This document shows, piece by piece, positions 1-64,000 of a DNA stretch of 64,000 bases (position 1 is the first letter of the stretch; every line of letters begins with the position of its first letter). The position numbers and the translations under genes were made by a program. The notes beneath the pieces are model-generated. The model did not search any database. It had not been told where the DNA came from and worked only from the letters and a program-made list of their open reading frames with translations. Source of the DNA: Paenibacillus lutimineralis (GTDB lineage: Bacteria; Bacillota; Bacilli; Paenibacillales; Paenibacillaceae); assembly GCF_003991425.1 (NCBI RefSeq), contig NZ_CP034346.1, positions 595,501 to 659,500 of the forward strand. Reading direction: 5' to 3'.

Positions 1-1
1 T

Positions 2-2089
2 GATCCATGGACCGGCGTGACGCTGGAGACAGGATTATCGCCAGAAGAAGGCGCGGCGGCTGTCAACGAAATTCAGCGTTATGCAATCGAGCATTCCCGC
101 TTAGGCATTCCGATCCTGATCGGAGAGGAATGTTCGCATGGTCATATGGCGATAGGTGCTACTGTATTCCCGGTGCCACTCAGCCTGGGTAGTACCTGGA
201 ATGTGGAGCTGTATCGTGAGATGTGCCGCGCTGTGGCCCGTGAGACACGGAGCCAGGGTGGGGCAGCCACTTATTCGCCGGTACTTGATGTAGTCCGTGA
301 TCCGCGTTGGGGCCGGACTGAGGAGTGCTTCGGCGAAGATGCTTACTTGATAAGTGAGCTTGCAGTAGCTTCTGTGGAAGGGCTGCAAGGTCAGTCGCTG
401 GATCAAGATGAGAGTGTGGCCACTACCTTGAAGCATTTCGTAGGCTATGGAAGCTCGGAAGGCGGCAGAAATGCCGGGCCGGTGCATATGGGCAAACGGG
501 AACTACTGGAGGTCGATCTGCTTCCATTCAAGAAAGCTGTGGAGGCAGGAGCGGCATCGATTATGCCGGCTTACAATGAGATCGACGGTATTCCTTGTAC
601 AACGAATCATGAGTTACTGCAGGATATACTCCGCACGGAGTGGGGCTTTGAAGGCATGGTTATTACCGACTGCGGTGCAATCAACATGCTGGCTGCAGGT
701 CATGATACCGCAGAAGATGGTATGGATGCGGCTGTTCAGGCTATTCGCGCTGGTATTGATATGGAGATGTCCGGTGAAATATTCGGCAATCATCTACTTG
801 AGGCTGTACGACAAGGCAAGTTGGATGAAGTTATTATCGATACTGCCGTTCTCCGCGTACTCGATTTGAAGTTCAAGCTAGGCTTGTTCGACGCACCGTA
901 TGCTGATCCTGAGCACGCAGCCAGAGTTATCGGTAGTGAAGAACATATTACAATCGCTCGGAAGCTCGCTGAAGAGGGCATTATTCTATTGAAGAATGAA
1001 GATCAGACTCTTCCGTTATCGAAGAAGTCTGGTAGGATTGCCGTAATCGGACCGAATGCCGATATCGGCTACAATCAGCTTGGAGATTATACTTCTCCAC
1101 AACCGCCTGCGAATGTAACGACTGTACTAGGCGGAATTCGCAGTAAGCTTGCGGACGAGCCGGAACGCGTGCTCTATGCTCCAGGCTGCCGGATTAAGGA
1201 TGAATCGAGAGAGGGCTTTGATTATGCTCTTGAATGTGCAAGACAAGCTGATACGGTCGTGATGGTTGTTGGCGGTTCCAGTGCGCGTGACTTCGGTGAA
1301 GGAACCATTGATCTGAAGACGGGAGCCTCGAAGGTGACGGATCGCTCCTGGAGCGATATGGATTGCGGTGAGGGAATCGACCGTATGTCACTCAAGCTGT
1401 CCGGAGTGCAGCTTGAATTGATTCAAGAAGTATATAAGCTTGGTAAACCTGTAATCGTTATCTATATTAACGGCCGTCCGATAGCGGAGCCATGGATTGA
1501 AGACCACGCGAATGCGATTCTTGAAGCTTGGTACCCAGGTCAAGAGGGAGGACATGCCATCGCAGATATCCTGTTTGGCGATGTGAACCCTTCCGGCAAA
1601 TTGACAATTTCCATACCGAAGCATGTCGGACAACTGCCAGTTTATTATAATGGCAAGCGCTCAAGAGGTAAGCGTTATCTAGAGGATGATTCTCAGCCGC
1701 GCTATCCGTTTGGCTATGGACTGAGCTATACAGAGTTCAGTTATTCCAATCTTACAGTTCAGCCGCAGACCATTTCTGCGGGAGGAACAGCAAAGGTTAG
1801 CGTTGAAGTAAGAAATATCGGCGATCGTGTTGGCGCGGAGGTTGTGCAAATGTACATTTCCGACGTTGCTAGTACTGTAACTAGACCGGCCAAGGAGCTT
1901 AAGGGTTTTCACAAAATAACTCTGGCTCCAGGTGAGAGCAGGACGGTAGAGTTTACAGTCGGTGCAGAGCAGTTGCAATATATCGGAGCGGACTATAAAC
2001 CGGTCGTTGAGCCGGGAGAGTTCCGTGTGCTGGTAGGTAAGCATGTGAACGACACGTTAAGCGCCCATTTACTTGTGCTGGAGGATTAA
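2..2089 (+). CDS. GH3 beta-glycosidase, 5' end outside window
   Basis: Glycoside hydrolase family 3, of the beta-glucosidase/beta-xylosidase layout. The frame is open to the left edge (reading DPWTGVTLETG), so the start codon lies outside; the GTG at 17 is only the first possible start inside the window. Visible landmarks are SPVLDVVRDPRWGR and FGEDAYL, the KHF motif (TLKHFVGYG), and MVITDCG, whose Asp (codon 668-670) is the expected nucleophile. An alpha/beta second domain follows, then a C-terminal fibronectin-III-like domain (VEVRNIGDRVGAEVVQMYISD). It probably removes terminal beta-linked sugars, and the neighbouring mannosidases suggest a glycan-trimming role; the substrate cannot be read from sequence. 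A GGAGG inside its last codons serves the next gene. Confidence 0.9.
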   Translation, partial: DPWTGVTLETGLSPEEGAAAVNEIQRYAIEHSRLGIPILIGEECSHGHMAIGATVFPVPLSLGSTWNVELYREMCRAVARETRSQGGAATYSPVLDVVRDPRWGRTEECFGEDAYLISELAVASVEGLQGQSLDQDESVATTLKHFVGYGSSEGGRNAGPVHMGKRELLEVDLLPFKKAVEAGAASIMPAYNEIDGIPCTTNHELLQDILRTEWGFEGMVITDCGAINMLAAGHDTAEDGMDAAVQAIRAGIDMEMSGEIFGNHLLEAVRQGKLDEVIIDTAVLRVLDLKFKLGLFDAPYADPEHAARVIGSEEHITIARKLAEEGIILLKNEDQTLPLSKKSGRIAVIGPNADIGYNQLGDYTSPQPPANVTTVLGGIRSKLADEPERVLYAPGCRIKDESREGFDYALECARQADTVVMVVGGSSARDFGEGTIDLKTGASKVTDRSWSDMDCGEGIDRMSLKLSGVQLELIQEVYKLGKPVIVIYINGRPIAEPWIEDHANAILEAWYPGQEGGHAIADILFGDVNPSGKLTISIPKHVGQLPVYYNGKRSRGKRYLEDDSQPRYPFGYGLSYTEFSYSNLTVQPQTISAGGTAKVSVEVRNIGDRVGAEVVQMYISDVASTVTRPAKELKGFHKITLAPGESRTVEFTVGAEQLQYIGADYKPVVEPGEFRVLVGKHVNDTLSAHLLVLED

Positions 2090-2094
2090 TTGGG

Positions 2095-5000
2095 ATGGAA
2101 CGGATTAGGCGTTTTATTCGGGAACTATCTGAGTGTCAATGGTTGGAGCAGCGTGAGCTGCGTGATTGGGAAATCGTATCATCTACGTACGAATTGCCAG
2201 GACAATATGTCGATTTAGCTCCTTTTACAGAAGGGCAAAATTTCGAGCTTTTTCCTAGCAAGCAGGGAACGACATACTTTTTCCGTAAGCAGCTTGATAT
2301 TCCGCAGGATTGGATGCAGCAGGGGCAGCATATCGGCCTGATCTTCCAATCCGGGGGCGAAGGGCTGCTGCGTATCAACGGGAAGTCTTATCAAGGTCTG
2401 GACCGCAATCATACTTTTGTTACCCTAAGCAATGACATGATAGGACGTCCGCTGGAGCTTGAAATCGAATTGTTCGATCCGATTCCGGAACCGGTAGATC
2501 CGTTGAATCAGCAAGCCGTGATCCAGCCGCCGATCCGCTCGATTTATAGCTCGATCGTTAGCGTGAATCGCCCGGTGCAACAGCTGATGTATACGGTGAC
2601 GGTTATCCGCGATTCGACGGTACTGCTGCCAGAGCAGGATTTTCGCAGAGTTCGTTTGATTGAGGCGTTATACCAAGCCATGGATGAATTTGTCTCACTT
2701 GATCGAGGGGCTATTCGTGAAGGCGGCCTGATAGCGGCCATAGATGAAAAGCTCAGACACAGCATCTTTGCGATCGGTGGAAACGCCGAAGGTTTGATCC
2801 ACATGGTTGCTCAGTCGCATATCGACATTGCCTGGTTATGGCCGGCACGTGAGACGGTGCGTAAGACGAGTCGCACTTTCTCCACGGTTGATGCGTTAAT
2901 GAATGAGTATCCAGAGTACCGATATGCCCAGAGTCAGCCGCAGTTGTTCGAATATCTGAAGGATAATGATCCTGAGTTGTATGAGAGAGTGAAGCTCAGG
3001 ATTCAAGAAGGACGCTGGGAGCTTGTCGGCGGCATGTGGGTTGAACCGGATTTGAATATTCCGAGCGGTGAGTCGTTAATGCGCCAGATGTTGTACGGAC
3101 AACGGTTCTACGAGGAAGAGTTCGGACGCAGCTCCAAGATTGAATGGCTGCCGGACACCTTCGGGTATTGCGCATCACTGCCGCAGATTCTGAAGCATGG
3201 CGGCATTGAATATTTCATGACGACGAAGCTTGGTTGGAACGACACGAATGTATTCCCATATGATCTGTTCTATTGGGTAGGTATCGACGGAACGCCAATG
3301 TTGTCTTATCTGAATCATGGCGTTAATGAGAATACGCTACCTAAGGATGTTCACGATCATTGGCAATCTTTCCGGGAGAAAGCAAGGCATAATGAGCAAA
3401 TGCTGCTGTACGGGCATGGCGATGGAGGCGGCGGAGTCACTCGGGAAATGCTGGAGTATATTAGGCGTTCTGAGTTGATGGTTGGTCAGCCTTCTAGTCA
3501 ATTTAGCTCAGCGGCTGACTTCTTTGCAGGTATTACTGAGGCCTCGCCGCAGCTTCCAAGATGGAGGGGCGACCTATATCTGGAACTGCACCGTGGGACC
3601 TATACAACCCATGGACGTAATAAACGGAACAACCGGAAGGCTGAGGTTCTGTACCGGGAGGCCGAATTGTGGAATGCGTTGGCGGCGCCGGAGTTAGTGG
3701 CCGATCAGAAGCAGGAGATCAGCCGCTCTCTGCATAACGGCTGGAAGCTTATTCTGCTTAACCAATTCCATGATATCATTCCAGGCTCTGCGATTACGGA
3801 GACTTATGAGACCTCAATGAAGGAATATAGAGAGATATTTGAACTTGGGAACAACGGTCTGCAGCAAGGTCTGAAGGCTTTGACAGATTGCGTGAATACA
3901 GAAGGCGAAGGCCAGCCTTATATCGTATTTAACAGCCTAGGCTGGAGCCGGAATGCTATCATAGAAATTGCAGGTCCTGATCGGAGCAATCTACTAGCTG
4001 TATATGATGGGGACGGACTTCGTCTCGCTCATGAAGCTATTGGTGCTGCCGAAGGAAGCCAGCCGATACTGGTTCAGGTACCGGATGTTCCGGCATTTGG
4101 CTATAAGACGGTCTGGGTGAAGCAGGAAGCATCCGAGGCTCCGGCCTTATCAGACAAGATGTCTGAAGATCTCCTGGCGCAGGGTTGGGAGACTGGGTAC
4201 TACCGGATTCACTTCAATAACCAGGGCGAGATTATCAGCTTGTATGACAAGTCAGCTGATCGGGAGATCATTCAGGCCGGGGAACGTGCGAATCGCTTCC
4301 ACTTCTTCCATGACCGTCCTACGCTTTGGGATGCCTGGGATATCGATACCAGGTATGAGGAGCAGCCTGCAGGTGATGCAGAGCTGCTGGAGATGAAGGT
4401 GCATAGTACAGGCCCCATCCAGGACGTGCTTCGTTTCCGTTGGAAATTGAATGAATCAGAGATTACGCAGGAGATGATCCTGTATCATCAAGACAGGCGC
4501 ATCGATTTCAAGACGAGAGTACATTGGAACGAAGCCCATAAGCTGCTTAAGGTAGGATTCCCTATCGATATCGTAACGGATAAAGCAACATATGAAATTC
4601 CGTTTGGTGCGCTGGAGCGACCTACTCATCGTAATACGAGTTGGGAGCAGGCGCAGTACGAGGTGTGCGGCCATCGCTTCGTCGATGTGTCGGAGCATGG
4701 GTATGGTGTCAGTCTGCTGAATGACTGCAAGTACGGTTATGATATTCATGGCAGTACGATTCGTCTGTCACTGCTGCGAGCGCCGAAATGGCCGGACCGT
4801 TCCGCTGATCTTGGCGAGCATGAATTCACTTACTCGCTGTATCCGCATAAGGGAGATTGGCGTGAAGCGCATACGCTTAGAAGAGCAGCGGAACTGAACC
4901 ATCCTGCTGAGGTGACTGAAGTGGAGCGTGGGCAAGGAAAGCTTCCAAGCGTGCAGTCCTTGATCCAGTTTACAGGACAGCATGTCGTACTGGATTCAAT

Positions 5001-5214
5001 TAAACCATCGGAGGATGGCCAGGCAAGTATTCTACGCCTGTACGAATCCTCTGGCGGACGGGAGAGAATCACCCTGCAATGGCCGCAGTCATGCAAGGAG
5101 ATATTCCTCTCGGATGCCCTGGAGCATGAGCTTGAGGTCATAGAGCATCAGGGCGGCTTGATCGAGCTGCAATTTGCTCCATATGAGATTAAGACGATCA
5201 GGATTAACAATTAA
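2095..5214 (+). CDS. GH38 alpha-mannosidase
   Basis: Family 38 retaining, metal-dependent alpha-mannosidase, 1039 aa, a usual length for large bacterial members. The catalytic domain starts near residue 235 with QSHIDIAWLWP (His242 and Asp244 as metal ligands). The nucleophile region is LPDTFGY (Asp354), and the last metal-ligand region is NQFHDIIPGSA (His559). The C-terminal half is the beta-sandwich part typical of GH38. No signal peptide is seen, so the enzyme should act in the cytoplasm on imported manno-oligosaccharides. The ATG follows the GH3 stop by 5 nt and uses a GGAGG within the GH3 gene, so the two are probably translationally coupled. Confidence 0.95.
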   Translation: MERIRRFIRELSECQWLEQRELRDWEIVSSTYELPGQYVDLAPFTEGQNFELFPSKQGTTYFFRKQLDIPQDWMQQGQHIGLIFQSGGEGLLRINGKSYQGLDRNHTFVTLSNDMIGRPLELEIELFDPIPEPVDPLNQQAVIQPPIRSIYSSIVSVNRPVQQLMYTVTVIRDSTVLLPEQDFRRVRLIEALYQAMDEFVSLDRGAIREGGLIAAIDEKLRHSIFAIGGNAEGLIHMVAQSHIDIAWLWPARETVRKTSRTFSTVDALMNEYPEYRYAQSQPQLFEYLKDNDPELYERVKLRIQEGRWELVGGMWVEPDLNIPSGESLMRQMLYGQRFYEEEFGRSSKIEWLPDTFGYCASLPQILKHGGIEYFMTTKLGWNDTNVFPYDLFYWVGIDGTPMLSYLNHGVNENTLPKDVHDHWQSFREKARHNEQMLLYGHGDGGGGVTREMLEYIRRSELMVGQPSSQFSSAADFFAGITEASPQLPRWRGDLYLELHRGTYTTHGRNKRNNRKAEVLYREAELWNALAAPELVADQKQEISRSLHNGWKLILLNQFHDIIPGSAITETYETSMKEYREIFELGNNGLQQGLKALTDCVNTEGEGQPYIVFNSLGWSRNAIIEIAGPDRSNLLAVYDGDGLRLAHEAIGAAEGSQPILVQVPDVPAFGYKTVWVKQEASEAPALSDKMSEDLLAQGWETGYYRIHFNNQGEIISLYDKSADREIIQAGERANRFHFFHDRPTLWDAWDIDTRYEEQPAGDAELLEMKVHSTGPIQDVLRFRWKLNESEITQEMILYHQDRRIDFKTRVHWNEAHKLLKVGFPIDIVTDKATYEIPFGALERPTHRNTSWEQAQYEVCGHRFVDVSEHGYGVSLLNDCKYGYDIHGSTIRLSLLRAPKWPDRSADLGEHEFTYSLYPHKGDWREAHTLRRAAELNHPAEVTEVERGQGKLPSVQSLIQFTGQHVVLDSIKPSEDGQASILRLYESSGGRERITLQWPQSCKEIFLSDALEHELEVIEHQGGLIELQFAPYEIKTIRINN

Positions 5215-5256
5215 TTCCATTAATTTTATCAGACTATAGGAGCGTGACGTGACGAC

Positions 5257-6576
5257 ATGGAACAATTTAGACTCCCGAAAATACCGATGCCTAAGCTGGA
5301 GCTCCCGGCTGCGATAAAGGATGTAATGGCCGAAGCTGAGGTGAAGCTGGCACATCGTCCGAAGCTTTTGCAATTGTTCAAAAATTGCTTCCCAAATACG
5401 CTAGAGACGACAACTAAGCTAATGGAGGATGGAACGACCTTCGTTATTACTGGCGACATTCCAGCTTCCTGGCTGCGCGATTCAGTTGAACAGGTGATTC
5501 AATATGTACCGTTCGCGAAGCAGGACGAGGATTTGCAGCGCATTATCAGCGGCTTGATCAAACGCCATATTCAATATATCCATATTGATCCGTATGCGAA
5601 TGCTTTCAACGAATCGGCAAATGATTGGCATTGGAATACGACTGATGAGACCGATATGTCCCCATGGGTGTGGGAGCGCAAATTCGAGATCGATTCCCTA
5701 TGCTTTGTCGTACGCTTAGCTTATACGTATTGGAAGGAGACCGAGCAAACTGATATCTTTGACGCTGGCTTCAAAGCAGCGATGAGAAAAATCGTGGAAG
5801 TCTTCAAGACTGAGCAGCATCATTTTGAGAATTCGCCTTATCGCTTTACTCGCAACAATGGAATTCCTGAAGACTCGCTGCGCAATAAGGGTCTTGGTAT
5901 GCCAGTCAACTATACAGGAATGATCTGGTCAGGCTTCCGTTCGAGCGACGATGCTTGCGATTTCCATTACAACATTCCAGGCAATATGTTCGCGGTTGTA
6001 GCACTGCGGCAAATGCAGGAATTTGCAGAATGGGTATTCCGTGATATGGACTTCCTGGCTGAGCTGAAAGAGCTGGAGTTCGAGGTGGATTACGGCATCA
6101 AGCTGTACGGTATTTACCGCCATCCGGAATTTGGCCCGATCTATGCATATGAGACTGACGGCTTCGGCAACTACTGCCTGATGGATGATGCGGGTACACC
6201 AGGTCTGATCTCCATTCCTTATCTCGGCTATGTAACAGCTGATGACCCGATTTACCAGAATACGAGACGCTTTGCGCTAAGCAAGGAGAACCCGTTCTAT
6301 TTTGAAGGGAAAGCAGCTAAAGGAATCGGAAGCCCGCATACTCCAGAGAACTATATATGGCATATGGCGCTGTCGATGCAGGGAATTACGGCGCAGACGA
6401 AGGAAGAGAAGCTGGAGATGATCGCGATGCTGGAGAGCACGGATGCGGATACCGGATTCATGCACGAGGGCTTCCATGTCGATGATCCAACGATCTTTAC
6501 GCGGAAATGGTTCGCTTGGTCGAACAGCCTGTTCTCACAGCTCGTATACCGGGCGATGAAGGAAGGCATTCTGTAA
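5257..6576 (+). CDS. GH125 exo-alpha-1,6-mannosidase
   Basis: Family 125 (formerly DUF1237) (alpha/alpha)6-barrel glycosidase, 439 aa, normal for the family. Characterised members from Streptococcus pneumoniae and Clostridium perfringens are exo-alpha-1,6-mannosidases. Family landmarks are ITGDIPASWLRDS (Asp75), NDWHWNTTDETDMSPWVWER, the SGFRSSDDACDFHYNIPGNM segment that carries the catalytic region, and GSPHTPENYIWHM near the end. No signal peptide. The gene lies 42 nt after GH38 on the same strand, probably in one transcript. An AGGAG 14 nt upstream is rather distant, but an in-frame stop at 5245 leaves this ATG as the only reasonable start. Confidence 0.95.
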   Translation: MEQFRLPKIPMPKLELPAAIKDVMAEAEVKLAHRPKLLQLFKNCFPNTLETTTKLMEDGTTFVITGDIPASWLRDSVEQVIQYVPFAKQDEDLQRIISGLIKRHIQYIHIDPYANAFNESANDWHWNTTDETDMSPWVWERKFEIDSLCFVVRLAYTYWKETEQTDIFDAGFKAAMRKIVEVFKTEQHHFENSPYRFTRNNGIPEDSLRNKGLGMPVNYTGMIWSGFRSSDDACDFHYNIPGNMFAVVALRQMQEFAEWVFRDMDFLAELKELEFEVDYGIKLYGIYRHPEFGPIYAYETDGFGNYCLMDDAGTPGLISIPYLGYVTADDPIYQNTRRFALSKENPFYFEGKAAKGIGSPHTPENYIWHMALSMQGITAQTKEEKLEMIAMLESTDADTGFMHEGFHVDDPTIFTRKWFAWSNSLFSQLVYRAMKEGIL

Positions 6577-6654
6577 ATATGAGGTATAGGCTGCTAAGGC
6601 GTGCGAATCTGCATGCCGAAGGCGGACCCACGACTTGATGTCGTGATTCTTCAA

Positions 6655-6683
6655 TTGCAAATCAAGTATCCGTCACTTACAAT
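6655..6683 (+). promoter_or_regulatory. sigma-A-type promoter for GH130 gene
   Basis: TTGCAA and TACAAT boxes separated by 17 nt, inside the 184-nt gap between the GH125 and GH130 genes. Two short hairpins lie just upstream (GCGTGC/GCATGC near 6599-6616; CACGAC/GTCGTG at 6629-6645). They lack a clean T-run, so a full stop of the upstream transcript is not assured. The phosphorylase gene may have independent expression. Confidence 0.5.
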
Positions 6684-6760
6684 TCGTAGTGCGAAGATGA
6701 TCTTAAGTATGTTTTCTAATTACTCGAAACTTATCGTTTTTATAGAAAAGGAGAATTGAA

Positions 6761-7759
6761 ATGAGCAGAATTATTGGCGAAAAACTGACGAACATCCCTT
6801 GGCAGGACAAGCCTGCTGGCAGCAACGCTCCGGTATGGCGCTATTCCGCTAACCCGATTATCCAACGGAATGCGATTCCGAATTCCAACAGCGTATTTAA
6901 TTCGGCCGTAGTGCCTTTTGAAGATGGGTTTGCCGGTGTATTCCGTTGTGACTCCAGATCCGTTAGCATGGACATTTTCGCTGGCTTCAGTAAAGATGGT
7001 GTGAACTGGGAGATCAATCATGAACCGATCCAATTTGAAGGAGATCCAGAAGTAACTAAGAGGGAATATCGCTACGATCCACGGGTTGTTAAGATTGGAG
7101 ATCGCTATTATATCAACTGGTGTAATGGCTATCATGGGCCTACGATTGGAATCGGCTATACGACCGACTTCAAGACTTTCCATCAATTAGAGAATGCATT
7201 CTTGCCATATAACCGTAATGGCGTTCTGTTCCCGCGTAAAATTGGCGATAACTATGCAATGCTCAGCCGTCCAAGTGATACAGGACATACTCCATTCGGG
7301 GATATTTTCTACAGTGCAAGTCCCGACCTTACTTTCTGGGGCAAACACCGTTATGTAATGGGTACAATCAATGGTGATGCCTCTGCTTGGCAATCCAAGA
7401 AAATTGGCCCAGGGCCAGTTCCGATTGAGACCGATAAAGGCTGGCTCTTGATCTACCACGGCGTTATCAATACTTGCAATGGCTTCGTATACCGTATGGG
7501 TTGTGCATTGCTTGATATCAACGAGCCTTGGAAGGTGCTGGCGCGTTCCCGTAACTATATTCTTGGACCTGAGACGTTGTATGAGTGCGTTGGCGACGTT
7601 CCGAACGTTACCTTCCCTTGTGCGGCTTTAACTGATGCGGATACTGGCCGTATCGCTATCTACTATGGTTGTGCGGACACCGTAACTGGACTTGCTTTCA
7701 CAACTGTGGATGAACTGCTCAGCTACATGGAAGAGTATCCTTTGGAGACTGAAGCTTAA
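6761..7759 (+). CDS. GH130 beta-mannoside phosphorylase
   Basis: Family 130 five-bladed beta-propeller enzyme, 332 aa, typical size. Characterised relatives phosphorolyse beta-mannosides (mannosyl-glucose, mannobiose, or mannosyl-beta-1,4-GlcNAc) to mannose-1-phosphate; a smaller set are beta-1,2-mannosidases. Visible family features are VFRCDSRS, the [13 protein letters not shown] segment, [22 protein letters not shown] and LIYHGV; the last few supply the basic and His residues that phosphorylases use for phosphate. No signal peptide, so a cytoplasmic enzyme. Next to GH38 and GH125 it could finish degradation of an N-glycan core (Man-beta-1,4-GlcNAc) or of manno-oligosaccharides. An AAGGAG lies upstream of the ATG. 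Confidence 0.88.
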
Positions 7760-7772
7760 TATTTGAAAATAG

Positions 7773-7820
7773 AACAGGGCTGGCCCTTAGTCATCGACAT
7801 GACGGGGCCAGCCCTGTTTT
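7773..7820 (+). terminator. Rho-independent terminator after GH130
   Basis: A perfect 14-bp inverted repeat (AACAGGGCTGGCCC, 7773-7786, and its complement at 7805-7818) ending in TTTT. It closes the mannoside gene run and may also serve the leftward gene ending at 7887. Confidence 0.85.
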
Positions 7821-7886
7821 AATATGACACTGTAGTTTGCTTTATTTTAAATGGCGGCGTAATGGTTAACGGGTCTGTTGAACGTC

Positions 7887-8444
7887 TTATTCTCCCGCTG
7901 CTTCCCGCTCTGCGTTAACCAGTTTGAGCTGCTCTAGCAGTCCGTCCAGCGCTTCTCGAATCGCGGCAGCATCTTTGGATTCCTCCGCCTTGGCCAAGGC
8001 GGCCCAGCTCTTCAAGAAGGCATCTTCTGCTACAGTAGCCTCGTTCTTGGAGACGAGTACAGCGATTGAAGTTTGTCCGGGTAATGTTTTTGGTTGCTCA
8101 TTGCCACTTAATTTGATTCCAGACAGGCCTTTTACTGGAGCCAGCTTCGCATCGATTGTGTTTGTAGGAAGAATGTTTTCCCCCATCTGTTCCAATACTT
8201 GCTTCCAATCCTCCACTGTCTCGGGAGCATATTGCTTGGCCAGCTCTAGCGGATCAGAGATTTTGACAAAGGAGATCATTTGCGATTTCCCGTCCATGCT
8301 TACCATAGTTGCTGCCTGTGTTTTCACATCTTGAATTTCTGTTTGTACTGTGTTTTCCGCAGCATGGGTAATTCCCGGTACAGCGGCTGCGGATAACATA
8401 ACGGCAGAAAGTACTGTCTTTTTGATTACATTTTGCATGTTCAT
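7887..8444 (-). CDS. hypothetical exported protein
   Basis: No recognised family. The 185-aa product begins with a basic start and a hydrophobic stretch (VLSAVMLSAAAVPGI) ending in THA-AE, a good signal peptidase I site near residue 28. The mature part is hydrophilic and rich in Ala, Glu and Lys, with predicted helical C-terminal sequence (EDAFLKSWAALAKAEESKDAAAIREALDG). It has no cysteine and no transmembrane segment after the signal, so a secreted or wall-associated protein is likely. An AAGGAG lies 10 nt before the ATG. It is divergent from the response regulator gene and may be controlled by it; that link is inference. Confidence 0.7.
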   Translation of the reverse strand: MNMQNVIKKTVLSAVMLSAAAVPGITHAAENTVQTEIQDVKTQAATMVSMDGKSQMISFVKISDPLELAKQYAPETVEDWKQVLEQMGENILPTNTIDAKLAPVKGLSGIKLSGNEQPKTLPGQTSIAVLVSKNEATVAEDAFLKSWAALAKAEESKDAAAIREALDGLLEQLKLVNAEREAAGE

Positions 8445-8544
8445 GAGTGAACACTCCTTTGAAAGATAGATTCTGCAAGCTTCCGTAGGATCGCGGCAGC
8501 TTTGGTTCGGTTCGTCTTAGGCAGAAGAGCTCTCTATATTTCTG

Positions 8545-8706
8545 CTAATGGCCGAGACCTCCCCATATCACGTCGTAGGTTAGTATTGCAGCTCTGGAAC
8601 TGGCCAGAAATACGAACCAGCATATCAGCATAAAACCGGCCATCAGGCATGCCTTTTTCATCGTTGCAGTTATTTTTCGAATTGGATTCCATCTGTTTTT
8701 TGGCAC
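8545..8706 (-). CDS. small single-pass membrane protein, 53 aa
   Basis: A short frame with GTG start (8704-8706), an AGGAG (complement at 8715-8719) 8 nt ahead of it, and stop TAG at 8545-8547. The product has a basic N-terminus (PKNRWNPIRKI), one hydrophobic segment (ACLMAGFMLICWFVFLA) and a short C-terminal tail (ILTYDVIWGGLGH). It sits about 100 nt upstream of the exported-protein gene on the same strand, so the two may form one transcript, divergent from the two-component system. Function is unknown; a membrane peptide that modulates the neighbouring kinase is a guess. Support is the good ribosome site and membrane-like composition, not homology. Confidence 0.5.
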   Translation of the reverse strand: MPKNRWNPIRKITATMKKACLMAGFMLICWFVFLASSRAAILTYDVIWGGLGH

Positions 8707-8891
8707 CGTCTAGTCTCCTATTGCTGAAGTGATATTGCCCCGCTTGATGTTCCATAGGCGCTTGCAGGTATTAGTGTAAGAAACGTCTATGTCATGCCGT
8801 TGGTGGATTTGTGGAAAAACAATGGCATTCGCCCTGCCGCCCTGAATTCGTTGTTATACTGATGTAGGAGAAACCGCTGGAGGACATGAAA

Positions 8892-9608
8892 ATGAATAAT
8901 CAATATGTGATTGCCGTCGTCGATGACGATTCAAATATTCGAAATTTGGTAGAGGCTTATCTACAGAAGGAAAATTACCGTACCGTCGGTCTGAGCAGTG
9001 CGGAAGAGGCCTGGAATCTTTGGAGAGACCATCCGCCCGATTTATGGGTGCTGGATATTATGCTGCCCGGCATGGACGGGTATGAATTTTGCAGACGCAT
9101 CCGCAACGAAGCGGAGGTGCCTATTATTATGATTTCCGCACGGGATAGCGAAGTTGATAAAATCCTGGGCCTGGAGCTTGGCAGCGACGACTATTTGGTC
9201 AAGCCGTTCAGTCCGCGCGAGTTGGTGGCCCGTGTCAAAAGACAGCTTCAGCGCTGGTATAAGCTAAATCAGTCTGAGGAGCCCGCAATTCCTTCTCAAC
9301 CTATACAGATCGTGCTTGGCCGACTGCTGCTGCTGCCGGAAGAGCGCCGAGCTTTTTGGGACGGAGAGGAAGTGGATCTGACTAGCAAGGAATTTGTGAT
9401 GCTGCGGGTGTTCGCGGAGAATCCGAATCGCGCCTTTACGCGGGATGAATTGCTGGCTTATGTATGGGGGGATGATTATTTCGGCAGCGATCGGGCAGTG
9501 GACCATTTGATCAAACGGGTGCGCAAAAAAATCGGAGATCTTCCCATTGAAGCGATATGGGGGCATGGTTACCGGATGAGAAATGATGGAGGTGGAAAGG
9601 TAGAATGA
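8892..9608 (+). CDS. OmpR-family response regulator
   Basis: Two-domain response regulator, 238 aa. The receiver domain has the acidic pocket VVDDDSN, phospho-acceptor Asp55 (VLDIMLPGMDG) and the conserved Lys in DDYLVKPFS. The C-terminal winged helix carries LTSKEFVMLRVF and DRAVDHLIKRVRKKIG, as in OmpR/PhoB proteins. The ATG at 8892 is preferred over that at 8886 because GGAGG (8879-8883) is 8 nt from the former and only 2 nt from the latter. It overlaps the kinase gene by 4 nt (ATGA), so the pair is co-translated. Targets are unknown; the divergent exported protein and small membrane protein are obvious candidates. Confidence 0.95.
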   Translation: MNNQYVIAVVDDDSNIRNLVEAYLQKENYRTVGLSSAEEAWNLWRDHPPDLWVLDIMLPGMDGYEFCRRIRNEAEVPIIMISARDSEVDKILGLELGSDDYLVKPFSPRELVARVKRQLQRWYKLNQSEEPAIPSQPIQIVLGRLLLLPEERRAFWDGEEVDLTSKEFVMLRVFAENPNRAFTRDELLAYVWGDDYFGSDRAVDHLIKRVRKKIGDLPIEAIWGHGYRMRNDGGGKVE

Positions 9609-10963
9609 AACTCGTACATCAGATCAATCTGGCTTTTGGCATTGCAATGGTGTTGGTATTGTCGGTTGCCGGAATCGTCATTCACTATGTATTGCTGGAT
9701 CACCTGATCGGAGCGCAACGGGAGGATCTAAGGGCGATGAGTATTGAAATGACATCTTTACTCAAGGAGGATTATCCCCAGGTGACCGGTGTCTCGGTGA
9801 CAAAATTCCCGACTGAGCTTCCAATGACTGCTCCTTACTCGGACATTAGTGCCGTTCTGACCGATCAGACGGGCAGTGTGATTGCGGCGTCTCCATTAAC
9901 CTATACAACCAAGAAGGTAGAGACGCTGGCCGCGGCTACAATCAGCACGGCTTCCAGCGTCAAGAGCATTCAGGCAGGATCGGATAAAAACTTCATTACG
10001 GTAGAAAAATTAACGCCTCAAGGAAAACTGACACTGTACACGCCAACCAGCAAAGTCCGGACTATTGAACAGGCTCTGCTGAAGCGATTGCTCATTATTT
10101 TCGGCGCTGCCGGTTTAGCCATGATTCTTCTTAGTATCTTTATTACTAAAAGGCTGATTAACCCGTTAATCCGACTTCGCAATGAACTGAATAAAGTCAA
10201 ACAGCGCCAGTTCTCGGACGTGGCCCTCATTAAGGCAGGAGGGGAGATCGGCTCGGTCGCTCAATCGGTGCATGAGATGGCAACAGAGTTGAACCACTTC
10301 AATCAAGTACAGAAGCAGTTCTTCCAAAATGCATCCCATGAATTAAAAACGCCGCTGATGTCTATTTCCGGTTATGCGGAGGGGATCCGGGACGGTGTCT
10401 TTGAGGGAGATAATGTCCGGAGAGGACTGGACATCATTATGGATGAGAGCGCCCGACTTAAGAAGCTCGTGACCGAGATGACGCTTCTAGCCAAACTGGA
10501 TAGTGAAGAGGATGTGTTCAGAAGCGAGGAGATTTCCCTGGAGGAACTGCTGACAGAAACCGTAGAGCGGCTGAATCCACTACTCGTCAAGCAGGAGATC
10601 ACTCTTCATACGGAATACGGGAGTCTCGGAGCAGTCAAGCTGCGCGCAGACCGCGACAAGCTGCTGCAGGCGATGCTGAATATTGTCTCCAATGCAGTGC
10701 GTTATGCGCAGCATCATATCTATATTCATGCCGAGCTATGCAAGGGGCAGATCATAATCAATGTTAGCGATGACGGACCAGGAATACCGGAGGAACTGCT
10801 GCCGTATCTGTTCCATCGCTTTGTCAAAGGCAAAGACGGCGAATCCGGGCTAGGGCTTGCCATCTCGCGTGCGATTGTTGAGCGCTGCGGGGGACTCATT
10901 CAGGCGGGTAATGGAAGTAAAGGTGGAGCGGTCATTTCGTTGAAGTTTCCGGGAGTAGTCTAG
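9605..10963 (+). CDS. sensor histidine kinase with HAMP domain
   Basis: Membrane histidine kinase, 452 aa, partner of the preceding regulator. Order: TM1 (about 8-30), an extracytoplasmic sensing region of about 130 residues, TM2 (about 160-180, LLIIFGAAGLAMILLSIFI), HAMP, HisKA with His245 in NASHELKTPLMSISGY, and an ATPase domain with DDGPGIPEELLPYLFHRF and GESGLGLAIS. The sensor region has no domain I can name. It probably senses an envelope signal, judging only by the neighbouring exported and membrane proteins. Confidence 0.94.
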   Translation: MKLVHQINLAFGIAMVLVLSVAGIVIHYVLLDHLIGAQREDLRAMSIEMTSLLKEDYPQVTGVSVTKFPTELPMTAPYSDISAVLTDQTGSVIAASPLTYTTKKVETLAAATISTASSVKSIQAGSDKNFITVEKLTPQGKLTLYTPTSKVRTIEQALLKRLLIIFGAAGLAMILLSIFITKRLINPLIRLRNELNKVKQRQFSDVALIKAGGEIGSVAQSVHEMATELNHFNQVQKQFFQNASHELKTPLMSISGYAEGIRDGVFEGDNVRRGLDIIMDESARLKKLVTEMTLLAKLDSEEDVFRSEEISLEELLTETVERLNPLLVKQEITLHTEYGSLGAVKLRADRDKLLQAMLNIVSNAVRYAQHHIYIHAELCKGQIIINVSDDGPGIPEELLPYLFHRFVKGKDGESGLGLAISRAIVERCGGLIQAGNGSKGGAVISLKFPGVV

Positions 10964-10982
10964 ATTATTCCAGGTATAAGAC

Positions 10983-11033
10983 CAGGGTTGGCTGTTGATC
11001 ATGGAACATGAAGGAGCCAGCCCTGTTAACTTT
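10983..11033 (+). terminator. terminator-like hairpin after kinase
   Basis: An 11-bp inverted repeat with one G-T pair (CAGGGTTGGCT at 10983-10993, AGCCAGCCCTG at 11015-11025) and a loose T-rich tail. Its stem resembles those at 7773 and 30621. Confidence 0.5.
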
Positions 11034-11071
11034 TAGCAGCATGTTTTCGTACATAATTATAGTGCTGTCCA

Positions 11072-11098
11072 ACCGTCTGGCTGTCCGGGCGGTTTTTT
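11072..11098 (+). terminator. Rho-independent terminator
   Basis: Stem ACCGTCTGG/CCGGGCGGT with two G-T pairs and loop CTGT, followed directly by six T. It is a stronger stop for the two-component operon than the hairpin at 10983. It also argues that the GH20 reading frame does not start at the upstream in-frame ATG at 11008. Confidence 0.75.
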
Positions 11099-11118
11099 GT
11101 AATGTAAAGAAGTGTATA

Positions 11119-11148
11119 TTGTCAGCGAAAAAATCCCTGTTATATGAT
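11119..11148 (+). promoter_or_regulatory. promoter for GH20 gene
   Basis: TTGTCA and TATGAT separated by 18 nt, about 100 nt ahead of the GH20 start and just after a terminator. Confidence 0.55.
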
Positions 11149-11250
11149 AAAGGTGGATTATTCATCCATCTTTTTGAAGTAAAATGGTTTTTTCCTGCAT
11201 CCATGTCAAGCAAGGTCGTTTCATCAAATCCAAAAGCATATGGAGGGACT

Positions 11251-14200
11251 ATGAAGAAAATCATTTTGAAAGCCATTTCAACCATGCTGGTGTTAGCTAT
11301 GATGTTGACACCTGTAGCTCAGTCGGCAACTGTCCATGCCCAGACTGCTTCCAAGCAAGCTGTGAAAGAGTCATCTTCGCAGACGAATCTGGCACTGAAT
11401 AAGCCGGTCTTCGCCTCGGGGAATGAAGTGGAGGCATTGAAACCGGAGCTGGCTGTAGATGGGAAGGGGAATACCAGATGGTCATCCCCTTACAAGGATG
11501 ATCAATGGTTTTACGTGGATCTTGGTGCGAAGAAGGATATCGACCGCGTTGTGATTCGTTGGCAAACCCCGGCGGAAAGCTACAAAATCCTTGTATCTGA
11601 TGACGCCAAGCGCTGGAAGAATGTAAGAGCAGATGGCGGCACCATCACAAGCAAGGGCGGCGTAGAAACCGTGGATTTCCCGCTGCTTCAGGCAAGATAC
11701 GTGAAATTCCAGGGGGTCAAGCGGGCTCCGGTTGAAGGCAAGTTGTACGGATACTCTTTTTATGAATTCGAAGTATACCAATTGCATGATCTTAGGACGA
11801 TTGTGGACAACGTAACAGCAGCGCTTAAGGTAACTGCTGGACAGACGAAGCTCAATTGGTCTGCAGCCCACATCCCTCAAGATTATGAGGTTACCTTGTA
11901 TGGCAGTGACCGATTGCCTGTAATTGATTTGGAAGGCAATATTCACGAGCCCTTAGTGAATGCCAAGGTAAATCTGATCATCCAGGTCACGGATAAGAAG
12001 AATCCAAACCGCAAGCTGCTCTCCGATAATATCTTGGTTATAGTACCAGGACAGCATAAACAAACTGCAGATCGCAATGCCGAACCGGACGTGATTCCAT
12101 CCCTGCGGGAATGGTACGGCAGCAAGGGCGATTATACACTGACGAAATCGTCGCGGATCGTCGTGGATTCGAAGGATCGGGATATTCTACAGAATGCCGC
12201 CGAATTAACGCGCCAGGATTTGCAGGATATTACGGGATTCGATCTCGTGATTGAGTATGGGAAGCCGAAGAAAGGCGATTTGTACCTAGCGATTGATCCT
12301 TCTCTGACATGGCTTGGCGATGAAGGGAATCTGTTCCGGGTTGAGGATTACGTCTCCATGACCTCATCTACTGCCCAAGGTGTCTTTTTCGGCACAAGAA
12401 CTGCACTACAAATTATTAAGCAGCATCCAAACCGGACCATTCCGCGAGGAGAGGCCAGAGATTATCCGAAATACGAGCAGCGTGGGCTGATGATCGATGT
12501 TGCTCGTAAGTACTATACGATCGATTTCCTGCAGAGCTATGTGAAGCTGCTGTCTTGGTACAAGATGAATACATTCCAGATTCACTTGAACGACAGTGTT
12601 GGAACACCATTCAAGGACGGCACGAAGGCTGCCTTCCGGCTGGAGAGCAGCACTTATCCGGGATTGGCTAGTCCCAATGGCCATTATACGAAGCAGGAAT
12701 TTAAGGACCTACAGCTTATGGGTAAGGAATATGGCGTGAACGTTATTCCAGAGATTGATACGCCGGGGCATTCTCGCGTGTTCACTTCTTATAACCCATC
12801 CTTGGGTAATCCGTCCCTGGAAGACAACAATATGCTCGACATTTCCAAACCGGAGACGGTGCAGTTCGTCAAATCCCTTTTAGATGAGTATCTGGACGGC
12901 AATGACCCGACTTTCATCGGACCTGATATTAACATAGGCACGGATGAATATAAGGGCGATACAGAAGTCTTCCGCGGGTATATGGATACTCTCATCAAGT
13001 ATATTAACAGCAAAGGCAAACGTCCTCACTTATGGGGCGGGCTTACCCATTATAACGGAGTGACGCCGATTAGTACGGATGCCACGATGGATATTTGGCA
13101 TGAACCTTATGGTGCTCCGCAGCAAGCGGTGGATCTCGGCTATGATGTCATCAATGCCCAGAATACTTACATGTATATCGTTCCTACCGTATATGGGAAC
13201 TACCTCAATACCCAGCTCCTTTATAATGAATGGGAGCCTGTCAAATGGGAGACAACGACGCTTCTACTCGGCCATCCACACGTCAAAGGCGGTATGTTCT
13301 GCTTATGGAACGATGCTTCAGAAGTGAACGGATTGTCGATGGATGATTCGCATGACCGTATGCTCCCTGGAATTCAGGTCGTTGCGGAGAAAATGTGGAC
13401 CGGGACGAGGGAGGACAGATCCTTCGAACGATTTGAGCAGCGGAAGAAGAAGATCGGTGATGCGCCAACTGCGAATCTGTCCCATAAGGTTGCCATCAAC
13501 AATGAAGATAACAGTGTCATTCAATATCTGTTCGAGAAGGGATTTGAGGATGCCTCCGGCAATCATTATGATGGCAAGGGCGTGAATGTTGACATTACGC
13601 AGGGAAAATATGAGAACGGCGTGCGGCTGAATGGGGGGGAGAGCTATATTGAGACTCCGGTTGAGACCGTTGGCTTTGACTGGACGGCCTCCATGTGGAT
13701 TAAGCCCGATCCAGGCAATCCGGCCGATGCGGTTCTGATGGAATCACCTGTAGGAACGCTGAAGCTGAAGCAGGGCAGCACAGGCAAGCTTGGCTTTACG
13801 AAGGAGCACTATGATAGCACGTTTAACTATACCGTTCCAGAAGGCAAATGGACGCATCTGACGTTCAAAGGTGACAATAAAGGCGTGACCTTATTCGTTA
13901 ATATCGATGAGTATGTAGAACGGATGGAAGAGACCTACCCTAAAATGAATACGCTTGTTCTGCCAACGCTTCGGATCGGCAGTGCAACAAATGCGTTTAA
14001 GGGTGTGTTGGATAATGTCATGATTTACAACAAGGCGATCGATTTGCAGAACAGCGACAATCTGGCCCTGCATCAAAAAGCGGAATCCTCCGCCACCGAA
14101 TTTCCGTACTACTCGCCAGATATGGCAGTTGATGGGGATGTCTCCCCAACCTCTAGATGGTCCAGCGCTTATGTAGATGATGCCTGGTTCATGGTTGATT

Positions 14201-14634
14201 TAGGCGATATCAAGGATATCAGCAAGGTGATTATCCGCTGGCAGGCGGCTTACGCCGAGAAATTCAAGCTACTGGTGTCCACGGATAAGAAGAATTGGAC
14301 CAGTGTATCCGGTGACAAGGACGGGGTGATCCACTCCAAAGGCAATCTCGATATTATTACCTTTGACGCGAAGCAAGCGCGTTATGTTAAATTCCAGGGT
14401 GTGAAGCGGGCAACCGTGTTCGGCAACTCCTTCTTCGAATTCGAGGTCTACGGTGCGGATCATATTCAGGAATACAAACAGCTTATTGCGCAAATGGATG
14501 AACTTCTGCAGCAAATCGGTAATAACGGCAAGCTGCACAAGCAACTGTTGCAGGTGCTAAATCGTTATCCATATGACGTTAATCGCGAACTACGACCAAT
14601 GCAAGATCTGATTAACACGGCTGGGGCCAAATAA
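11251..14634 (+). CDS. secreted multidomain GH20 beta-N-acetylhexosaminidase
   Basis: A 1127-aa exported hydrolase. The ATG at 11251 is chosen because it has an adjacent GGAGGG and opens a clear signal peptide (KKIILKAISTMLVLAMML, cut near VHA-QT); the frame is open further up but crosses a terminator. Domains in order: F5/8 type C (discoidin/CBM32) at about 35-170; a GH20b-like domain; GH20 catalytic barrel at about 400-730 with LMIDVARKYY, HLNDS, EIDTPGHS and the catalytic pair Asp565-Glu566 (IGTDEY); a LamG-like sandwich (about 750-930); a second discoidin domain; and a short helical tail. Family enzymes cleave terminal GlcNAc/GalNAc or act as lacto-N-biosidases. The two binding domains suggest it works on polymeric or cell-surface glycans. 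Confidence 0.92.
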   Translation: MKKIILKAISTMLVLAMMLTPVAQSATVHAQTASKQAVKESSSQTNLALNKPVFASGNEVEALKPELAVDGKGNTRWSSPYKDDQWFYVDLGAKKDIDRVVIRWQTPAESYKILVSDDAKRWKNVRADGGTITSKGGVETVDFPLLQARYVKFQGVKRAPVEGKLYGYSFYEFEVYQLHDLRTIVDNVTAALKVTAGQTKLNWSAAHIPQDYEVTLYGSDRLPVIDLEGNIHEPLVNAKVNLIIQVTDKKNPNRKLLSDNILVIVPGQHKQTADRNAEPDVIPSLREWYGSKGDYTLTKSSRIVVDSKDRDILQNAAELTRQDLQDITGFDLVIEYGKPKKGDLYLAIDPSLTWLGDEGNLFRVEDYVSMTSSTAQGVFFGTRTALQIIKQHPNRTIPRGEARDYPKYEQRGLMIDVARKYYTIDFLQSYVKLLSWYKMNTFQIHLNDSVGTPFKDGTKAAFRLESSTYPGLASPNGHYTKQEFKDLQLMGKEYGVNVIPEIDTPGHSRVFTSYNPSLGNPSLEDNNMLDISKPETVQFVKSLLDEYLDGNDPTFIGPDINIGTDEYKGDTEVFRGYMDTLIKYINSKGKRPHLWGGLTHYNGVTPISTDATMDIWHEPYGAPQQAVDLGYDVINAQNTYMYIVPTVYGNYLNTQLLYNEWEPVKWETTTLLLGHPHVKGGMFCLWNDASEVNGLSMDDSHDRMLPGIQVVAEKMWTGTREDRSFERFEQRKKKIGDAPTANLSHKVAINNEDNSVIQYLFEKGFEDASGNHYDGKGVNVDITQGKYENGVRLNGGESYIETPVETVGFDWTASMWIKPDPGNPADAVLMESPVGTLKLKQGSTGKLGFTKEHYDSTFNYTVPEGKWTHLTFKGDNKGVTLFVNIDEYVERMEETYPKMNTLVLPTLRIGSATNAFKGVLDNVMIYNKAIDLQNSDNLALHQKAESSATEFPYYSPDMAVDGDVSPTSRWSSAYVDDAWFMVDLGDIKDISKVIIRWQAAYAEKFKLLVSTDKKNWTSVSGDKDGVIHSKGNLDIITFDAKQARYVKFQGVKRATVFGNSFFEFEVYGADHIQEYKQLIAQMDELLQQIGNNGKLHKQLLQVLNRYPYDVNRELRPMQDLINTAGAK

Positions 14635-14638
14635 AGAA

Positions 14639-14667
14639 GGGGCTGTACCCGACTCGGGTACAGCCCC
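14639..14667. terminator. bidirectional terminator
   Basis: A perfect 13-bp stem (GGGGCTGTACCCG, loop ACT) between the convergent GH20 and isomerase genes, T-rich on both sides. Confidence 0.85.
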
Positions 14668-14678
14668 ATTTATATTAG

Positions 14679-15536
14679 CTACAGTTCGTTCCAGATCCGC
14701 TTTACGTTATCGAAGGCGATCTTCGTTCCCCGTCGGCAGTCTTCCATGCCTTCATATTCGATCGATAAGTATCCATCGTACCCGGAGTTCTTGACGATTC
14801 CCAGCAGGCCCGGTATATCGAGGTCTCCTTGTCCGGCAATAGCTCCGCGCAGGTAACGGCCTGCTGCACTAGGGAACCAGCCTTCTCCCGGGTTGCGATC
14901 GGCAGGACGGATATAGAAGTCCTTCACATGCACCATGGAGGCGATACTGATATTATTTTTGACCGCGCGGATCGGGTCTTCATCAACACAGACGAAGTTG
15001 CCGATATCGAGCGTCGTCTTGTAGTTATCCCGGCCCACGGTATGAACCAGCGTCTGAACCCGGTCACTAGCTTGAACGTAGTAGCCATGGTTCTCTACAC
15101 TTGTTGTAATGCCGAAGCCCTTGGCATAATCGGCGATTTTACGGCAGGCGTCCGCAATTCGCTTCAGATCGGAATTGAAGTTCACAATCGAAGTGTCGGG
15201 GCGGGAAGCGACATCATGGCGCATCAGCTTCACGCCAAGCCGGTGAGCGACATCTACTTCCTTCAATACTCGCTCGATCTCAGCCTCGTAGGCTTCCTCC
15301 GTATCTGTAATAAAGTTGGCACCGATGGCATAGTTGGAGATCTCGATTCCGGCCTTTGCAGCACGCTCTACGATCTGATCTATCAGTTCAGGATTGTCTA
15401 CCAAGCTGAACCCCAGGGGAACGACCTCGATATGCTCGGCTCCAATCTCCTTCACCCAATCAATGACACTCAGTATATCCATAGACCCTGCTTCCATGGC
15501 CTGATATAAACTATAAGAGCTAATTCCCAATTTCAT
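14679..15536 (-). CDS. xylose isomerase-like TIM-barrel sugar isomerase/epimerase
   Basis: A 285-aa protein of the AP-endonuclease-2/xylose-isomerase-like family (sugar phosphate isomerase/epimerase). It starts MKLGISSYS and shows the usual metal-site strands: SVENHGYY, TLDIGNF, MVHVKDF and LSIEYEG. The reaction is not predictable; relatives act on inositol derivatives, keto-sugars or hydroxypyruvate. An AAGGAG lies 9 nt before the ATG. It is the last gene of a leftward set with another TIM-barrel enzyme and a Gfo/Idh/MocA dehydrogenase, a grouping common in catabolism of oxidised sugars or cyclitols. A MITE-like repeat separates it from the gene upstream. Confidence 0.88.
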   Translation of the reverse strand: MKLGISSYSLYQAMEAGSMDILSVIDWVKEIGAEHIEVVPLGFSLVDNPELIDQIVERAAKAGIEISNYAIGANFITDTEEAYEAEIERVLKEVDVAHRLGVKLMRHDVASRPDTSIVNFNSDLKRIADACRKIADYAKGFGITTSVENHGYYVQASDRVQTLVHTVGRDNYKTTLDIGNFVCVDEDPIRAVKNNISIASMVHVKDFYIRPADRNPGEGWFPSAAGRYLRGAIAGQGDLDIPGLLGIVKNSGYDGYLSIEYEGMEDCRRGTKIAFDNVKRIWNEL

Positions 15537-15564
15537 GACAAGTCACTCCTTCTCTATAGAGGTA

Positions 15565-15807
15565 GTTCAAAAAGTCCGCTTTTGATCACGAAGTAACACT
15601 GAGAGCTGATTCGACATCGAATCTTGAATTCACCCGGGCCTAGGCAGATGCTTACGAAGTCATGTTTCCTACGGAAACATCTCAGGTGCTCACGTACAAA
15701 CTACGTACGCTCCGCTCCTCAGGCCCTAGCTTCATCCAACTGAAGCGTTTTGAAAAAAACGCACATCGGAAGCATAAGCTTCGGTGCTGAAAACCGGCTT
15801 TTTGAAC
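15565..15807. repeat. MITE-like interspersed repeat with terminal inverted repeats
   Basis: A 243-bp non-coding element. The left end GTTCAAAAAGTCCGCTTTT (15565-15583) and the complement of the right end (15790-15807) match with few differences, giving imperfect 18-19-bp terminal inverted repeats. The interior holds further short palindromes and no credible frame. Partial relatives with the same ends occur at 50270-50310 and 53861-53886. No clear target-site duplication is visible. The layout suggests a non-autonomous mobile element; it fills nearly all of the 283-nt gap between the two isomerase genes. Confidence 0.65.
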
Positions 15808-15819
15808 ACTCATTATAAT

Positions 15820-16698
15820 CTAGTTGCGGTAAGCTTTAATGAACTTAACGGCCTTCTCGATGTCCGCAGCAGGGTTATCTCCGACTTCTCTCTCGATGGT
15901 CAGGTAGCCTTTATAGCCAATCTCCTGCAGAGCTGCGAAGTAGGCAGGGAAGTCCACTTTGCCTTCCCCGAGCGGAACTTCTTCGAAGGCTGCTCCGGAG
16001 CTGGCCATTTCGGCAATCTTCTGATGATCCATTGCATCATAGCCAAGATAGCCATAGACATCCTTAGGATCTATAAGGCGGAGACGATGTCCGTCTTTGA
16101 CATGTGTATGCACGATGTAATCCTTGAGCGTCTTGACGCCCTCTACCGGGTCATCGCCTGTGACCATGACCATATTGGCAGGGTCAAAGTTGACGGAGAC
16201 GCCGCGAGTGCTAAGCGTGTCCAGGAAGCTCTTCAGGTGGGCTGCCGGTTCTGGTCCAGTCTCTATAGCGAAGTACGCGTTCAAGCTGTTCGCATAGACG
16301 CCCAGCTCTTCACAGGCTTCTTGCATAGCTGTGTAAATTTGTCCATTGCGATCTTCTGGAACGATCCCGATATGGGTAGTCACCACGTTGGTGCCGAGGT
16401 CCATAGCCAGGTCGAGAATTCTTTTGGATTTCTCGATTTTTGCCGGGTTGGCGGCTGCATCTTGGAAGCCATGTCCGGCCAGGTCCCCGCAGAGCGCTGA
16501 GATCTCTAGCCCCAGATCCGCGATGTATTGGCGCAGTTCCTTGCGTTGGGCTGGACTAAGCTGATCCGGGTCCATTTCACCCGACACCGCGTAGATTTGT
16601 ACGCCCTCCGCACCAACCTCCTTCGCTTTCTTCAAGCCTTCACGAACGCCAATTCCGAAGCTGTCTACAATGACACCGATTTTGTTCGTCAATTTCAC
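15820..16698 (-). CDS. xylose isomerase-like TIM-barrel sugar isomerase/epimerase
   Basis: A second protein of the AP-endonuclease-2/xylose-isomerase-like family, 292 aa, only distantly like its neighbour. Motifs: VVTTHIGIVPED, AIETGPEPA, SVNFDPANMVMV (metal-binding Asp), VHTHVKDG and LTIEREVGDNP. It starts at GTG with an AAGGAG 11 nt upstream. It lies between the Gfo/Idh/MocA gene and the other isomerase gene, all leftward, so the three products probably act on one substrate. The substrate is unknown. Confidence 0.88.
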   Translation of the reverse strand: MKLTNKIGVIVDSFGIGVREGLKKAKEVGAEGVQIYAVSGEMDPDQLSPAQRKELRQYIADLGLEISALCGDLAGHGFQDAAANPAKIEKSKRILDLAMDLGTNVVTTHIGIVPEDRNGQIYTAMQEACEELGVYANSLNAYFAIETGPEPAAHLKSFLDTLSTRGVSVNFDPANMVMVTGDDPVEGVKTLKDYIVHTHVKDGHRLRLIDPKDVYGYLGYDAMDHQKIAEMASSGAAFEEVPLGEGKVDFPAYFAALQEIGYKGYLTIEREVGDNPAADIEKAVKFIKAYRN

Positions 16699-16824
16699 CT
16701 TAATTCACACTCCTTGATATTTGTAAGCTGCCGAATGCATCAGAACGTCCAGCCGGGCCTGTATTCTCTTATTCAGCCACAGCAGGCCTCGTTCTGACGC
16801 TAACTAGAATCTACTTTATGAAAA

Positions 16825-17883
16825 TTAGAACTGAATTTCCCTGCCCTCTGAGGCTGATTGATAGATGGCATTCAGAATCTGAATCAGTTGAGTTCCATCT
16901 TCTACAGGGCAGATCGTCTCGGTGTTCCCCAGACAGCATTCTACAAAATGATTGATTTCACGGTTGAAAGCACCCTGGAAGTCGAATCCTGGATATGTGA
17001 TCTGCGGATCGATATTAATCATCGTATTATGTCGTTCTGTGGTGATCTTCAGCTGCGGTTCGAGCTCGGCGCCGCCTTTATCGCCAAAGATGCTGATGGA
17101 TTGCGAATCCTGCGTCGCATGCAGATTGAAGCTGACATCAACCATCAGGGAAGCCCCGTTCTCGAAGCGGATCAAGGCGTTGGCCATATCCTCCACTGTA
17201 TTATGAGAGGCATCATAGTCCGCTGCTTTATAGAAATCATAGTTCAGCACATTGGATCGGTTGCCTACCTTACGATACGTATTGCCAGTTACTGATTTAA
17301 CCTTCGGTTTGCCCATCAGGTACCAGCATAGGTCGATAACATGCACGCCGATATCGATCAGCGGCCCGCCACCGGAACGTTCAATATCGGAGAACCAACC
17401 GCCGGGATTGCCGATTCTGCGGGTCAAGCTGGCTTTGGCAAAATAAACTTCACCCAGATCGCCTGCATCAATGAAACGTCTCAGTACTTCAATATTGGAA
17501 GCGTGACGGCGAACATAGCCGACCTGAAGCATCTTGCCAGTACGATGAACGGCTTCCTGTACACGAAGAGCTTCGTCTACCGTTTTGCAGAGCGGCTTCT
17601 CGCAGAGTACATTCTTGCCGGCTTCAAGAGAAGCGATGCTGATCTCTGCATGGGAATTATTCCAGGTACAGATGCTGACAGCATCTATTTCTGAGTTAGC
17701 CAACAGATCGCGATAATCGGTATAGACATGAGGTACATTATACTTTTCTGCGGCTTTTTTGGCCCTTTCCTCATTCAGATCACAGACTGCATACAGTTGG
17801 ACATGAGGATTTGCTTGATAGGCGTTCAAATGACATTCAGAGATGGATCCGCAGCCGATGAGACCGATTTTTACCTGTTTCAT
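16825..17883 (-). CDS. Gfo/Idh/MocA-family oxidoreductase
   Basis: An NAD(P)-dependent sugar or cyclitol dehydrogenase, 352 aa. The N-terminal Rossmann fold has GLIGCGSISECHLNAY; the conserved CEKPLC supplies the family Lys, and GGGPLIDIGVHVIDLCWYLMG the C-terminal domain His region. First gene of the leftward three-gene set, divergent from an AraC regulator 132 nt away, which is its likely controller. It probably oxidises a sugar hydroxyl before the two TIM-barrel enzymes act. The ribosome site (AAGG about 14 nt away) is weak, so the start is less certain than the identity. Confidence 0.92.
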   Translation of the reverse strand: MKQVKIGLIGCGSISECHLNAYQANPHVQLYAVCDLNEERAKKAAEKYNVPHVYTDYRDLLANSEIDAVSICTWNNSHAEISIASLEAGKNVLCEKPLCKTVDEALRVQEAVHRTGKMLQVGYVRRHASNIEVLRRFIDAGDLGEVYFAKASLTRRIGNPGGWFSDIERSGGGPLIDIGVHVIDLCWYLMGKPKVKSVTGNTYRKVGNRSNVLNYDFYKAADYDASHNTVEDMANALIRFENGASLMVDVSFNLHATQDSQSISIFGDKGGAELEPQLKITTERHNTMINIDPQITYPGFDFQGAFNREINHFVECCLGNTETICPVEDGTQLIQILNAIYQSASEGREIQF

Positions 17884-18015
17884 TGTTTACGCTTACATCC
17901 TTTCATCCCCGCAGCGAATTTGCTACAATATTATGTACTTCATTCACAGCGGCATGGTTTATTTGTTCAATTACCTACAATCTATCATAAGAATTAGTAA
18001 GGGAGAATGTCCAGG

Positions 18016-18879
18016 ATGACAAAATATATGGATTATATGATCAGCCCATACCCGATTCGCACCTATGAGCCGCTCGTTGATCCGAGCAAGCTAAAACTTA
18101 AATCATTGGCCTTCCATAGTGCCGGGCATTTACCTGGGAGGACGCTGCAAAGAGTGAATTCCGAGTTTGCTCATTGGGCGTTTGTCATGATAACGGGCGG
18201 AGAAGGCTTCTACCAGGTTAACGACGGAGAGAAGCAGAGGGTAGACCCAGGCTCCTGGTTCTGTCTATATCCGGGGGCTGTATTCAATTATGGGCCCAAT
18301 CATAGAGGCTTCTGGGATGAGTACTATTTCACAGTCTATGGCGAACGGGTCGACGAATGGCTCCGGAACTGGCTGCATAATCCTGAACAGGTGAAGCATG
18401 GCGTAGTTGATGATGCGCTGCTACATCGGTTGGAAATGATGCTTATGATGATTGATAGCAACCAGCCGGGTAACCTGGACAGGGCTGCCATGATGCTGGA
18501 GCTGTTCTTGTACGAACTAGTGGTACAGGTAGAGCAGACCCAGGCCGGTCACCGTGGAACATTTACATTGAAAGTCATTGAAGACCTTTCCCGTTCCATT
18601 TATGTGCAGCAGAAACCGGAGGAAATTGCAGACAGGCATCATATATCCGTATCTACGCTACGGCGAATCGTCCATGAGTACAGCGGATATCCGCTCAACG
18701 AATTTATCCATCGGTTAAAGATCGCGGAGGCCAAAAATTTGCTGCTGAATACAGAAATGAGCGTTAAAGAACTCGCCGAAGCACTAGGGTATCAGGACAT
18801 GTTCTATTTCTCTCGCGTGTTTAAGAGAGTCACCGGAATATCGCCAAGCAGTTACCGCAAACGCGGTGGCAGCAGCTAA
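18016..18879 (+). CDS. AraC-family transcriptional regulator
   Basis: A 287-aa regulator with an N-terminal cupin-like sensing domain (FVMITGGEGFYQVNDGEKQRV) and a C-terminal double helix-turn-helix: EIADRHHISVSTLRRIV, then VKELAEALGYQDMFYFSRVF and GISPSSYRKR. The ATG at 18016 is preferred over 18007, since the GGAG at 18002-18005 almost touches the latter. Divergent from the Gfo/Idh/MocA operon, it probably activates that operon in response to its sugar substrate; the effector is unknown. Confidence 0.92.
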   Translation: MTKYMDYMISPYPIRTYEPLVDPSKLKLKSLAFHSAGHLPGRTLQRVNSEFAHWAFVMITGGEGFYQVNDGEKQRVDPGSWFCLYPGAVFNYGPNHRGFWDEYYFTVYGERVDEWLRNWLHNPEQVKHGVVDDALLHRLEMMLMMIDSNQPGNLDRAAMMLELFLYELVVQVEQTQAGHRGTFTLKVIEDLSRSIYVQQKPEEIADRHHISVSTLRRIVHEYSGYPLNEFIHRLKIAEAKNLLLNTEMSVKELAEALGYQDMFYFSRVFKRVTGISPSSYRKRGGSS

Positions 18880-18950
18880 TACCTGCTACGCAGCAAGATC
18901 AAGAAGATGAGTAATGTCGTAAATTTTTTATCATGTTAAGGAGTTGTCAC

Positions 18951-19259
18951 ATGCTGCAGGATATTTCGGAAGAAGAACTAAAGATTAGATGGGAGCAGGC
19001 TGGCTCTAGAGAGGCGGTACTGTTCTATACACCACTCTGTGGGACTTGTAAGCTTGCGGAGAGAATGCTGGAGATTGTCCTTGAAGCAGGCGGAACGATT
19101 CCTGTATCTAAAATTAATATTAACTATGCGCCAGAACTGACGCAGGATTGGAAAATCTCCAGTGTGCCGGCGTTGATCATCTTTCAAGCTGGCTTCCTGG
19201 TGCAGAAGGAATATGCACTTCATTCGGTAGTTGATCTGCAGCAATGGCTGAAGCCGTGA
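18951..19259 (+). CDS. thioredoxin-like protein
   Basis: A 102-aa cytoplasmic protein with a thioredoxin fold. The redox motif CGTC is in FYTPLCGTCKLAERML, and the cis-Pro loop is SVPALIIF. The ATG at 18951 has AAGGAG 7 nt upstream, better than the in-frame ATG at 18933 that precedes the Shine-Dalgarno. CGTC differs from the CGPC of housekeeping thioredoxin, so it is likely a specialised thiol-disulfide protein resembling Bacillus YtpP-type proteins. The partner is unknown. Confidence 0.85.
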   Translation: MLQDISEEELKIRWEQAGSREAVLFYTPLCGTCKLAERMLEIVLEAGGTIPVSKININYAPELTQDWKISSVPALIIFQAGFLVQKEYALHSVVDLQQWLKP

Positions 19260-19447
19260 TCATGCTATTTACAGGTTCTGCTGGTCAGCTCAAGTTAAAC
19301 TATCCTAAGTACTGGATGGTATAGCAGCATCTCGGTTCCCCTTTTTCGTAAATCTTTCCCGAAGTGATAGGCAAACACACAGTCGTAACCTTATGCATAA
19401 AGTGTAGGGTATTGATTTTCGGTAAAGAGAAAGGGGCAGAACTGGAA

Positions 19448-20530
19448 ATGGCAGAGCAGGATCTTCATTATTTCATGCGGGGAAATACAGCGCAGGGATT
19501 AGTCAGCTTGGCGGATTCGATATTTCAGGGACTCGGCACCATTTACGTGCTGCAAGGCTTTCCTGGGGGGACGGAAGCAATGATGGGACGTATTGCGGCG
19601 GCATTGGAGCAGCGCGGCTTCTCCCTGCAGAGAATTCATCAGCCTCTTGACCACGAATCCTTAGAGGGGATTATCGTTACGAATCTGTCGTTCGGGATCG
19701 TCGATGGGAATGCTTGGTCGGTAAATGCGGAACCGGTCGGGGCGGACATCAGATATATCGACCTTTGTTCCGTGCTTGATACAGACAAACTGGAGGATTC
19801 GTCCGAAGAGATCGAACGATTGCAGAGGCAGATCGACACGGCCTATGAGCAGGCATATGATACGTTTCTGAAGACGCTGCGCATCCATGATGATTGGGAG
19901 AAGATTTATATTGATCATCTTGACCGCGAGGCGATGAATACGCTGGCGGCGGAATGGTCGGAGCAGTATTTACAACCTGTAAGAGCGGGGAAGAGGGCAC
20001 AAATCGTCCATCGCTTCCTCGGCGCGGCGACCTGGAGAGGAGCTATCGATTTCGTTCCTAATCTGACTGACCGTTTGCAGACGCGCATTTATGTAAAGGG
20101 CCGTCCGGGTTCAGGCAAATCAACTCTATTTAAAAGTCTCGCTGCTTCCGCTGAGCTGAAGGGCATCGATATGGAAGTCTATCATTGTGGCTTTGATCCT
20201 AATAGCCTGGATATGCTGATCTTCCCTGAGCTGGGGATTGCTATATTCGACAGCACAGCTCCACATGAGCACTTCCCAGTTCGCCAAGGAGATCAGATCC
20301 TTGACGTATATCAGCTCGCTATTGCTGAAGGAACAGATGAGAAGTTTGCAGAAGCCGTTCTAGCGTTTAAGAATCGTTATGCTGCTTCAATGAAGCAATC
20401 GATCTCTTATTTGGCTGAGGCGAGGGAGCTGCGTGACCAGCTTAAGGATATTTACCAGGAAGCTGCAGCCGAGGGCAGTCTGTTCCCGCTGGAGCGTACC
20501 ATCTTGAGCGGCATTGAAGCCAGAGTGTAA
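19448..20530 (+). CDS. tandem P-loop ATPase, PRK06851-like
   Basis: A 360-aa cytoplasmic protein that looks like two related nucleotide-binding halves. The second half has a canonical Walker A (KGRPGSGKSTLFKSL, about residues 217-231) and a possible Walker B (ELGIAIFDST). The first half has a matching segment (LQGFPGGTEAMMGR, about 37-50) in which the essential GK[ST] is lost. I relate it to the uncharacterised PRK06851-type family of Firmicutes; no function is known. The ATG at 19448 is chosen because the upstream in-frame stretch looks non-coding. A strong terminator follows. Confidence 0.75.
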   Translation: MAEQDLHYFMRGNTAQGLVSLADSIFQGLGTIYVLQGFPGGTEAMMGRIAAALEQRGFSLQRIHQPLDHESLEGIIVTNLSFGIVDGNAWSVNAEPVGADIRYIDLCSVLDTDKLEDSSEEIERLQRQIDTAYEQAYDTFLKTLRIHDDWEKIYIDHLDREAMNTLAAEWSEQYLQPVRAGKRAQIVHRFLGAATWRGAIDFVPNLTDRLQTRIYVKGRPGSGKSTLFKSLAASAELKGIDMEVYHCGFDPNSLDMLIFPELGIAIFDSTAPHEHFPVRQGDQILDVYQLAIAEGTDEKFAEAVLAFKNRYAASMKQSISYLAEARELRDQLKDIYQEAAAEGSLFPLERTILSGIEARV

Positions 20531-20549
20531 ACCCAATATTCATCAGAAG

Positions 20550-20576
20550 GCCCGCTATAATCGTAGCGGGCTTTTT
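20550..20576 (+). terminator. Rho-independent terminator
   Basis: Stem GCCCGCTA/TAGCGGGC followed by TTTTT, directly after the ATPase gene. Confidence 0.9.
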
Positions 20577-20652
20577 GTTATGATATATAGAAGGAAAAAT
20601 ATACATAACTATACTATTCTAATCCTATTCTAGTTATTAAGGCGGTGGAGCT

Positions 20653-21621
20653 ATGGAATTGCAGCAGGCAGTATCGATATCGAAGCGAATTCATACCAAT
20701 ATCAGTGAAGTGATCGTAGGGAAGGAAGAAGTGATTGAGCTGTTGCTGGCTTCCTTGTTCGGCAAGGGACATGTGCTGTTGGAGGATGTACCCGGCACGG
20801 GCAAGACACTGCTGGCCAAGGCTCTGGCGCGTTCCCTGGACGGGCAATTCAAGAGAATCCAATTTACTCCTGATTTATTGCCCTCTGATCTAAGCGGAAT
20901 TAACTTCTATAATCAGAAGACAAGTGAGTTCGAATTCAGGCCGGGACCTGTGTTCACGGAGGTGCTGCTGGCTGATGAGATTAACCGGGCGACGCCGCGA
21001 ACCCAGTCCAGCCTGCTGGAATGTATGGAGGAGCGCCAAGTGACGATAGATGGCCTGACCCATGAGCTCTCCAGTCCGTTCTTCGTAATGGCCACACAGA
21101 ACCCGGTCGATAATCAGGGGACGTTTCCACTTCCTGAGGCTCAGCTTGACCGCTTTCTGATGCGGATTGAGGTCGGCTATCCTACTCATGAGGAAGGCGT
21201 GGATATTCTGCAACGATTCCAGGTGAAGAATCCGCTAGAAGGACTTATTCCAGTAGTTACAGGTGCGGAGGTCGCTGCTGTACAGCGGTTTGTTGCTGGG
21301 ATTAGCGTGTCTAAGGATCTGCTGAGCTATATCGTCCGCATTACGGAGGCAACTCGGAAGCATCCTGATGTGAGGCTTGGCGCCAGTCCGCGTGCTAGCA
21401 CTGCTCTGATGCGTGCCGCGCAGGGAATCGCTCTGTTACAAGGTCGGGAGTATGTAACTCCGGACGATATCAAGCGAGTTGCAGAGCCGGTGCTGGCCCA
21501 TCGACTACTCGTTCGCCACGGACTCCGTCCAGATGATCGACAAAGCGATGCTATAGTGCGGCAAGTGCTCAGCGAAGTGGAGGTTCCTGCGGAGGATGTA
21601 CTGACAGGAAGAGGGAAGTAG
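20653..21621 (+). CDS. MoxR-family AAA+ ATPase
   Basis: A 322-aa MoxR-type AAA+ chaperone ATPase. Walker A is [15 protein letters not shown] and Walker [14 protein letters not shown]; sensor region [22 protein letters not shown] and the lid domain ([21 protein letters not shown]) follow. MoxR proteins are thought to help assemble or activate protein complexes, usually with a DUF58 protein encoded next door, as here (the next gene starts immediately after this stop). The DUF4129 membrane protein that often completes such operons is found only about 5 kb downstream. AAGGCGG at 20639-20645 is 7 nt from the ATG. Confidence 0.95.
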
Positions 21622-22734
21622 GTGGTTGACATGCAATTAACCTGGTTAATTGTCAGCGCTTCCGTTCTGATCGGATTGTTGGCCTTTATTTATCAGCGAA
21701 GGGCGATGCGAGGGTTGAGCTATACTCGCTACTTCACAAAGGACGCCGTGTTCGAAGGGGATACGGTCGAAATGGTGGAGGTAATCTCCAATGCGAAATG
21801 GCTGCCACTGCCCTGGCTACGGTTGGAGTCGAGCATTCAAGCCGGACTCCGGTTCGGTGATCAGGCCAATCTGGACATCTACTCCGGGGATATCTATCAG
21901 AATCATATCAGTCTATTCTATCTTCGTTCCTATCGTCGAATTAAGAGACATCATCAGGTTATATGCTCGCGTCGTGGTCTCTTCCATCTGGATTCGGCTA
22001 CACTGACGACAGGTGATCCGCTTGGTCTGATCTCCAAGGCGCAGAAATTTCCGCTGAACCTGGAGCTGCTTGTATATCCGCAAATCCTGGCCTTGCAGGA
22101 GCTTCCGTTGCCGAACCACAGCTGGATTGGAGAGCTTGCTGTTCGACGCTGGATCGTGGAGGATCCGTTCTTGACCTCGGGAATCCGCGAATATCGCCCC
22201 GGCGATGCTATGGGATCAATCAATTGGAAGGCAACGGCACGTACAGGTTCGTTGCAGGTCCATAAGCGCGATTATACAGCCGATCATCGGCTTATGATTT
22301 GTCTCAATTTGGAGGATAGCGATACGATGTGGCGTAATATTAATGACCCGGCGCGAATAGAACTGGGCATCAGATACGCGGCTACAGTGGCCGATCAGGC
22401 GCTGCGCAGCGGGGTCGAGACTGGATTGATCTGCAATGGACATCTGATCAATGGCCCAAGAGAATCTGTCAGGATCGAACCCTCCGCGGCAGCCGATCAG
22501 TTCGAGCTCTTGCTGTCGACGCTGGCCAGGCTTGTTCTGGATCGGACAGTTTCGATGTCAACCCTGCTCGAGGAGTTGTTGAACGAAGATCCGGTGGATA
22601 CCGATTATCTACTGATTTCCTGTCATCAGGGTGAGAAGCTGAGAACGGCAACTGACCAGCTGCTGCAGCGGGGGAACGGCGTCGAATGGATGGAGATACC
22701 CCAGATTGGGAAGGAAGAGTCGGCGGTTTCATAG
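21622..22734 (+). CDS. DUF58 domain protein
   Basis: A 370-aa membrane-anchored protein: one N-terminal hydrophobic segment (LIVSASVLIGLLAFIYQ), a beta-rich region, then the DUF58 signature REYRPGDAMGSINWKATART with a von Willebrand A-like fold (DHRLMICLNLED). It is the usual MoxR partner. The start is either GTG 21622, which abuts the MoxR stop and has GAGGG upstream, or ATG 21631 with AGGTGG upstream; both give tight coupling. The role is inferred only from the MoxR association. Confidence 0.92.
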   Translation: MVDMQLTWLIVSASVLIGLLAFIYQRRAMRGLSYTRYFTKDAVFEGDTVEMVEVISNAKWLPLPWLRLESSIQAGLRFGDQANLDIYSGDIYQNHISLFYLRSYRRIKRHHQVICSRRGLFHLDSATLTTGDPLGLISKAQKFPLNLELLVYPQILALQELPLPNHSWIGELAVRRWIVEDPFLTSGIREYRPGDAMGSINWKATARTGSLQVHKRDYTADHRLMICLNLEDSDTMWRNINDPARIELGIRYAATVADQALRSGVETGLICNGHLINGPRESVRIEPSAAADQFELLLSTLARLVLDRTVSMSTLLEELLNEDPVDTDYLLISCHQGEKLRTATDQLLQRGNGVEWMEIPQIGKEESAVS

Positions 22735-22840
22735 CTTGGAGAAGGGAGCTAGGAATAGCTCCTTATGCCGCATGAATGGTGCTGTGCAACTCCTCTCGGC
22801 TGGGCCGGGAGATCGGTGACTTTTTTATAGGAGGTAGAGG

Positions 22841-23710
22841 ATGATCCAATATTATCGCGGTACGGAACAGGATATGGAAGTGTTATTCTCCGCTTTTCAA
22901 GCGGGATTCATCGACTATATCGTTAAGCTTGACCTTACCATGGAACAGTTCGCCGCCCACTTCTTCGGCCAGGAAGGAAATGCGCGTGAGCATTCTTTTG
23001 TAGCCATGTTCGGGGATGAAGCGGTCGGCATAATACTTGGCGGGATCAAGCAGTACGAAGGGATACAGACGATGCGCTGCGGTGCGCTCGCTGTCCGTCC
23101 TGATTTACGTGGGCAAGGGGTGAGCAAGGAGTTGTTCCGGCTGCATCATCAGGAGGCTGTTGATCAAGGCTGCCGCCAGCTGTATTTGGAGGTCATTCAG
23201 GGGAATGACCGTGCGATAGCCTTCTATAACCACCATGGATATCAGAGACTGTATGATTTGTCTTATTATACGCTGACGGATTTATCTGGATTAGCTGCAA
23301 AAACGCAAATGAATGCATCAGGTCATGGCATGGTTAGTATCACACAGCTTGACAGTCATCCGTTCGCGGAAGCTATACAAGGCCGGGAATATTTCCATCT
23401 GAACTGGCAGAATGACCTCGATTATATTCATCGATCGGACAAATACGTATTTTATGGGGCTTTGATGAACGGCAATCCCGTCGCTGTTATGGCTATTACC
23501 CGTCAAGGGCGGATCAGTCTATTGATGGTTGATAAGAATGAACGAGGACACGGAATAGCCCAAATGCTGCTGAATAGCGCCATTCGTGAATTAGCTTTAA
23601 CACGGCTACAGATATCATTTTCCAATAACGCCAGGTTGCATGGATTCCTGCAGCATCTAGGATTTCAGAGGGATCCGATCCAGCAGTACGAAATGTACCG
23701 ATTGCTCTGA
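22841..23710 (+). CDS. double-domain GNAT acetyltransferase
   Basis: A 289-aa protein with two GNAT folds. The N-terminal one has the acetyl-CoA loop AVRPDLRGQGVSKELF and NDRAIAFYNHHGY; the C-terminal one has VDKNERGHGIAQMLL and NNARLHGFLQHLGF. The second has RGHGIA where RGxGxG/A is usual, so it may still bind the cofactor. The acceptor is unknown. AGGAGG lies just before the ATG. It follows DUF58 in the same direction after 106 nt without a convincing terminator. Confidence 0.88.
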   Translation: MIQYYRGTEQDMEVLFSAFQAGFIDYIVKLDLTMEQFAAHFFGQEGNAREHSFVAMFGDEAVGIILGGIKQYEGIQTMRCGALAVRPDLRGQGVSKELFRLHHQEAVDQGCRQLYLEVIQGNDRAIAFYNHHGYQRLYDLSYYTLTDLSGLAAKTQMNASGHGMVSITQLDSHPFAEAIQGREYFHLNWQNDLDYIHRSDKYVFYGALMNGNPVAVMAITRQGRISLLMVDKNERGHGIAQMLLNSAIRELALTRLQISFSNNARLHGFLQHLGFQRDPIQQYEMYRLL

Positions 23711-23906
23711 AATACGGGATAGCAATCCTGCTCAATCATTGCTGAAGCTGAGCCAATTTCGAATAATCTTCACAATAGTTAGGCCAACCTGTAGGTCAGA
23801 TGCCGATTGTTCCATTTTATCTCCCGTTATTAAATAAAACTAAAGATACGTTCGCGGCTCATATGCAGCAGTGCTCGTTATTACGCATAAGCAGGAGGAG
23901 ATAAGC

Positions 23907-25178
23907 GTGATTGACGTAAAAAGAGCAGGGGCGCGGGGAGATGGAAAGACGGATGATACGGCAGTCATTCAGAGAGCACTGCAGCAAGCAGCCCAAAGCA
24001 AGGATACGGTTTATTTCCCTGACGGGGTGTATATCATAGATCCGGCCAGGACGCTGTCGGTAGGGTCAAATACTTCTATTCTTGGCAATGGCAAGACATC
24101 GGTGATTAAGGCCGCTTCCAGCGGGTTCGGCTGGGATATGATCAGGGTACAGGGAAGTAATATCAATATTAACAACATATCGTTGGATGGGAATAATCGC
24201 GTGAATCGGGTGCTGGCTATTGGCGGAGGCAGCTCTAATATTGTGATTAACAACTCTTCTGTGGCCAATGCCACGCACAGTACTGATAAGAAGAGCGATT
24301 ATTACGTCGGGGTAGTGTCCGGGATCGTAATCTACGGCAATACGAACTCGATCACGATCTCCAACACGGAGATTTATAATGTCTCAGCCACTAATGTCTC
24401 TGAAGGAAGTCTGATCGCCAGAGGAATCTTCGTGACGACGACATGGGGCAGTAAGGAGAAAATCGGCAAGAAAATATTGATATCAGGTTGTTATATTCAC
24501 CATATTAGTCCAGCGGATGACGGGGACGGCATTTATTATGAGGATCCGGCTATGGATAATAACAAAGGTGAGAATACCGGCAGTATAATTGCCAACAACC
24601 GCTTCACTTATTGTAGTAAAAGAGCGATCAAGATCTATGCCCAAGGGATGCAAATCCAGAGCAATCAAATTGAGAACCCGTTCTTGAACAACAATTATTA
24701 TAAAGGCACGAAGAAAGGCACGCCTGCCCCGGATATGTATTCGGCGATAAGCATATATGGAAGCAACAATGTGGTTGTGAATAATATCATTAACGGGGTT
24801 GGCAGCTTCTACGCCGCGTTTGAGGTGAGTGCCGGCGATCTGATCGAGAACACATTGATTCAGGGCAATTCAATCAGTATGGGTGACAAAAGCAACATTG
24901 CGGGAACTACGGCGATTCGCTTGGGGAATGTTCGAGGCTTCCAGCTGCTGAATAACAATATCAGCAATGGGGAGAGAGGCGTCTGGACATGGCAGAATGC
25001 CGATCAGGGTATGATCCAGGGCAACTCTATTGTCGTGAGGAAAGGTACGGGAATTGATCTTACAACGTATTTAAGCGGATATGTTCAGAAGAATATTACT
25101 TGTATTGGCAACAATATTACGGCGGGCAAAGCGAAGATCGTCATTCCGCCCAGAGCGATAAATATCGTCATCAAATAA
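23907..25178 (+). CDS. right-handed beta-helix protein, pectate-lyase-3 type
   Basis: A 423-aa protein opening with the Pectate_lyase_3 pattern (DVKRAGARGDGKTDDTAVIQRAL, cited here only as a family landmark). It continues as a right-handed parallel beta-helix rich in Asn and Ile (NININNISLDGNN, IVINNSSV). GTG 23907 is chosen because AGGAGGAG lies 6 nt ahead. With this start there is no signal peptide or membrane anchor, odd for a family that usually acts on extracellular polysaccharide. Its paralogue, encoded convergently right after it, does have an anchor; both share DMYSAISIY and G-S-[FY]-YAA. Possible polysaccharide lyase, epimerase or scaffold; the activity cannot be read from sequence. 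Confidence 0.82.
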   Translation: MIDVKRAGARGDGKTDDTAVIQRALQQAAQSKDTVYFPDGVYIIDPARTLSVGSNTSILGNGKTSVIKAASSGFGWDMIRVQGSNININNISLDGNNRVNRVLAIGGGSSNIVINNSSVANATHSTDKKSDYYVGVVSGIVIYGNTNSITISNTEIYNVSATNVSEGSLIARGIFVTTTWGSKEKIGKKILISGCYIHHISPADDGDGIYYEDPAMDNNKGENTGSIIANNRFTYCSKRAIKIYAQGMQIQSNQIENPFLNNNYYKGTKKGTPAPDMYSAISIYGSNNVVVNNIINGVGSFYAAFEVSAGDLIENTLIQGNSISMGDKSNIAGTTAIRLGNVRGFQLLNNNISNGERGVWTWQNADQGMIQGNSIVVRKGTGIDLTTYLSGYVQKNITCIGNNITAGKAKIVIPPRAINIVIK

Positions 25179-25216
25179 GTGTGATGATTACGTTCTATAT
25201 GACTCAATTTTGAAGA

Positions 25217-25261
25217 AGCACCTGCCTCCTAGATCATTCTATTTAGGGATTGGCAGGTGCT
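25217..25261. terminator. bidirectional terminator
   Basis: Inverted repeat AGCACCTGCC (25217-25226) with its complement at 25252-25261, between the two convergent beta-helix genes. It overlaps the stop end of the leftward gene. Confidence 0.6.
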
Positions 25262-26550
25262 GTTCTATTTGTAATACCAGCTACATCATTTCCAGATAAT
25301 AAACTATCGAGGACATTGTTATCGTACTCTGCATCCTGACCCGCGATATAAATGGCTGTTCCTACATTACGAATTATATTGCCACGAACGCTAGAGCTAT
25401 CAAACACTCCAAGGCGAATTCCTGTCGTCATTTCCTCCGCTTGCTCTGTTTGTTCTCCAACAATCCGATTATTCTCAATAACGATACGATCCAGATTTTC
25501 GAAGTCTGCTTCAATCGCAGCATAATAGCTCCCTCTGCCATTGATGAGATTGCCGCTGATCGTGACATGGCTTGCATAGATAGAGATTGCTGAGTACATA
25601 TCCTGAGAGAGACGTTGCTCTGGGTCAAATAAATAACGGTTATTCCCCGAATAAGGGTTAGTGATGTAGTTGTTCCGCACTATCACTCCGGGAGTGGAGA
25701 TCTTGATCCCTCTTTTGGCGGCATGATGAATCTTGTTGTTCTCAACGATCGAGTCGGACAGTTCCGCCGGGTTAGGGGGGACATCGAAGAAGATGCCGTC
25801 TGCATCCTCACGTGGAGTAATATATGAGATCTCGTTGCCAGAGATTGTCACACGCTTGGCTGGAGACGCACCTGATCCGTTCCAGACCATGATCCCCCGG
25901 GCAACGGGCTGCGAGTGCATCGCGCTGATGTTCGTGATGAGCGAGGTGAGCACCTTAATGTCCTCAGTATCGCCGTAGATCATAATGCCGGAGACGACCG
26001 CCGAATAGAGTGGGCTCTGTGGATCGGCTGCTTGTCTCATATTTCTAATGACCGAGTTAGCGATCGTGACGTCCGCTGAGCCAGGATGAATGCCGATGCC
26101 GCGGATGAAGCTGCCTGATCCATCCAGGTCGATACCATCGACAAGCACATCCCGACCAGAGATGCGGATTGCTTCATATCCAAAGGCTTCGGAAGGCTGG
26201 GCTATAAATTTTAATACAGGCTTGTCTTCTCCAATGAGGCGAGTTTTGCTGGATAGCTCAAGTGGCTCCTTCACATTTAGCAGATAGGTTCCTGCAGGCA
26301 CTATGATTCGCGTCGAACCTTTACGTCCAGCCGCCTGATGAAGGGCTCGAATGAATACGGCGCTGTCGTCACGGATGCCGTCTCCACGGGCCCCAGCCTG
26401 CATAATATTGATGGTCATATTGCGATAGGGAGAGGCTATAGCGAGAACGGCAATGGCCGAGAGAGCAAAGAGCAACAAGTATATTAAGAACCTTGATTTA
26501 AATAAATTTCGCCGGAGTAAGGAGCCTCCCCGGTATATTTTAAATGCCAT
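25243..26550 (-). CDS. membrane-anchored right-handed beta-helix protein
   Basis: A 435-aa paralogue of the neighbouring protein. The ATG at 26550 has AAGGAG 10 nt ahead and is preferred to upstream in-frame ATGs. A basic N-terminus (KIYRGGSLLRRNLFKSR) and one hydrophobic segment (about 18-37, FLIYLLLFALSAIAVLAIA) act as a signal anchor. An extracytoplasmic Pectate_lyase_3 repeat follows (MQAGARGDGIRDDSAVFIRAL) and a beta-helix (GIMIYGDTEDIKVL, SGNEISYITPRED). It probably binds or modifies an envelope polysaccharide. The sugar epimerase gene begins 133 nt away divergently, hinting at a shared surface-glycan role (inference). Confidence 0.85.
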   Translation of the reverse strand: MAFKIYRGGSLLRRNLFKSRFLIYLLLFALSAIAVLAIASPYRNMTINIMQAGARGDGIRDDSAVFIRALHQAAGRKGSTRIIVPAGTYLLNVKEPLELSSKTRLIGEDKPVLKFIAQPSEAFGYEAIRISGRDVLVDGIDLDGSGSFIRGIGIHPGSADVTIANSVIRNMRQAADPQSPLYSAVVSGIMIYGDTEDIKVLTSLITNISAMHSQPVARGIMVWNGSGASPAKRVTISGNEISYITPREDADGIFFDVPPNPAELSDSIVENNKIHHAAKRGIKISTPGVIVRNNYITNPYSGNNRYLFDPEQRLSQDMYSAISIYASHVTISGNLINGRGSYYAAIEADFENLDRIVIENNRIVGEQTEQAEEMTTGIRLGVFDSSSVRGNIIRNVGTAIYIAGQDAEYDNNVLDSLLSGNDVAGITNRTAPANP

Positions 26551-26683
26551 AATAACTAATCTCCTTCGCATATCTATAAAAGATTGAATCTGAACTATGA
26601 ATATGTGTGTAAAGCATAATTTAATCCTCTCATTCATAAAGTGTTTAGACGGATTTCATTGAAGAATGGGAGAGTAGAAGAAA

Positions 26684-27661
26684 ATGAAGGTGTTAGTTAC
26701 CGGGGGAGCAGGGTTCATTGGCCGCCACACCGTGAGCCAGTTGCTCGAACAGGGTTATCAGGTCATTGTAGTTGATCAGCGACGAGGTGATCATAAGCTG
26801 TCCTGTGACCAGTCGGTTACCTACTATGAGGCCGATATTGTGTCGGAAGATCTGGAGCAAATTTTCGCTAAGGAGGAGCCTGATTATTGTATCCATCTGG
26901 CCGCCCAGGTTAGCGTGCCCCGCTCCTTCGAGAATCCCCATCTGGATGCCGAGGTGAATATTGTGGGGACGATTAATGTCCTTCGCATGTGTGTCCGGTA
27001 CAAGGTGAGGAAAATTGTGTTTGCCTCTTCGGCAGCTGTATACGGGAACCCCGGTATTTATCCGATTGAGGAAAAGTGTACCCTTGATCCGCAATCTTTC
27101 TATGGGTTGTCGAAATATGTGGCAGAGAGCTATATCCGTTCATTCGCGGATCAGTATCATCTTGATTATACTATCCTTCGCTATGCGAATGTATATGGAG
27201 TGCGTGAGCATCGAACCGGCCAGGACGGTGTGATGACGGCTTTTGTCGAGCGGATGGCTGGAGGAATGCCGATGATTATATATGGTGATGGGCGCCAGAC
27301 CAGGGATTTCGTCTATGTTCGGGATGTAGCTGTTGCGAATGCACTAGCGCTGGGCGCTGGTTCACAACAGATTTTCAACATAAGCAGTGGGGTAGGGCTT
27401 TCCCTACTTGAGTTAAGTGGAATATTGCAGCAGCTGTGCGAGCATAGCATTTCCGTTCAATTTATGCCTCAGAAGCCGGGAGATATTGATCGCAGCATTC
27501 TGAGTAATGATAAGGCCAGGAATCTGCTTGGCTGGTCCCCGTCGTACTCATTGGAAGAGGGCCTTCGGGCCATGACCGTACATGAGTATGGGGTCAAGAA
27601 GAAGAGAGGGCAGCCATTTACAACGAGTCTTCAGGACTATAGTAAAATTACAGCGATCTAG
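26684..27661 (+). CDS. NAD-dependent sugar epimerase/dehydratase, GalE-like
   Basis: A 325-aa extended short-chain dehydrogenase acting on nucleotide sugars. Rossmann motif VTGGAGFIGRHT, HLAAQVSVPRSF, and catalytic Ser with Tyr-x3-Lys (FASSAAVYGNP; YGLSKYVAESY). RYANVYGVREH and QTRDFVYVRDVA mark the UDP-sugar 4-epimerase branch. Exact sugar unknown: a UDP-glucose, UDP-GlcNAc or dTDP-sugar are all possible. Cytoplasmic. It sits between two beta-helix genes and a DUF4129 membrane protein and is closed by its own terminator. Confidence 0.9.
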   Translation: MKVLVTGGAGFIGRHTVSQLLEQGYQVIVVDQRRGDHKLSCDQSVTYYEADIVSEDLEQIFAKEEPDYCIHLAAQVSVPRSFENPHLDAEVNIVGTINVLRMCVRYKVRKIVFASSAAVYGNPGIYPIEEKCTLDPQSFYGLSKYVAESYIRSFADQYHLDYTILRYANVYGVREHRTGQDGVMTAFVERMAGGMPMIIYGDGRQTRDFVYVRDVAVANALALGAGSQQIFNISSGVGLSLLELSGILQQLCEHSISVQFMPQKPGDIDRSILSNDKARNLLGWSPSYSLEEGLRAMTVHEYGVKKKRGQPFTTSLQDYSKITAI

Positions 27662-27666
27662 TAACC

Positions 27667-27697
27667 AGGGTTCTTCCTCTATCCGAGGCAGAACCCT
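27667..27697 (+). terminator. Rho-independent terminator
   Basis: Nested stem AGGGTTCT/AGAACCCT with inner CCTC/GAGG, then a weak TTTG tail, after the epimerase gene. Confidence 0.65.
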
Positions 27698-27703
27698 TTG
27701 TCA

Positions 27704-27733
27704 TTGTTTGGAAGTCTATAGCTGTGCTATGAT
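27704..27733 (+). promoter_or_regulatory. promoter for DUF4129 gene
   Basis: TTGTTT and TATGAT separated by 18 nt, between the epimerase terminator and the DUF4129 gene, which therefore has its own transcription start. Confidence 0.4.
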
Positions 27734-27794
27734 TTAGCTTGAAGCACCCATTTGACGCCGATGCGATGGCAATGACGATGGAGGGCATTTCTAA

Positions 27795-29132
27795 ATGGAA
27801 AATACGGGTAACGCTTACATCTCAAAAACGTTGAAATTATGCTTGTCCTGCCTTGGCGAGATGGTGGTGCTGATGCCGATCTATCTTGCCGGAATTATTA
27901 TTCTAAGTCCGCAGTATCTGCCCTTAGCCTGGCTGGTGATACTGCCGTTTGTTTCTTTTCTCGGCGTAGCTATTCGCAGTTATGTCCCTGTATTATGGAA
28001 AAAGCTTGGAGCCGCTGTTCTGATCGGAGCGGCCTGTGCTGCTGTGTTTTTATCAAGTGGGGCGGCAGGCTTCTCTCCCTTAATTGGGCTCTGTGCAGCG
28101 CTATTCGCGTTGCAAGGTATGACCGCTACCGATCGAGCCGGTGTGGCCAAGCTGTACTGGTATGGGGTTGCGCTATATTTTGTGGCCGGGATCGTCTATT
28201 CCAGCGTCGCTCTACTGCGCGGAGAGCTTGGTCTGATCACTTGGTTCGGGGTAGGCTGCCTGGCGATTGCACTGTTCATTACGAATCATGAATATTTGCG
28301 TTATACAACGTTGTCCGACCATTCTCCGCTGCCAAGGGGCATACGCCGACATAATACCCTTTTTATTGTTATTATTCTCGGACTTGTTGTCTTGCTGGCT
28401 GCGGGAGCTGGGCGTTGGATCGGTAATCTGTTATTGAAATTCGTAAGATATGTCTTCGCTTGGCTCACGCGCTCATCTGGAGAGCCAAAGGAACTGGAGC
28501 CGGAAGAAGTTCAGGAGCCGCCGGCTATGTTCTTCCCAGGGGAAGTCCAGAAGCCAGGCTTGCTATCACAGATTCTGGATATCCTCTTCTATGTGATCGG
28601 CGGTGCGGTAATCGCAGCTATGATCGGTTTTGCTCTCTACTGGTTATATAAAAATGCTGGCGGCTTCTGGAAGCGTAGCATCGATCGCTTAATCGCATTG
28701 TTGCGCAGACAGGACCTGGCCGGTGAGAATAAGGGTTATCGTGATGAGGAGATCTCGATCTTCTCCTGGGAAGAGAGGAAGCAGAGACTGGGGAATTGGC
28801 GGACGGTCTTGTCCCGGTTCGGACGGCGTCAGGAACGTTATGAGGATATGCATAGCAATCAGGAGAGAGTACGTTTTTTGTATCGGCGTTTCCTCTTAGC
28901 CAGGCGCAGCGAAGGCTGCGAATTAAAGCCTGGGCTTACTCCGTTAGAAATGGCCCAGGATATACAGCGCCATGATGATAATGAGAAGAAGGATCAGAGA
29001 GGGAAGCCTAGGCAGGCGGCCCATAAGACCGCTATAGAGCCGTTAATCAAGCTTTACTACCGGGTCAGGTACGGTGGACAGGAGCCTGATGATGAAGAGG
29101 TAGCTGATATAAGACGGATGTTGAATTTATGA
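27795..29132 (+). CDS. DUF4129 multi-pass membrane protein
   Basis: A 445-aa protein with six or seven N-terminal membrane segments, another at about 190-210 (LFIVIILGLVVLLAAGAG) and one near 260-285. The cytoplasmic C-terminal DUF4129 domain carries RVRFLYRRFLLARR, LKPGLTPLEMAQDI and LIKLYYRVRYGGQEPDDEEV. Such domains often end transglutaminase-like proteins of MoxR/DUF58 operons; here no transglutaminase core is present. GGAGGG lies 9 nt before the ATG. It probably works with the MoxR and DUF58 proteins encoded 5 kb upstream, although the genes are separated by other functions. Confidence 0.85.
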   Translation: MENTGNAYISKTLKLCLSCLGEMVVLMPIYLAGIIILSPQYLPLAWLVILPFVSFLGVAIRSYVPVLWKKLGAAVLIGAACAAVFLSSGAAGFSPLIGLCAALFALQGMTATDRAGVAKLYWYGVALYFVAGIVYSSVALLRGELGLITWFGVGCLAIALFITNHEYLRYTTLSDHSPLPRGIRRHNTLFIVIILGLVVLLAAGAGRWIGNLLLKFVRYVFAWLTRSSGEPKELEPEEVQEPPAMFFPGEVQKPGLLSQILDILFYVIGGAVIAAMIGFALYWLYKNAGGFWKRSIDRLIALLRRQDLAGENKGYRDEEISIFSWEERKQRLGNWRTVLSRFGRRQERYEDMHSNQERVRFLYRRFLLARRSEGCELKPGLTPLEMAQDIQRHDDNEKKDQRGKPRQAAHKTAIEPLIKLYYRVRYGGQEPDDEEVADIRRMLNL

Positions 29133-29224
29133 TGACAAACCTGGGAAGCGGCCGTTCTTTGCGTTGTACGCCTAGCCTGGGCGTCATCTCTAGTCGTCCG
29201 ATATTCGCTCAAAGTAAAGAGGAC

Positions 29225-29248
29225 CCGGAGGCAGAGCCTCCGGTTTTT
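29225..29248 (+). terminator. Rho-independent terminator
   Basis: Perfect stem CCGGAGGC/GCCTCCGG with loop AGA, then TTTTT, after the DUF4129 gene. Confidence 0.9.
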
Positions 29249-29336
29249 CTTAATTTTATAATAGGGAGAGGTCATCGCAACATCCACTTAACGACCGCCT
29301 CAAGCAACGCTTCCCATACAGTTTTGTTATCTTGCT

Positions 29337-30425
29337 CTAAAACACTCTCCGTGCGGTGACAAACCGCTTCTTCCAGGAATCAGAGAAATCCTCTAAACGA
29401 ACACCGTATTTGACGGAGTAGGTGTGGAGCAGTTGGCCGTCGCCCGCATAGATGGCTACATGGCCGATGTCCAACCCCCGTGAGTCGAAGAACAGCAAAT
29501 CCCCTTTGCGAAGGTCATTCAGGCCGACTTCTTTGCCTTCTTTGGCTTGGTCGTAAGAGACCCGAGGCAGATCGATCGACAGGATATCTGAAAAAATACG
29601 CTTGACGAACGACGAGCAGTCGAACGTTTTCGTCTGCTCCGACGAGGCGCCAAATTCATAGGGTGTGCCCAAATACTTCATGCCGTAGGCGAGGAGCTCG
29701 TTCGCTTGTTCCTCTCGCAGGGCAGGATTAGAGTAGTCGGTATATTTGGGCTTGGCCGAAATATATCCGGATCGGTTATCGGTAGTGCGCACCTCCAACC
29801 AAAATGGAGAGGCTTCGCGAACGACATGGACCTTTTGCCCGGCGGGCAGCAAGTCCTCGGAGGCCTGGCTCTCCGCATCTGGTGCGGTGCGGAGGTTGAC
29901 GCCCCATAGAATACTGGTTTCATACTCGATCTGGGGGGCGGAAGTGATCCTAACGGTTTTGGTATCCGCCTCCCATTTCACCGAGCTGCCGAGCGCTTCG
30001 CTGACAAAGCGCAAGGGTACTAGCGAATATCCATGCTCGATCCGCCCCGGAAAAGCCAGGTTTATGGCCTGTCCGTTCAACTGTGCAACCGGCTCTCCGA
30101 TACGGTAAATCAGCTTGGATTCGCCTTTGGTGGCCGTGACTGTTTTGCTGCTTTCCTCCCAGGCCAACTTAGCGCCTTGGGCTTCAAACAGTCCACGCAT
30201 CGGAACGAGTACGGTTCCATGTACCAAGATTGGTTCGGTCTCGAGCTGCAGTTGTCGTCCGTCTAAGTAAACCGAAACTGGACTGGTTGCAGGCTTGGCC
30301 GATGGATCGATCACAGGGCTGGTCGCAACCGTTCGGGCCTCGCTTGAAGATTCGGCATGAACGGGAGTTGAATAAAGCAGGGACGCGGCCAGCAGAAGAT
30401 AGAGTACGCCCTTTTGTGTTGTCAT
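29337..30425 (-). CDS. secreted NlpC/P60 peptidoglycan endopeptidase
   Basis: A 362-aa exported cell-wall hydrolase. ATG 30425 is preferred because AAGGTG lies 9 nt upstream; GTG and ATG codons further up are in frame. A signal peptide ends at VHA-ES. It is followed by a copper-amine-oxidase-N-like wall-binding domain (about 50-165, VPMRGLFEAQGAKLAWE and VPLRFVSEALGSSVKWE), an SH3-like region (GVNLRTAPDAESQ), and a C-terminal NlpC/P60 domain. The catalytic Cys is in TFDCSSFVKRIF and the His in IGHVAIYAGDGQLLHT. It likely cleaves the gamma-D-Glu/diamino-acid bond of peptidoglycan stems. Monocistronic, convergent with the DUF4129 gene. Confidence 0.92.
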   Translation of the reverse strand: MTTQKGVLYLLLAASLLYSTPVHAESSSEARTVATSPVIDPSAKPATSPVSVYLDGRQLQLETEPILVHGTVLVPMRGLFEAQGAKLAWEESSKTVTATKGESKLIYRIGEPVAQLNGQAINLAFPGRIEHGYSLVPLRFVSEALGSSVKWEADTKTVRITSAPQIEYETSILWGVNLRTAPDAESQASEDLLPAGQKVHVVREASPFWLEVRTTDNRSGYISAKPKYTDYSNPALREEQANELLAYGMKYLGTPYEFGASSEQTKTFDCSSFVKRIFSDILSIDLPRVSYDQAKEGKEVGLNDLRKGDLLFFDSRGLDIGHVAIYAGDGQLLHTYSVKYGVRLEDFSDSWKKRFVTARRVF

Positions 30426-30620
30426 GTTATTCATCACCTTGTCGTTAGTTGTTACTTAATTGGACGAGAGCAGATGGATATAGTTGTGGTTCCAAATTAT
30501 GACAATAATAAAGGGCATTGCAGACGGTACGTTGAAAGGGTAGACGTGTGAAAGGGGATTAGAGTCTTTGGAGGAAGTACCACGCATCAGGTCTAGAGGG
30601 GGTCATAACTCTACAACAAA

Positions 30621-30655
30621 GGCCAGCCCCCTGTTTGTGAGACAGGGGGCTGGCC
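30621..30655 (-). terminator. Rho-independent terminator for CNNM/CBS gene
   Basis: Perfect 14-bp stem GGCCAGCCCCCTGT with loop TTGTGAG, between two leftward genes. Read leftward it is followed by a T-rich tail. The stem shares GGGCTGGCC with the hairpins at 7773 and 10983. Confidence 0.85.
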
Positions 30656-30682
30656 CAAATAGATAGTGAATTTATGCTTAGG

Positions 30683-32002
30683 TTAGACTCCCGATTGTTC
30701 GGGAACCAGCTTAATAATCTCCAGTTTGCGGAAGCGGTTCGGCTCTTTCTCAAGCAGCTTGAAGGTCAGTTCTTCATGCTCAAGTGTCTCTCCAACCTTC
30801 ATCTCGGGATTCGTTCCGAACAGCCATCCACCGATCGTATCGACATCCTCGGTACTAATATCAGCCATGAATAGATCATTAATATGGTTAATCGTCACCT
30901 TGCCATCGACGATAACATGGTTCTCATTGACCATTAGGAGCGGTTGTTCCTCTTCTTTATCGAATTCGTCGCGAATCTCGCCGACGATCTCTTCGAGGAT
31001 GTCCTCGATGGTTACGAGTCCGGCGGTTCCTCCATATTCATCGATCAGAATCGCCATATGGGTACCCTCGCGCTGCATTCTCTGCAGCAGTTCATTCACC
31101 GGAGTCACTTCCGATACGGCCATAGCAGGCTGTAGAATCGAAGCGATATCCAGATCAGGGTTATCCTCGGAGGCAAGGAAGAACTGCTTCGTATTAATAA
31201 ATCCGATAATATTATCCTTATTCCCGCGTACGACCGGGAAGCGAGTATATTGCTGTTCCTTGATAATGTCCAGATTCTCCCGGCGGGATTTCTCCGTATA
31301 TAAACACACCATATCGGTACGTGGCACCATAATTTCCTTGGCTAATAAATTGTCAAAAGCAAATATCCGGTTTACATAGCCGTATTCGTTCTGATTGATC
31401 TTGCCACTCTCAAAGCTCTCGTTAATAATAATCTGTAATTCTTCCTCAGAGTGGGCTTCCTCATGCTCTGAGGCTGGTTTAATGCCAACCAATTTAACGA
31501 GCTGATTCGCTGATCCGTTCAAAGTCCAGATAAAGGGGCGCATGACCTTATTGAACCAAATAAGCGGTTTAGCCGTTAGCATAGCAACGGTCTCTGCCTT
31601 GCGGATCGCGATTGTCTTAGGGGCTAGTTCCCCGACGACGACATGCAGATAAGTGACGACGACAAATGCGATGATGAATGAAAGCACCTTGCTAACTGCA
31701 TCAGGTATTTGGAGGCTGTGGAATAGAGGGTGCAAAATTCTTTCCACCGTTGGTTCCCCTAGCCAACCGAGTCCGAGAGCTGTGATGGTAATCCCCAGCT
31801 GACAAGCAGATAGATAGTCGTCCAGATGAGTAATGATCTGTTTGACACTGAGTGCCTTCTTATTCCCTTCTAGAATCATCTGATCCACTCTACTCTCTCT
31901 TACACGGACGATCGCGAATTCTACCGCAACGAAGAACGCCGTTAATGCGATCAGAATCGCCACCATAACCAAATTTAAACCCAATAGCCTGTCACTGTCC
32001 AT
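30683..32002 (-). CDS. CNNM/CBS-domain membrane protein (HlyC/CorC type)
   Basis: A 439-aa protein with the full family layout: CNNM transmembrane domain (about 1-200; GLNLVMVAILIALTAFFVAVE cited in part, VVVGELAPKTIAI), two CBS domains (EIMVPRTDMVCLY, YTRFPVVRGN, THMAILIDEYGGTAGLVTIED) and the C-terminal CorC_HlyC domain. Such proteins are linked to magnesium and other metal efflux or homeostasis, with nucleotide sensing by the CBS pair; haemolysin labels are historical. AAGGAG is 12 nt upstream of the ATG. It is divergent from the riboswitch-controlled FAD gene. Confidence 0.92.
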   Translation of the reverse strand: MDSDRLLGLNLVMVAILIALTAFFVAVEFAIVRVRESRVDQMILEGNKKALSVKQIITHLDDYLSACQLGITITALGLGWLGEPTVERILHPLFHSLQIPDAVSKVLSFIIAFVVVTYLHVVVGELAPKTIAIRKAETVAMLTAKPLIWFNKVMRPFIWTLNGSANQLVKLVGIKPASEHEEAHSEEELQIIINESFESGKINQNEYGYVNRIFAFDNLLAKEIMVPRTDMVCLYTEKSRRENLDIIKEQQYTRFPVVRGNKDNIIGFINTKQFFLASEDNPDLDIASILQPAMAVSEVTPVNELLQRMQREGTHMAILIDEYGGTAGLVTIEDILEEIVGEIRDEFDKEEEQPLLMVNENHVIVDGKVTINHINDLFMADISTEDVDTIGGWLFGTNPEMKVGETLEHEELTFKLLEKEPNRFRKLEIIKLVPEQSGV

Positions 32003-32208
32003 TCTCTACATCTACTCCTTTTATTTATAAAATGATAAAAATGAATATCAATTATATTATATAATATCGCTCAATATTTTGCGAATTAACATGATAGATA
32101 GAGGATCGGTGTACAATTAATGTTCGTGTTTTGGCGGATATAATAATAATTAAATAAAACAAACTATGAATTATATGTGAAAATACGAATATTATCATCA
32201 AACTCTTA

Positions 32209-32236
32209 TTGACTTATTCGCGTGATTTGGTAAGCT
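32209..32236 (+). promoter_or_regulatory. promoter ahead of purine riboswitch
   Basis: TTGACT with a TAAGCT box 16 nt on, preceded by TTGG. It lies about 40 nt before the riboswitch aptamer. The rest of the 408-nt gap (32003-32208) is AT-rich, with no gene seen; it must also hold the promoter of the leftward CNNM gene. Confidence 0.4.
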
Positions 32237-32274
32237 GTAATTGTTGATGAAAATCTAAATGCTCGGCACATGAT

Positions 32275-32338
32275 TTCGTATATCCTCAATGATATGGTTT
32301 GAGGGTCTCTACAAGGAACCGTAAAATCCTGGCTACGA
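32275..32338 (+). promoter_or_regulatory. purine riboswitch aptamer, guanine-type
   Basis: The sequence fits the purine riboswitch consensus. P1 is CGTA/TACG (32277-32280, 32334-32337). P2 is CCTCAA/TTGAGG with loop TGATATGG. J2/3 is GTCTCTAC, and P3 AAGGA/TCCT with the conserved loop ACCGTAAAA. The base just before the P1 3' strand (32333) is C, matching C74 of guanine aptamers rather than the U of adenine aptamers. P1 is short and weak, as in switches whose aptamer competes directly with a terminator. It lies 73 nt ahead of the FAD-dependent dehydrogenase gene. Confidence 0.88.
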
Positions 32339-32380
32339 TAGGTATGTTTCGTATACCTATTCATAGACTCAGGATTTTTT
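32325..32380 (+). terminator. riboswitch-controlled intrinsic terminator
   Basis: A long hairpin with outer stem AATCCTG/CAGGATT (32325-32331, 32370-32376), middle CTACGA/TCATAG, inner TAGGTAT/ATACCTA, then a T-run. Its 5' arm reuses the P3 and P1 3' strands of the aptamer, so aptamer and terminator exclude each other. That predicts read-through when ligand is bound, as in B. subtilis pbuE. Confidence 0.8.
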
Positions 32381-32410
32381 GCTATTTTTCTGACTTCAGG
32401 AGGGACATAT

Positions 32411-33844
32411 ATGAGTAAATATGATGTGATTGTCGTTGGGGCAGGACCAGCCGGTATTTTTGCCTGCTATGAGCTTACAAGGAAGGCACCACATTGGAAG
32501 GTACTGCTGGTAGATAAGGGACATGACATTTATCGCCGCCGTTGTCCGATTCTTGAGGAGAAGATTACGCTTTGTCCGCCAGCAGCTGGACGTAAGGAAT
32601 TTGCCGGCTGCCTGCCTGCGTGTTCGATTACGGCCGGATTCGGTGGAGCAGGTGCCTATAGTGATGGTAAGTTCAATATTACGACTGAATTTGGCGGATG
32701 GTTAAGCGATTATTTACCCCAGTCCAAAGTGCTTGAGCTAATTAAATATGTTGATCAGATCAATCTTGATCATGGGGCGACGACGACGATCACCGATCCG
32801 ACAACCGATGCCATCCGCAGCATAGAACAGCGTGGGTATGCTGCCGGATTGAAGCTGCTTCGGGCCCAGGTACGCCATTTGGGGACAGAGCAGAACCTGG
32901 AAATATTGAAGTCCATTTATGAATATTTACAATCCCGGATCGATATGCTATTCAAAGCAGAAGTTGAAGATATAGTTACTGTCAAACAGGACGGGCAACA
33001 TCAGATACAGGGTATTGTTCTGAAGAACGGTGAGGTGTACGAGGCAGATCAGGTCATGGTAGCCCCGGGGCGAGATGGCTCGGTGTGGTTGTCGGAAATA
33101 TTGAAGAAGCGCAGATTGAAGATGACGAATAATCAAGTGGACGTCGGGGTGCGCGTGGAGACCTCAGACATTGTAATGCGGGAAATTAATGAACACCTAT
33201 ATGAAGGGAAGTTTATTTTCAACACCTCGGTGGGGACTCGAGTTCGTACCTTCTGCAGCAACCCATCCGGGCATGTGGTTGTCGAGAATCATACGGGAGT
33301 GATGGCAGCAAATGGCCATGCATATAAAGATCCGGCACTAGGCTCGGCGAACACCAATTTTGCCTTGCTGGTCTCTCATAAGTTCACCGATCCGTTCGAC
33401 AAGCCGAATGAATATGCGCGTGAGATTTGCAAGAGAGCGAATGATCTATCCAACGGTGGAGTGATCGTTCAGAAATATGGCGACATTCTGCGCGGAAGAA
33501 GATCGACGGCTGGAAGGATCGCAGAGGGCTTCCTGGAGCCGACATTGAAAGAGGCGGTGGCTGGCGATCTGGGGCTTGTCCTCCCATATAATACGATGAA
33601 GAGCCTGATCGAAATGGTTGAGGCACTGGATAAAGTAACGCCGGGAATCGCTTCCGAGCATACGCTGTTCTACGGAGTTGAAGCAAAATTCTATTCCGCG
33701 CGTCCGAAGCTCTCAGAGGGGCTGGAGACGGAGATCAACGGCTTGTTCTGCGGCGGGGATGGAGCTGGAATTACCCGTGGCCTGGCGCAGGCAGGGGCTG
33801 CAGGGGTCTGGATCGCCCGTAGTATGATGGAGAAGATAAACTAA
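32411..33844 (+). CDS. FAD-dependent dehydrogenase, COG2509-like
   Basis: A 477-aa cytoplasmic flavoprotein. The dinucleotide fold opens the protein (DVIVVGAGPAGIFACYEL). ILEEKITLCPP, CSITAGFGGAGAYSDGK and the C-terminal GLFCGGDGAGITRGLAQAGA resemble the uncharacterised COG2509 dehydrogenases. The cysteine-rich stretch (RRRCPILEEK, LCPP, GCLPAC) near residues 38-75 could bind metal or be redox-active. Substrate unknown. A guanine-type riboswitch and terminator lie in the leader, tying expression to purine status, which suggests a role in purine or flavin-linked metabolism. AGGAGG lies 8 nt before the ATG. Confidence 0.85.
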   Translation: MSKYDVIVVGAGPAGIFACYELTRKAPHWKVLLVDKGHDIYRRRCPILEEKITLCPPAAGRKEFAGCLPACSITAGFGGAGAYSDGKFNITTEFGGWLSDYLPQSKVLELIKYVDQINLDHGATTTITDPTTDAIRSIEQRGYAAGLKLLRAQVRHLGTEQNLEILKSIYEYLQSRIDMLFKAEVEDIVTVKQDGQHQIQGIVLKNGEVYEADQVMVAPGRDGSVWLSEILKKRRLKMTNNQVDVGVRVETSDIVMREINEHLYEGKFIFNTSVGTRVRTFCSNPSGHVVVENHTGVMAANGHAYKDPALGSANTNFALLVSHKFTDPFDKPNEYAREICKRANDLSNGGVIVQKYGDILRGRRSTAGRIAEGFLEPTLKEAVAGDLGLVLPYNTMKSLIEMVEALDKVTPGIASEHTLFYGVEAKFYSARPKLSEGLETEINGLFCGGDGAGITRGLAQAGAAGVWIARSMMEKIN

Positions 33845-33868
33845 CCGAAGTGACATACCAGCTTTATA

Positions 33869-33914
33869 AGGACCGCCATTCACAAAGAAGCAGGTGATGG
33901 TGGTCCTATTTTTG
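33869..33914. terminator. bidirectional terminator
   Basis: Stem AGGACCGCCAT/ATGGTGGTCCT (33869-33879, 33897-33907) with inner TCAC/GTGA, then ATTTTTG; between convergent genes. Confidence 0.75.
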
Positions 33915-33947
33915 AATATTGAAAGCAAAAAACCATGAGTGGGGAGA

Positions 33948-34651
33948 TCACAGGCTGATCTTGGGTAGAAGCTCCACGGATCGATTGCTATGGATTTCCA
34001 TGCTGTTAAATTGCAGGTCCTGCTGGATTCGTTTATATATATTTACATAGCTGAACATGCTAACTACGATAGCGATTAGCAACGGAAGCAAGGCAAGGGC
34101 GATTGGTATGTATAGGCTCGTCTCGCCGGCAGAGATAATGGCTTCTTCCTGCTGCTCATGATGATCCGGGTATCGCTGCTTAATAGCGCTGATCTTATGC
34201 TTCGCGTGGTACAGATATAGCCGATTCGCGATGCAGGCGAAGGCTGCCTGAAGGGAAAAGCCAATCAGTAACATCGTGATGCATGCTCCGACGGAGAATG
34301 AATAGTCGGGAGAGAGGATCACCGCTGCGATCCCAATGATCGTTGGCGCAAGGAGCAGGTAGAGGAAGAAGTACAAGTACATGCCTCGGTACAGCAGCCA
34401 ATTTTGTCCAAATATAAAGGTGGCCAGTTCCAATGAGAGGCTTGCCTCCATTTGTTTAAATAGCTGGCTGCGTTCTTCCCGATGAACAGTTCTAGCTCCT
34501 CATCCGATACGATTTGACCCTGCGGTGTGTATACAGAAGGCTCAAGTAGGCGCTGCCTATCTGCAATGACTCGTTCTCTCTGTGCGATCCCGCAATGAAA
34601 ACAGAATTTGTCCGTTTTTTCTAGATCTGCGCCACAATTTGTGCAATACAT
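33948..34651 (-). pseudogene. frameshifted zinc-ribbon DUF2628-like membrane protein
   Basis: Two leftward frames join into one protein. The first encodes a zinc ribbon (MYCTNCGADLEKTDKFCFHCG) and a DUF2628-like start (ELFIGKNAASYLNKWRQASHWNW). The second, one base shifted, continues with ATFIFGQNWLLYRGMYLYFF and at least three membrane segments. The break is at about 34422-34426: reading TGGGCC instead of TGGCC would restore one frame (NW-ATFIFG). So a single G appears to be missing from a short G run. It could be a true pseudogene, a slippery site or a sequence error. The ATG at 34651 is inferred from the zinc-ribbon start; its ribosome site (GGGGG) is modest. Confidence 0.75.
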
Positions 34652-34743
34652 AGAGGCCCCCGTTCTGCATTGTAAGGTTATATGTGGTTCCAAAGAACTA
34701 TATCTTTATATTTATCGGAGCGGCTGTGAAGGTTTTTAACGGT

Positions 34744-34796
34744 TTGACAACATATTTGTGCAAACGATTGCTCTAAGTGTGAAACGATGCTAGAAT
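34744..34796 (+). promoter_or_regulatory. pullulanase promoter with LacI-type operator
   Basis: The operator-like TTGTGCAAACGATTGC (34756-34771) overlaps the -35 box TTGCTC (34768-34773), with TAGAAT 17 nt downstream (34791-34796). A TTGACA at 34744 lies just upstream. The CG-centred GCAAACGATTGC core matches sites at the other maltodextrin genes, so a LacI-family protein probably represses here. Confidence 0.65.
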
Positions 34797-34821
34797 GCAT
34801 GATATACAGTCTTTTGGACAA

Positions 34822-34866
34822 CCTGTCTGGTAACTATGATGTGCAGCTGATTCCTTACTAGACAGG
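34822..34866 (+). other. leader hairpin upstream of pullulanase
   Basis: A 12-bp inverted repeat CCTGTCTGGTAA/TTACTAGACAGG with one G-T pair, within the roughly 180-nt untranslated leader. No T-run follows, so it is not a terminator. It may stabilise or control the mRNA. Nothing else is recognised in 34652-34981. Confidence 0.45.
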
Positions 34867-34981
34867 CCGTGAAGGTAGCGGAACGTTTTAGGGATTTGTT
34901 GCCATATGATACATTGGCATCTGATAGACCTTTCTCGATTTTCTCGCACGTTCACACTTTCATGAGATAGGAGTGAAGCCA

Positions 34982-36940
34982 GTGTCGGTACAGAAGGAAA
35001 TGGATGTTGTTACGGATTATGGGGATCTTGCTGTAACGGATGGAATTTCTGTGTTTGATTCTAAATTTGACGAAGCGTTTTACTATGATGGCGATGATTT
35101 AGGGGTTACCTATACACCGGAGCAGACTACGTTCAGATTGTGGGCACCAACGGCCTCTGAAGCGAGCGTGATGATCTATGATAGCTCGGATGGAGCGCTT
35201 GTTGAGCGCAAGCCGATGGTTCGCGACGTTCGTGGGACCTGGGTGCTTACGGTGAACGGGGATTGCAATCATTGGTATTATACGTTCGGTGTGCAGGTTG
35301 GCAGTCAGTGGAATGAGGCGGTTGATCCTTATGCCAAAGCTGTTGGCGTCAATGGGGACCGCGGGGTTGTGCTCGATCTGAGCAGTACGCGGCCACAGCG
35401 CTGGACGGAAGATAGGCCTCTATTGGCAGCTCCAGTCGATGCGGTGATCTACGAGCTTCATGTTAAGGACTTATCGATTCATCCGCAGAGCGGAAGTGGC
35501 TATCCCGGGAAGTTCCTTGGTTTGGCGGAGAGTGGTACGACAGGACCGGATGGAATACCAACAGGGCTCGATTATATTTCTGGACTTGGTGTAACCCATG
35601 TGCAGTTGCTGCCGGTATATGATTACGCAACGGAGAGTGTAGATGAGACGAAGCCGGAGCTTCCACAATACAATTGGGGATATGATCCGAAAAATTATAA
35701 TGTCCCGGAAGGCTCCTATGCCACGGACCCTTATTCCCCGGAGCTCAGAATCAGAGAGTTGAAGCAGACGATTCAGGCACTCCATGACCGCGGAATCCGG
35801 GTCATTATGGATGTCGTGTACAATCACGTCTATGACGGATACTTGGTCAATTTCACCAAGCTCGTTCCCGGCTATTATTTGCGCTATAAAGAGGATGGAA
35901 CCTTCTCTAACGGCAGCTTCTGCGGGAATGAATGCGCTTCGGAGCGGGCGATGATGTCCAAATTCATTGTCGATTCGGTCGTATATTGGGCGCAGGAGTA
36001 TCATATGGATGGCTTCCGTTTTGACCTGATGGGGCTAACGGATATCGCTACGATGAATGAGATCAGGCGTCGTCTCGATAAGATCGATCCTTCCATTATG
36101 ATGATCGGTGAAGGCTGGGTGATGGATACGGTATTGCCAGAGGCCCAGCGTGCCAATCAGAGCAATGCTGCGCTTCTTCCGCGGATTGGCCAGTTCAATG
36201 ATGGTTTCCGGGATACGGTGAAGGGCGATATTTTCGTATATAGCCTGAAGGGCTTTGTTAGTCTAGGACGCGGCTTCGAAGAGAAGGTGAAGCGGGGGAT
36301 TGTCGGCGGGATCAAGTACGAGGGTGTAATCGCGCAGTATGCTACTGAGCCAGATCAGACAGTCAACTATGTAGAATGCCATGATAATCATACGTTATGG
36401 GATAAACTAGTGCTCTCTACGGATGGCCATACGGATGAGGAACGGCGCAGCATGCACCGGCTTGCTTCGGCGATGGTCTTAACGAGCCAAGGCATTCCGT
36501 TCATTCACGCTGGACAGGAGTTCATGCGCACGAAGCAGGGGGTAGAGAACAGCTACAAATCCTCGATTGAGATTAATCAGATGGATTGGCAACGCTGCGC
36601 CGAGCACCAGAGCGATGTTTTGTATATGTGCAGCCTAATTAAGCTGCGTCAGTCGCACCCGGCCTTCCGCTTGAGAACGGCGCGAGAGATCAGAAGGCAT
36701 CTCCATTTCGAACAAGCGCCAGACCATGCCATCGCGTATACATTGCGCAATCATGCCGGAGGGGATCCGGATCGTCATCTGTATGTTCTGTACAACGCAA
36801 ATCCAGAACCGACTACACTTGAACTTCCAGAGCTCGGGGATTGGGAAGTGCATTTCGGCAATGAGCAGGTCATCTCCCTGAAGAAGCAGCAAATTCAAGT
36901 ACATGGAGTAGGTATGGTTGTACTGGCCGTTCATTCTTAA
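34982..36940 (+). CDS. type I pullulanase (GH13_14)
   Basis: A 652-aa debranching enzyme that hydrolyses alpha-1,6 links in pullulan, glycogen or branched maltodextrins. The N-terminal part has a CBM48-like domain (TTFRLWAPTASEASVMIYD). YNWGYDP is the type I pullulanase signature. The catalytic barrel shows MDVVYNHV, GFRFDLMGL (nucleophile Asp348), GEGW (acid Glu377) and YVECHDNHTL. No signal peptide, so it acts in the cytoplasm. GTG 34982 is chosen because AGGAG (34969-34973) is 8 nt away; the upstream in-frame GTG overlaps that Shine-Dalgarno. It feeds linear maltodextrin to the GH13_20 and GH65 enzymes encoded next door. Confidence 0.94.
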   Translation: MSVQKEMDVVTDYGDLAVTDGISVFDSKFDEAFYYDGDDLGVTYTPEQTTFRLWAPTASEASVMIYDSSDGALVERKPMVRDVRGTWVLTVNGDCNHWYYTFGVQVGSQWNEAVDPYAKAVGVNGDRGVVLDLSSTRPQRWTEDRPLLAAPVDAVIYELHVKDLSIHPQSGSGYPGKFLGLAESGTTGPDGIPTGLDYISGLGVTHVQLLPVYDYATESVDETKPELPQYNWGYDPKNYNVPEGSYATDPYSPELRIRELKQTIQALHDRGIRVIMDVVYNHVYDGYLVNFTKLVPGYYLRYKEDGTFSNGSFCGNECASERAMMSKFIVDSVVYWAQEYHMDGFRFDLMGLTDIATMNEIRRRLDKIDPSIMMIGEGWVMDTVLPEAQRANQSNAALLPRIGQFNDGFRDTVKGDIFVYSLKGFVSLGRGFEEKVKRGIVGGIKYEGVIAQYATEPDQTVNYVECHDNHTLWDKLVLSTDGHTDEERRSMHRLASAMVLTSQGIPFIHAGQEFMRTKQGVENSYKSSIEINQMDWQRCAEHQSDVLYMCSLIKLRQSHPAFRLRTAREIRRHLHFEQAPDHAIAYTLRNHAGGDPDRHLYVLYNANPEPTTLELPELGDWEVHFGNEQVISLKKQQIQVHGVGMVVLAVHS

Positions 36941-36954
36941 TAATAAGTAAAAAA

Positions 36955-36992
36955 GGGCCATTCCTGAATGCAAAATTCAGGAATGGCCCTTT
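36955..36992. terminator. bidirectional terminator
   Basis: Perfect 15-bp stem GGGCCATTCCTGAAT with loop GCAAA, flanked by A- and T-runs; between convergent pullulanase and maltose phosphorylase genes. Confidence 0.9.
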
Positions 36993-37002
36993 AAGTTTGT
37001 CT

Positions 37003-39321
37003 TTATAAGTTTGCCGAGGCGTTCTGATGCTTGATCTCACCATGTCCATCCACGGTATAGCTCGTGTCATATACGCAGATTGCCGCAGGGGCATCGGTCT
37101 CATTAACGACATGAATGCTGTCTCCGGTTACGTTCACCTTCAGGCGTGAGTCACGGAACATAACCTTGAACGAGAAATTGTCCCAATGAGATGGTACAAA
37201 AGGACGCAGAACCAATTCTCCGTCTACGACGCGAAGCCCGCCAAAGCCCTGAACGATGGACATCCAGGTGCCTGCCATGCTGGTCGTATGACAGCCGTCC
37301 TCTGTATCGTTGTTATAGTTGTCCAGATCGAGTCTGGCCGTCCGCAGATACATCTCATAGGCTTTCTCCTGATAACCGAGCTCGCAGGCAATAATAGAGT
37401 GCACGCAAGGGGACAGGGAGGACTCATGCACCGTTATCGGCTCATAGAAATCGAAGTTCCGTTTCTTCGTATCAAGATCATAATGGTTGCCAAGGAAATA
37501 CAAGCCTTGCAATACATCAGCTTGCTTAATGAAGCAGGAACGCAAAATGCGGTCCCAGGACCAGTTCTGATTGATCGGCAGATTTCCAGCCGGAAGGTCC
37601 TTCACAGCGATCAGTTCCTTATCTAGGAAGCCATCCTGCTGCAGGAATACACCGCGTTCTTCATCGTACGGATAATACATATTGTCGATAATATGCTGCC
37701 ATTGCTTCGTCTCTTCTTCCTGCAAATCAAGCTTGTCGATTAGAGCCTGATATCTGTCCGACTCATTAGCCTTCAGGTATTCAAGGACCTCCAGCGTATA
37801 TTCGAGCGTCCAGACGGCAATCCGATTCGTATACCAGTTGTTGTTGACGTTGTTCTCGTACTCGTTCGGTCCGGTAACGCCAAGCATGACGTATTTGTTC
37901 TTAGCCTTGGAGAAGTTCACGCGCTGCTCCCAGAAGCGGGAGATCTCAGCTAGCACTTCAAGTCCGTATTGGCCCAGATATGCGAAGTCGCCAGTGTAAT
38001 TCACATAGTTATAGATCGCATAGGCAATCGCACCATTACGATGAATTTCCTCAAATGTAATCTCCCATTCGTTATGGCACTCCTCACCGTTCATCGTTAC
38101 CATCGGGTAGAGGGCGCCTTTGGTGAAGCCGAGCTTCTTCGCATTCTCTTTGGCCTTCTCGAGATGCTTGTAGCGATAGATCAAGAGATTGCGGGCGATA
38201 TGGGAATCCGCGGTACTAAGGTAGAAAGGAATGCAGTAAGCTTCTGTATCCCAATAAGTGCTTCCGCCGTATTTCTCACCAGTGAAGCCTTTCGGGCCGA
38301 TGTTGAGGCGGTCATCCTCACCGCTATAGGTCTGATTCAATTGGAAAATATTAAAGCGGATCGCCTGCTGCGCCGAGACATCGCCTTCGATAATAATATC
38401 GCTATCTCTCCATTTATCAGCCCATCCGGCAGCCTGTTCGCTGAGCAGGGTATCAAATCCGGCTTGCTTAGCAGCCGTGAGCAGGCTTTTACCAGCCGCA
38501 ACCAAATCGCCAAGTCCATGATCACGGGAGGTCACATTGGCTACATACTTGAACAAAGTAATCGGCTCATTTGCATGCGCCTCAACGCTGACTTCACCGG
38601 CAACGTATTTCTCCTTCTCGCTTACGACAGGTTGGATATCCAGCTTGGAGCCATTCTTGAATATGTCAAAAGACATCACCGAGGTCACATGGAAGTCCAG
38701 CTTCTTCGTCTTCACCGTCAGATAATAAAGTTCAGGCTCGGCAGATTTCTCTACCTCTAGCCAGAATTTCTCCTCATAGTTGGAGTCCTTATTCTGTACA
38801 TCCCCGTCAAGATATGGGTTTAGCGTGATTGTCCCGTTAAAATTGAGCGGCGTTACCGTATAGCGAATCGCCCCGATCTCATGGCGTTTGACACTGACGA
38901 AGCGGATCGCTTCCACCGCCACCTCTTTGCCGTCCTTCAGAACAGCGGTAAAACGGCGGGACAGATAGCCTTCCTTCATATTCAGCTCGCGCACGAAGTC
39001 CTTGACTTCGCACTCTGCCAGATCAAGCACAGCGCCATCGATCGTGACATTGATTCCGATCCAGTTCGTACTATTCAGTACTTTGGCAAAATACTCCGGG
39101 TATCCGTTCTTCCACCAGCCTACGCGGGTTTTGTCCGGATAATATACTCCAGCCATGTAACTGCCCTGTAGGCTTGTGCCGCTGTATTGCTCTTCGAAAT
39201 TGGCCCGCTGTCCCATATATCCGTTGCCGATGCTGAAGATACTTTCGGATATTTCATGGTTTTGCGGGTCGAAGGACTCTTCGATGATGGACCATTCATC
39301 TAATTTCAAATATTGCTTCAC
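37003..39321 (-). CDS. mapA: GH65 maltose phosphorylase
   Basis: A 772-aa inverting phosphorylase converting maltose and phosphate to glucose and beta-glucose-1-phosphate. Features: NGYMGQRANFEE near the N-terminus, YWDTEAYCIPFYL, TMNGEECHNEWEIT (the HNEWEI loop seen in maltose-specific members) and GVTGPNEYENNVNNN with general acid Glu487. The length matches Lactobacillus-type maltose phosphorylase. GTG start with AAGGAG 8 nt ahead. The gene follows pgmB, whose product uses the beta-glucose-1-phosphate. Kojibiose or trehalose specificity is possible within GH65 but less likely given the loop and neighbours. Confidence 0.93.
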   Translation of the reverse strand: MKQYLKLDEWSIIEESFDPQNHEISESIFSIGNGYMGQRANFEEQYSGTSLQGSYMAGVYYPDKTRVGWWKNGYPEYFAKVLNSTNWIGINVTIDGAVLDLAECEVKDFVRELNMKEGYLSRRFTAVLKDGKEVAVEAIRFVSVKRHEIGAIRYTVTPLNFNGTITLNPYLDGDVQNKDSNYEEKFWLEVEKSAEPELYYLTVKTKKLDFHVTSVMSFDIFKNGSKLDIQPVVSEKEKYVAGEVSVEAHANEPITLFKYVANVTSRDHGLGDLVAAGKSLLTAAKQAGFDTLLSEQAAGWADKWRDSDIIIEGDVSAQQAIRFNIFQLNQTYSGEDDRLNIGPKGFTGEKYGGSTYWDTEAYCIPFYLSTADSHIARNLLIYRYKHLEKAKENAKKLGFTKGALYPMVTMNGEECHNEWEITFEEIHRNGAIAYAIYNYVNYTGDFAYLGQYGLEVLAEISRFWEQRVNFSKAKNKYVMLGVTGPNEYENNVNNNWYTNRIAVWTLEYTLEVLEYLKANESDRYQALIDKLDLQEEETKQWQHIIDNMYYPYDEERGVFLQQDGFLDKELIAVKDLPAGNLPINQNWSWDRILRSCFIKQADVLQGLYFLGNHYDLDTKKRNFDFYEPITVHESSLSPCVHSIIACELGYQEKAYEMYLRTARLDLDNYNNDTEDGCHTTSMAGTWMSIVQGFGGLRVVDGELVLRPFVPSHWDNFSFKVMFRDSRLKVNVTGDSIHVVNETDAPAAICVYDTSYTVDGHGEIKHQNASANL

Positions 39322-39428
39322 GTTGATCTCTCCTTTTCATAACATCATTTATATGTTTAATGAGTGGTGAACAAAGCTATGCTTTATATCAACAAGCCCT
39401 TTTGCCTGCCCCTGACTTTTGGCGGCTC

Positions 39429-40091
39429 TTAAGCTTGTTCGAGCTGATCTAGACGTTCCACGGTCATCTCGGCGAGGGAAGCGATCACGAAGTCAGCCTG
39501 GCCTAGCGTCGCCAGTGACCCGATACCGATGCAATTCATATCAGCGCGGCGTGCTGCTTCAATCCCGGCTTCGGCGTCCTCGAAGACGACGCAACTTTCG
39601 GGGGATATGCCAAGCTCCTGAGCTCCCAGTATGAACACTTCAGGATCAGGTTTGGCACTAGAAGTATGTGTGCCGTCGATGATGGCATCAAAATAGGGGG
39701 TCAGTCCTGTATTGTTCAGGATGGTCATCGCATTTTTACTGGCTGAACCCAGTGCGGTCTTCAGCCCGTTCTCCCGGCAGGCTTGCAGAAATTCCAACGC
39801 TCCTGGCAAGATTTCCGTATGATCCATCCGGGAGATTGATTCAACATACCAATCGTTCTTGCGCGCGGCTAGCTCCTGCTTCTTAGCATCCTCCAATGTG
39901 AGCCTCCCAATACTTAGCAGAATGTCGAGCGAGGCCATACGGCTAACGCCCTTTAATCTTTCGTTATCCTGCTCCGTAAAATCGAAGCCCAACTCATTGG
40001 CCAGCCGCTTCCAGGCTAAATAGTGGTATTTGGCGGTGTCTACGAGAACGCCGTCAAGGTCGAACAGACAAGCTTGAATGTGACTCATCAT
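39429..40091 (-). CDS. pgmB: beta-phosphoglucomutase
   Basis: A 220-aa HAD-superfamily mutase converting beta-glucose-1-phosphate to glucose-6-phosphate. The motif FDLDGVLVDTAKYHYLAWK gives nucleophile Asp11 and acid/base Asp13; GVSRMASLDILL is the substrate-specificity cap, GSASKN motif II, SAKPDPEVF with the conserved Lys, and VVFEDAEAGIEAA motif IV. AGGAGGAG lies just upstream; ATG 40091 or the next codon 40088 could be the start. It lies between the LacI regulator and maltose phosphorylase genes in one leftward set, completing phosphorolytic maltose use. Confidence 0.95.
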   Translation of the reverse strand: MMSHIQACLFDLDGVLVDTAKYHYLAWKRLANELGFDFTEQDNERLKGVSRMASLDILLSIGRLTLEDAKKQELAARKNDWYVESISRMDHTEILPGALEFLQACRENGLKTALGSASKNAMTILNNTGLTPYFDAIIDGTHTSSAKPDPEVFILGAQELGISPESCVVFEDAEAGIEAARRADMNCIGIGSLATLGQADFVIASLAEMTVERLDQLEQA

Positions 40092-40135
40092 ATCTCCTCC
40101 TGCAATGAATAGTGGAATAACAGTGAATTACGATT

Positions 40136-40152
40136 TTGCGCAAACGTTTGAA
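40136..40152 (-). promoter_or_regulatory. LacI-type operator before pgmB-mapA
   Basis: TTGCGCAAACGTTTGAA contains the perfect palindrome CAAACGTTTG. It lies between the regulator gene and pgmB, about 45 nt before pgmB. It strongly resembles MalR operators described in streptococci (CGCAAACGTTTGC). Confidence 0.65.
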
Positions 40153-40211
40153 TCAATATTAAAAAATAAAAGAAGCGCGAATGCTTCCATTATTTTTGTA
40201 GAATGGGGACA

Positions 40212-41249
40212 TCAAACCTTCGGAACGGAGAATATAGAAGACTCGCGTACGACCAGGCGATGTGGAATGACATATCTTGCTGTGCTCACTTTATCGTTGT
40301 CTTTGTGCTGAATCGCTTGAATCAACATCTGGGAAGCGGTGTATCCCATATTATAAATCCCGATATCGACACTGCTCAGCGGGGGTGTAGACATCTCCGC
40401 CAGCGGAATATTGTTGAAGCTTACCAAGCATAGATCGTCAGGAATCTTGTAGTTGAGCTCGTGCAATCCCCGCAACACGCCAAAGGAAATGACATCGTCG
40501 ACCAGAACAACCGCTGTAGGGCGGTCGGGAAGATTCATGAAGAAAGAGATGGCCCGATACCCGCTCTCCTGTAGGAATTCGCCTTCGACAATCCATTCCG
40601 GCTTCGATTCCAACCCGGCATCGCTCAATGCCTGCAGATAACCTTGCAAGCGATCCTTGGATACGACGAGATCAGGAGGACCGCTGACAAATCCGATCCG
40701 CTGATGTCCGAGCGAGACCAAATGCTTCGTTGCATCGTAGGAGGCTTGTACATTATCTGTATCAACCGATAAAATATCGGCGTATTGCTCACTGCGCCCA
40801 ATCAGGACGAACTTATGATTATTTTGGTATAGAAAATCGACAACAGGATCGTCGGTTCTTGAATAGAGTAAGATCACCCCATCTACTCGGTGTCCGTTCA
40901 AGAGCCTGGCTACCCCTTCAACCTCATCTTTCTCATTGGCTCCGGAACTCAGCAGCACATCAAAACCTTGACGATTAGCTTGGGTAACGATACCACGGAT
41001 CAACTCCATGAAGAAGAAATTGGAGAACAACTCTTCGGCAGACTTCGGCAGCATAATGCAGATGCTGTTGGTCGTCCGGGATACGAGGCTCTTTGCCATA
41101 ATATTCGGATGATAGCCGAGCTCCTCCATAATTTCTCTTACTCTTCTTGAGGTTTCTGCGCTTATTCTGGGATGGTTGGATAGCACCCGGGACACGGTGG
41201 AGGGCGATACTCCTGCTTTTTTGGCGACGTCCTTGATCGTAACGGCCAT
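40212..41249 (-). CDS. LacI-family regulator, MalR-like
   Basis: A 345-aa repressor. The N-terminal helix-turn-helix is TIKDVAKKAGVSPSTVSRVLSNHPRIS (landmark only), followed by a hinge and a periplasmic-binding-protein-like effector domain (HRVDGVILLYSR, LGHQRIGFVSGPP, PTAVVLVDDVISFGVL). ATG 41249 with AAGGAG 9 nt ahead is chosen over the in-frame ATG at 41309. Lying between GH13_20 and pgmB-mapA, it most likely senses maltose or maltodextrin and represses these genes through the CAAACGTTTG-type sites, including one upstream of itself. Confidence 0.92.
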   Translation of the reverse strand: MAVTIKDVAKKAGVSPSTVSRVLSNHPRISAETSRRVREIMEELGYHPNIMAKSLVSRTTNSICIMLPKSAEELFSNFFFMELIRGIVTQANRQGFDVLLSSGANEKDEVEGVARLLNGHRVDGVILLYSRTDDPVVDFLYQNNHKFVLIGRSEQYADILSVDTDNVQASYDATKHLVSLGHQRIGFVSGPPDLVVSKDRLQGYLQALSDAGLESKPEWIVEGEFLQESGYRAISFFMNLPDRPTAVVLVDDVISFGVLRGLHELNYKIPDDLCLVSFNNIPLAEMSTPPLSSVDIGIYNMGYTASQMLIQAIQHKDNDKVSTARYVIPHRLVVRESSIFSVPKV

Positions 41250-41331
41250 TGAAATACTCTCCTTTGTGGAACCGTTTGCTTTACACAGTAATATTAATCG
41301 ATAAGGCATCGAATGTAAATAGGATTAGTGG

Positions 41332-41345
41332 TATCGTTTGCGCAA
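41332..41345 (-). promoter_or_regulatory. LacI-type operator before regulator gene
   Basis: Read leftward, TTGCGCAAACGATA shares TTGCGCAAACG with the pgmB site. It lies about 85 nt before the regulator start and suggests autoregulation. Confidence 0.5.
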
Positions 41346-41383
41346 CACAGTTACTTGCGTATTCAAACATCCATCATAAAAAT

Positions 41384-41420
41384 AAAGCCCCCTCCTAATG
41401 CTGCTAGTATGGGAGGGGGC
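41384..41420 (-). terminator. terminator after GH13_20 gene
   Basis: Stem GCCCCCTCC/GGAGGGGGC (41387-41395, 41412-41420). Read leftward it is followed by TTTATTTTTAT. Confidence 0.85.
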
Positions 41421-41432
41421 GTGAATGATCGA

Positions 41433-43178
41433 TTATCGTTCCGATGTTAGAATGGCGTAGCCATAAGCAGGCAGCCTTACCATCAGCTTGCCGTCAGCTG
41501 CTGTATAACCCTTACCACTGATCTTGTCCAGCCATAGCTTATCTGTCGTATCGATCTCGAAGGTTTGGCCAGCGTCGTCATTGTTAAGCAATACAATTGC
41601 CGATTCTCCGCCCAGCTTACGCTCATAGGCGAGCTTCGAGCCGCCCTTCTCAGCTTCTAGGAAGCGGATTGTACCGGTGCGCAGCGGAGCCAGCTCCTTG
41701 CGCAAGGCGATCAGCTTGCGATAGAAGTCGAACAAGTCCTGATCCTGATGTTCAGGGCGCCATTCCATACATTTACGGCAATCTGGATCCGGTCCACCGT
41801 CAAGGCCGACTTCATCTCCATAGTAAATGCAAGGCGTGCCCATATAAGTGAATTGGAACAATGCAGCCAGCTTCATCCGATCCTTGTTATCATCGCACAG
41901 GGTTAACAAACGCGGAGTATCATGGCTGTCCAACAGATTGAAGGCCACTTCGCTCGCTTGTTGCGGATAACGGGAAATTTGCTGGCCGATAACATTGGCG
42001 AAGCTTTGAGCGTCCATCTTTTGCCGGATGACAAAATCAATTACCGCATTGGTGAACGGATAGTTCATTACGGCATCGAACTGGTCGCCTTGTAGCCAAG
42101 GAGAAGACTCATGCCAAATCTCACCGAGAATGTATGCTTCGGGATTCGCCTTCTTAACCACTTTGCGGAATTCGCGCCAGAACTGGTGGTCTACTTCATT
42201 CGCTACATCAAGTCTCCAGCCGTCAATGCCCACTTCTTTGATCCAGAATTCAGCGACATTCAGCAAATACTGCTTTGTCTCCGGGTTGCTGGTGTTCAGC
42301 TTCGGCATGATCGGCTCGAACGAGAAGGTATCATAGGTCGGTAGGCCGCGGGTCGGATCAAGCGGGAACTGATGAATATGGAACCAGTCTTTATAGCGGG
42401 ACTTCTCACCCTTTTCCAGCACGTCAAGGAATGGGGCAAAAGCTTGTCCAGAGTGATTGAAGACCGCGTCCAACACTACCCGGATTTCCCGCTCATGGCA
42501 AGCCTTGACCAGCTTCTTCATCGTATCCACATCACCGAAATGTGGGTCGATCTTCATATAGTCCGTCGTATCGTACTTGTGGTTGGTTGTTGCCTCAAAT
42601 ACCGGTGTAAAATAGATGGCATTAATGCCGAGCTCACTCAAGTGATCTATATGATCGATGACCCCTTGCAAATCGCCGCCAAAGAAATTGTGGCGCTCTG
42701 GCTTGCCGCCCCAAGGGAGCACATCTTCCGGGTCATTGTCTGGATTGCCGTTAGCGAAGCGTTCCGGGAAGATCTGATAGAATACGGCATCCTTAACCCA
42801 TTCCGGGACAGTGAATATATCAGCTGGATTAAGGAAGGGGTATTCGAACAGCCGATCTGGATTTTCAGGTCGTTCAGGAGAGAAGTTATCCTCCGTCATC
42901 CACATTTCACGATCCGCGCTCTTGAGCAGGAATCCGTATTTAAGTCTGCGGTACGTTGGTTTGATCGCACACTCCCAATAGTCGAACATTTCATCGCTAA
43001 TCAGCTTCCGCATAGGAACCAGTTCCTTGCTCTGATCCCACATATATTTATCGCCAGCAAAAGCGAAAGCCTGTAATAGATCCCCCTTCTTGGCACGAAG
43101 GCGGAGATGAATCGTCTCTTGATCATAAGCATAGGACCAGTTGAGCTTAGGACGGTGGTAAACTGCTTCAAGCAACAT
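41433..43178 (-). CDS. GH13_20 neopullulanase/cyclomaltodextrinase/maltogenic amylase
   Basis: A 581-aa alpha-glucan hydrolase with the CBM34-like N-terminal domain that marks subfamily 20, then WVKDAVFYQIFPERFANG, DAVFNHSG, GWRLDVANEVDHQFW (nucleophile Asp324), GEIWHE (acid Glu353) and LLDSHDTPR. Family enzymes split cyclodextrin, pullulan and maltodextrins to maltose and glucose. No signal peptide, so cytoplasmic. ATG 43178 has AGGAGG 7 nt ahead and is preferred over in-frame ATGs further upstream, which fall in a leader carrying a terminator hairpin. Maltose made here is the substrate of the GH65 enzyme. Confidence 0.93.
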   Translation of the reverse strand: MLLEAVYHRPKLNWSYAYDQETIHLRLRAKKGDLLQAFAFAGDKYMWDQSKELVPMRKLISDEMFDYWECAIKPTYRRLKYGFLLKSADREMWMTEDNFSPERPENPDRLFEYPFLNPADIFTVPEWVKDAVFYQIFPERFANGNPDNDPEDVLPWGGKPERHNFFGGDLQGVIDHIDHLSELGINAIYFTPVFEATTNHKYDTTDYMKIDPHFGDVDTMKKLVKACHEREIRVVLDAVFNHSGQAFAPFLDVLEKGEKSRYKDWFHIHQFPLDPTRGLPTYDTFSFEPIMPKLNTSNPETKQYLLNVAEFWIKEVGIDGWRLDVANEVDHQFWREFRKVVKKANPEAYILGEIWHESSPWLQGDQFDAVMNYPFTNAVIDFVIRQKMDAQSFANVIGQQISRYPQQASEVAFNLLDSHDTPRLLTLCDDNKDRMKLAALFQFTYMGTPCIYYGDEVGLDGGPDPDCRKCMEWRPEHQDQDLFDFYRKLIALRKELAPLRTGTIRFLEAEKGGSKLAYERKLGGESAIVLLNNDDAGQTFEIDTTDKLWLDKISGKGYTAADGKLMVRLPAYGYAILTSER

Positions 43179-43212
43179 AAGTAATCCTCCTGATTCTGTT
43201 ATAATAGGTTGT

Positions 43213-43269
43213 GAAAAAAACAAAAAAAGATACTCCAGAGCCGAAAAAACTAGGGCCGAGGATGTATCT
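43213..43269 (-). terminator. leader terminator or sRNA 3' end upstream of GH13_20
   Basis: Read leftward, AGATACATCC pairs with GGAGTATCT (inner GGC/GCC), followed by TTTTTTTG and another T-run. It lies only 34 nt before the GH13_20 start codon and downstream of its promoter, so it would stop transcription before the gene unless overcome. A second hairpin, ACGCCCC/GGGGCGT, lies at 43295-43315. Confidence 0.65.
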
Positions 43270-43347
43270 TGCGATAACAGTGCCTTCAAATTGTACGCCC
43301 CTCTACAAGGGGCGTTTATGTAACATAAAAATGATTTATTCGACTGG

Positions 43348-43376
43348 ATTATAGCACTGTTCAAACCTTTGCACAA
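43348..43376 (-). promoter_or_regulatory. GH13_20 promoter with LacI-type operator
   Basis: Read leftward: TTGTGC, 17 nt, TATAAT. The operator-like TTGTGCAAAGGTTTGAA covers the -35 box. The start point would be near 43341, leaving a leader of about 160 nt before GH13_20. Confidence 0.7.
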
Positions 43377-43411
43377 GGGAGGTTCAGCAACTCCATTTTC
43401 GAACTACCTAT

Positions 43412-43439
43412 TTTACTAAATTATATTGCTCGTTATAAT
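43412..43439 (+). promoter_or_regulatory. promoter for second LacI gene
   Basis: TTTACT and TATAAT separated by 16 nt, divergent from the GH13_20 promoter. Confidence 0.5.
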
Positions 43440-43494
43440 GGGAGGTACCAACGACGATGAGCGTGCAAGCCTGGAAATAGGATCGGAGGGGCAC

Positions 43495-44532
43495 ATGACT
43501 ACACTGAAGGAAATTGCAGAACGGGTAGGTGTCTCCATCTCGACTGTGTCGCGGGTCATTAATCAGAATGATAGCAGAAGGATTAGTGAAGAGACGAAGC
43601 AGAAGATATGGAAGGCTGCTAAGGAAATGAACTATAGTTCAACCCGCAGGACAAAGTCTGCCAAGACGAAGCAGGGCAGGGATGCTACATTGGCTAGACC
43701 CGCTATCGGATGTATATTAGCGCTGCAGGATAACAAATACAATCATCCATACTTCTCCCCGATTATTCAGGGGATCGAAGCGAAGCTGCTGGAAAGAGGC
43801 TTATCTATGGCCTTCTTACACACGCAAGCTGAACTGCATAACGAAGCTATATTGGAATCTATGTTGGAAGTGACGAATCTGCAGGGCATTATTTGCATCG
43901 AGGGGTTAAGCAAGGAACTCTATAAGCGGCTCAAGGGACGGGTTCCGCTGCTCGTAGGCATCGATGTGAATGACCCGGATATTCCGGTCGTTACCTATGA
44001 TCGGGTCGCGGCGGCCCAAATGGCAGTCAGACATCTGATCGAGCGCGGCCACACAAGAATCGGGTTCATTGGCGGTATCGGCTTATCGGGCAGCCTGGAT
44101 CGGGAGAAGCGGTATGTTGGCTATCGTAAAACGCTCGAGGAGCACGGATTGGAATACCGGGACGAGTGGGTAATTAACGCTAATTGGGACGCGGATGAGA
44201 GCTATCAGAGGATGAAGGATCTGCTTGATCTGTCGGAACGGCCGACAGCGATGTTCAGTGCCAGCGACATGCTGGCCATTGGAGCAATGAGGGCATCTGC
44301 CGAAGTAGGAATGAGCCTGCCTTTGGACATGTCTTTTGTCAGCATAGATGATATTGAGTTCTCCAAATATACAGCGCCGCCATTAACGACAGTGCAAGTT
44401 CCAAAATACGAAATGGGCTATGCAGCAGCCAAAATAATGGTGGACAGCATGGAGGAGGCCTATCCATTTCCATTTCGAATGCAAGTTCCTATTCAACTTA
44501 AAAAGCGGCAATCTGTTCATCCCATGAAATAA
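43495..44532 (+). CDS. LacI-family regulator
   Basis: A 345-aa repressor. Helix-turn-helix TLKEIAERVGVSISTVSRVI (residues about 3-22), then an unusually Lys/Thr/Arg-rich linker (RRTKSAKTKQGRD), and a sugar-binding-protein-like domain (GIICIEGLSKEL, ERGHTRIGFIGG, PTAMFSASDMLAIGAM, FVSIDDIEFSKYTAPPLTTVQ). ATG 43495 has GGAGGGG just upstream; the ATG at 43426 overlaps the promoter. Divergent from GH13_20 and ahead of a Gfo/Idh/MocA gene, it could control either. It differs clearly from the other LacI protein at 40.2-41.2 kb, so the two likely sense different sugars. Confidence 0.92.
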   Translation: MTTLKEIAERVGVSISTVSRVINQNDSRRISEETKQKIWKAAKEMNYSSTRRTKSAKTKQGRDATLARPAIGCILALQDNKYNHPYFSPIIQGIEAKLLERGLSMAFLHTQAELHNEAILESMLEVTNLQGIICIEGLSKELYKRLKGRVPLLVGIDVNDPDIPVVTYDRVAAAQMAVRHLIERGHTRIGFIGGIGLSGSLDREKRYVGYRKTLEEHGLEYRDEWVINANWDADESYQRMKDLLDLSERPTAMFSASDMLAIGAMRASAEVGMSLPLDMSFVSIDDIEFSKYTAPPLTTVQVPKYEMGYAAAKIMVDSMEEAYPFPFRMQVPIQLKKRQSVHPMK

Positions 44533-44533
44533 G

Positions 44534-44583
44534 AGGACTGTGAAGATCGACGGGGTTTTGTCGAAATTCAGGTCCTTTTTTTC
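44534..44583 (+). terminator. terminator after LacI gene
   Basis: Outer stem AGGACTG/CAGGTCCT (one bulge), inner TCGAC/GTCGA, then seven T. Confidence 0.75.
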
Positions 44584-44622
44584 ACGTTACAATTTGCCCC
44601 AAATAAATAAATATCATAATTA

Positions 44623-44666
44623 ATTTGCGCAAATGTATTGACTCGGCAAATCGACGGATGTATGAT
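44623..44666 (+). promoter_or_regulatory. upstream promoter with palindromic operator
   Basis: A perfect 12-bp palindrome ATTTGCGCAAAT (44623-44634) lies next to TTGACT (44638-44643), with TATGAT 17 nt on (44661-44666). It would drive the Gfo/Idh/MocA gene about 290 nt downstream. Confidence 0.65.
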
Positions 44667-44812
44667 GTAAGCGTTATGATGAATGGCGATATAATGCTGT
44701 TCAATTGCTATTATTATTTGAAATCATGCGATATACTTGGAGATATAACAGCTCCTAGGATCGTATGTTATATTAGCAGAGAAGGACGACTCATATAGTT
44801 AGCTCATTCGTT

Positions 44813-44855
44813 ATTTGCGCAATTTTTGCACTAATTTGCATTAATGTTGTATGAT
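44813..44855 (+). promoter_or_regulatory. second promoter with related operator
   Basis: ATTTGCGCAATTT followed by further TTTGC repeats overlaps TTGCAC (44826-44831); TATGAT is 18 nt on (44850-44855). An inverted repeat ATATAAC/GTTATAT lies between the two promoters (44744-44773). Nothing else is recognised in the 425-nt gap 44533-44957. Confidence 0.5.
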
Positions 44856-44957
44856 CGCACGTTGCGCTGAAGCTGTACCGAATTGTGTTGATCTGCGGGG
44901 CCACATCTCTGCCAGCAAGCTTTTATTCTATCACTACATATGGGAGGCAGCGTACAT

Positions 44958-46109
44958 ATGGAGCAAGTCAGATTAGGGATCATTGGAGCAAGAGGAAGAG
45001 GTATCATTGCGAAGTATTGGCATAACCCGGAGGGTCGCTCGGTTGTTGTCGGTGCGGTTGACGTCGATCCCAAGAAGCTGGAGGAGTTCAAAGAGGATGT
45101 AAATTCGGATGCATTTGTAACAACGGACTATCGCGAGCTTATTGCCCGTGAGGATATAGATGCGATTGCTGTCATGTCGCCGGATTATTGTCATGAGGAG
45201 CATGCGATAGCGGCCTTGAAGGCAGGCAAGCATGTGTTCTGTGAGAAGCCGCTCGCAATTACAGTGGATGGTTGTGACAATATATTAAGAGCATGGAAGC
45301 AGTCCGGCAAGCATCTGATGGTCGGCTTCAACATGCGTTATATGAACATGTACCGCACGATGAAGGAAATCGTTGATTCAGGTGTAATTGGCGAGATCAA
45401 GGCCGTATGGGTGCGTCACTTCGTCGGACTTGGGGGCTATTATTATTATCATGACTGGCATGCCAATTCTAAGAATACGACCGGACTACTGCTGCAGAAG
45501 GGATCGCATGATCTGGATGTGATTCACTGGATCACTGGCCGATATGCTACGAAGGTTAGCGCGTTCGGCAGCTTGGATTTCTATGGCGGAGATAAGCCTA
45601 ATGATCTGACTTGTCCAACTTGCAGTGAGCGTGAGACTTGCACGGAGGCGAGTCCTGGGCGACTTATTCAATGCGCCTTCCGCGAAGAGGTGAATGTCGA
45701 GGATAACAACATGGTCATCATGGAGCTTGAAGGCGGCATTAAAGCCTCGTACCTCCAATGCCATTTTACGCCGGATTATCAGCGAAATTATGTATTCATT
45801 GGTACGGAAGGCCGGATGGAGAATAGCGAGCCTGAGAATAAGGTGTATGTGAAGACGAGACGTTCGAACAATGACAGGGAACTCTCCGATCGCGTCTATC
45901 ATATCAAGGAAGCCGAAGGCTCCCATGGTGGCGCAGATCCAAATATTTGCAAGGACTTCATCGATATGATTCTCGATGGCAAACAACCGGTAGCTACACC
46001 GATTGCGGGAAGAATGAGCGTAGCCGTGGGCTGCGCTGCGACAGAATCGATCCGGGCCGGAGGCAAGGTTGTTCAAATATCCCCTGCTCCTGAATTCATG
46101 CAACAGTGA
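44958..46109 (+). CDS. Gfo/Idh/MocA-family oxidoreductase with Cys cluster
   Basis: A 383-aa NAD(P)-dependent dehydrogenase. Rossmann motif LGIIGARGRG (a GARGRG variant of GxGxxG), HVFCEKPLAIT with the family Lys, and LLLQKGSHDLDVIHWITG with the catalytic His region. A cysteine group, LTCPTCSERETCTE plus a later Cys (IQCAF), lies near residues 222-245; a similar one is in the other large Gfo/Idh protein of this region. ATG 44958 (GGGAGG 10 nt upstream) is preferred to 44940. It stands between the second LacI gene and a sugar ABC transporter, so it may process the imported sugar. Confidence 0.9.
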   Translation: MEQVRLGIIGARGRGIIAKYWHNPEGRSVVVGAVDVDPKKLEEFKEDVNSDAFVTTDYRELIAREDIDAIAVMSPDYCHEEHAIAALKAGKHVFCEKPLAITVDGCDNILRAWKQSGKHLMVGFNMRYMNMYRTMKEIVDSGVIGEIKAVWVRHFVGLGGYYYYHDWHANSKNTTGLLLQKGSHDLDVIHWITGRYATKVSAFGSLDFYGGDKPNDLTCPTCSERETCTEASPGRLIQCAFREEVNVEDNNMVIMELEGGIKASYLQCHFTPDYQRNYVFIGTEGRMENSEPENKVYVKTRRSNNDRELSDRVYHIKEAEGSHGGADPNICKDFIDMILDGKQPVATPIAGRMSVAVGCAATESIRAGGKVVQISPAPEFMQQ

Positions 46110-46143
46110 TTTTTTAACTATGTGTCCACACCCTTTATATATA

Positions 46144-46187
46144 GCTGTCCTCGTCGGTTATTGAAACGGCGCAGGGCAGCCTTTTTT
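46144..46187 (+). terminator. Rho-independent terminator
   Basis: Stem GCTGTCCT/AGGGCAGC (46144-46151, 46173-46180), then a run of seven T. Confidence 0.75.
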
Positions 46188-46364
46188 TGCTTATGGAGGA
46201 GGGCGAGCTGCGGGTCGCAACAAAAGATTCTGGGCAAGCGTTAAAATCTTACAGTTTGCTACCCAGGTGGATTTTAGGAGGATCCCTAAGGCTGCGAATA
46301 CAAAGTAATATGGGGAGTATGACGACACAAAAGCGCAGGGCAGCTGCTAAAGGCAGCCGCATTT

Positions 46365-46560
46365 GCTAACGGAAACTACAGCCGCTATCTGAGTAAAATG
46401 AGGCTGTTTTGGATTTTAACGGAACTGAGCGACCTTATTTCGTAAAAAAGAGGGGGTCAACTCGTATTCGTCAGGAATAGCGTCCCTTGTTCCGTTAGAT
46501 TTAAAATGGGAGCGTTACGGCCGATATAAGGGCTGCTATTTCCCTTACATAGAATTGGGA
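46365..46560. repeat. structured intergenic repeat element
   Basis: Non-coding sequence with repeated TAACGGAA segments and a long imperfect hairpin. TTTTAACGGAAC (46414-46425) faces GTTCCGTTAGATTTAAAA (46489-46506), and inner GACCTTATT faces AATAGCGTC. It resembles short intergenic repeats I associate with Paenibacillus genomes, but this cannot be verified here. The remaining parts of the 619-nt gap 46110-46728 hold a terminator at 46144 and no credible gene; the 60-codon frame at 46187-46369 looks non-coding. Confidence 0.5.
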
Positions 46561-46728
46561 CGAGCCCGACCATTTACAGAGATGCTCGAGGCTAGCAGGG
46601 TCAAGATCTGTATATCGATGTCAACACAAGTATATAGAATGCATGCGTTTACATTTCTATACTTAAATTAAGAAAGCCGTAGTGAACGCAATTCACTGCT
46701 CATTCAAAAAGACATATGGAGGGGTAAT

Positions 46729-48381
46729 ATGAACAGAAAGGCAAAAATGCTACTAGTCTTAACATTAGTATTCAGCCTGGCGCTTACGGCGTGTGGCAAA
46801 GCTGAGGAGAAAGCTGAGCAGCCACAGAAGCCGGAAACTTCGGCAGCGCAAGAGGATCCAAATGCAGTGATTGAAGTATCGACCGTAGTACCGAGTGACC
46901 AATATTTGAAGTTTGATGAAGGCGAGACGTACGACAAGAATGCGGTTTACGATCAGTACGAGAAAGATATTGGTGTAAAAATCACAAATAAATGGATAAC
47001 GGACACAAGCCAATTCAAAGAGAAGGTTAAGATGACGATCGCTTCTAATGATCTGCCGGATTTCATGCCAGTCAACGCAACTCAGCTAAAAGAATTAACG
47101 GAAGCAGATATGATTATGGATTTGACTGATATATACGAGCAGTATGCAACGGATCAAACGAAGGAATTCTTCCAGAAGGATGGCGGCATGCAGATGAAAT
47201 CTGCTATGTTCGACGGCAAGCTGATGGGGATTCCGAGATCGTCTAACCCTTTATATCTCCAATTCTTGTACGTTCGTACAGATTGGCTGAAAGAGATGAA
47301 TCTTCCTGAACCGAAGACGATGGATGAGCTGATGAAGATCTCTGAGGAATTTTCGAAGAGAACTGAAAACGGTAAATCGTATGGCCTTGCAGTTAGTAAA
47401 GATCCTTTTAATGTCGATACAGGCGTGACAGGACTTAGAGCCTTCTTAAACGGTTACCATGCATACGAGAACATGTGGATCGAAGACGGGAACGGCAATT
47501 TAGTGAATAGTGATATTCAGCCTGAAATGAAAAATGCTCTTGCCGCTTTGCAGGATATGTTCAAGAAAGGCCTGATTGATCCGGAATTTGCTGTTAAAGA
47601 TGCAGAGAAGGAAGCAGAGTTAATCTACAATAATCAAATTGGGCTTGTGTATGGTGCATCTTGGGTACCAGCACAGCTTGTCAAAGGTGCAGTTAAGGAT
47701 GGCAAGGTTGTTCAGGAATGGGGGGTATATCCAATACCTTCAGTAGATAGCAATCCAGCCTTGAACCAAATTGGTCTAGGGGCGGACGAATATTATGTCG
47801 TAGCGAAGCAAGCCAAGCATCCGGAAGGTTTTATTAAGCTGCTTAATCAGTGGATTGTGGTGGATAACGCACTCGATCCGACAGATGAACAAAAGATATA
47901 TATGTACGGTAAAGATCGCAAGGAGAAAGGGAACAACTATTGGCTGCTTAGTCCAGTCCGCGTAGGCAACCAAACAGACAATAACGGAGTCATCTTGCCG
48001 AAAGCTATTGCCAACAAGGATGAAAGCATTCTAGAGACCGCGGATCAGCGAACTCGTTATGGAAGAGCTATGCAATATTTGGATGGGGATACCAGCTTGT
48101 GGTGGGAATATTTAATTTCTGGTCCTAATGGCGCGTTCTCGATCGTTCCAAAGGTACAAGAAGAGAAACTTTATTTGCAAAACAAGTTCTACGGTGCACC
48201 AACGCCTACCATGGCGGATCGAGAGGAAATCTTGAAGAAGAAGCGGGACGAAGTCTTCTTTAAAATTATTATGAATCAAGTCTCTATCGATGAATTTGAT
48301 AAATTTGTTGCCGAGTGGAAGAAGCTTGGCGGAGATGAAATGACTAAAGAAGTGAACGAATGGTACGCCGATCATAAATAA
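46729..48381 (+). CDS. sugar ABC transporter substrate-binding lipoprotein, LplA-like
   Basis: A 550-aa extracellular binding protein. A lipoprotein signal peptide with lipobox LTAC-G sets Cys at about residue 22, followed by a charged linker (EEKAEQPQKPETS). The body has the features of large family-1 binding proteins (SNDLPDFMPVN, GIPRSSNPLYLQFLYVRTDWLKE as landmarks). Such proteins serve CUT1 importers for oligosaccharides. GGAGGGG lies 5 nt before the ATG. The two permease genes follow at once; no ATPase is encoded, and these systems commonly share an MsmX-type ATPase encoded elsewhere. Confidence 0.92.
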   Translation: MNRKAKMLLVLTLVFSLALTACGKAEEKAEQPQKPETSAAQEDPNAVIEVSTVVPSDQYLKFDEGETYDKNAVYDQYEKDIGVKITNKWITDTSQFKEKVKMTIASNDLPDFMPVNATQLKELTEADMIMDLTDIYEQYATDQTKEFFQKDGGMQMKSAMFDGKLMGIPRSSNPLYLQFLYVRTDWLKEMNLPEPKTMDELMKISEEFSKRTENGKSYGLAVSKDPFNVDTGVTGLRAFLNGYHAYENMWIEDGNGNLVNSDIQPEMKNALAALQDMFKKGLIDPEFAVKDAEKEAELIYNNQIGLVYGASWVPAQLVKGAVKDGKVVQEWGVYPIPSVDSNPALNQIGLGADEYYVVAKQAKHPEGFIKLLNQWIVVDNALDPTDEQKIYMYGKDRKEKGNNYWLLSPVRVGNQTDNNGVILPKAIANKDESILETADQRTRYGRAMQYLDGDTSLWWEYLISGPNGAFSIVPKVQEEKLYLQNKFYGAPTPTMADREEILKKKRDEVFFKIIMNQVSIDEFDKFVAEWKKLGGDEMTKEVNEWYADHK

Positions 48382-48446
48382 AGGACATTCAGTATAGAGG
48401 GGTTGGGTCACTCAATCCCTCTTTCTATTCCAACGAGGTGATACGA

Positions 48447-49352
48447 GTGAAGACTATAACGCGGACATGGAGAAAAGAATGGCCGCTTCATATGATGCTG
48501 ATCCCTGGACTGGCGATGCTTATTATATTCAGCTACATACCGATGGCCGGAATCATGATGGCTTTCCAAAAATACATTCCGAATCGCGGTTTGTTCGGAT
48601 CACCTTTTATCGGCTGGTCCAACTTCAAGCTGCTGCTTGAATACCCGGACATCGGCCGCATCTTCTTCAATACGATATTTATTGCATTCATGAAGATTGT
48701 AGCTGGCCTGGTCGTTCCGATTACGATGGCGATTCTACTAAATGAGATTGCAAGAGAATGGGTAAAAAGGACGTTCCAGACCCTGGTCTATTTGCCTCAC
48801 TTCTTATCCTGGGTACTGCTCAGCGGTATTTTGATCGACGTACTGTCGCCTTCCTCCGGGATCGTTAACCAGGTGCTCGGGCTATTTGGAGCCAAACCGA
48901 TCTTCTTCTTAGGGGATAACGCTTGGTTTCCTTATGTAATGGTCATCTCGGATGTATGGAAGGAATTCGGGTTCGGTACCATTGTCTACTTGGCCGCATT
49001 GACAGGAATTAATCCTTCCCTCTATGAGGCTGCAGAGATCGATGGCGCAGGCCGGTTCAAGCAGACACTGTTTGTGACGCTGCCAGGAATGATGCCGATT
49101 ATCGTTCTGATGATGACCCTGAATATCGGTAATGTCCTGAATGCAGGCTTCGATCAAATATTCAACCTATACAGTCCTCAAGTGTATGAAAGCGCGGATA
49201 TTATCGATACATTTGTATATCGCATGGGGATTCAGCAAGCGCAGTTTGGCTTTGCTACTGCGGTAGGATTACTGAAGTCCGTAGTGTCCTTCATCTTTAT
49301 GTCAATGTCATACATTCTAGCTTATCGAGTTGCCAACTATCGAATTTTCTAG
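48447..49352 (+). CDS. sugar ABC transporter permease, LplB-like
   Basis: A 301-aa inner-membrane permease of the CUT1 family with six predicted membrane segments, starting WPLHMMLIPGLAMLIIFSYIP. The EAA loop EAAEIDGAGRFKQTLFVTLP contacts the ATPase. GTG 48447 is preferred over GTG 48438, since AGGTG lies 6 nt before the former. It partners the preceding binding protein and the following permease. Confidence 0.93.
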   Translation: MKTITRTWRKEWPLHMMLIPGLAMLIIFSYIPMAGIMMAFQKYIPNRGLFGSPFIGWSNFKLLLEYPDIGRIFFNTIFIAFMKIVAGLVVPITMAILLNEIAREWVKRTFQTLVYLPHFLSWVLLSGILIDVLSPSSGIVNQVLGLFGAKPIFFLGDNAWFPYVMVISDVWKEFGFGTIVYLAALTGINPSLYEAAEIDGAGRFKQTLFVTLPGMMPIIVLMMTLNIGNVLNAGFDQIFNLYSPQVYESADIIDTFVYRMGIQQAQFGFATAVGLLKSVVSFIFMSMSYILAYRVANYRIF

Positions 49353-49385
49353 TTCATTAGCGAATGCTTGGAAGGGAGCAGCATC

Positions 49386-50270
49386 ATGACACACAATAAA
49401 TCATGGGGCAGAAGGGTGTTTCTAGTCGGCAATTATTGTTTTCTAGGGTTCGTCTCCCTGTTATGCTTAATGCCGATCATCCACATTCTGTCGATGTCAT
49501 TAAGCTCCGGAGCGGCTGCGTCTGCAGGGAAGGTTATCTTGTGGCCAGTTGAATTTACAACTGCCGCTTACGAGAATGTGTTTGGTAAACCGGAGTATTT
49601 GCGTGCTTTTGCCGTATCGATTCAAAGGGTGGTCTTAGGAACAGCTTTCAGCATGCTCTTAACGATCATAACCGCCTATCCTTTGTCCAAAGATACGCAG
49701 CATTTTCGTTTTCGCACCGGGTACGCATGGATATTTGTATTCACGATCCTCTTCAATGGCGGATTGATTCCAATGTACTTGACGGTGAAATCGCTGGGCT
49801 TGATCGACTCGATCTGGGCGCTGGTGCTGCCGGGAGCGGTGCAAGTATTTAATATTATCCTGCTGCTTAACTTCTATCGGAATCTGCCGAAGGAGCTGGA
49901 GGAATCCTCGCGTATTGACGGGGCTGGCCATTTCAAGACACTGTGGAAGATATATGCCCCGTTGTCGCTGCCGGCACTTGCGACTACAGGACTATTTACG
50001 ATTGTAGGCCATTGGAACAGCTGGTTCGACGGAATGCTCTATATGAACCATCCTGATAATTATCCGCTCCAAACCTTCTTACAAACGGTTATAATTAATA
50101 TGGATTTCCGGTTCATTAAGGCAGAGAATGCTGAATTGATGCTGAAGCTGTCGGACCGGACCAGTAGAGCCGCCCAGATCTTCGTGGCCGCATTTCCGAT
50201 TTTGATTATTTATCCGTTCATGCAGCGTTTCTTTATTAAGGGGATCGTAATGGGAAGCGTTAAGGAATAG
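49386..50270 (+). CDS. sugar ABC transporter permease, YtcP-like
   Basis: Second permease of the importer, 294 aa, six membrane segments, with EAA loop EESSRIDGAGHFKTLWKIYAP and the typical end FFIKGIVMGSVKE. ATG 49386 has AAGGGAG 7 nt upstream; an in-frame TTG at 49368 is less likely. A fragment of the MITE-like repeat begins right at its stop codon. Confidence 0.93.
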   Translation: MTHNKSWGRRVFLVGNYCFLGFVSLLCLMPIIHILSMSLSSGAAASAGKVILWPVEFTTAAYENVFGKPEYLRAFAVSIQRVVLGTAFSMLLTIITAYPLSKDTQHFRFRTGYAWIFVFTILFNGGLIPMYLTVKSLGLIDSIWALVLPGAVQVFNIILLLNFYRNLPKELEESSRIDGAGHFKTLWKIYAPLSLPALATTGLFTIVGHWNSWFDGMLYMNHPDNYPLQTFLQTVIINMDFRFIKAENAELMLKLSDRTSRAAQIFVAAFPILIIYPFMQRFFIKGIVMGSVKE

Positions 50271-50310
50271 TTCCCACCTTCTCGGTGCTGAAAACCGCCC
50301 TTTTTGAACA
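50270..50310. repeat. right-end fragment of MITE-like repeat
   Basis: CTCGGTGCTGAAAACCG followed by CCCTTTTTGAAC matches the right end of the 15565-15807 element with few differences. It lies between the permease stop and the kinase gene. Confidence 0.6.
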
Positions 50311-50360
50311 TGGATGAATAGGTTTATACAACTTGATTCATCTATACAGGAGAGCTAGCT

Positions 50361-52094
50361 ATGAGAAAACTTCTACATTTCCGTGACTTTTCCATATTTA
50401 AGAAGATTATGGCGGCCTTTCTGGCTGCCTTGCTGCCGTTAATGCTGATTACATGGATTATTAACCAGCAGGGGGCTGCCAGCATTCGTAAGGGAATTTC
50501 CGAGTCGATGATGAACACCACCCATTTCTACCTCGATTCTCTCGATCAGGAAGTAGATCGTATATACCGCTATTTGCCAAACTATGTGATGGATACGGAC
50601 CTGATGGAGCTGGCCGCTACAGGAGATGTGATGAGCGCCTACGAGCGGTCTGCCAAAGTGCTAGAGATCCAGAAGCGGCTCCATCTGATGAAGGATTCAA
50701 GTCCGTTCATTCAGGAGTCCAGAGCGTATGTGCCTCTGATTGAGCGAACGATATTAAGCTCCAGCTATGAGACGAAGGTTGAGGAGCAGGAGTATCAAGC
50801 GATGCGTCAGAGTACCAATATGTATGATCAGCCGTTCATCTATTGGCAGAATAGGCTGTTCATCAGCATGCAGTATCCTGGGAGTACGGTTAGAGATCCT
50901 CTCTTCGCCATCAGTATTGAGCTGTCCACCAACAAAATTATCGAGAAGCTCTCGCAGATTACCAATTCCCGAGAAGGGCAGACTGCGATGTTACGCATGG
51001 ATCAGGAGTGGTCATTAGTAAGCGGGAGCAATACGGGACTTCTTGAAGTGATGAAGCAGCTGGCGGTTGACAAGCAGGAGCAGCAAGCGAAGGAAGGCTA
51101 TGAAACGATCAAGTTTGAAGGGAAGCGTTATTTAACGGTCTATCGCTATTCCGAGCTCTGGAATTCGTATTTAGTATCAAGTGTTCCTGAATCGGCGATA
51201 TTAGGCCCGATCCGTAAGTACCAGGTCTGGTTCTGGTGCGCTGCGGTTCTCGCTGTCGGTATCGTTCTGTTCTTCTCCTATTCGTTACGGAGATTGATCT
51301 ATCGCCCTTTGATGCGGCTTATCTACTCGTTTCGACGCGTACAACAGAATAAGCTGGAGTATATAGCGATCGATCGGGGCGAGGATGAATTCGGTTATTT
51401 ATATCATGCCTTTAACAACACGGTCAGTTCTTTGAAGACACTAATCGAGGAAAATTATGAGCAGCAAATCCGAAATCAACGGTCAGAGCTGAAGCGGCTG
51501 CAGTCGCAGATCAATCCTCATTTCTTGTACAATTGTTTCTTTGTATTATGCCGCTTGATCAAATCGGATCATCAAAAAGAGAAGGCTTATCAATTCTGCC
51601 TTTATATTGGTCAGTATTTTCAATTTATTACCCGCAATACCGAGGATGAAATCCCGCTCAGCATGGAGATGGATCATTCACGGACTTATGTCGAAATGCA
51701 GCGTATATGCTATGGCGACCGGATTGAAGTGGAATTTGATGCTCGCGTTCCCGATATGATGGTGCCGCGCCTTATTTTTCAGCCGATTATTGAGAATGCC
51801 TATGTGCATGCTCTTGGAAATATGAGAGGGAACGGCAAGCTTCGTGTGTACGGGGAACCGCAGGATAATACATTTATTCTCTGCGTTGAAGATAACGGCG
51901 ATAGCATAAGCGATTTAAATATTCAGCAGCTTAATGACCGCTTGGCACGGCCTCACTATACCTTTGAAGAGACGACCGGTCTGATTAATGTTCATCGCCG
52001 ATTGCAGCTTCGATACGGTGAGGAGTATGGAATCACGGTCTCACGTTCCGATCTAGGAGGCTTGAAGGTGACGATTCAATTAAGAATGAGCTAG
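50361..52094 (+). CDS. YesM-type sensor histidine kinase
   Basis: A 577-aa membrane kinase: TM1 (about 16-36, IMAAFLAALLPLMLITWII), a large extracellular sensing domain, TM2 (about 288-310), HAMP (IYRPLMRLIYSF), then the His_kinase domain with QINPHFLYNCFF (His387) and an ATPase domain (IIENAYVHAL, CVEDNGDS). AGGAGAG is 7 nt before the ATG. It follows the transporter genes and precedes its regulator gene, the standard arrangement for control of carbohydrate importers by the extracellular sugar or its binding protein. Confidence 0.93.
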   Translation: MRKLLHFRDFSIFKKIMAAFLAALLPLMLITWIINQQGAASIRKGISESMMNTTHFYLDSLDQEVDRIYRYLPNYVMDTDLMELAATGDVMSAYERSAKVLEIQKRLHLMKDSSPFIQESRAYVPLIERTILSSSYETKVEEQEYQAMRQSTNMYDQPFIYWQNRLFISMQYPGSTVRDPLFAISIELSTNKIIEKLSQITNSREGQTAMLRMDQEWSLVSGSNTGLLEVMKQLAVDKQEQQAKEGYETIKFEGKRYLTVYRYSELWNSYLVSSVPESAILGPIRKYQVWFWCAAVLAVGIVLFFSYSLRRLIYRPLMRLIYSFRRVQQNKLEYIAIDRGEDEFGYLYHAFNNTVSSLKTLIEENYEQQIRNQRSELKRLQSQINPHFLYNCFFVLCRLIKSDHQKEKAYQFCLYIGQYFQFITRNTEDEIPLSMEMDHSRTYVEMQRICYGDRIEVEFDARVPDMMVPRLIFQPIIENAYVHALGNMRGNGKLRVYGEPQDNTFILCVEDNGDSISDLNIQQLNDRLARPHYTFEETTGLINVHRRLQLRYGEEYGITVSRSDLGGLKVTIQLRMS

Positions 52095-52107
52095 AGGGGG
52101 AAACAGC

Positions 52108-53793
52108 ATGTATCACTTGTTAATCGTCGATGATCTTCCCATTATTGTTGATGGCCTTCTCGAATTGTTCGAGCAGACGTCGCATCTGGAGCTTAAGCTG
52201 TACAAAGCCTATTCCGGGGAGGAAGCCCTGGAAATTTTGAAAGCGCATTCTATCGATATCGTGATCTCGGATATCAAGATGCCCGGTCTTGAAGGGATTG
52301 AGCTGCTACAGGAGATCAGGCGTCATTGGCCGTCCTGCAAAGTGATATTTCTATCGGCATATAACGACTTCCAATATGCTAGAAGCGCCATCACCTATGG
52401 TGGATTTGAATATATCCTAAAGATCGAGAGCGATGATAAAATCATTCATTCTGTGGAAAGAGCGATTGCCAAGCTGGAGGAGGAGGCGAAGGAGAAGGCG
52501 ATTGTCGCTAAGGCTCAGGCGGATATGAGGATAGCCATGCCTTCGCTGCAGAAAGAGGCTGTGCTTGAACTATTGAAGGGTAGGCAGCTAAGTACAAAGC
52601 AGCTTCGCCATATGCTCGAGGAGGTTCGCATTCCGCTGGAGGCTGAGTTGCCGGTGTACATGATGCTGGGCCGGATCGAGGAATGGAAGCAAGGCCTGTC
52701 TGTGCAGGATAGAGCGCTCTATATCTATGCGTTCAAAAATATTAGCGATGAATATTTATCATCTCATGTGTGCAGCTACTCCTGCTGCTATGATCAGAAT
52801 AGAATCGTCTGGCTGATCCAACCGGTCAGAGAGGACATAAGCGGGGGCGCCGAGCCCTTCATGGATTGGATGAGAGCGCATCGCGAGGCGAAGCGACTCA
52901 TTCATGTAATTCAGCAGAGCTGTGAGCGGGTATTAGGTTTATCCGCCTCCTTTGTACTTAACAACAGAAGTACTTCATGGAATGAACTATCGCCATGCTT
53001 CCATACGCTTAAATATGATTTTGCCACCCAGCGGGAGGGAATAAGAGATATTGAATCTGCAGTATTTGCTGTGACGACCGACAACGATGAGGTCAGAACC
53101 CAGACACAGAGCTATGATCCGTTCTACCATACCCGTGTACAGCTTCTGATGACCTGTCTGGAGAACAACCATCAGGAGCAATTCAGCGAGCTTTACCTCG
53201 AACTCGTCTCTATTTGGAAGGAAGATACAGGGTCCTATGAGCGGAAAATCGAACTATACCATTCTCTGTCAGCGGTCTACTTGTTTTACCTCAGCAAGCA
53301 CCCGGAGGTTCGGGAATATTTGAATACCCTGCTTGACTTGGATCAACTATTCCATCCGCAGCATCAAGGATCCTGGGAGGAGCTTGATCATTATTTCTGG
53401 CAACTGGCCGAGTATATATTTGAATGGATTGCCTCCAGGGAAGAGGATACTCCTGCCGAGGTTGTCGCCAAGGTCCATCAGTATATTGAGAGGAATATTG
53501 CCGCGGACACTTCACTAAATGCACTCGCAGATTATGTAGGCCTGAATCCTTCCTATTTATCCAGGCTGTATAAGCAAATAACGGGAGAGGGACTATCGAA
53601 GTATATTAACGATTATCGTACGTTGGCGGCGAAGTCCATGCTCTTGAACTCATCCAAAAAAGTAGGCGAGATAGCTGCTGCGTTAGGCTATAACTCCGCA
53701 CTAGCCTTCATACGCTTCTTCAAACGGCAGAGTGGAATGACCCCGCAGGAATTCAGAATGCTGGGATCGGAGATTCAGCAGCAAAGTCAATAA
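52108..53793 (+). CDS. YesN-type AraC response regulator
   Basis: A 561-aa regulator: receiver domain with phospho-acceptor Asp55 (VISDIKMPGLEG), a long middle region, and an AraC-type double helix-turn-helix (LNALADYVGLNPSYLSRLY; VGEIAAALGYNSALAFIRFF; GMTPQEFR). It partners the preceding kinase and probably activates the adjacent importer and oxidoreductase genes. GGGGG is 7 nt before the ATG. Confidence 0.94.
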   Translation: MYHLLIVDDLPIIVDGLLELFEQTSHLELKLYKAYSGEEALEILKAHSIDIVISDIKMPGLEGIELLQEIRRHWPSCKVIFLSAYNDFQYARSAITYGGFEYILKIESDDKIIHSVERAIAKLEEEAKEKAIVAKAQADMRIAMPSLQKEAVLELLKGRQLSTKQLRHMLEEVRIPLEAELPVYMMLGRIEEWKQGLSVQDRALYIYAFKNISDEYLSSHVCSYSCCYDQNRIVWLIQPVREDISGGAEPFMDWMRAHREAKRLIHVIQQSCERVLGLSASFVLNNRSTSWNELSPCFHTLKYDFATQREGIRDIESAVFAVTTDNDEVRTQTQSYDPFYHTRVQLLMTCLENNHQEQFSELYLELVSIWKEDTGSYERKIELYHSLSAVYLFYLSKHPEVREYLNTLLDLDQLFHPQHQGSWEELDHYFWQLAEYIFEWIASREEDTPAEVVAKVHQYIERNIAADTSLNALADYVGLNPSYLSRLYKQITGEGLSKYINDYRTLAAKSMLLNSSKKVGEIAAALGYNSALAFIRFFKRQSGMTPQEFRMLGSEIQQQSQ

Positions 53794-53860
53794 GTGTATA
53801 TGAATCTCTATTCTTATCTATTTATCCACCTCCAGGTCCGTTACTACAATATAAGTGCGA

Positions 53861-53886
53861 GTTCAAAAAAGTCAGATTTTTTGAAC
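53861..53886. repeat. collapsed MITE-like repeat, ends only
   Basis: GTTCAAAAAA and TTTTTTGAAC separated by 6 nt, like the two ends of the 15565 element joined after internal deletion. It lies between the regulator and the oxidoreductase gene. Confidence 0.5.
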
Positions 53887-53929
53887 CACCTCTATTAAGT
53901 AACCGGTAAAGTGTCGAGGAGGAATAGAT

Positions 53930-55171
53930 ATGAAGACAATTACAGCTGTCTTACTGGGTGCTGGGAGCAGAGGGCGCTTCATCTACGGCCCTTATGCTGA
54001 GAAATTTCCAAATGAGCTTCAATTTGTTGCGGTAGCAGAACCGAATGCTGAGCGTCGAGAGCAATTCGCCAGCATTCATCAGATTGCGCCTCAATATGTA
54101 TTTGATACTTGGGAGAAGGTATTCGAGCATGGGAAACTCGCTGATGTCATGATCATCAGTACGCTCGATCGGGAGCATTATGAACCGGCAATGAAGGCGA
54201 TGGCTCTAGGTTATCATGTTCTGTTAGAGAAGCCGATGTCGCCTTCGAAGGAAGAATGCATCCAGCTGGAGCAGGCTTCTCTTCAATATCAAAGACTGCT
54301 TATTGTGAGCCATGTGCTACGCTATGCCCCATTCTGGTCGGGAATCAAGCGCTGTATCGATGATGGGGAATTGGGAACAGTAGCTACGATACAGCTGACG
54401 GAGAATGTAGGTTATCTGCATATGGCGCATAGCTATGTACGAGGCAACTGGAGAAATTCCGAAGAGTCCAGTCCGATGATTCTAGCCAAGTCCTGTCATG
54501 ATCTGGATCTGATCTCCTGGTTAATGGACGAGAAATGCACCAGTGTCAGCTCATATGGATCACTGCTGCACTTTAGGAAGGAGAATGCTCCTGAAGGGTC
54601 AACGGAGCGCTGCATCGATCTGTGCGCGGTTGAGAAGGAATGTCCCTTCTCCGCGATGAAGATGTACATTCAGCCTCCTGAGCATCCGTGGGCTCGTTAT
54701 ATGACCGACGATCTATCCCAGCAGGGAATTCTGAAGGCGATCAAGGAAGGCCCGTTCGGACGCTGTGTGTATCGCTGCGATAACAACGTGGTAGATCATC
54801 AGATCGTCAACATGGAGTTTGCAAACGGAGCGAACGCCTCCTTCATCATGTCAGGGCTAACGAAGAGTGGTACAAGACGAGTGCAGCTTATGGGAACCCG
54901 TGGGGAGATCATTGGGGATATGGATGAAGGCAAGTTCACTTTATATCGTTACGCAACCAACGAGCGGGTCGAGATCGAGTGCAGTGTGAACGGAGATGGG
55001 CATGGGGGAGGCGATGAGCGTATGATCAGCCAGTTCATTAAGCATGTCCATACCTTCGAACAGAAGTCGGGTTATGGATTGACATCTGCGACGGCTTCGT
55101 TGCAGAGCCATCTGATCGCCTTCGCCGCTGAGCAATCCCGACTGAATGGCGGACAGCCCGTACAGATTTAG
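53930..55171 (+). CDS. Gfo/Idh/MocA-family oxidoreductase with Cys cluster
   Basis: A 413-aa NAD(P)-dependent dehydrogenase. Rossmann motif VLLGAGSRGRFIYGPYA, HVLLEKPMSPS with the family Lys, LAKSCHDLDLISWLMD with the catalytic His. The cysteine group CIDLCAVEKECPFSA (about residues 224-240) and a later CVYRC recall iron-sulfur or zinc ligands and match the common extended Gfo/Idh form. GAGGAGG is 7 nt before the ATG. Placed after the importer's two-component system, it probably oxidises the imported sugar or a derivative. A GDGHGGGDERMI stretch near the end is typical of this branch. Confidence 0.9.
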   Translation: MKTITAVLLGAGSRGRFIYGPYAEKFPNELQFVAVAEPNAERREQFASIHQIAPQYVFDTWEKVFEHGKLADVMIISTLDREHYEPAMKAMALGYHVLLEKPMSPSKEECIQLEQASLQYQRLLIVSHVLRYAPFWSGIKRCIDDGELGTVATIQLTENVGYLHMAHSYVRGNWRNSEESSPMILAKSCHDLDLISWLMDEKCTSVSSYGSLLHFRKENAPEGSTERCIDLCAVEKECPFSAMKMYIQPPEHPWARYMTDDLSQQGILKAIKEGPFGRCVYRCDNNVVDHQIVNMEFANGANASFIMSGLTKSGTRRVQLMGTRGEIIGDMDEGKFTLYRYATNERVEIECSVNGDGHGGGDERMISQFIKHVHTFEQKSGYGLTSATASLQSHLIAFAAEQSRLNGGQPVQI

Positions 55172-55238
55172 AAGGATGGGCTCCACAGGAATAACGTCGA
55201 AGGTGAAGCACATCATGAATGCTTCGCATTGAAGAAGG

Positions 55239-55273
55239 TCGAGTTTGGGCTGCTGCCCGGACTCGATTTTTTT
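55239..55273 (+). terminator. Rho-independent terminator
   Basis: Stem TCGAGTTTGGGC/GCCCGGACTCGA with two G-T pairs and loop TGCT, then seven T. Confidence 0.88.
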
Positions 55274-55451
55274 GCTGTTCGTATCAGGTCACTATTACAA
55301 TTCAATCTGACGAGAGAGACATTCGGAAATTGGATCAATACGATATTTGAAGAAAAGTAGAGAAATGATGGGAAATCACCATGAATTCAGGGAATAATCT
55401 CAAATACATATGATTTTGAAGGATTAGGCATATGTTGTATGATAAATAAAG

Positions 55452-55501
55452 TTGAGTAGGCAAGTGGTTCGTTATACAATTAATTACAAACGTTTGCACA
55501 A
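55452..55501 (+). promoter_or_regulatory. promoter with LacI-type operator
   Basis: TTGAGT, 17 nt, TACAAT (55475-55480), with CAAACGTTTGCACAA (55487-55501) just downstream, where a bound repressor would block initiation. The site is the same type as those at the maltodextrin genes. Apart from the terminator and the short coupled frame nothing else was seen in 55172-55619; a partial cre-like TTGAAAGCGCTTCAT lies at about 55559-55573. Confidence 0.6.
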
Positions 55502-55533
55502 CTATAGAGTAGGGCAAGAGAGGAGATGGCTGC

Positions 55534-55623
55534 TTGAGGAAAAAGCTTCAGGACAACATTGAAAGCGCTTCATATCAGACTGGAGTGACAGCTCTCCAAC
55601 ATGTAATGGAGGACACGGGATGA
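55534..55623 (+). CDS. 29-codon leader peptide coupled to kinase gene
   Basis: TTG start with AGGAG 8 nt ahead. The frame encodes a basic then acidic peptide (RKKLQDNIESASYQ to HVMEDTG) and stops with TGA overlapping the kinase ATG (ATGA). It has no hydrophobic segment and no family I recognise. The ribosome site and stop-start overlap suggest a translated leader that couples to the kinase; chance is not excluded in so short a frame. Confidence 0.4.
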   Translation: MRKKLQDNIESASYQTGVTALQHVMEDTG

Positions 55624-57413
55624 AGAGGCTTCGTCTTGGATTTTATTTTACAGATTTGTTCAAGGTCAGGGCGTTGAAGCAGAGATTGATCTTTGTCGTT
55701 GTCATTGAGACGATCGTCATCCTAATGATTCTGGCTGTTGTCTCTTATGAAGCGATTCATTCCATAGAGAAAAATAAATTAAAAACCTCGATGGTGATCG
55801 ATTTGCAGCAATTGACAGACAAGATGGAAGAGAGCTACAAAAATATGTCGCAGGTATCGCAGCAGATGTCACCGGAAGGGACGGTAGGTTCCTTATTAGG
55901 CGATTATTTTCAGGAAAACTCTAATTTTGAAAAATATCAGCTAGGACAGCAAATTTCCGATAATCTGGTCAAGATCACTTTCTCGAACAGTAACCTCATT
56001 GGCAGAACATATTTTGATCCGAAGACGGGGGAGAGCTATTTCTATGACTTCTTGCCCTATGAGGATTTCTCTCCTAATCATTTTAACGTGCTGGGCAGGA
56101 ACGGGACATTTGTGTTCCATTCCCTGCATCAATCCAGCATTAAGCGGCTGGGTGAGCATCAGGTGCTCTCAGTGTCGCGCAGCATTACGCTAGAGGATGA
56201 TCGCGAACTGATCATTTATATCGAATCGCGCCTGGAGGCGGATGCCGTCATTAAGAATTTGTCCCATTCGCTGAATATGGACTATATTCTGCTGCAGCTA
56301 GATAGCGATAACCGGATTCAATTTTCCAGCAAGGATGATTTTACTGTGGGGCAGATGTTTCATTTGAGGGATGAAGAGCAAATAGGTTCCGGTTACTTTG
56401 GCCGTGCGGATAAGTATTTGGGTGTCAGGCTCAACACAGAGCTTGGATTCGATAACGTGCTGCTGTTGCCTTCCGCCGATTATAACCGCGAGCTGTACAC
56501 CTGGATTCGTAATGTGGCCGGGATTCTGTTAGTAGCCCTACTCGTATTTATTGCCTCGTTTGTTTTATTATCACGGCTGATCTACACACCGCTCGCTATT
56601 TTCTCGAAGGAGATGAAGAAGCTCGGCAGAGGAGATCTGAACGAGGTGTCCGTACAGAGCGGCGTGCTGGAGTTCGATGCGCTGTTCAAGCAGTTCAACA
56701 ATATGAAGAGGCAGATCCAGGGGCTGCTGCTGGATACGGAAAGGATGTCTCAGGAGAAGCACAGACTTGAAATTGAGAAGATCTATTATCAGATCAATCC
56801 TCATTTCCTGATGAACTCGCTTCATTCTATTCACTGGCTGGCGAAAATGCATGGGCAGGCCGAGATCGAGAACTTCATTACCGAACTGAACTATATTCTT
56901 GCCTACAGTCTCGATAAGATCGATAAACAAGCGACGCTGAGGACGGAGATCAGGATGCTTCAGGCTTACCTGAAATTGCAGAAGATGCGTTATGACTTCG
57001 AAGTGGACGTGGACATTGTGGAAGGAGCGTATCTGGATACACCAACTGCAAGGATGATGCTGCAGCCGATCGCTGAGAATGCACTCCATCATGGACTTGG
57101 TGACGAAGGGTGTCTAAGAATAACTGTGGCCCCTTCCTTAAGCCGCAATGCAATTGATATTACGTTCGAGGATAATGGCAAAGGTCTGGACGGCGAGGAG
57201 CTTGACCGTATTCGTGATGTTCTACAGCAAAGCCCCAATGAGGAACATAAAATTGATGGAATCGGCTTGCGATATGTTCGCTATATGCTGGAATCATTTT
57301 ATGGGGACAATGCTGTGATTACCATTGATAGTGAACTGGATCTGGGGACCAGAGTCACTCTAGTATTGCCGATAGATCGCGAAAAACTGATGCTGGGCGT
57401 AGTGCAGAAATAA
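55620..57413 (+). CDS. YesM-type sensor histidine kinase
   Basis: A 597-aa membrane kinase. TM1 about 22-45 (LIFVVVIETIVILMILAVV), extracellular sensor, TM2 about 300-322, HAMP, then QINPHFLMNSLHSIHW (His395) and the ATPase domain (IAENALHHGLGDEG, FEDNGKGLDGEE, IGLRYVRYML). GGAGG is 7 nt before the ATG. It overlaps the 29-codon leader frame by 4 nt. With the following regulator it probably controls the second importer. Confidence 0.93.
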   Translation: MKRLRLGFYFTDLFKVRALKQRLIFVVVIETIVILMILAVVSYEAIHSIEKNKLKTSMVIDLQQLTDKMEESYKNMSQVSQQMSPEGTVGSLLGDYFQENSNFEKYQLGQQISDNLVKITFSNSNLIGRTYFDPKTGESYFYDFLPYEDFSPNHFNVLGRNGTFVFHSLHQSSIKRLGEHQVLSVSRSITLEDDRELIIYIESRLEADAVIKNLSHSLNMDYILLQLDSDNRIQFSSKDDFTVGQMFHLRDEEQIGSGYFGRADKYLGVRLNTELGFDNVLLLPSADYNRELYTWIRNVAGILLVALLVFIASFVLLSRLIYTPLAIFSKEMKKLGRGDLNEVSVQSGVLEFDALFKQFNNMKRQIQGLLLDTERMSQEKHRLEIEKIYYQINPHFLMNSLHSIHWLAKMHGQAEIENFITELNYILAYSLDKIDKQATLRTEIRMLQAYLKLQKMRYDFEVDVDIVEGAYLDTPTARMMLQPIAENALHHGLGDEGCLRITVAPSLSRNAIDITFEDNGKGLDGEELDRIRDVLQQSPNEEHKIDGIGLRYVRYMLESFYGDNAVITIDSELDLGTRVTLVLPIDREKLMLGVVQK

Positions 57414-57474
57414 ACAATAAATGCGTGTTTGGGGCTTTTGTACAACCTCAATAAGTGAAAAGGGGAAATGTCCG

Positions 57475-58581
57475 ATGTATCGTGTATTGATTGTTGACGA
57501 TGACCGTCTGGCGCGAAGAGGCATCATCTCGATGCTGCCGTGGGAGAAGTATGGCATGGTCGTGGCTGGCGAGGCACAAAACGGAACGAAGGCGCTGGAA
57601 TTTCTGCAGGACCATCCCGTAGATCTATTATTCGTTGATATCGATATGCCCGTCATGGGCGGAATTTCCTTAATGGAGAAATGCCATCAGCTGTATCCTG
57701 AACTGCTATTCATCGTGCTTACCTTTCATGAGGAATTTCACTACGCTCAGTCCGCCCTGCGGATCGGAGCGATTGATTATATATCCAAGCTGGAGATGGA
57801 GAGCACGGATTGCGATGAGCTGCTGCGGAGGATCAGCGAGAAGGTAGGGACGATATTAAAGCCACTGTCTGCCTCTGCTGCATCCAGTGAATTAGAGAAT
57901 AAGCGGGGGGCGTTAAACCGTCAGAACCAACATCATCTATCTGAAGCCCGCAATGAGAAGGAATGGCAGTATCTTGTTGGCAAATGGAACCAAATGTACT
58001 GGCTGTATGACGATACTACATTTAAAGAACTGTGTGAGGGGACTATGGCGCTCCATATTTCGGTATGGCAAGCGGCGCAGGTGCTGCTTCATTTAACGAG
58101 TGTAGCAGAGGAGAGCGTGGGAACAGTACAGAAGATTGTTCAAGAATACAGTAACTTGGACGAGTTCATTGATTGGCTTGCCAGCTTCAGGGAGGCGCTG
58201 TATAAGCAAGTCGCTGCGGAGAACAGCCTGGACAATATCCAGCTCTGTATTCTAAAGGCTGTCATCTACGTAAAAGAGAACTTGGGCGGCAAGCTGCACG
58301 GTGAAGAGGTTGCCCAGTTCGTCAGGCTGAGTCGCAGCTATTTCTCTATCAATTTCAAGAAATATACCGGCATGTCCTTCAATGAATTCGTACGCGAGGA
58401 ACGCATTCGATGGGCTCAAATGCTGTTGATCGAGAGGGAGGATCTGATCTCGGATATCGCTCAAGAGGTTGGCTATGAAGATGTAAATTATTTCATTCGT
58501 GTATTTTGCGAAATCATCGGCATGACCCCTGGCGAGTATAGGAAGCAGAATGGTGTGAAGCAGAATTTAATGAGGGCATAG
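57475..58581 (+). CDS. YesN-type AraC response regulator, short form
   Basis: A 368-aa regulator. Receiver with Asp55 (LLFVDIDMPVMGG) and a C-terminal AraC double helix-turn-helix (GEEVAQFVRLSRSYFSINF; ISDIAQEVGYEDVNYFIRVF; GMTPGEYRKQN). The middle region is much shorter than in the 561-aa paralogue. ATG 57475 has AAGGGG 9 nt ahead and is preferred to the in-frame ATG at 57421 next to the kinase stop. It likely activates the permease and binding-protein genes downstream. Confidence 0.92.
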   Translation: MYRVLIVDDDRLARRGIISMLPWEKYGMVVAGEAQNGTKALEFLQDHPVDLLFVDIDMPVMGGISLMEKCHQLYPELLFIVLTFHEEFHYAQSALRIGAIDYISKLEMESTDCDELLRRISEKVGTILKPLSASAASSELENKRGALNRQNQHHLSEARNEKEWQYLVGKWNQMYWLYDDTTFKELCEGTMALHISVWQAAQVLLHLTSVAEESVGTVQKIVQEYSNLDEFIDWLASFREALYKQVAAENSLDNIQLCILKAVIYVKENLGGKLHGEEVAQFVRLSRSYFSINFKKYTGMSFNEFVREERIRWAQMLLIEREDLISDIAQEVGYEDVNYFIRVFCEIIGMTPGEYRKQNGVKQNLMRA

Positions 58582-58611
58582 CATATCCAGCTCGATGAAT
58601 CCGCGGCATAA

Positions 58612-58661
58612 GGACTGCTACGCAGCTAACTGAGGTTAGTTGCGGCGGCGGTCTTTTTTTT
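58612..58661 (+). terminator. Rho-independent terminator
   Basis: Long stem: CGCAGCTAAC/GTTAGTTGCG with loop TGAG, outer GACTGC/GCGGTC, then a long T-run. It separates the two-component genes from the importer genes. The rest of the 344-nt gap 58582-58925 shows no gene; a promoter is expected but no strong pair was found. Confidence 0.85.
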
Positions 58662-58925
58662 TCTGCACTTCAGCTTTTAGCTTCATCAAAGCTCAATCAC
58701 GACTATTGTTTTGTAATTTGAAGAGGGCAGTGCTACTTTTTACGGAATGCATGAATGCAGCATAGGTGAATAAGACGATTCAATGATTTCTAGGCAACAT
58801 TTATCCATACGGGTCGTCGATACATGGGTGATATAGTTGTGTTGTAATAAGAAAACGCTGTCATAGATTCGAGAGCATCTTTCTTGAAAGCGCCATTAAA
58901 TTATGTGAAGGGAAGAACAGACAAA

Positions 58926-59816
58926 ATGTACAGTAAAAAAAATATAAAGCACTATTGGCTCATGATGGCACCCGGTTATATTTGGCTTACTTTATTCAGC
59001 ATAGTTCCCATGTTCGGAATCGTAATGGCATTTCAAGATTTCAATCCGGCCCTGGGAATCTTCAAATCGCCCTGGATCGGACTTGAGAACTTCAGTTATA
59101 TGTTCAGCATGGACGATATCACCCAAGTATTCATCAATACAATTGTCATAGCGGTTGGGAAATTGATCGGGAACCTGATCATCCCGTTGATCTTTGCGAT
59201 CATGCTCCATGGATTGACGATCAAGAAGCTCGTCAGGCCGATCCAGACCTTGGTGTACTTGCCGTACTTCTTGTCCTGGGTTATTCTCGGCAGCATCGTA
59301 CTGAACATCTTCGGTGTCGATGGGCCTATCAATAGTCTGCTGGGCGTATTCGGTATAGAGCCGATCGTATTCTTTGGCCGTGAAGATATGTTCAGACCGT
59401 TGGTCATTGGATCAGATATCTGGAAGGGATTCGGTTATAACGCCGTCATTTATTTGGCCGCCTTGACTTCCATCGACCCCTCCTTGCATGAAGCTGCCGC
59501 CATCGATGGTGCTAGCCGCTTCAAGAGGTTGATTCATATAACACTGCCGGGGATTAAGACCACGGTGATTCTCCTGGCGATTCTCTCTCTTGGGAATGTA
59601 CTTAATGCAGGCTTTGATCAGATTTATAACCTGTACAATCCGCTGGTATATTCCACCGGGGACATCATTGATACGTGGGTGTACCGTGCGGGTCTAGTAG
59701 AGCTGCAATTTAGTCTGGCTACTGCGGTGGGACTGCTGAAGTCCGTTGTCAGCTTCGTTCTGATCGTAACCAGCTATGCCTTAGCGGACAAATTTACGGG
59801 ATACAAGATCTTTTAA
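58926..59816 (+). CDS. sugar ABC transporter permease, LplB-like
   Basis: A 296-aa CUT1 permease with six membrane segments (HYWLMMAPGYIWLTLFSIVP at the start) and EAA loop EAAAIDGASRFKRLIHITLP. ATG 58926 is preferred over an in-frame TTG at 58884; the ribosome site (AAGGGA, about 12 nt) is moderate. It closely parallels the permease at 48447. First gene of the second importer. Confidence 0.92.
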   Translation: MYSKKNIKHYWLMMAPGYIWLTLFSIVPMFGIVMAFQDFNPALGIFKSPWIGLENFSYMFSMDDITQVFINTIVIAVGKLIGNLIIPLIFAIMLHGLTIKKLVRPIQTLVYLPYFLSWVILGSIVLNIFGVDGPINSLLGVFGIEPIVFFGREDMFRPLVIGSDIWKGFGYNAVIYLAALTSIDPSLHEAAAIDGASRFKRLIHITLPGIKTTVILLAILSLGNVLNAGFDQIYNLYNPLVYSTGDIIDTWVYRAGLVELQFSLATAVGLLKSVVSFVLIVTSYALADKFTGYKIF

Positions 59817-59858
59817 TAGCGCATTCATTCTAAGACTTCATGTGTGGGGGGAGAAACC

Positions 59859-60743
59859 TTGGTCGAGCAAAAAACGTTCGGTTCCAGATTGTTCAATGGC
59901 ATCAATGCTACCTTGCTTATATTAATTACACTGCTATGTCTGACTCCGCTGTGGTATATCCTGATGATCTCGGTCAGCGATAAAGCGGCCGTTAATGCCG
60001 GTTCGGTTACCTTCTGGCCAATCGGGTTCAATCTGCTGTCCTACCAGAAGATCGTGTCAGAGGTGGCTTTCTTCAATTCCTTCTGGGTATCGGTCAAGCG
60101 GGTGGTTATTGGTACCGCTGTGAGTCTGGCCGCCATCCTGATGATGGCCTACCCGCTGTCGAAGACGTCGAAGCAACTGCCTCATCGCAATATCTATATG
60201 TGGGTGCTCGTCTTCTGCATGCTGTTCAATGGCGGAACAATTCCTTGGTACCTCGTTATGCGTGGTTACGGTCTGATCGATTCGATCTGGGGCCTCGTCT
60301 TGGCAGGAAGCTTGCCGATCTTCAATGTCATCCTCGTCGTCAACTTTTTTAGAAATATTCCAGCGGCACTGGAGGAGGCGGCTTATGTAGATGGCGCCGG
60401 ACCTTGGCGCACATTCATTCAGATCTTCATTCCTATCTCGGCTCCGGTCGTGGCTACGATAGCTCTCTTCACCATCGTAGGCTATTGGAATGAGTTCTTC
60501 GCGGGATTAGTACTGAGTACTAAACAGTCCAACTATCCGCTGCAGACCTATATCCAGCAGTTAGTGGTGAACTTGAATCTATCGACGATGGATACGGAGC
60601 AGATTAAGCAAATCTCTCAGTTGAATAACCGCTCACTGAATGCTGCAAAAATATTCATCGCCATGATCCCGGTACTTGTTATCTATCCGTTCCTGCAGAA
60701 GTACTTCATTACGGGGATTACGCTTGGATCTGTGAAAGAGTGA
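59859..60743 (+). CDS. sugar ABC transporter permease, YtcP-like
   Basis: Second permease, 294 aa, six membrane segments, EAA loop EEAAYVDGAGPWRTFIQIFIP and the end YFITGITLGSVKE. TTG 59859 is chosen because the G-rich Shine-Dalgarno (GGGGGGAG, ending 59853) is 5 nt ahead; an in-frame GTG at 59844 overlaps that site, and no ATG is available. Confidence 0.92.
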   Translation: MVEQKTFGSRLFNGINATLLILITLLCLTPLWYILMISVSDKAAVNAGSVTFWPIGFNLLSYQKIVSEVAFFNSFWVSVKRVVIGTAVSLAAILMMAYPLSKTSKQLPHRNIYMWVLVFCMLFNGGTIPWYLVMRGYGLIDSIWGLVLAGSLPIFNVILVVNFFRNIPAALEEAAYVDGAGPWRTFIQIFIPISAPVVATIALFTIVGYWNEFFAGLVLSTKQSNYPLQTYIQQLVVNLNLSTMDTEQIKQISQLNNRSLNAAKIFIAMIPVLVIYPFLQKYFITGITLGSVKE

Positions 60744-60807
60744 TTTTAATTGTGCCTGGGGTGCAATTGAAATATATTTTCTAATATCATTTCTAGGGGG
60801 AAAATCA

Positions 60808-62559
60808 ATGAAAAAGCGCAGATGGCTACTAACTGGGTTGATTACGGTCATGCTAATGGCTACTCTGACAGCCTGCGGTGGCAATAAAGCGAACACAGGC
60901 GCGAATAGCCCATCCAATGATACTGCTGGCAATAAGGCCGGAAATACGGCCAATGCCAACAACGAGGCTTCCTCGGCGGCACTGGATCCCTTCGGAAAGT
61001 ATGAAGAACCAGTAACTCTTCACCTTGTTCGTTCCCTTGACCCGAATCTAAAGTTTGATGAAGGCAAATCTGTGGAGGACAACCAGTACCTGGATGAGAT
61101 CAAGAAGCAGCTGAATATTGAAATCGTGTATGACTGGATTAGCGCTCCGGCGGACTGGGATCAGAAGATTAGTCTGGCGATTTCATCCAACAATATTCCT
61201 GATGCAGCAATTGTGAACTTGACGCAGTTCAAATCGATGCAGAAGTTCGATCAATTGGCCGATTTGACTGATGTGTTCAATTCCACAGCCAGCGATATGC
61301 TGAAGGGCTTCTATGAGAGCGGCGGCGACGCCTTGAAGCAATTGGTAGAGAGCGACGGCAAGATTATGGCGATCCCTGCCACAGTGCCGAAGGCATCTGG
61401 AATGAGCCAGATGTGGATTCGCCAAGACTGGCTGGATAAGCTGGGTCTGGAGCCTCCGAAGAATCTGGAGGAGCTGAAGAAGGTAGCTCGTGCTTTCATT
61501 GAACAAGACCCTGATGGCAATGGCAAGAATGATACGATGGGGATCGTAGGTCCGTCGAAATCCGGCCTCCTGAGCGGCACAGACGGCAACTTATATGGTC
61601 TGGACCCGATTTTTGCAGCCCATAAATCCTTCCCGCTCTACTGGTTGAAGAATGAGCAGGGCGAGGTTGTATACGGCTCCACACAGCCGGAGACCAAGCA
61701 AGCGCTGCAGACCCTGGCTGATATGTATAAAGAAGGCTTGATCGACAAGGAATTACTCGTTCGCGACGACAGTCTGCAGCCGATTCTGGACGGCAAGGCT
61801 GGCATTTTCTTCGGACCTTGGTGGACCGGATACACGATTGCTGACGCCTATAAGAAAGACCCTACCCCTGACTGGCAGGCTTATGCTTACCCTCAGGCGG
61901 ATGACGGTAGTTATAATGCTCATATGGCCGCTCCAGCGAATGCGTTTGTGGTTGTCAATAAGAATGCCAAGAATCCGGAGGCTATACTGAAGCTGGTCAA
62001 TCTGCTCCTGCGTGATGAATCGAAATGGGTAGAGTCAGGCTTGGGCAAAAATCCTTCACCATCTGGGGGATACCCGCTCTTTACCGTATTTGACAACGTG
62101 GATGAGATTGAAGTGTCCTACGATATTCTCGCAAAATATTTGAAAGGCGAGGTTGATATTGACAGCATCGACTTCAGTACGCACAAGCTGCTTAAGGATG
62201 ATATGAATGCGATCAAGAAGCTGAAGAAGGAACCGTTCGAGGATTTCTCGATCAACAATTGGGATTTGAAGGACAGCGGCGACCTGATAACAACCAACCT
62301 GCCGCGTCTCATCTCGATTATGGTCGGCGACAGACCGCTGGCGACAGATACGAATATTAAAGAGGTATACAGTCTGTACTACGGTCAGACCGATACGATG
62401 ACTTCCAGATGGGCGAATCTGCAGAAGCTGGAGAAGGAGACCTTCGCCAAGATCATCATGGGCTCGGCTCCGATCGATTCCTTTGACGATTTCGTCAACA
62501 AGTGGAATAAGCAGGGCGGAGAGAAAATTCTCGGTGAAGTCGCTGAGATGAGCAAGTAA
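60808..62559 (+). CDS. sugar ABC transporter substrate-binding lipoprotein
   Basis: A 583-aa binding lipoprotein. Lipobox LTAC-G near residue 23, then an Asn/Ala/Gly-rich linker (GNKANTGANSPSNDTAGNKA), then a family-1 binding-protein body (SMQKFDQLADLTDVF, GMSQMWIRQDWLDKLG). It contains a DPDGNGKNDTMG stretch like the calcium-binding or DxDxNG loop seen in many Paenibacillus LplA proteins. AGGGGG lies 7 nt before the ATG. It delivers an unidentified oligosaccharide to the two preceding permeases. Confidence 0.92.
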   Translation: MKKRRWLLTGLITVMLMATLTACGGNKANTGANSPSNDTAGNKAGNTANANNEASSAALDPFGKYEEPVTLHLVRSLDPNLKFDEGKSVEDNQYLDEIKKQLNIEIVYDWISAPADWDQKISLAISSNNIPDAAIVNLTQFKSMQKFDQLADLTDVFNSTASDMLKGFYESGGDALKQLVESDGKIMAIPATVPKASGMSQMWIRQDWLDKLGLEPPKNLEELKKVARAFIEQDPDGNGKNDTMGIVGPSKSGLLSGTDGNLYGLDPIFAAHKSFPLYWLKNEQGEVVYGSTQPETKQALQTLADMYKEGLIDKELLVRDDSLQPILDGKAGIFFGPWWTGYTIADAYKKDPTPDWQAYAYPQADDGSYNAHMAAPANAFVVVNKNAKNPEAILKLVNLLLRDESKWVESGLGKNPSPSGGYPLFTVFDNVDEIEVSYDILAKYLKGEVDIDSIDFSTHKLLKDDMNAIKKLKKEPFEDFSINNWDLKDSGDLITTNLPRLISIMVGDRPLATDTNIKEVYSLYYGQTDTMTSRWANLQKLEKETFAKIIMGSAPIDSFDDFVNKWNKQGGEKILGEVAEMSK

Positions 62560-62571
62560 ATAAAAAATAGA

Positions 62572-62611
62572 ACAGCCGGTAAGCGCGAGGAGCGTTTATC
62601 GGCTGTTTTTT
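62572..62611. terminator. bidirectional terminator
   Basis: Stem ACAGCCGGTAAGCGC/GCGTTTATCGGCTGT with G-T pairs and loop GAGGA, T-run on the right and A-run on the left; between convergent genes. Confidence 0.9.
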
Positions 62612-62628
62612 TGTATGGTTCAGAGTCT

Positions 62629-63336
62629 TTATTGAGTCGTTGTGTTAACGCGCATGAATCTTCTGTACAGCTCATCAAAATCGATGAACCGAGGCTGCTC
62701 TGGGAAGTCCGCGCTTTGGGCGCAAACTGCCATTTTATGCAGCGGATCGGGGGTATATTGCTTGAAGAAACAGCGTTGGAAGCTGTTCTCCGTATCAAGT
62801 TGAATATGGCCGTGCTGCTTGCTGACTGTAAATGAGGATAAGGGCAGGGAGAGGCCTCGGCCCTCCGCCTTGATGTAGCTCTCCTTCATAGTCCATAGCT
62901 CAAAGAAATAGTCGGATCTGACCTCCAGCGGTATCTCGCGTAAATCCCTAACTTCTTGTTTGGAGAAGAAGCGATCTGCAATCCCGAGATCAATGTCACT
63001 CATCTGCTCGATATCAATACCGACAGGGGCATTGGAAATGGCACTGACAATCCACTGCCCGGAATGGGAATGGTTGAAATGCAGTCCTTCGTTCCCCTGA
63101 AGAATCGGCTTGCCATAGGCATTTTGCATAATCTGCAGTTCCTCATTAGCTATGCCAAGATAATCGCATATTAGCCACCTGGAGAGAATGTCAGCGATCA
63201 GCGAACGATACGCATCCTCTCGGCGGGCAAACTTACGTATTTTGTCCTGCTTAGGCAAGGGAAGCAAGCGAAGCAGGTTTTCAAAGTGGAGGGGATTCAT
63301 ATTATGCTGAAGCGGAGTCATATAAATTTCTAACAT
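62629..63336 (-). CDS. Sfp-type 4'-phosphopantetheinyl transferase
   Basis: A 235-aa enzyme that moves phosphopantetheine from CoA to a carrier-protein serine, activating non-ribosomal peptide, polyketide or fatty-acid carriers. Motifs: LHFNHSHSGQW, VGIDIEQ (metal-binding Asp) and FFELWTMKESYIKAEGRGL with the WxxKES signature. The length is typical of Sfp. GGGAGA precedes the ATG. No synthetase or carrier gene is in this window, so its partners must lie elsewhere. Cytoplasmic, monocistronic. Confidence 0.93.
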   Translation of the reverse strand: MLEIYMTPLQHNMNPLHFENLLRLLPLPKQDKIRKFARREDAYRSLIADILSRWLICDYLGIANEELQIMQNAYGKPILQGNEGLHFNHSHSGQWIVSAISNAPVGIDIEQMSDIDLGIADRFFSKQEVRDLREIPLEVRSDYFFELWTMKESYIKAEGRGLSLPLSSFTVSKQHGHIQLDTENSFQRCFFKQYTPDPLHKMAVCAQSADFPEQPRFIDFDELYRRFMRVNTTTQ

Positions 63337-63576
63337 AAGGTTCTCCCGTTATTCGAAAGTATATTGTTAAGAAGAAGCTCTTCTCTATCGATTTCCATTT
63401 TAACACAGTATGGTTGTAGTGAAATTTGTGGATGATAAAAAGGAAGAGGACTGTTCCCAAAGTTCCCAAAAATAATCTTAAATTAATCCTACCCATTTAG
63501 TCGAGATTATGATATTATATCGACATTAATAATTCAGTAAGGTCATTATGATATGACAGTTGAGGGGGAGACAGAA

Positions 63577-64000
63577 GTGGAAACCATTCAAGTCATTCTG
63601 AATGTTGTCGTTATGCTTGCATTAATCGGGCTGTTGCTCTGGATGCAGAAGAAGCATATTTCTTTTACAAAGCGAGTATTTACCGGTCTTGGATTGGGGC
63701 TCGTATTTGGGGTTGTATTACAAGCTATCTATACTTCCAGCTCTGATGTGCTGGCCAAATCGTCGGATTGGTTCAATCTTGTCGGACGGGGTTATGTCGG
63801 CTTATTGCAAATGGTCGTTATCCCGCTGATTATGGTATCGATCATCTCTGCGATTATGAAATTGAAGGGCAAACAGAATTTGGGCAAGATGACTGCTCTG
63901 ATTATTGCTACATTGCTGATAACAACAGCAATCGCTGCGACCGTAAGTATCGTTACTAGCCTTAGCTTCGATCTGAAGGCAATTCAAATTGAAGCGGGCC
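63577..64000 (+). CDS. tcyP: TcyP-like cystine/cation symporter, 3' end outside window
   Basis: GTG start with GAGGGGGAG 6 nt ahead; the frame runs off the right edge after 141 codons. The product begins with a hydrophobic segment (VILNVVVMLALIGLLLWM) followed by KKHISFTKRVFTGLGLGL, VGRGYVGLLQMVVIPLIM and LGKMTALIIATLLITTAIAA. This is the N-terminal pattern of dicarboxylate/amino acid:cation symporters and especially of Bacillus TcyP (YhcL) cystine importers. Four membrane segments are visible. Specificity is inferred from that likeness only. Confidence 0.82.
   Translation, partial: METIQVILNVVVMLALIGLLLWMQKKHISFTKRVFTGLGLGLVFGVVLQAIYTSSSDVLAKSSDWFNLVGRGYVGLLQMVVIPLIMVSIISAIMKLKGKQNLGKMTALIIATLLITTAIAATVSIVTSLSFDLKAIQIEAG

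Follow-up and report, generated by a model that had tools for sequence, protein, structure and literature searches.

The analysed window is a 64,000-nt stretch of the Paenibacillus lutimineralis genome (contig NZ_CP034346.1, positions 595,501-659,500) and carries on its forward strand, to which all features below belong, a gene for an FAD-dependent protein of 477 aa (32411-33844) that is predicted here to substitute for GMP reductase. Its leader contains a purine riboswitch aptamer (RF00167 match at 32256-32355), an intrinsic terminator (32323-32380), and a ribosome binding site read from the sequence (AGGAGGG, 32398-32404). Upstream lies a likely sigma-A promoter, TTGACT-16-TAAGCT (32209-32236), which was found with our own pattern in the window and nearly every relative and was not listed by a strict-consensus promoter scan. 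The promoter is accompanied by two PurR-type boxes: box 1 (AAATACGAATATTA, 32181-32194), recognised by the spacing of its CGAA/TTCG pair, and the inverted box 2 (32212-32225), which is separated from box 1 by a 17-bp spacer and overlaps the -35 box. The element TAATGTTCGTGTTT (32118-32131), placed by the spacing of its TTCG to box 1, may serve as a third, PurR-box-like site.

The preliminary description had proposed a guanine-type purine riboswitch at this place and a covariance search as a check. The search was positive: the Rfam model RF00167 matched over its full length, scoring 66.2 bits (gathering score 37; E 2.2e-9), and this aptamer was the only Rfam match in the window at gathering thresholds. 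According to the RF00167 alignment and the folds, the core extends from P1 to P1 (32276-32338) and comprises P1 (32276-32280/32334-32338), P2 (32284-32289/32299-32304), and P3 (32314-32317/32327-32330). The secondary-structure stability of the bare aptamer (32271-32344) was not unusual in a shuffle test (z 0.33). A total of 332 relatives of the FAD protein were found in named genomes, and the best 80 (84-98% identity) were taken for leader comparison. RF00167 was present upstream of the gene and on the same strand in all 80. In one relative (L024:2209-3001), the riboswitch lies about 690 nt upstream of the FAD gene, unlike in the others.

The guanine-selecting base expected from the preliminary description is C74, located at 32333. 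It is a C in all 81 leaders compared (the window and the best 80 of 332 relatives), and U47 and U51 are likewise kept in all of them; with U22, all four ligand-contacting bases are retained in the FAD-gene aptamer. The junctions carry no insertion in any of the 81 leaders, which, together with C74, U47, and U51, places the aptamer in the guanine-I class. PMC9295807 describes guanine-II and xanthine-II riboswitches with J2/3 and J3/1 insertions and, for xanthine-II, U51G; it also mentions an 8-oxoguanine variant and several purine-aptamer variant classes in Paenibacillaceae. Given this diversity, the aptamer could be a variant for another ligand (e.g., xanthine, 8-oxoguanine, or a nucleoside), with the gene belonging to the pathway of that compound, and A54 and, in most leaders, G73 do depart from the commonest guanine consensus. 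This is improbable: the four contacts are kept, J2/3 and J3/1 insertions and U51G are absent from the window aptamer and the 81 leaders, and G73 combined with a non-C at position 54 is also seen in pbuG-type switches of these genomes. Because A54 and G73 have this counterpart, the variant was set aside, and an ordinary guanine-I aptamer with guanine as the predicted ligand is the best-supported assignment.

The terminator hairpin (about 32323-32378), recognised from folds and leader comparison, ends in six T (U-run 32375-32380), and its 5' arm consists of the 3' strands of P3, J3/1, and P1, as in a pbuE-type expression platform. An inner, P4-like hairpin (32339-32359) can form beside the aptamer in the aptamer-enforced fold. 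An automatic terminator scan listed no terminator at the leader, a miss that we ascribe to a bulge in the stem. The segment 32324-32385 folded at -20.3 kcal/mol (z -4.63), with 0 of 200 shuffles as stable, and the whole leader (32268-32385) had a z of -3.11, with 1 of 200 shuffles as stable. The fold comparison suggested in the preliminary description gave a minimum free energy of -32.7 kcal/mol for the free leader versus -19.9 kcal/mol with the aptamer enforced, the latter value excluding the loop-loop contact and the ligand energy. At an assumed Kd of 5 nM, the ligand energy would be about -11.8 kcal/mol, near the free/enforced gap. In a series of growing transcripts, the free fold stayed within about 2.5 kcal/mol of the enforced one up to 102 nt; beyond this length it dropped from -22.3 kcal/mol to its final value once the terminator's 3' arm emerged, and the enforced fold did not change. 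The series contained no separate antiterminator. Both earlier claims, a terminator arm built from the P3 and P1 3' strands and the lack of a separate antiterminator, were thereby borne out, with J3/1 to be added to the arm.

Pairing between the terminator and the 3' strand of P3, scored as present if two or more of positions 69-72 were paired with the arm that immediately precedes a T-run, was found in 81 of 81 leaders (window and best 80 of 332 relatives). In 78 of them, C74 itself has a G partner in the terminator, and position 73 varies with its terminator partner (G-C in 50, G-U in 12, A-U in 9, unpaired in 10). For the FAD-gene leaders, this score supersedes an earlier, looser one, by which 80 of 81 leaders were called ON, L062, which has an insertion, was off, and several ON calls depended on stray T-runs; looser scoring also did not find the terminator of L001 and did not locate the aptamer of L005, which was called off. 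Because the P3 3' strand is taken up by the terminator in every leader compared, the design with the best support is a guanine ON switch, and the pbuE-like ON layout put forward earlier agrees with the sequences. The leader shares with the adenine ON switch of B. subtilis pbuE the inner hairpin and the subsequent strand exchange via P1, J3/1, and P3 into the terminator. It differs in that it has C74 instead of U74, guanine rather than adenine being expected, and precedes a flavoprotein gene, not a gene for a purine efflux pump, which we take the pbuE product to be. For pbuE, the inner hairpin and the strand exchange through these elements are described in PMC7707468.

The best-known guanine switches (xpt, pbuG, and pur) turn genes off, and the leader might be an OFF switch of the xpt kind if the overlap of terminator and aptamer were fortuitous or if some antiterminator structure had escaped notice. 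PMC9295807 points the same way, predicting guanine-I to be OFF and guanine-II to be ON in Paenibacillus. Such an OFF switch is nevertheless highly improbable, as the binding core is consumed by the terminator in 81 of 81 leaders (window and best 80 of 332 relatives) and the folding series lacks an antiterminator. The FAD-gene switch, ON in layout, shares its aptamer, including U47, U51, and C74, with the xpt-, pbuG-, and purE-type guanine-I switches; in the own genome, these have an OFF layout, except that no strong terminator was called for purE. The guanine-II and xanthine-II switches of Paenibacillus are also predicted ON in PMC9295807; the FAD-gene switch differs from them in lacking their insertions and U51G and in the gene it precedes.

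The own genome contains five purine switches. A survey of 24 genomes, 21 of which had a match, yielded 79 switches, of which 78 were classified (L196 was dropped); gene labels were assigned by reading key peptides by eye. All 11 switches before the FAD gene and all 10 before a DMT/EamA-type transporter were ON, as was one switch without a called gene (L253). The pur leaders were OFF in 16 of 19 cases, with no called terminator in the other three; 19 of 20 pbuG-type and 13 of 16 xpt switches were OFF. The remaining one pbuG-type and three xpt switches were called ON, with hairpins of -21.8 kcal/mol and of -13.7, -17.5, and -17.0 kcal/mol, respectively, and were taken as probable miscalls.

The two boxes at the promoter are inverted, 14 bp long, with CGAA/TTCG cores, and their spacer in the window is 17 bp. 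For B. subtilis PurR, PMC8789054 reports the same box length (14 bp) and cores (CGAA/TTCG), with the spacer measuring 16-17 bp. Among the 81 leaders (window and best 80 of 332 relatives), exact CGAA/TTCG cores were 30 bp apart in 32 and 31 bp apart in 17. PurR probably binds at these boxes, judging from core and spacing. The TTCG of the third box precedes the CGAA of box 1 by 63 or 64 bp in 51 and 18 of the 81 leaders, respectively. This distance is about six helical turns, and the third box, at 32118-32131 and at the corresponding place in L007-L086, may reflect extended or looped PurR binding.

To cover other families of Bacilli, 40 distant orthologs with 51-83% identity were picked. A CGAA/TTCG pair with a 16-17-bp spacer occurred before 26 of the 40, compared with 0.28 expected from base shuffles; one of the 26 pairs (L147) overlaps its aptamer. 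The riboswitch was detected by Rfam and our own model before only five of the 40 (L145, L146, L147, L166, and L171), so that the link to PurR extends further than the riboswitch does. These five distant riboswitches are outside the 81-leader layout score, L145 having been folded separately. In L171 (4300-4520), the terminator arm seems to be the complement of P3's 5' strand rather than of its 3' strand, which would be another route to an ON switch.

The FAD protein matched the Pfam family PF21688 (FAD-depend_C) with 34.7 bits against a gathering cut-off of 27, and some relatives carry the database name 'uncharacterized FAD-dependent dehydrogenase'. Curated families in Pfam and NCBIfam give it no specific function, and it did not match the GuaC family TIGR01306 in an NCBIfam scan at E up to 0.001. 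Its predicted structure had a mean pLDDT of 86.9, with values below 50 for residues 50-73, which hold C67 and C71. VP0956 (PDB 3nlc), an uncharacterised protein, shares 26% identity with the FAD protein over the aligned part; the PDB neighbours that follow 3nlc are general flavoprotein reductases and oxidases. Fold and PDB neighbours point to no substrate. Gene neighbourhood was considered as a clue to function and rejected, as the surroundings differ among the 15 relatives examined, and visual inspection of the neighbourhoods listed for the distant orthologs revealed no purine gene. A recurring ORF, read by eye as biotin synthase, lies downstream of the distant orthologs L149, L152, L154, and L158. 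Relatives with about 50% identity are widespread in Clostridia.

These elements suggest a single gene under a guanine-I aptamer with a pbuE-type platform, which might work as follows. In the absence of guanine, strand exchange by the inner hairpin's 3' side would proceed via P1, J3/1, and P3 until the terminator is complete and transcription stops, with C74, the would-be ligand partner, itself paired in the terminator. With guanine, the aptamer would hold the P1, J3/1, and P3 strands and polymerase would read through. Initiation should in addition need release of PurR, because the promoter carries PurR-type boxes; in B. subtilis, PurR release follows high PRPP. Together, PurR release and guanine-dependent read-through would allow expression of the FAD gene at times of ample guanine and relieved purine repression. 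GMP reductase, which converts GMP to IMP, turns surplus guanine into adenine building blocks, and these are conditions in which it would be useful. Since one would expect GMP reductase to be controlled in just this way, by PurR together with a guanine ON switch, the genomes were searched for its gene, guaC, whose product is IMPDH-like and unrelated to the FAD protein.

guaC was called by TIGR01306 matches over the cut-off, and the own genome had none. In 118 Paenibacillaceae genomes, with FAD orthologs defined by at least 82% identity, guaC was present in 4 and the FAD ortholog in 58; no genome had both and 56 had neither. The four guaC genomes fall in two genera in which the FAD gene is common: g14 (FAD in 7, guaC in 3, no genome with both or neither) and g1 (FAD in 8, guaC in 1, neither in 2); the genus-level probability of 0.0023 was calculated once the pattern was known. 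Among 398 Bacilli, with FAD orthologs counted at E below 1e-100, 137 genomes had the FAD gene only, 161 had guaC only, 98 had neither, and 2 had both, versus 56.9 expected with both. The genome-wide Fisher probability of 7e-39 is inflated by relatedness; when guaC was shuffled within families, 4.9 genomes with both were expected against the 2 seen (p about 0.027). Over 59 families, the FAD gene occurred in 25 and guaC in 22, with six having both among their genomes, and the exclusivity is largely phylogenetic. The control salvage gene ade, for which 114 of 115 positive genomes were entered, showed a mild depletion with the FAD gene (30 genomes with both, 39.8 expected, p 0.027) and co-occurred with guaC above expectation (65, 46.7 expected). 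Relatives with 30-35% identity are present in guaC genomes and were not counted as orthologs in the 398-genome table.

The leaders of 69 guaC genes were examined in two sets (9 and 60). PurR-type boxes preceded 46 of the 60 and 5 of the 9, including all four guaC genes of Paenibacillaceae; in the set of nine, no box pair was found before guaC of G135, G425, G294, and G436. G294 and G436 (L270, L271) are the two genomes with both genes, and their guaC copies are perhaps recent arrivals. According to PMC8789054, guaC is among the ChIP targets of B. subtilis PurR. A purine switch preceded guaC in only 4 of the 69 leaders, in four families (G247, G295, G395, and G444), as detected by our own model R1; L145 and L268 were included in building R1 and match it by construction, both having been found independently by Rfam. 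Rfam scored the G247 switch at 78.2 bits. All four have C74, a terminator folding from the aptamer strands, and PurR-type boxes, and none of the four genomes has an FAD ortholog, G295 having only a 30% relative. When the four were aligned over their whole length with 84 FAD-gene switches and five others, they scored best against an FAD-gene switch, L145 of family f20 (64.5-68.0, including the inner hairpin). Scores against the others were 5.5-10.5 for the own xpt, 14-18 for pbuG, 17-21.5 for purE, 30.5-32 for the DMT transporter switch, and 35-41.5 for an adenine switch; part of this gap arises because OFF switches have no overlapping terminator. The FAD gene and guaC thus share PurR-type boxes and, in 4 of 69 guaC leaders, a similar guanine ON switch.

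The preliminary description had expected that purine sensing might reveal the role of the gene, and regulation and phyletic pattern indeed point to a GMP reductase function. The PurR-type boxes, the conservation among relatives, and the connection with guaC were absent from that description. We put at roughly 60% the probability that the flavoprotein substitutes for GMP reductase, converting GMP to IMP in genomes without guaC, under a guanine-I ON switch and PurR-type control; ligand, direction, and activity are all predicted from sequence comparison. The regulatory evidence would equally suit a protein that deals with surplus guanine otherwise, by oxidising, reducing, or detoxifying some guanine derivative, and has only its regulation and niche in common with guaC; a flavoprotein that has general reductases and oxidases as its PDB neighbours beyond 3nlc could do so. 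We consider this unlikely, since a parallel function would not lead one to expect the near-exclusivity with guaC or the same kind of switch on guaC itself. A wider form of the substitution for GMP reductase stands at slightly better than even odds: that COG2509/PF21688-type FAD proteins, whose conserved cysteines may hold a metal or Fe-S site, would give Bacilli a second GMP reductase class with no relation to the first, and that a PurR operator plus guanine ON riboswitch would form a cassette placed on the FAD gene or guaC, whichever is present. GMP reduction by an FAD protein would, to our knowledge, be new chemistry for this reaction, which weighs against the substitution.

The FAD-gene switch represents a familiar type of element whose logic is inverted. 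In openly licensed papers, we recognised no report of this gene or guaC with a guanine switch, nor of an FAD-type GMP reductase. The class is widened by a guanine-I aptamer with an ON platform, conserved in Paenibacillaceae, Brevibacillus, and certain other families, and the layout would depart from the OFF prediction for guanine-I in Paenibacillus given in PMC9295807. An uncharacterised flavoprotein family would gain a specific, testable job, that of shifting guanine nucleotides toward the adenine side in bacteria that have no GMP reductase. Such a role, if real, would close a gap in how purine interconversion is mapped for many Bacilli and give a textbook reaction an additional, unrelated class of enzyme.

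The survey also contained a second guanine-type (C74) switch of ON layout with an enlarged, divergent P2/L2, located before the DMT/EamA-type transporter gene, a name based on our reading of the peptide (10 of 78 classified switches: L005:1501-1617, which is C1:919358-919474 of the own genome, and L254-L262). By the same logic, the transporter may be a candidate guanine exporter. In the relative G486 (L249:301-400), an adenine-type (U74) switch of ON layout precedes an MFS transporter gene, forming a pbuE-like pair, the only MFS case in the survey.
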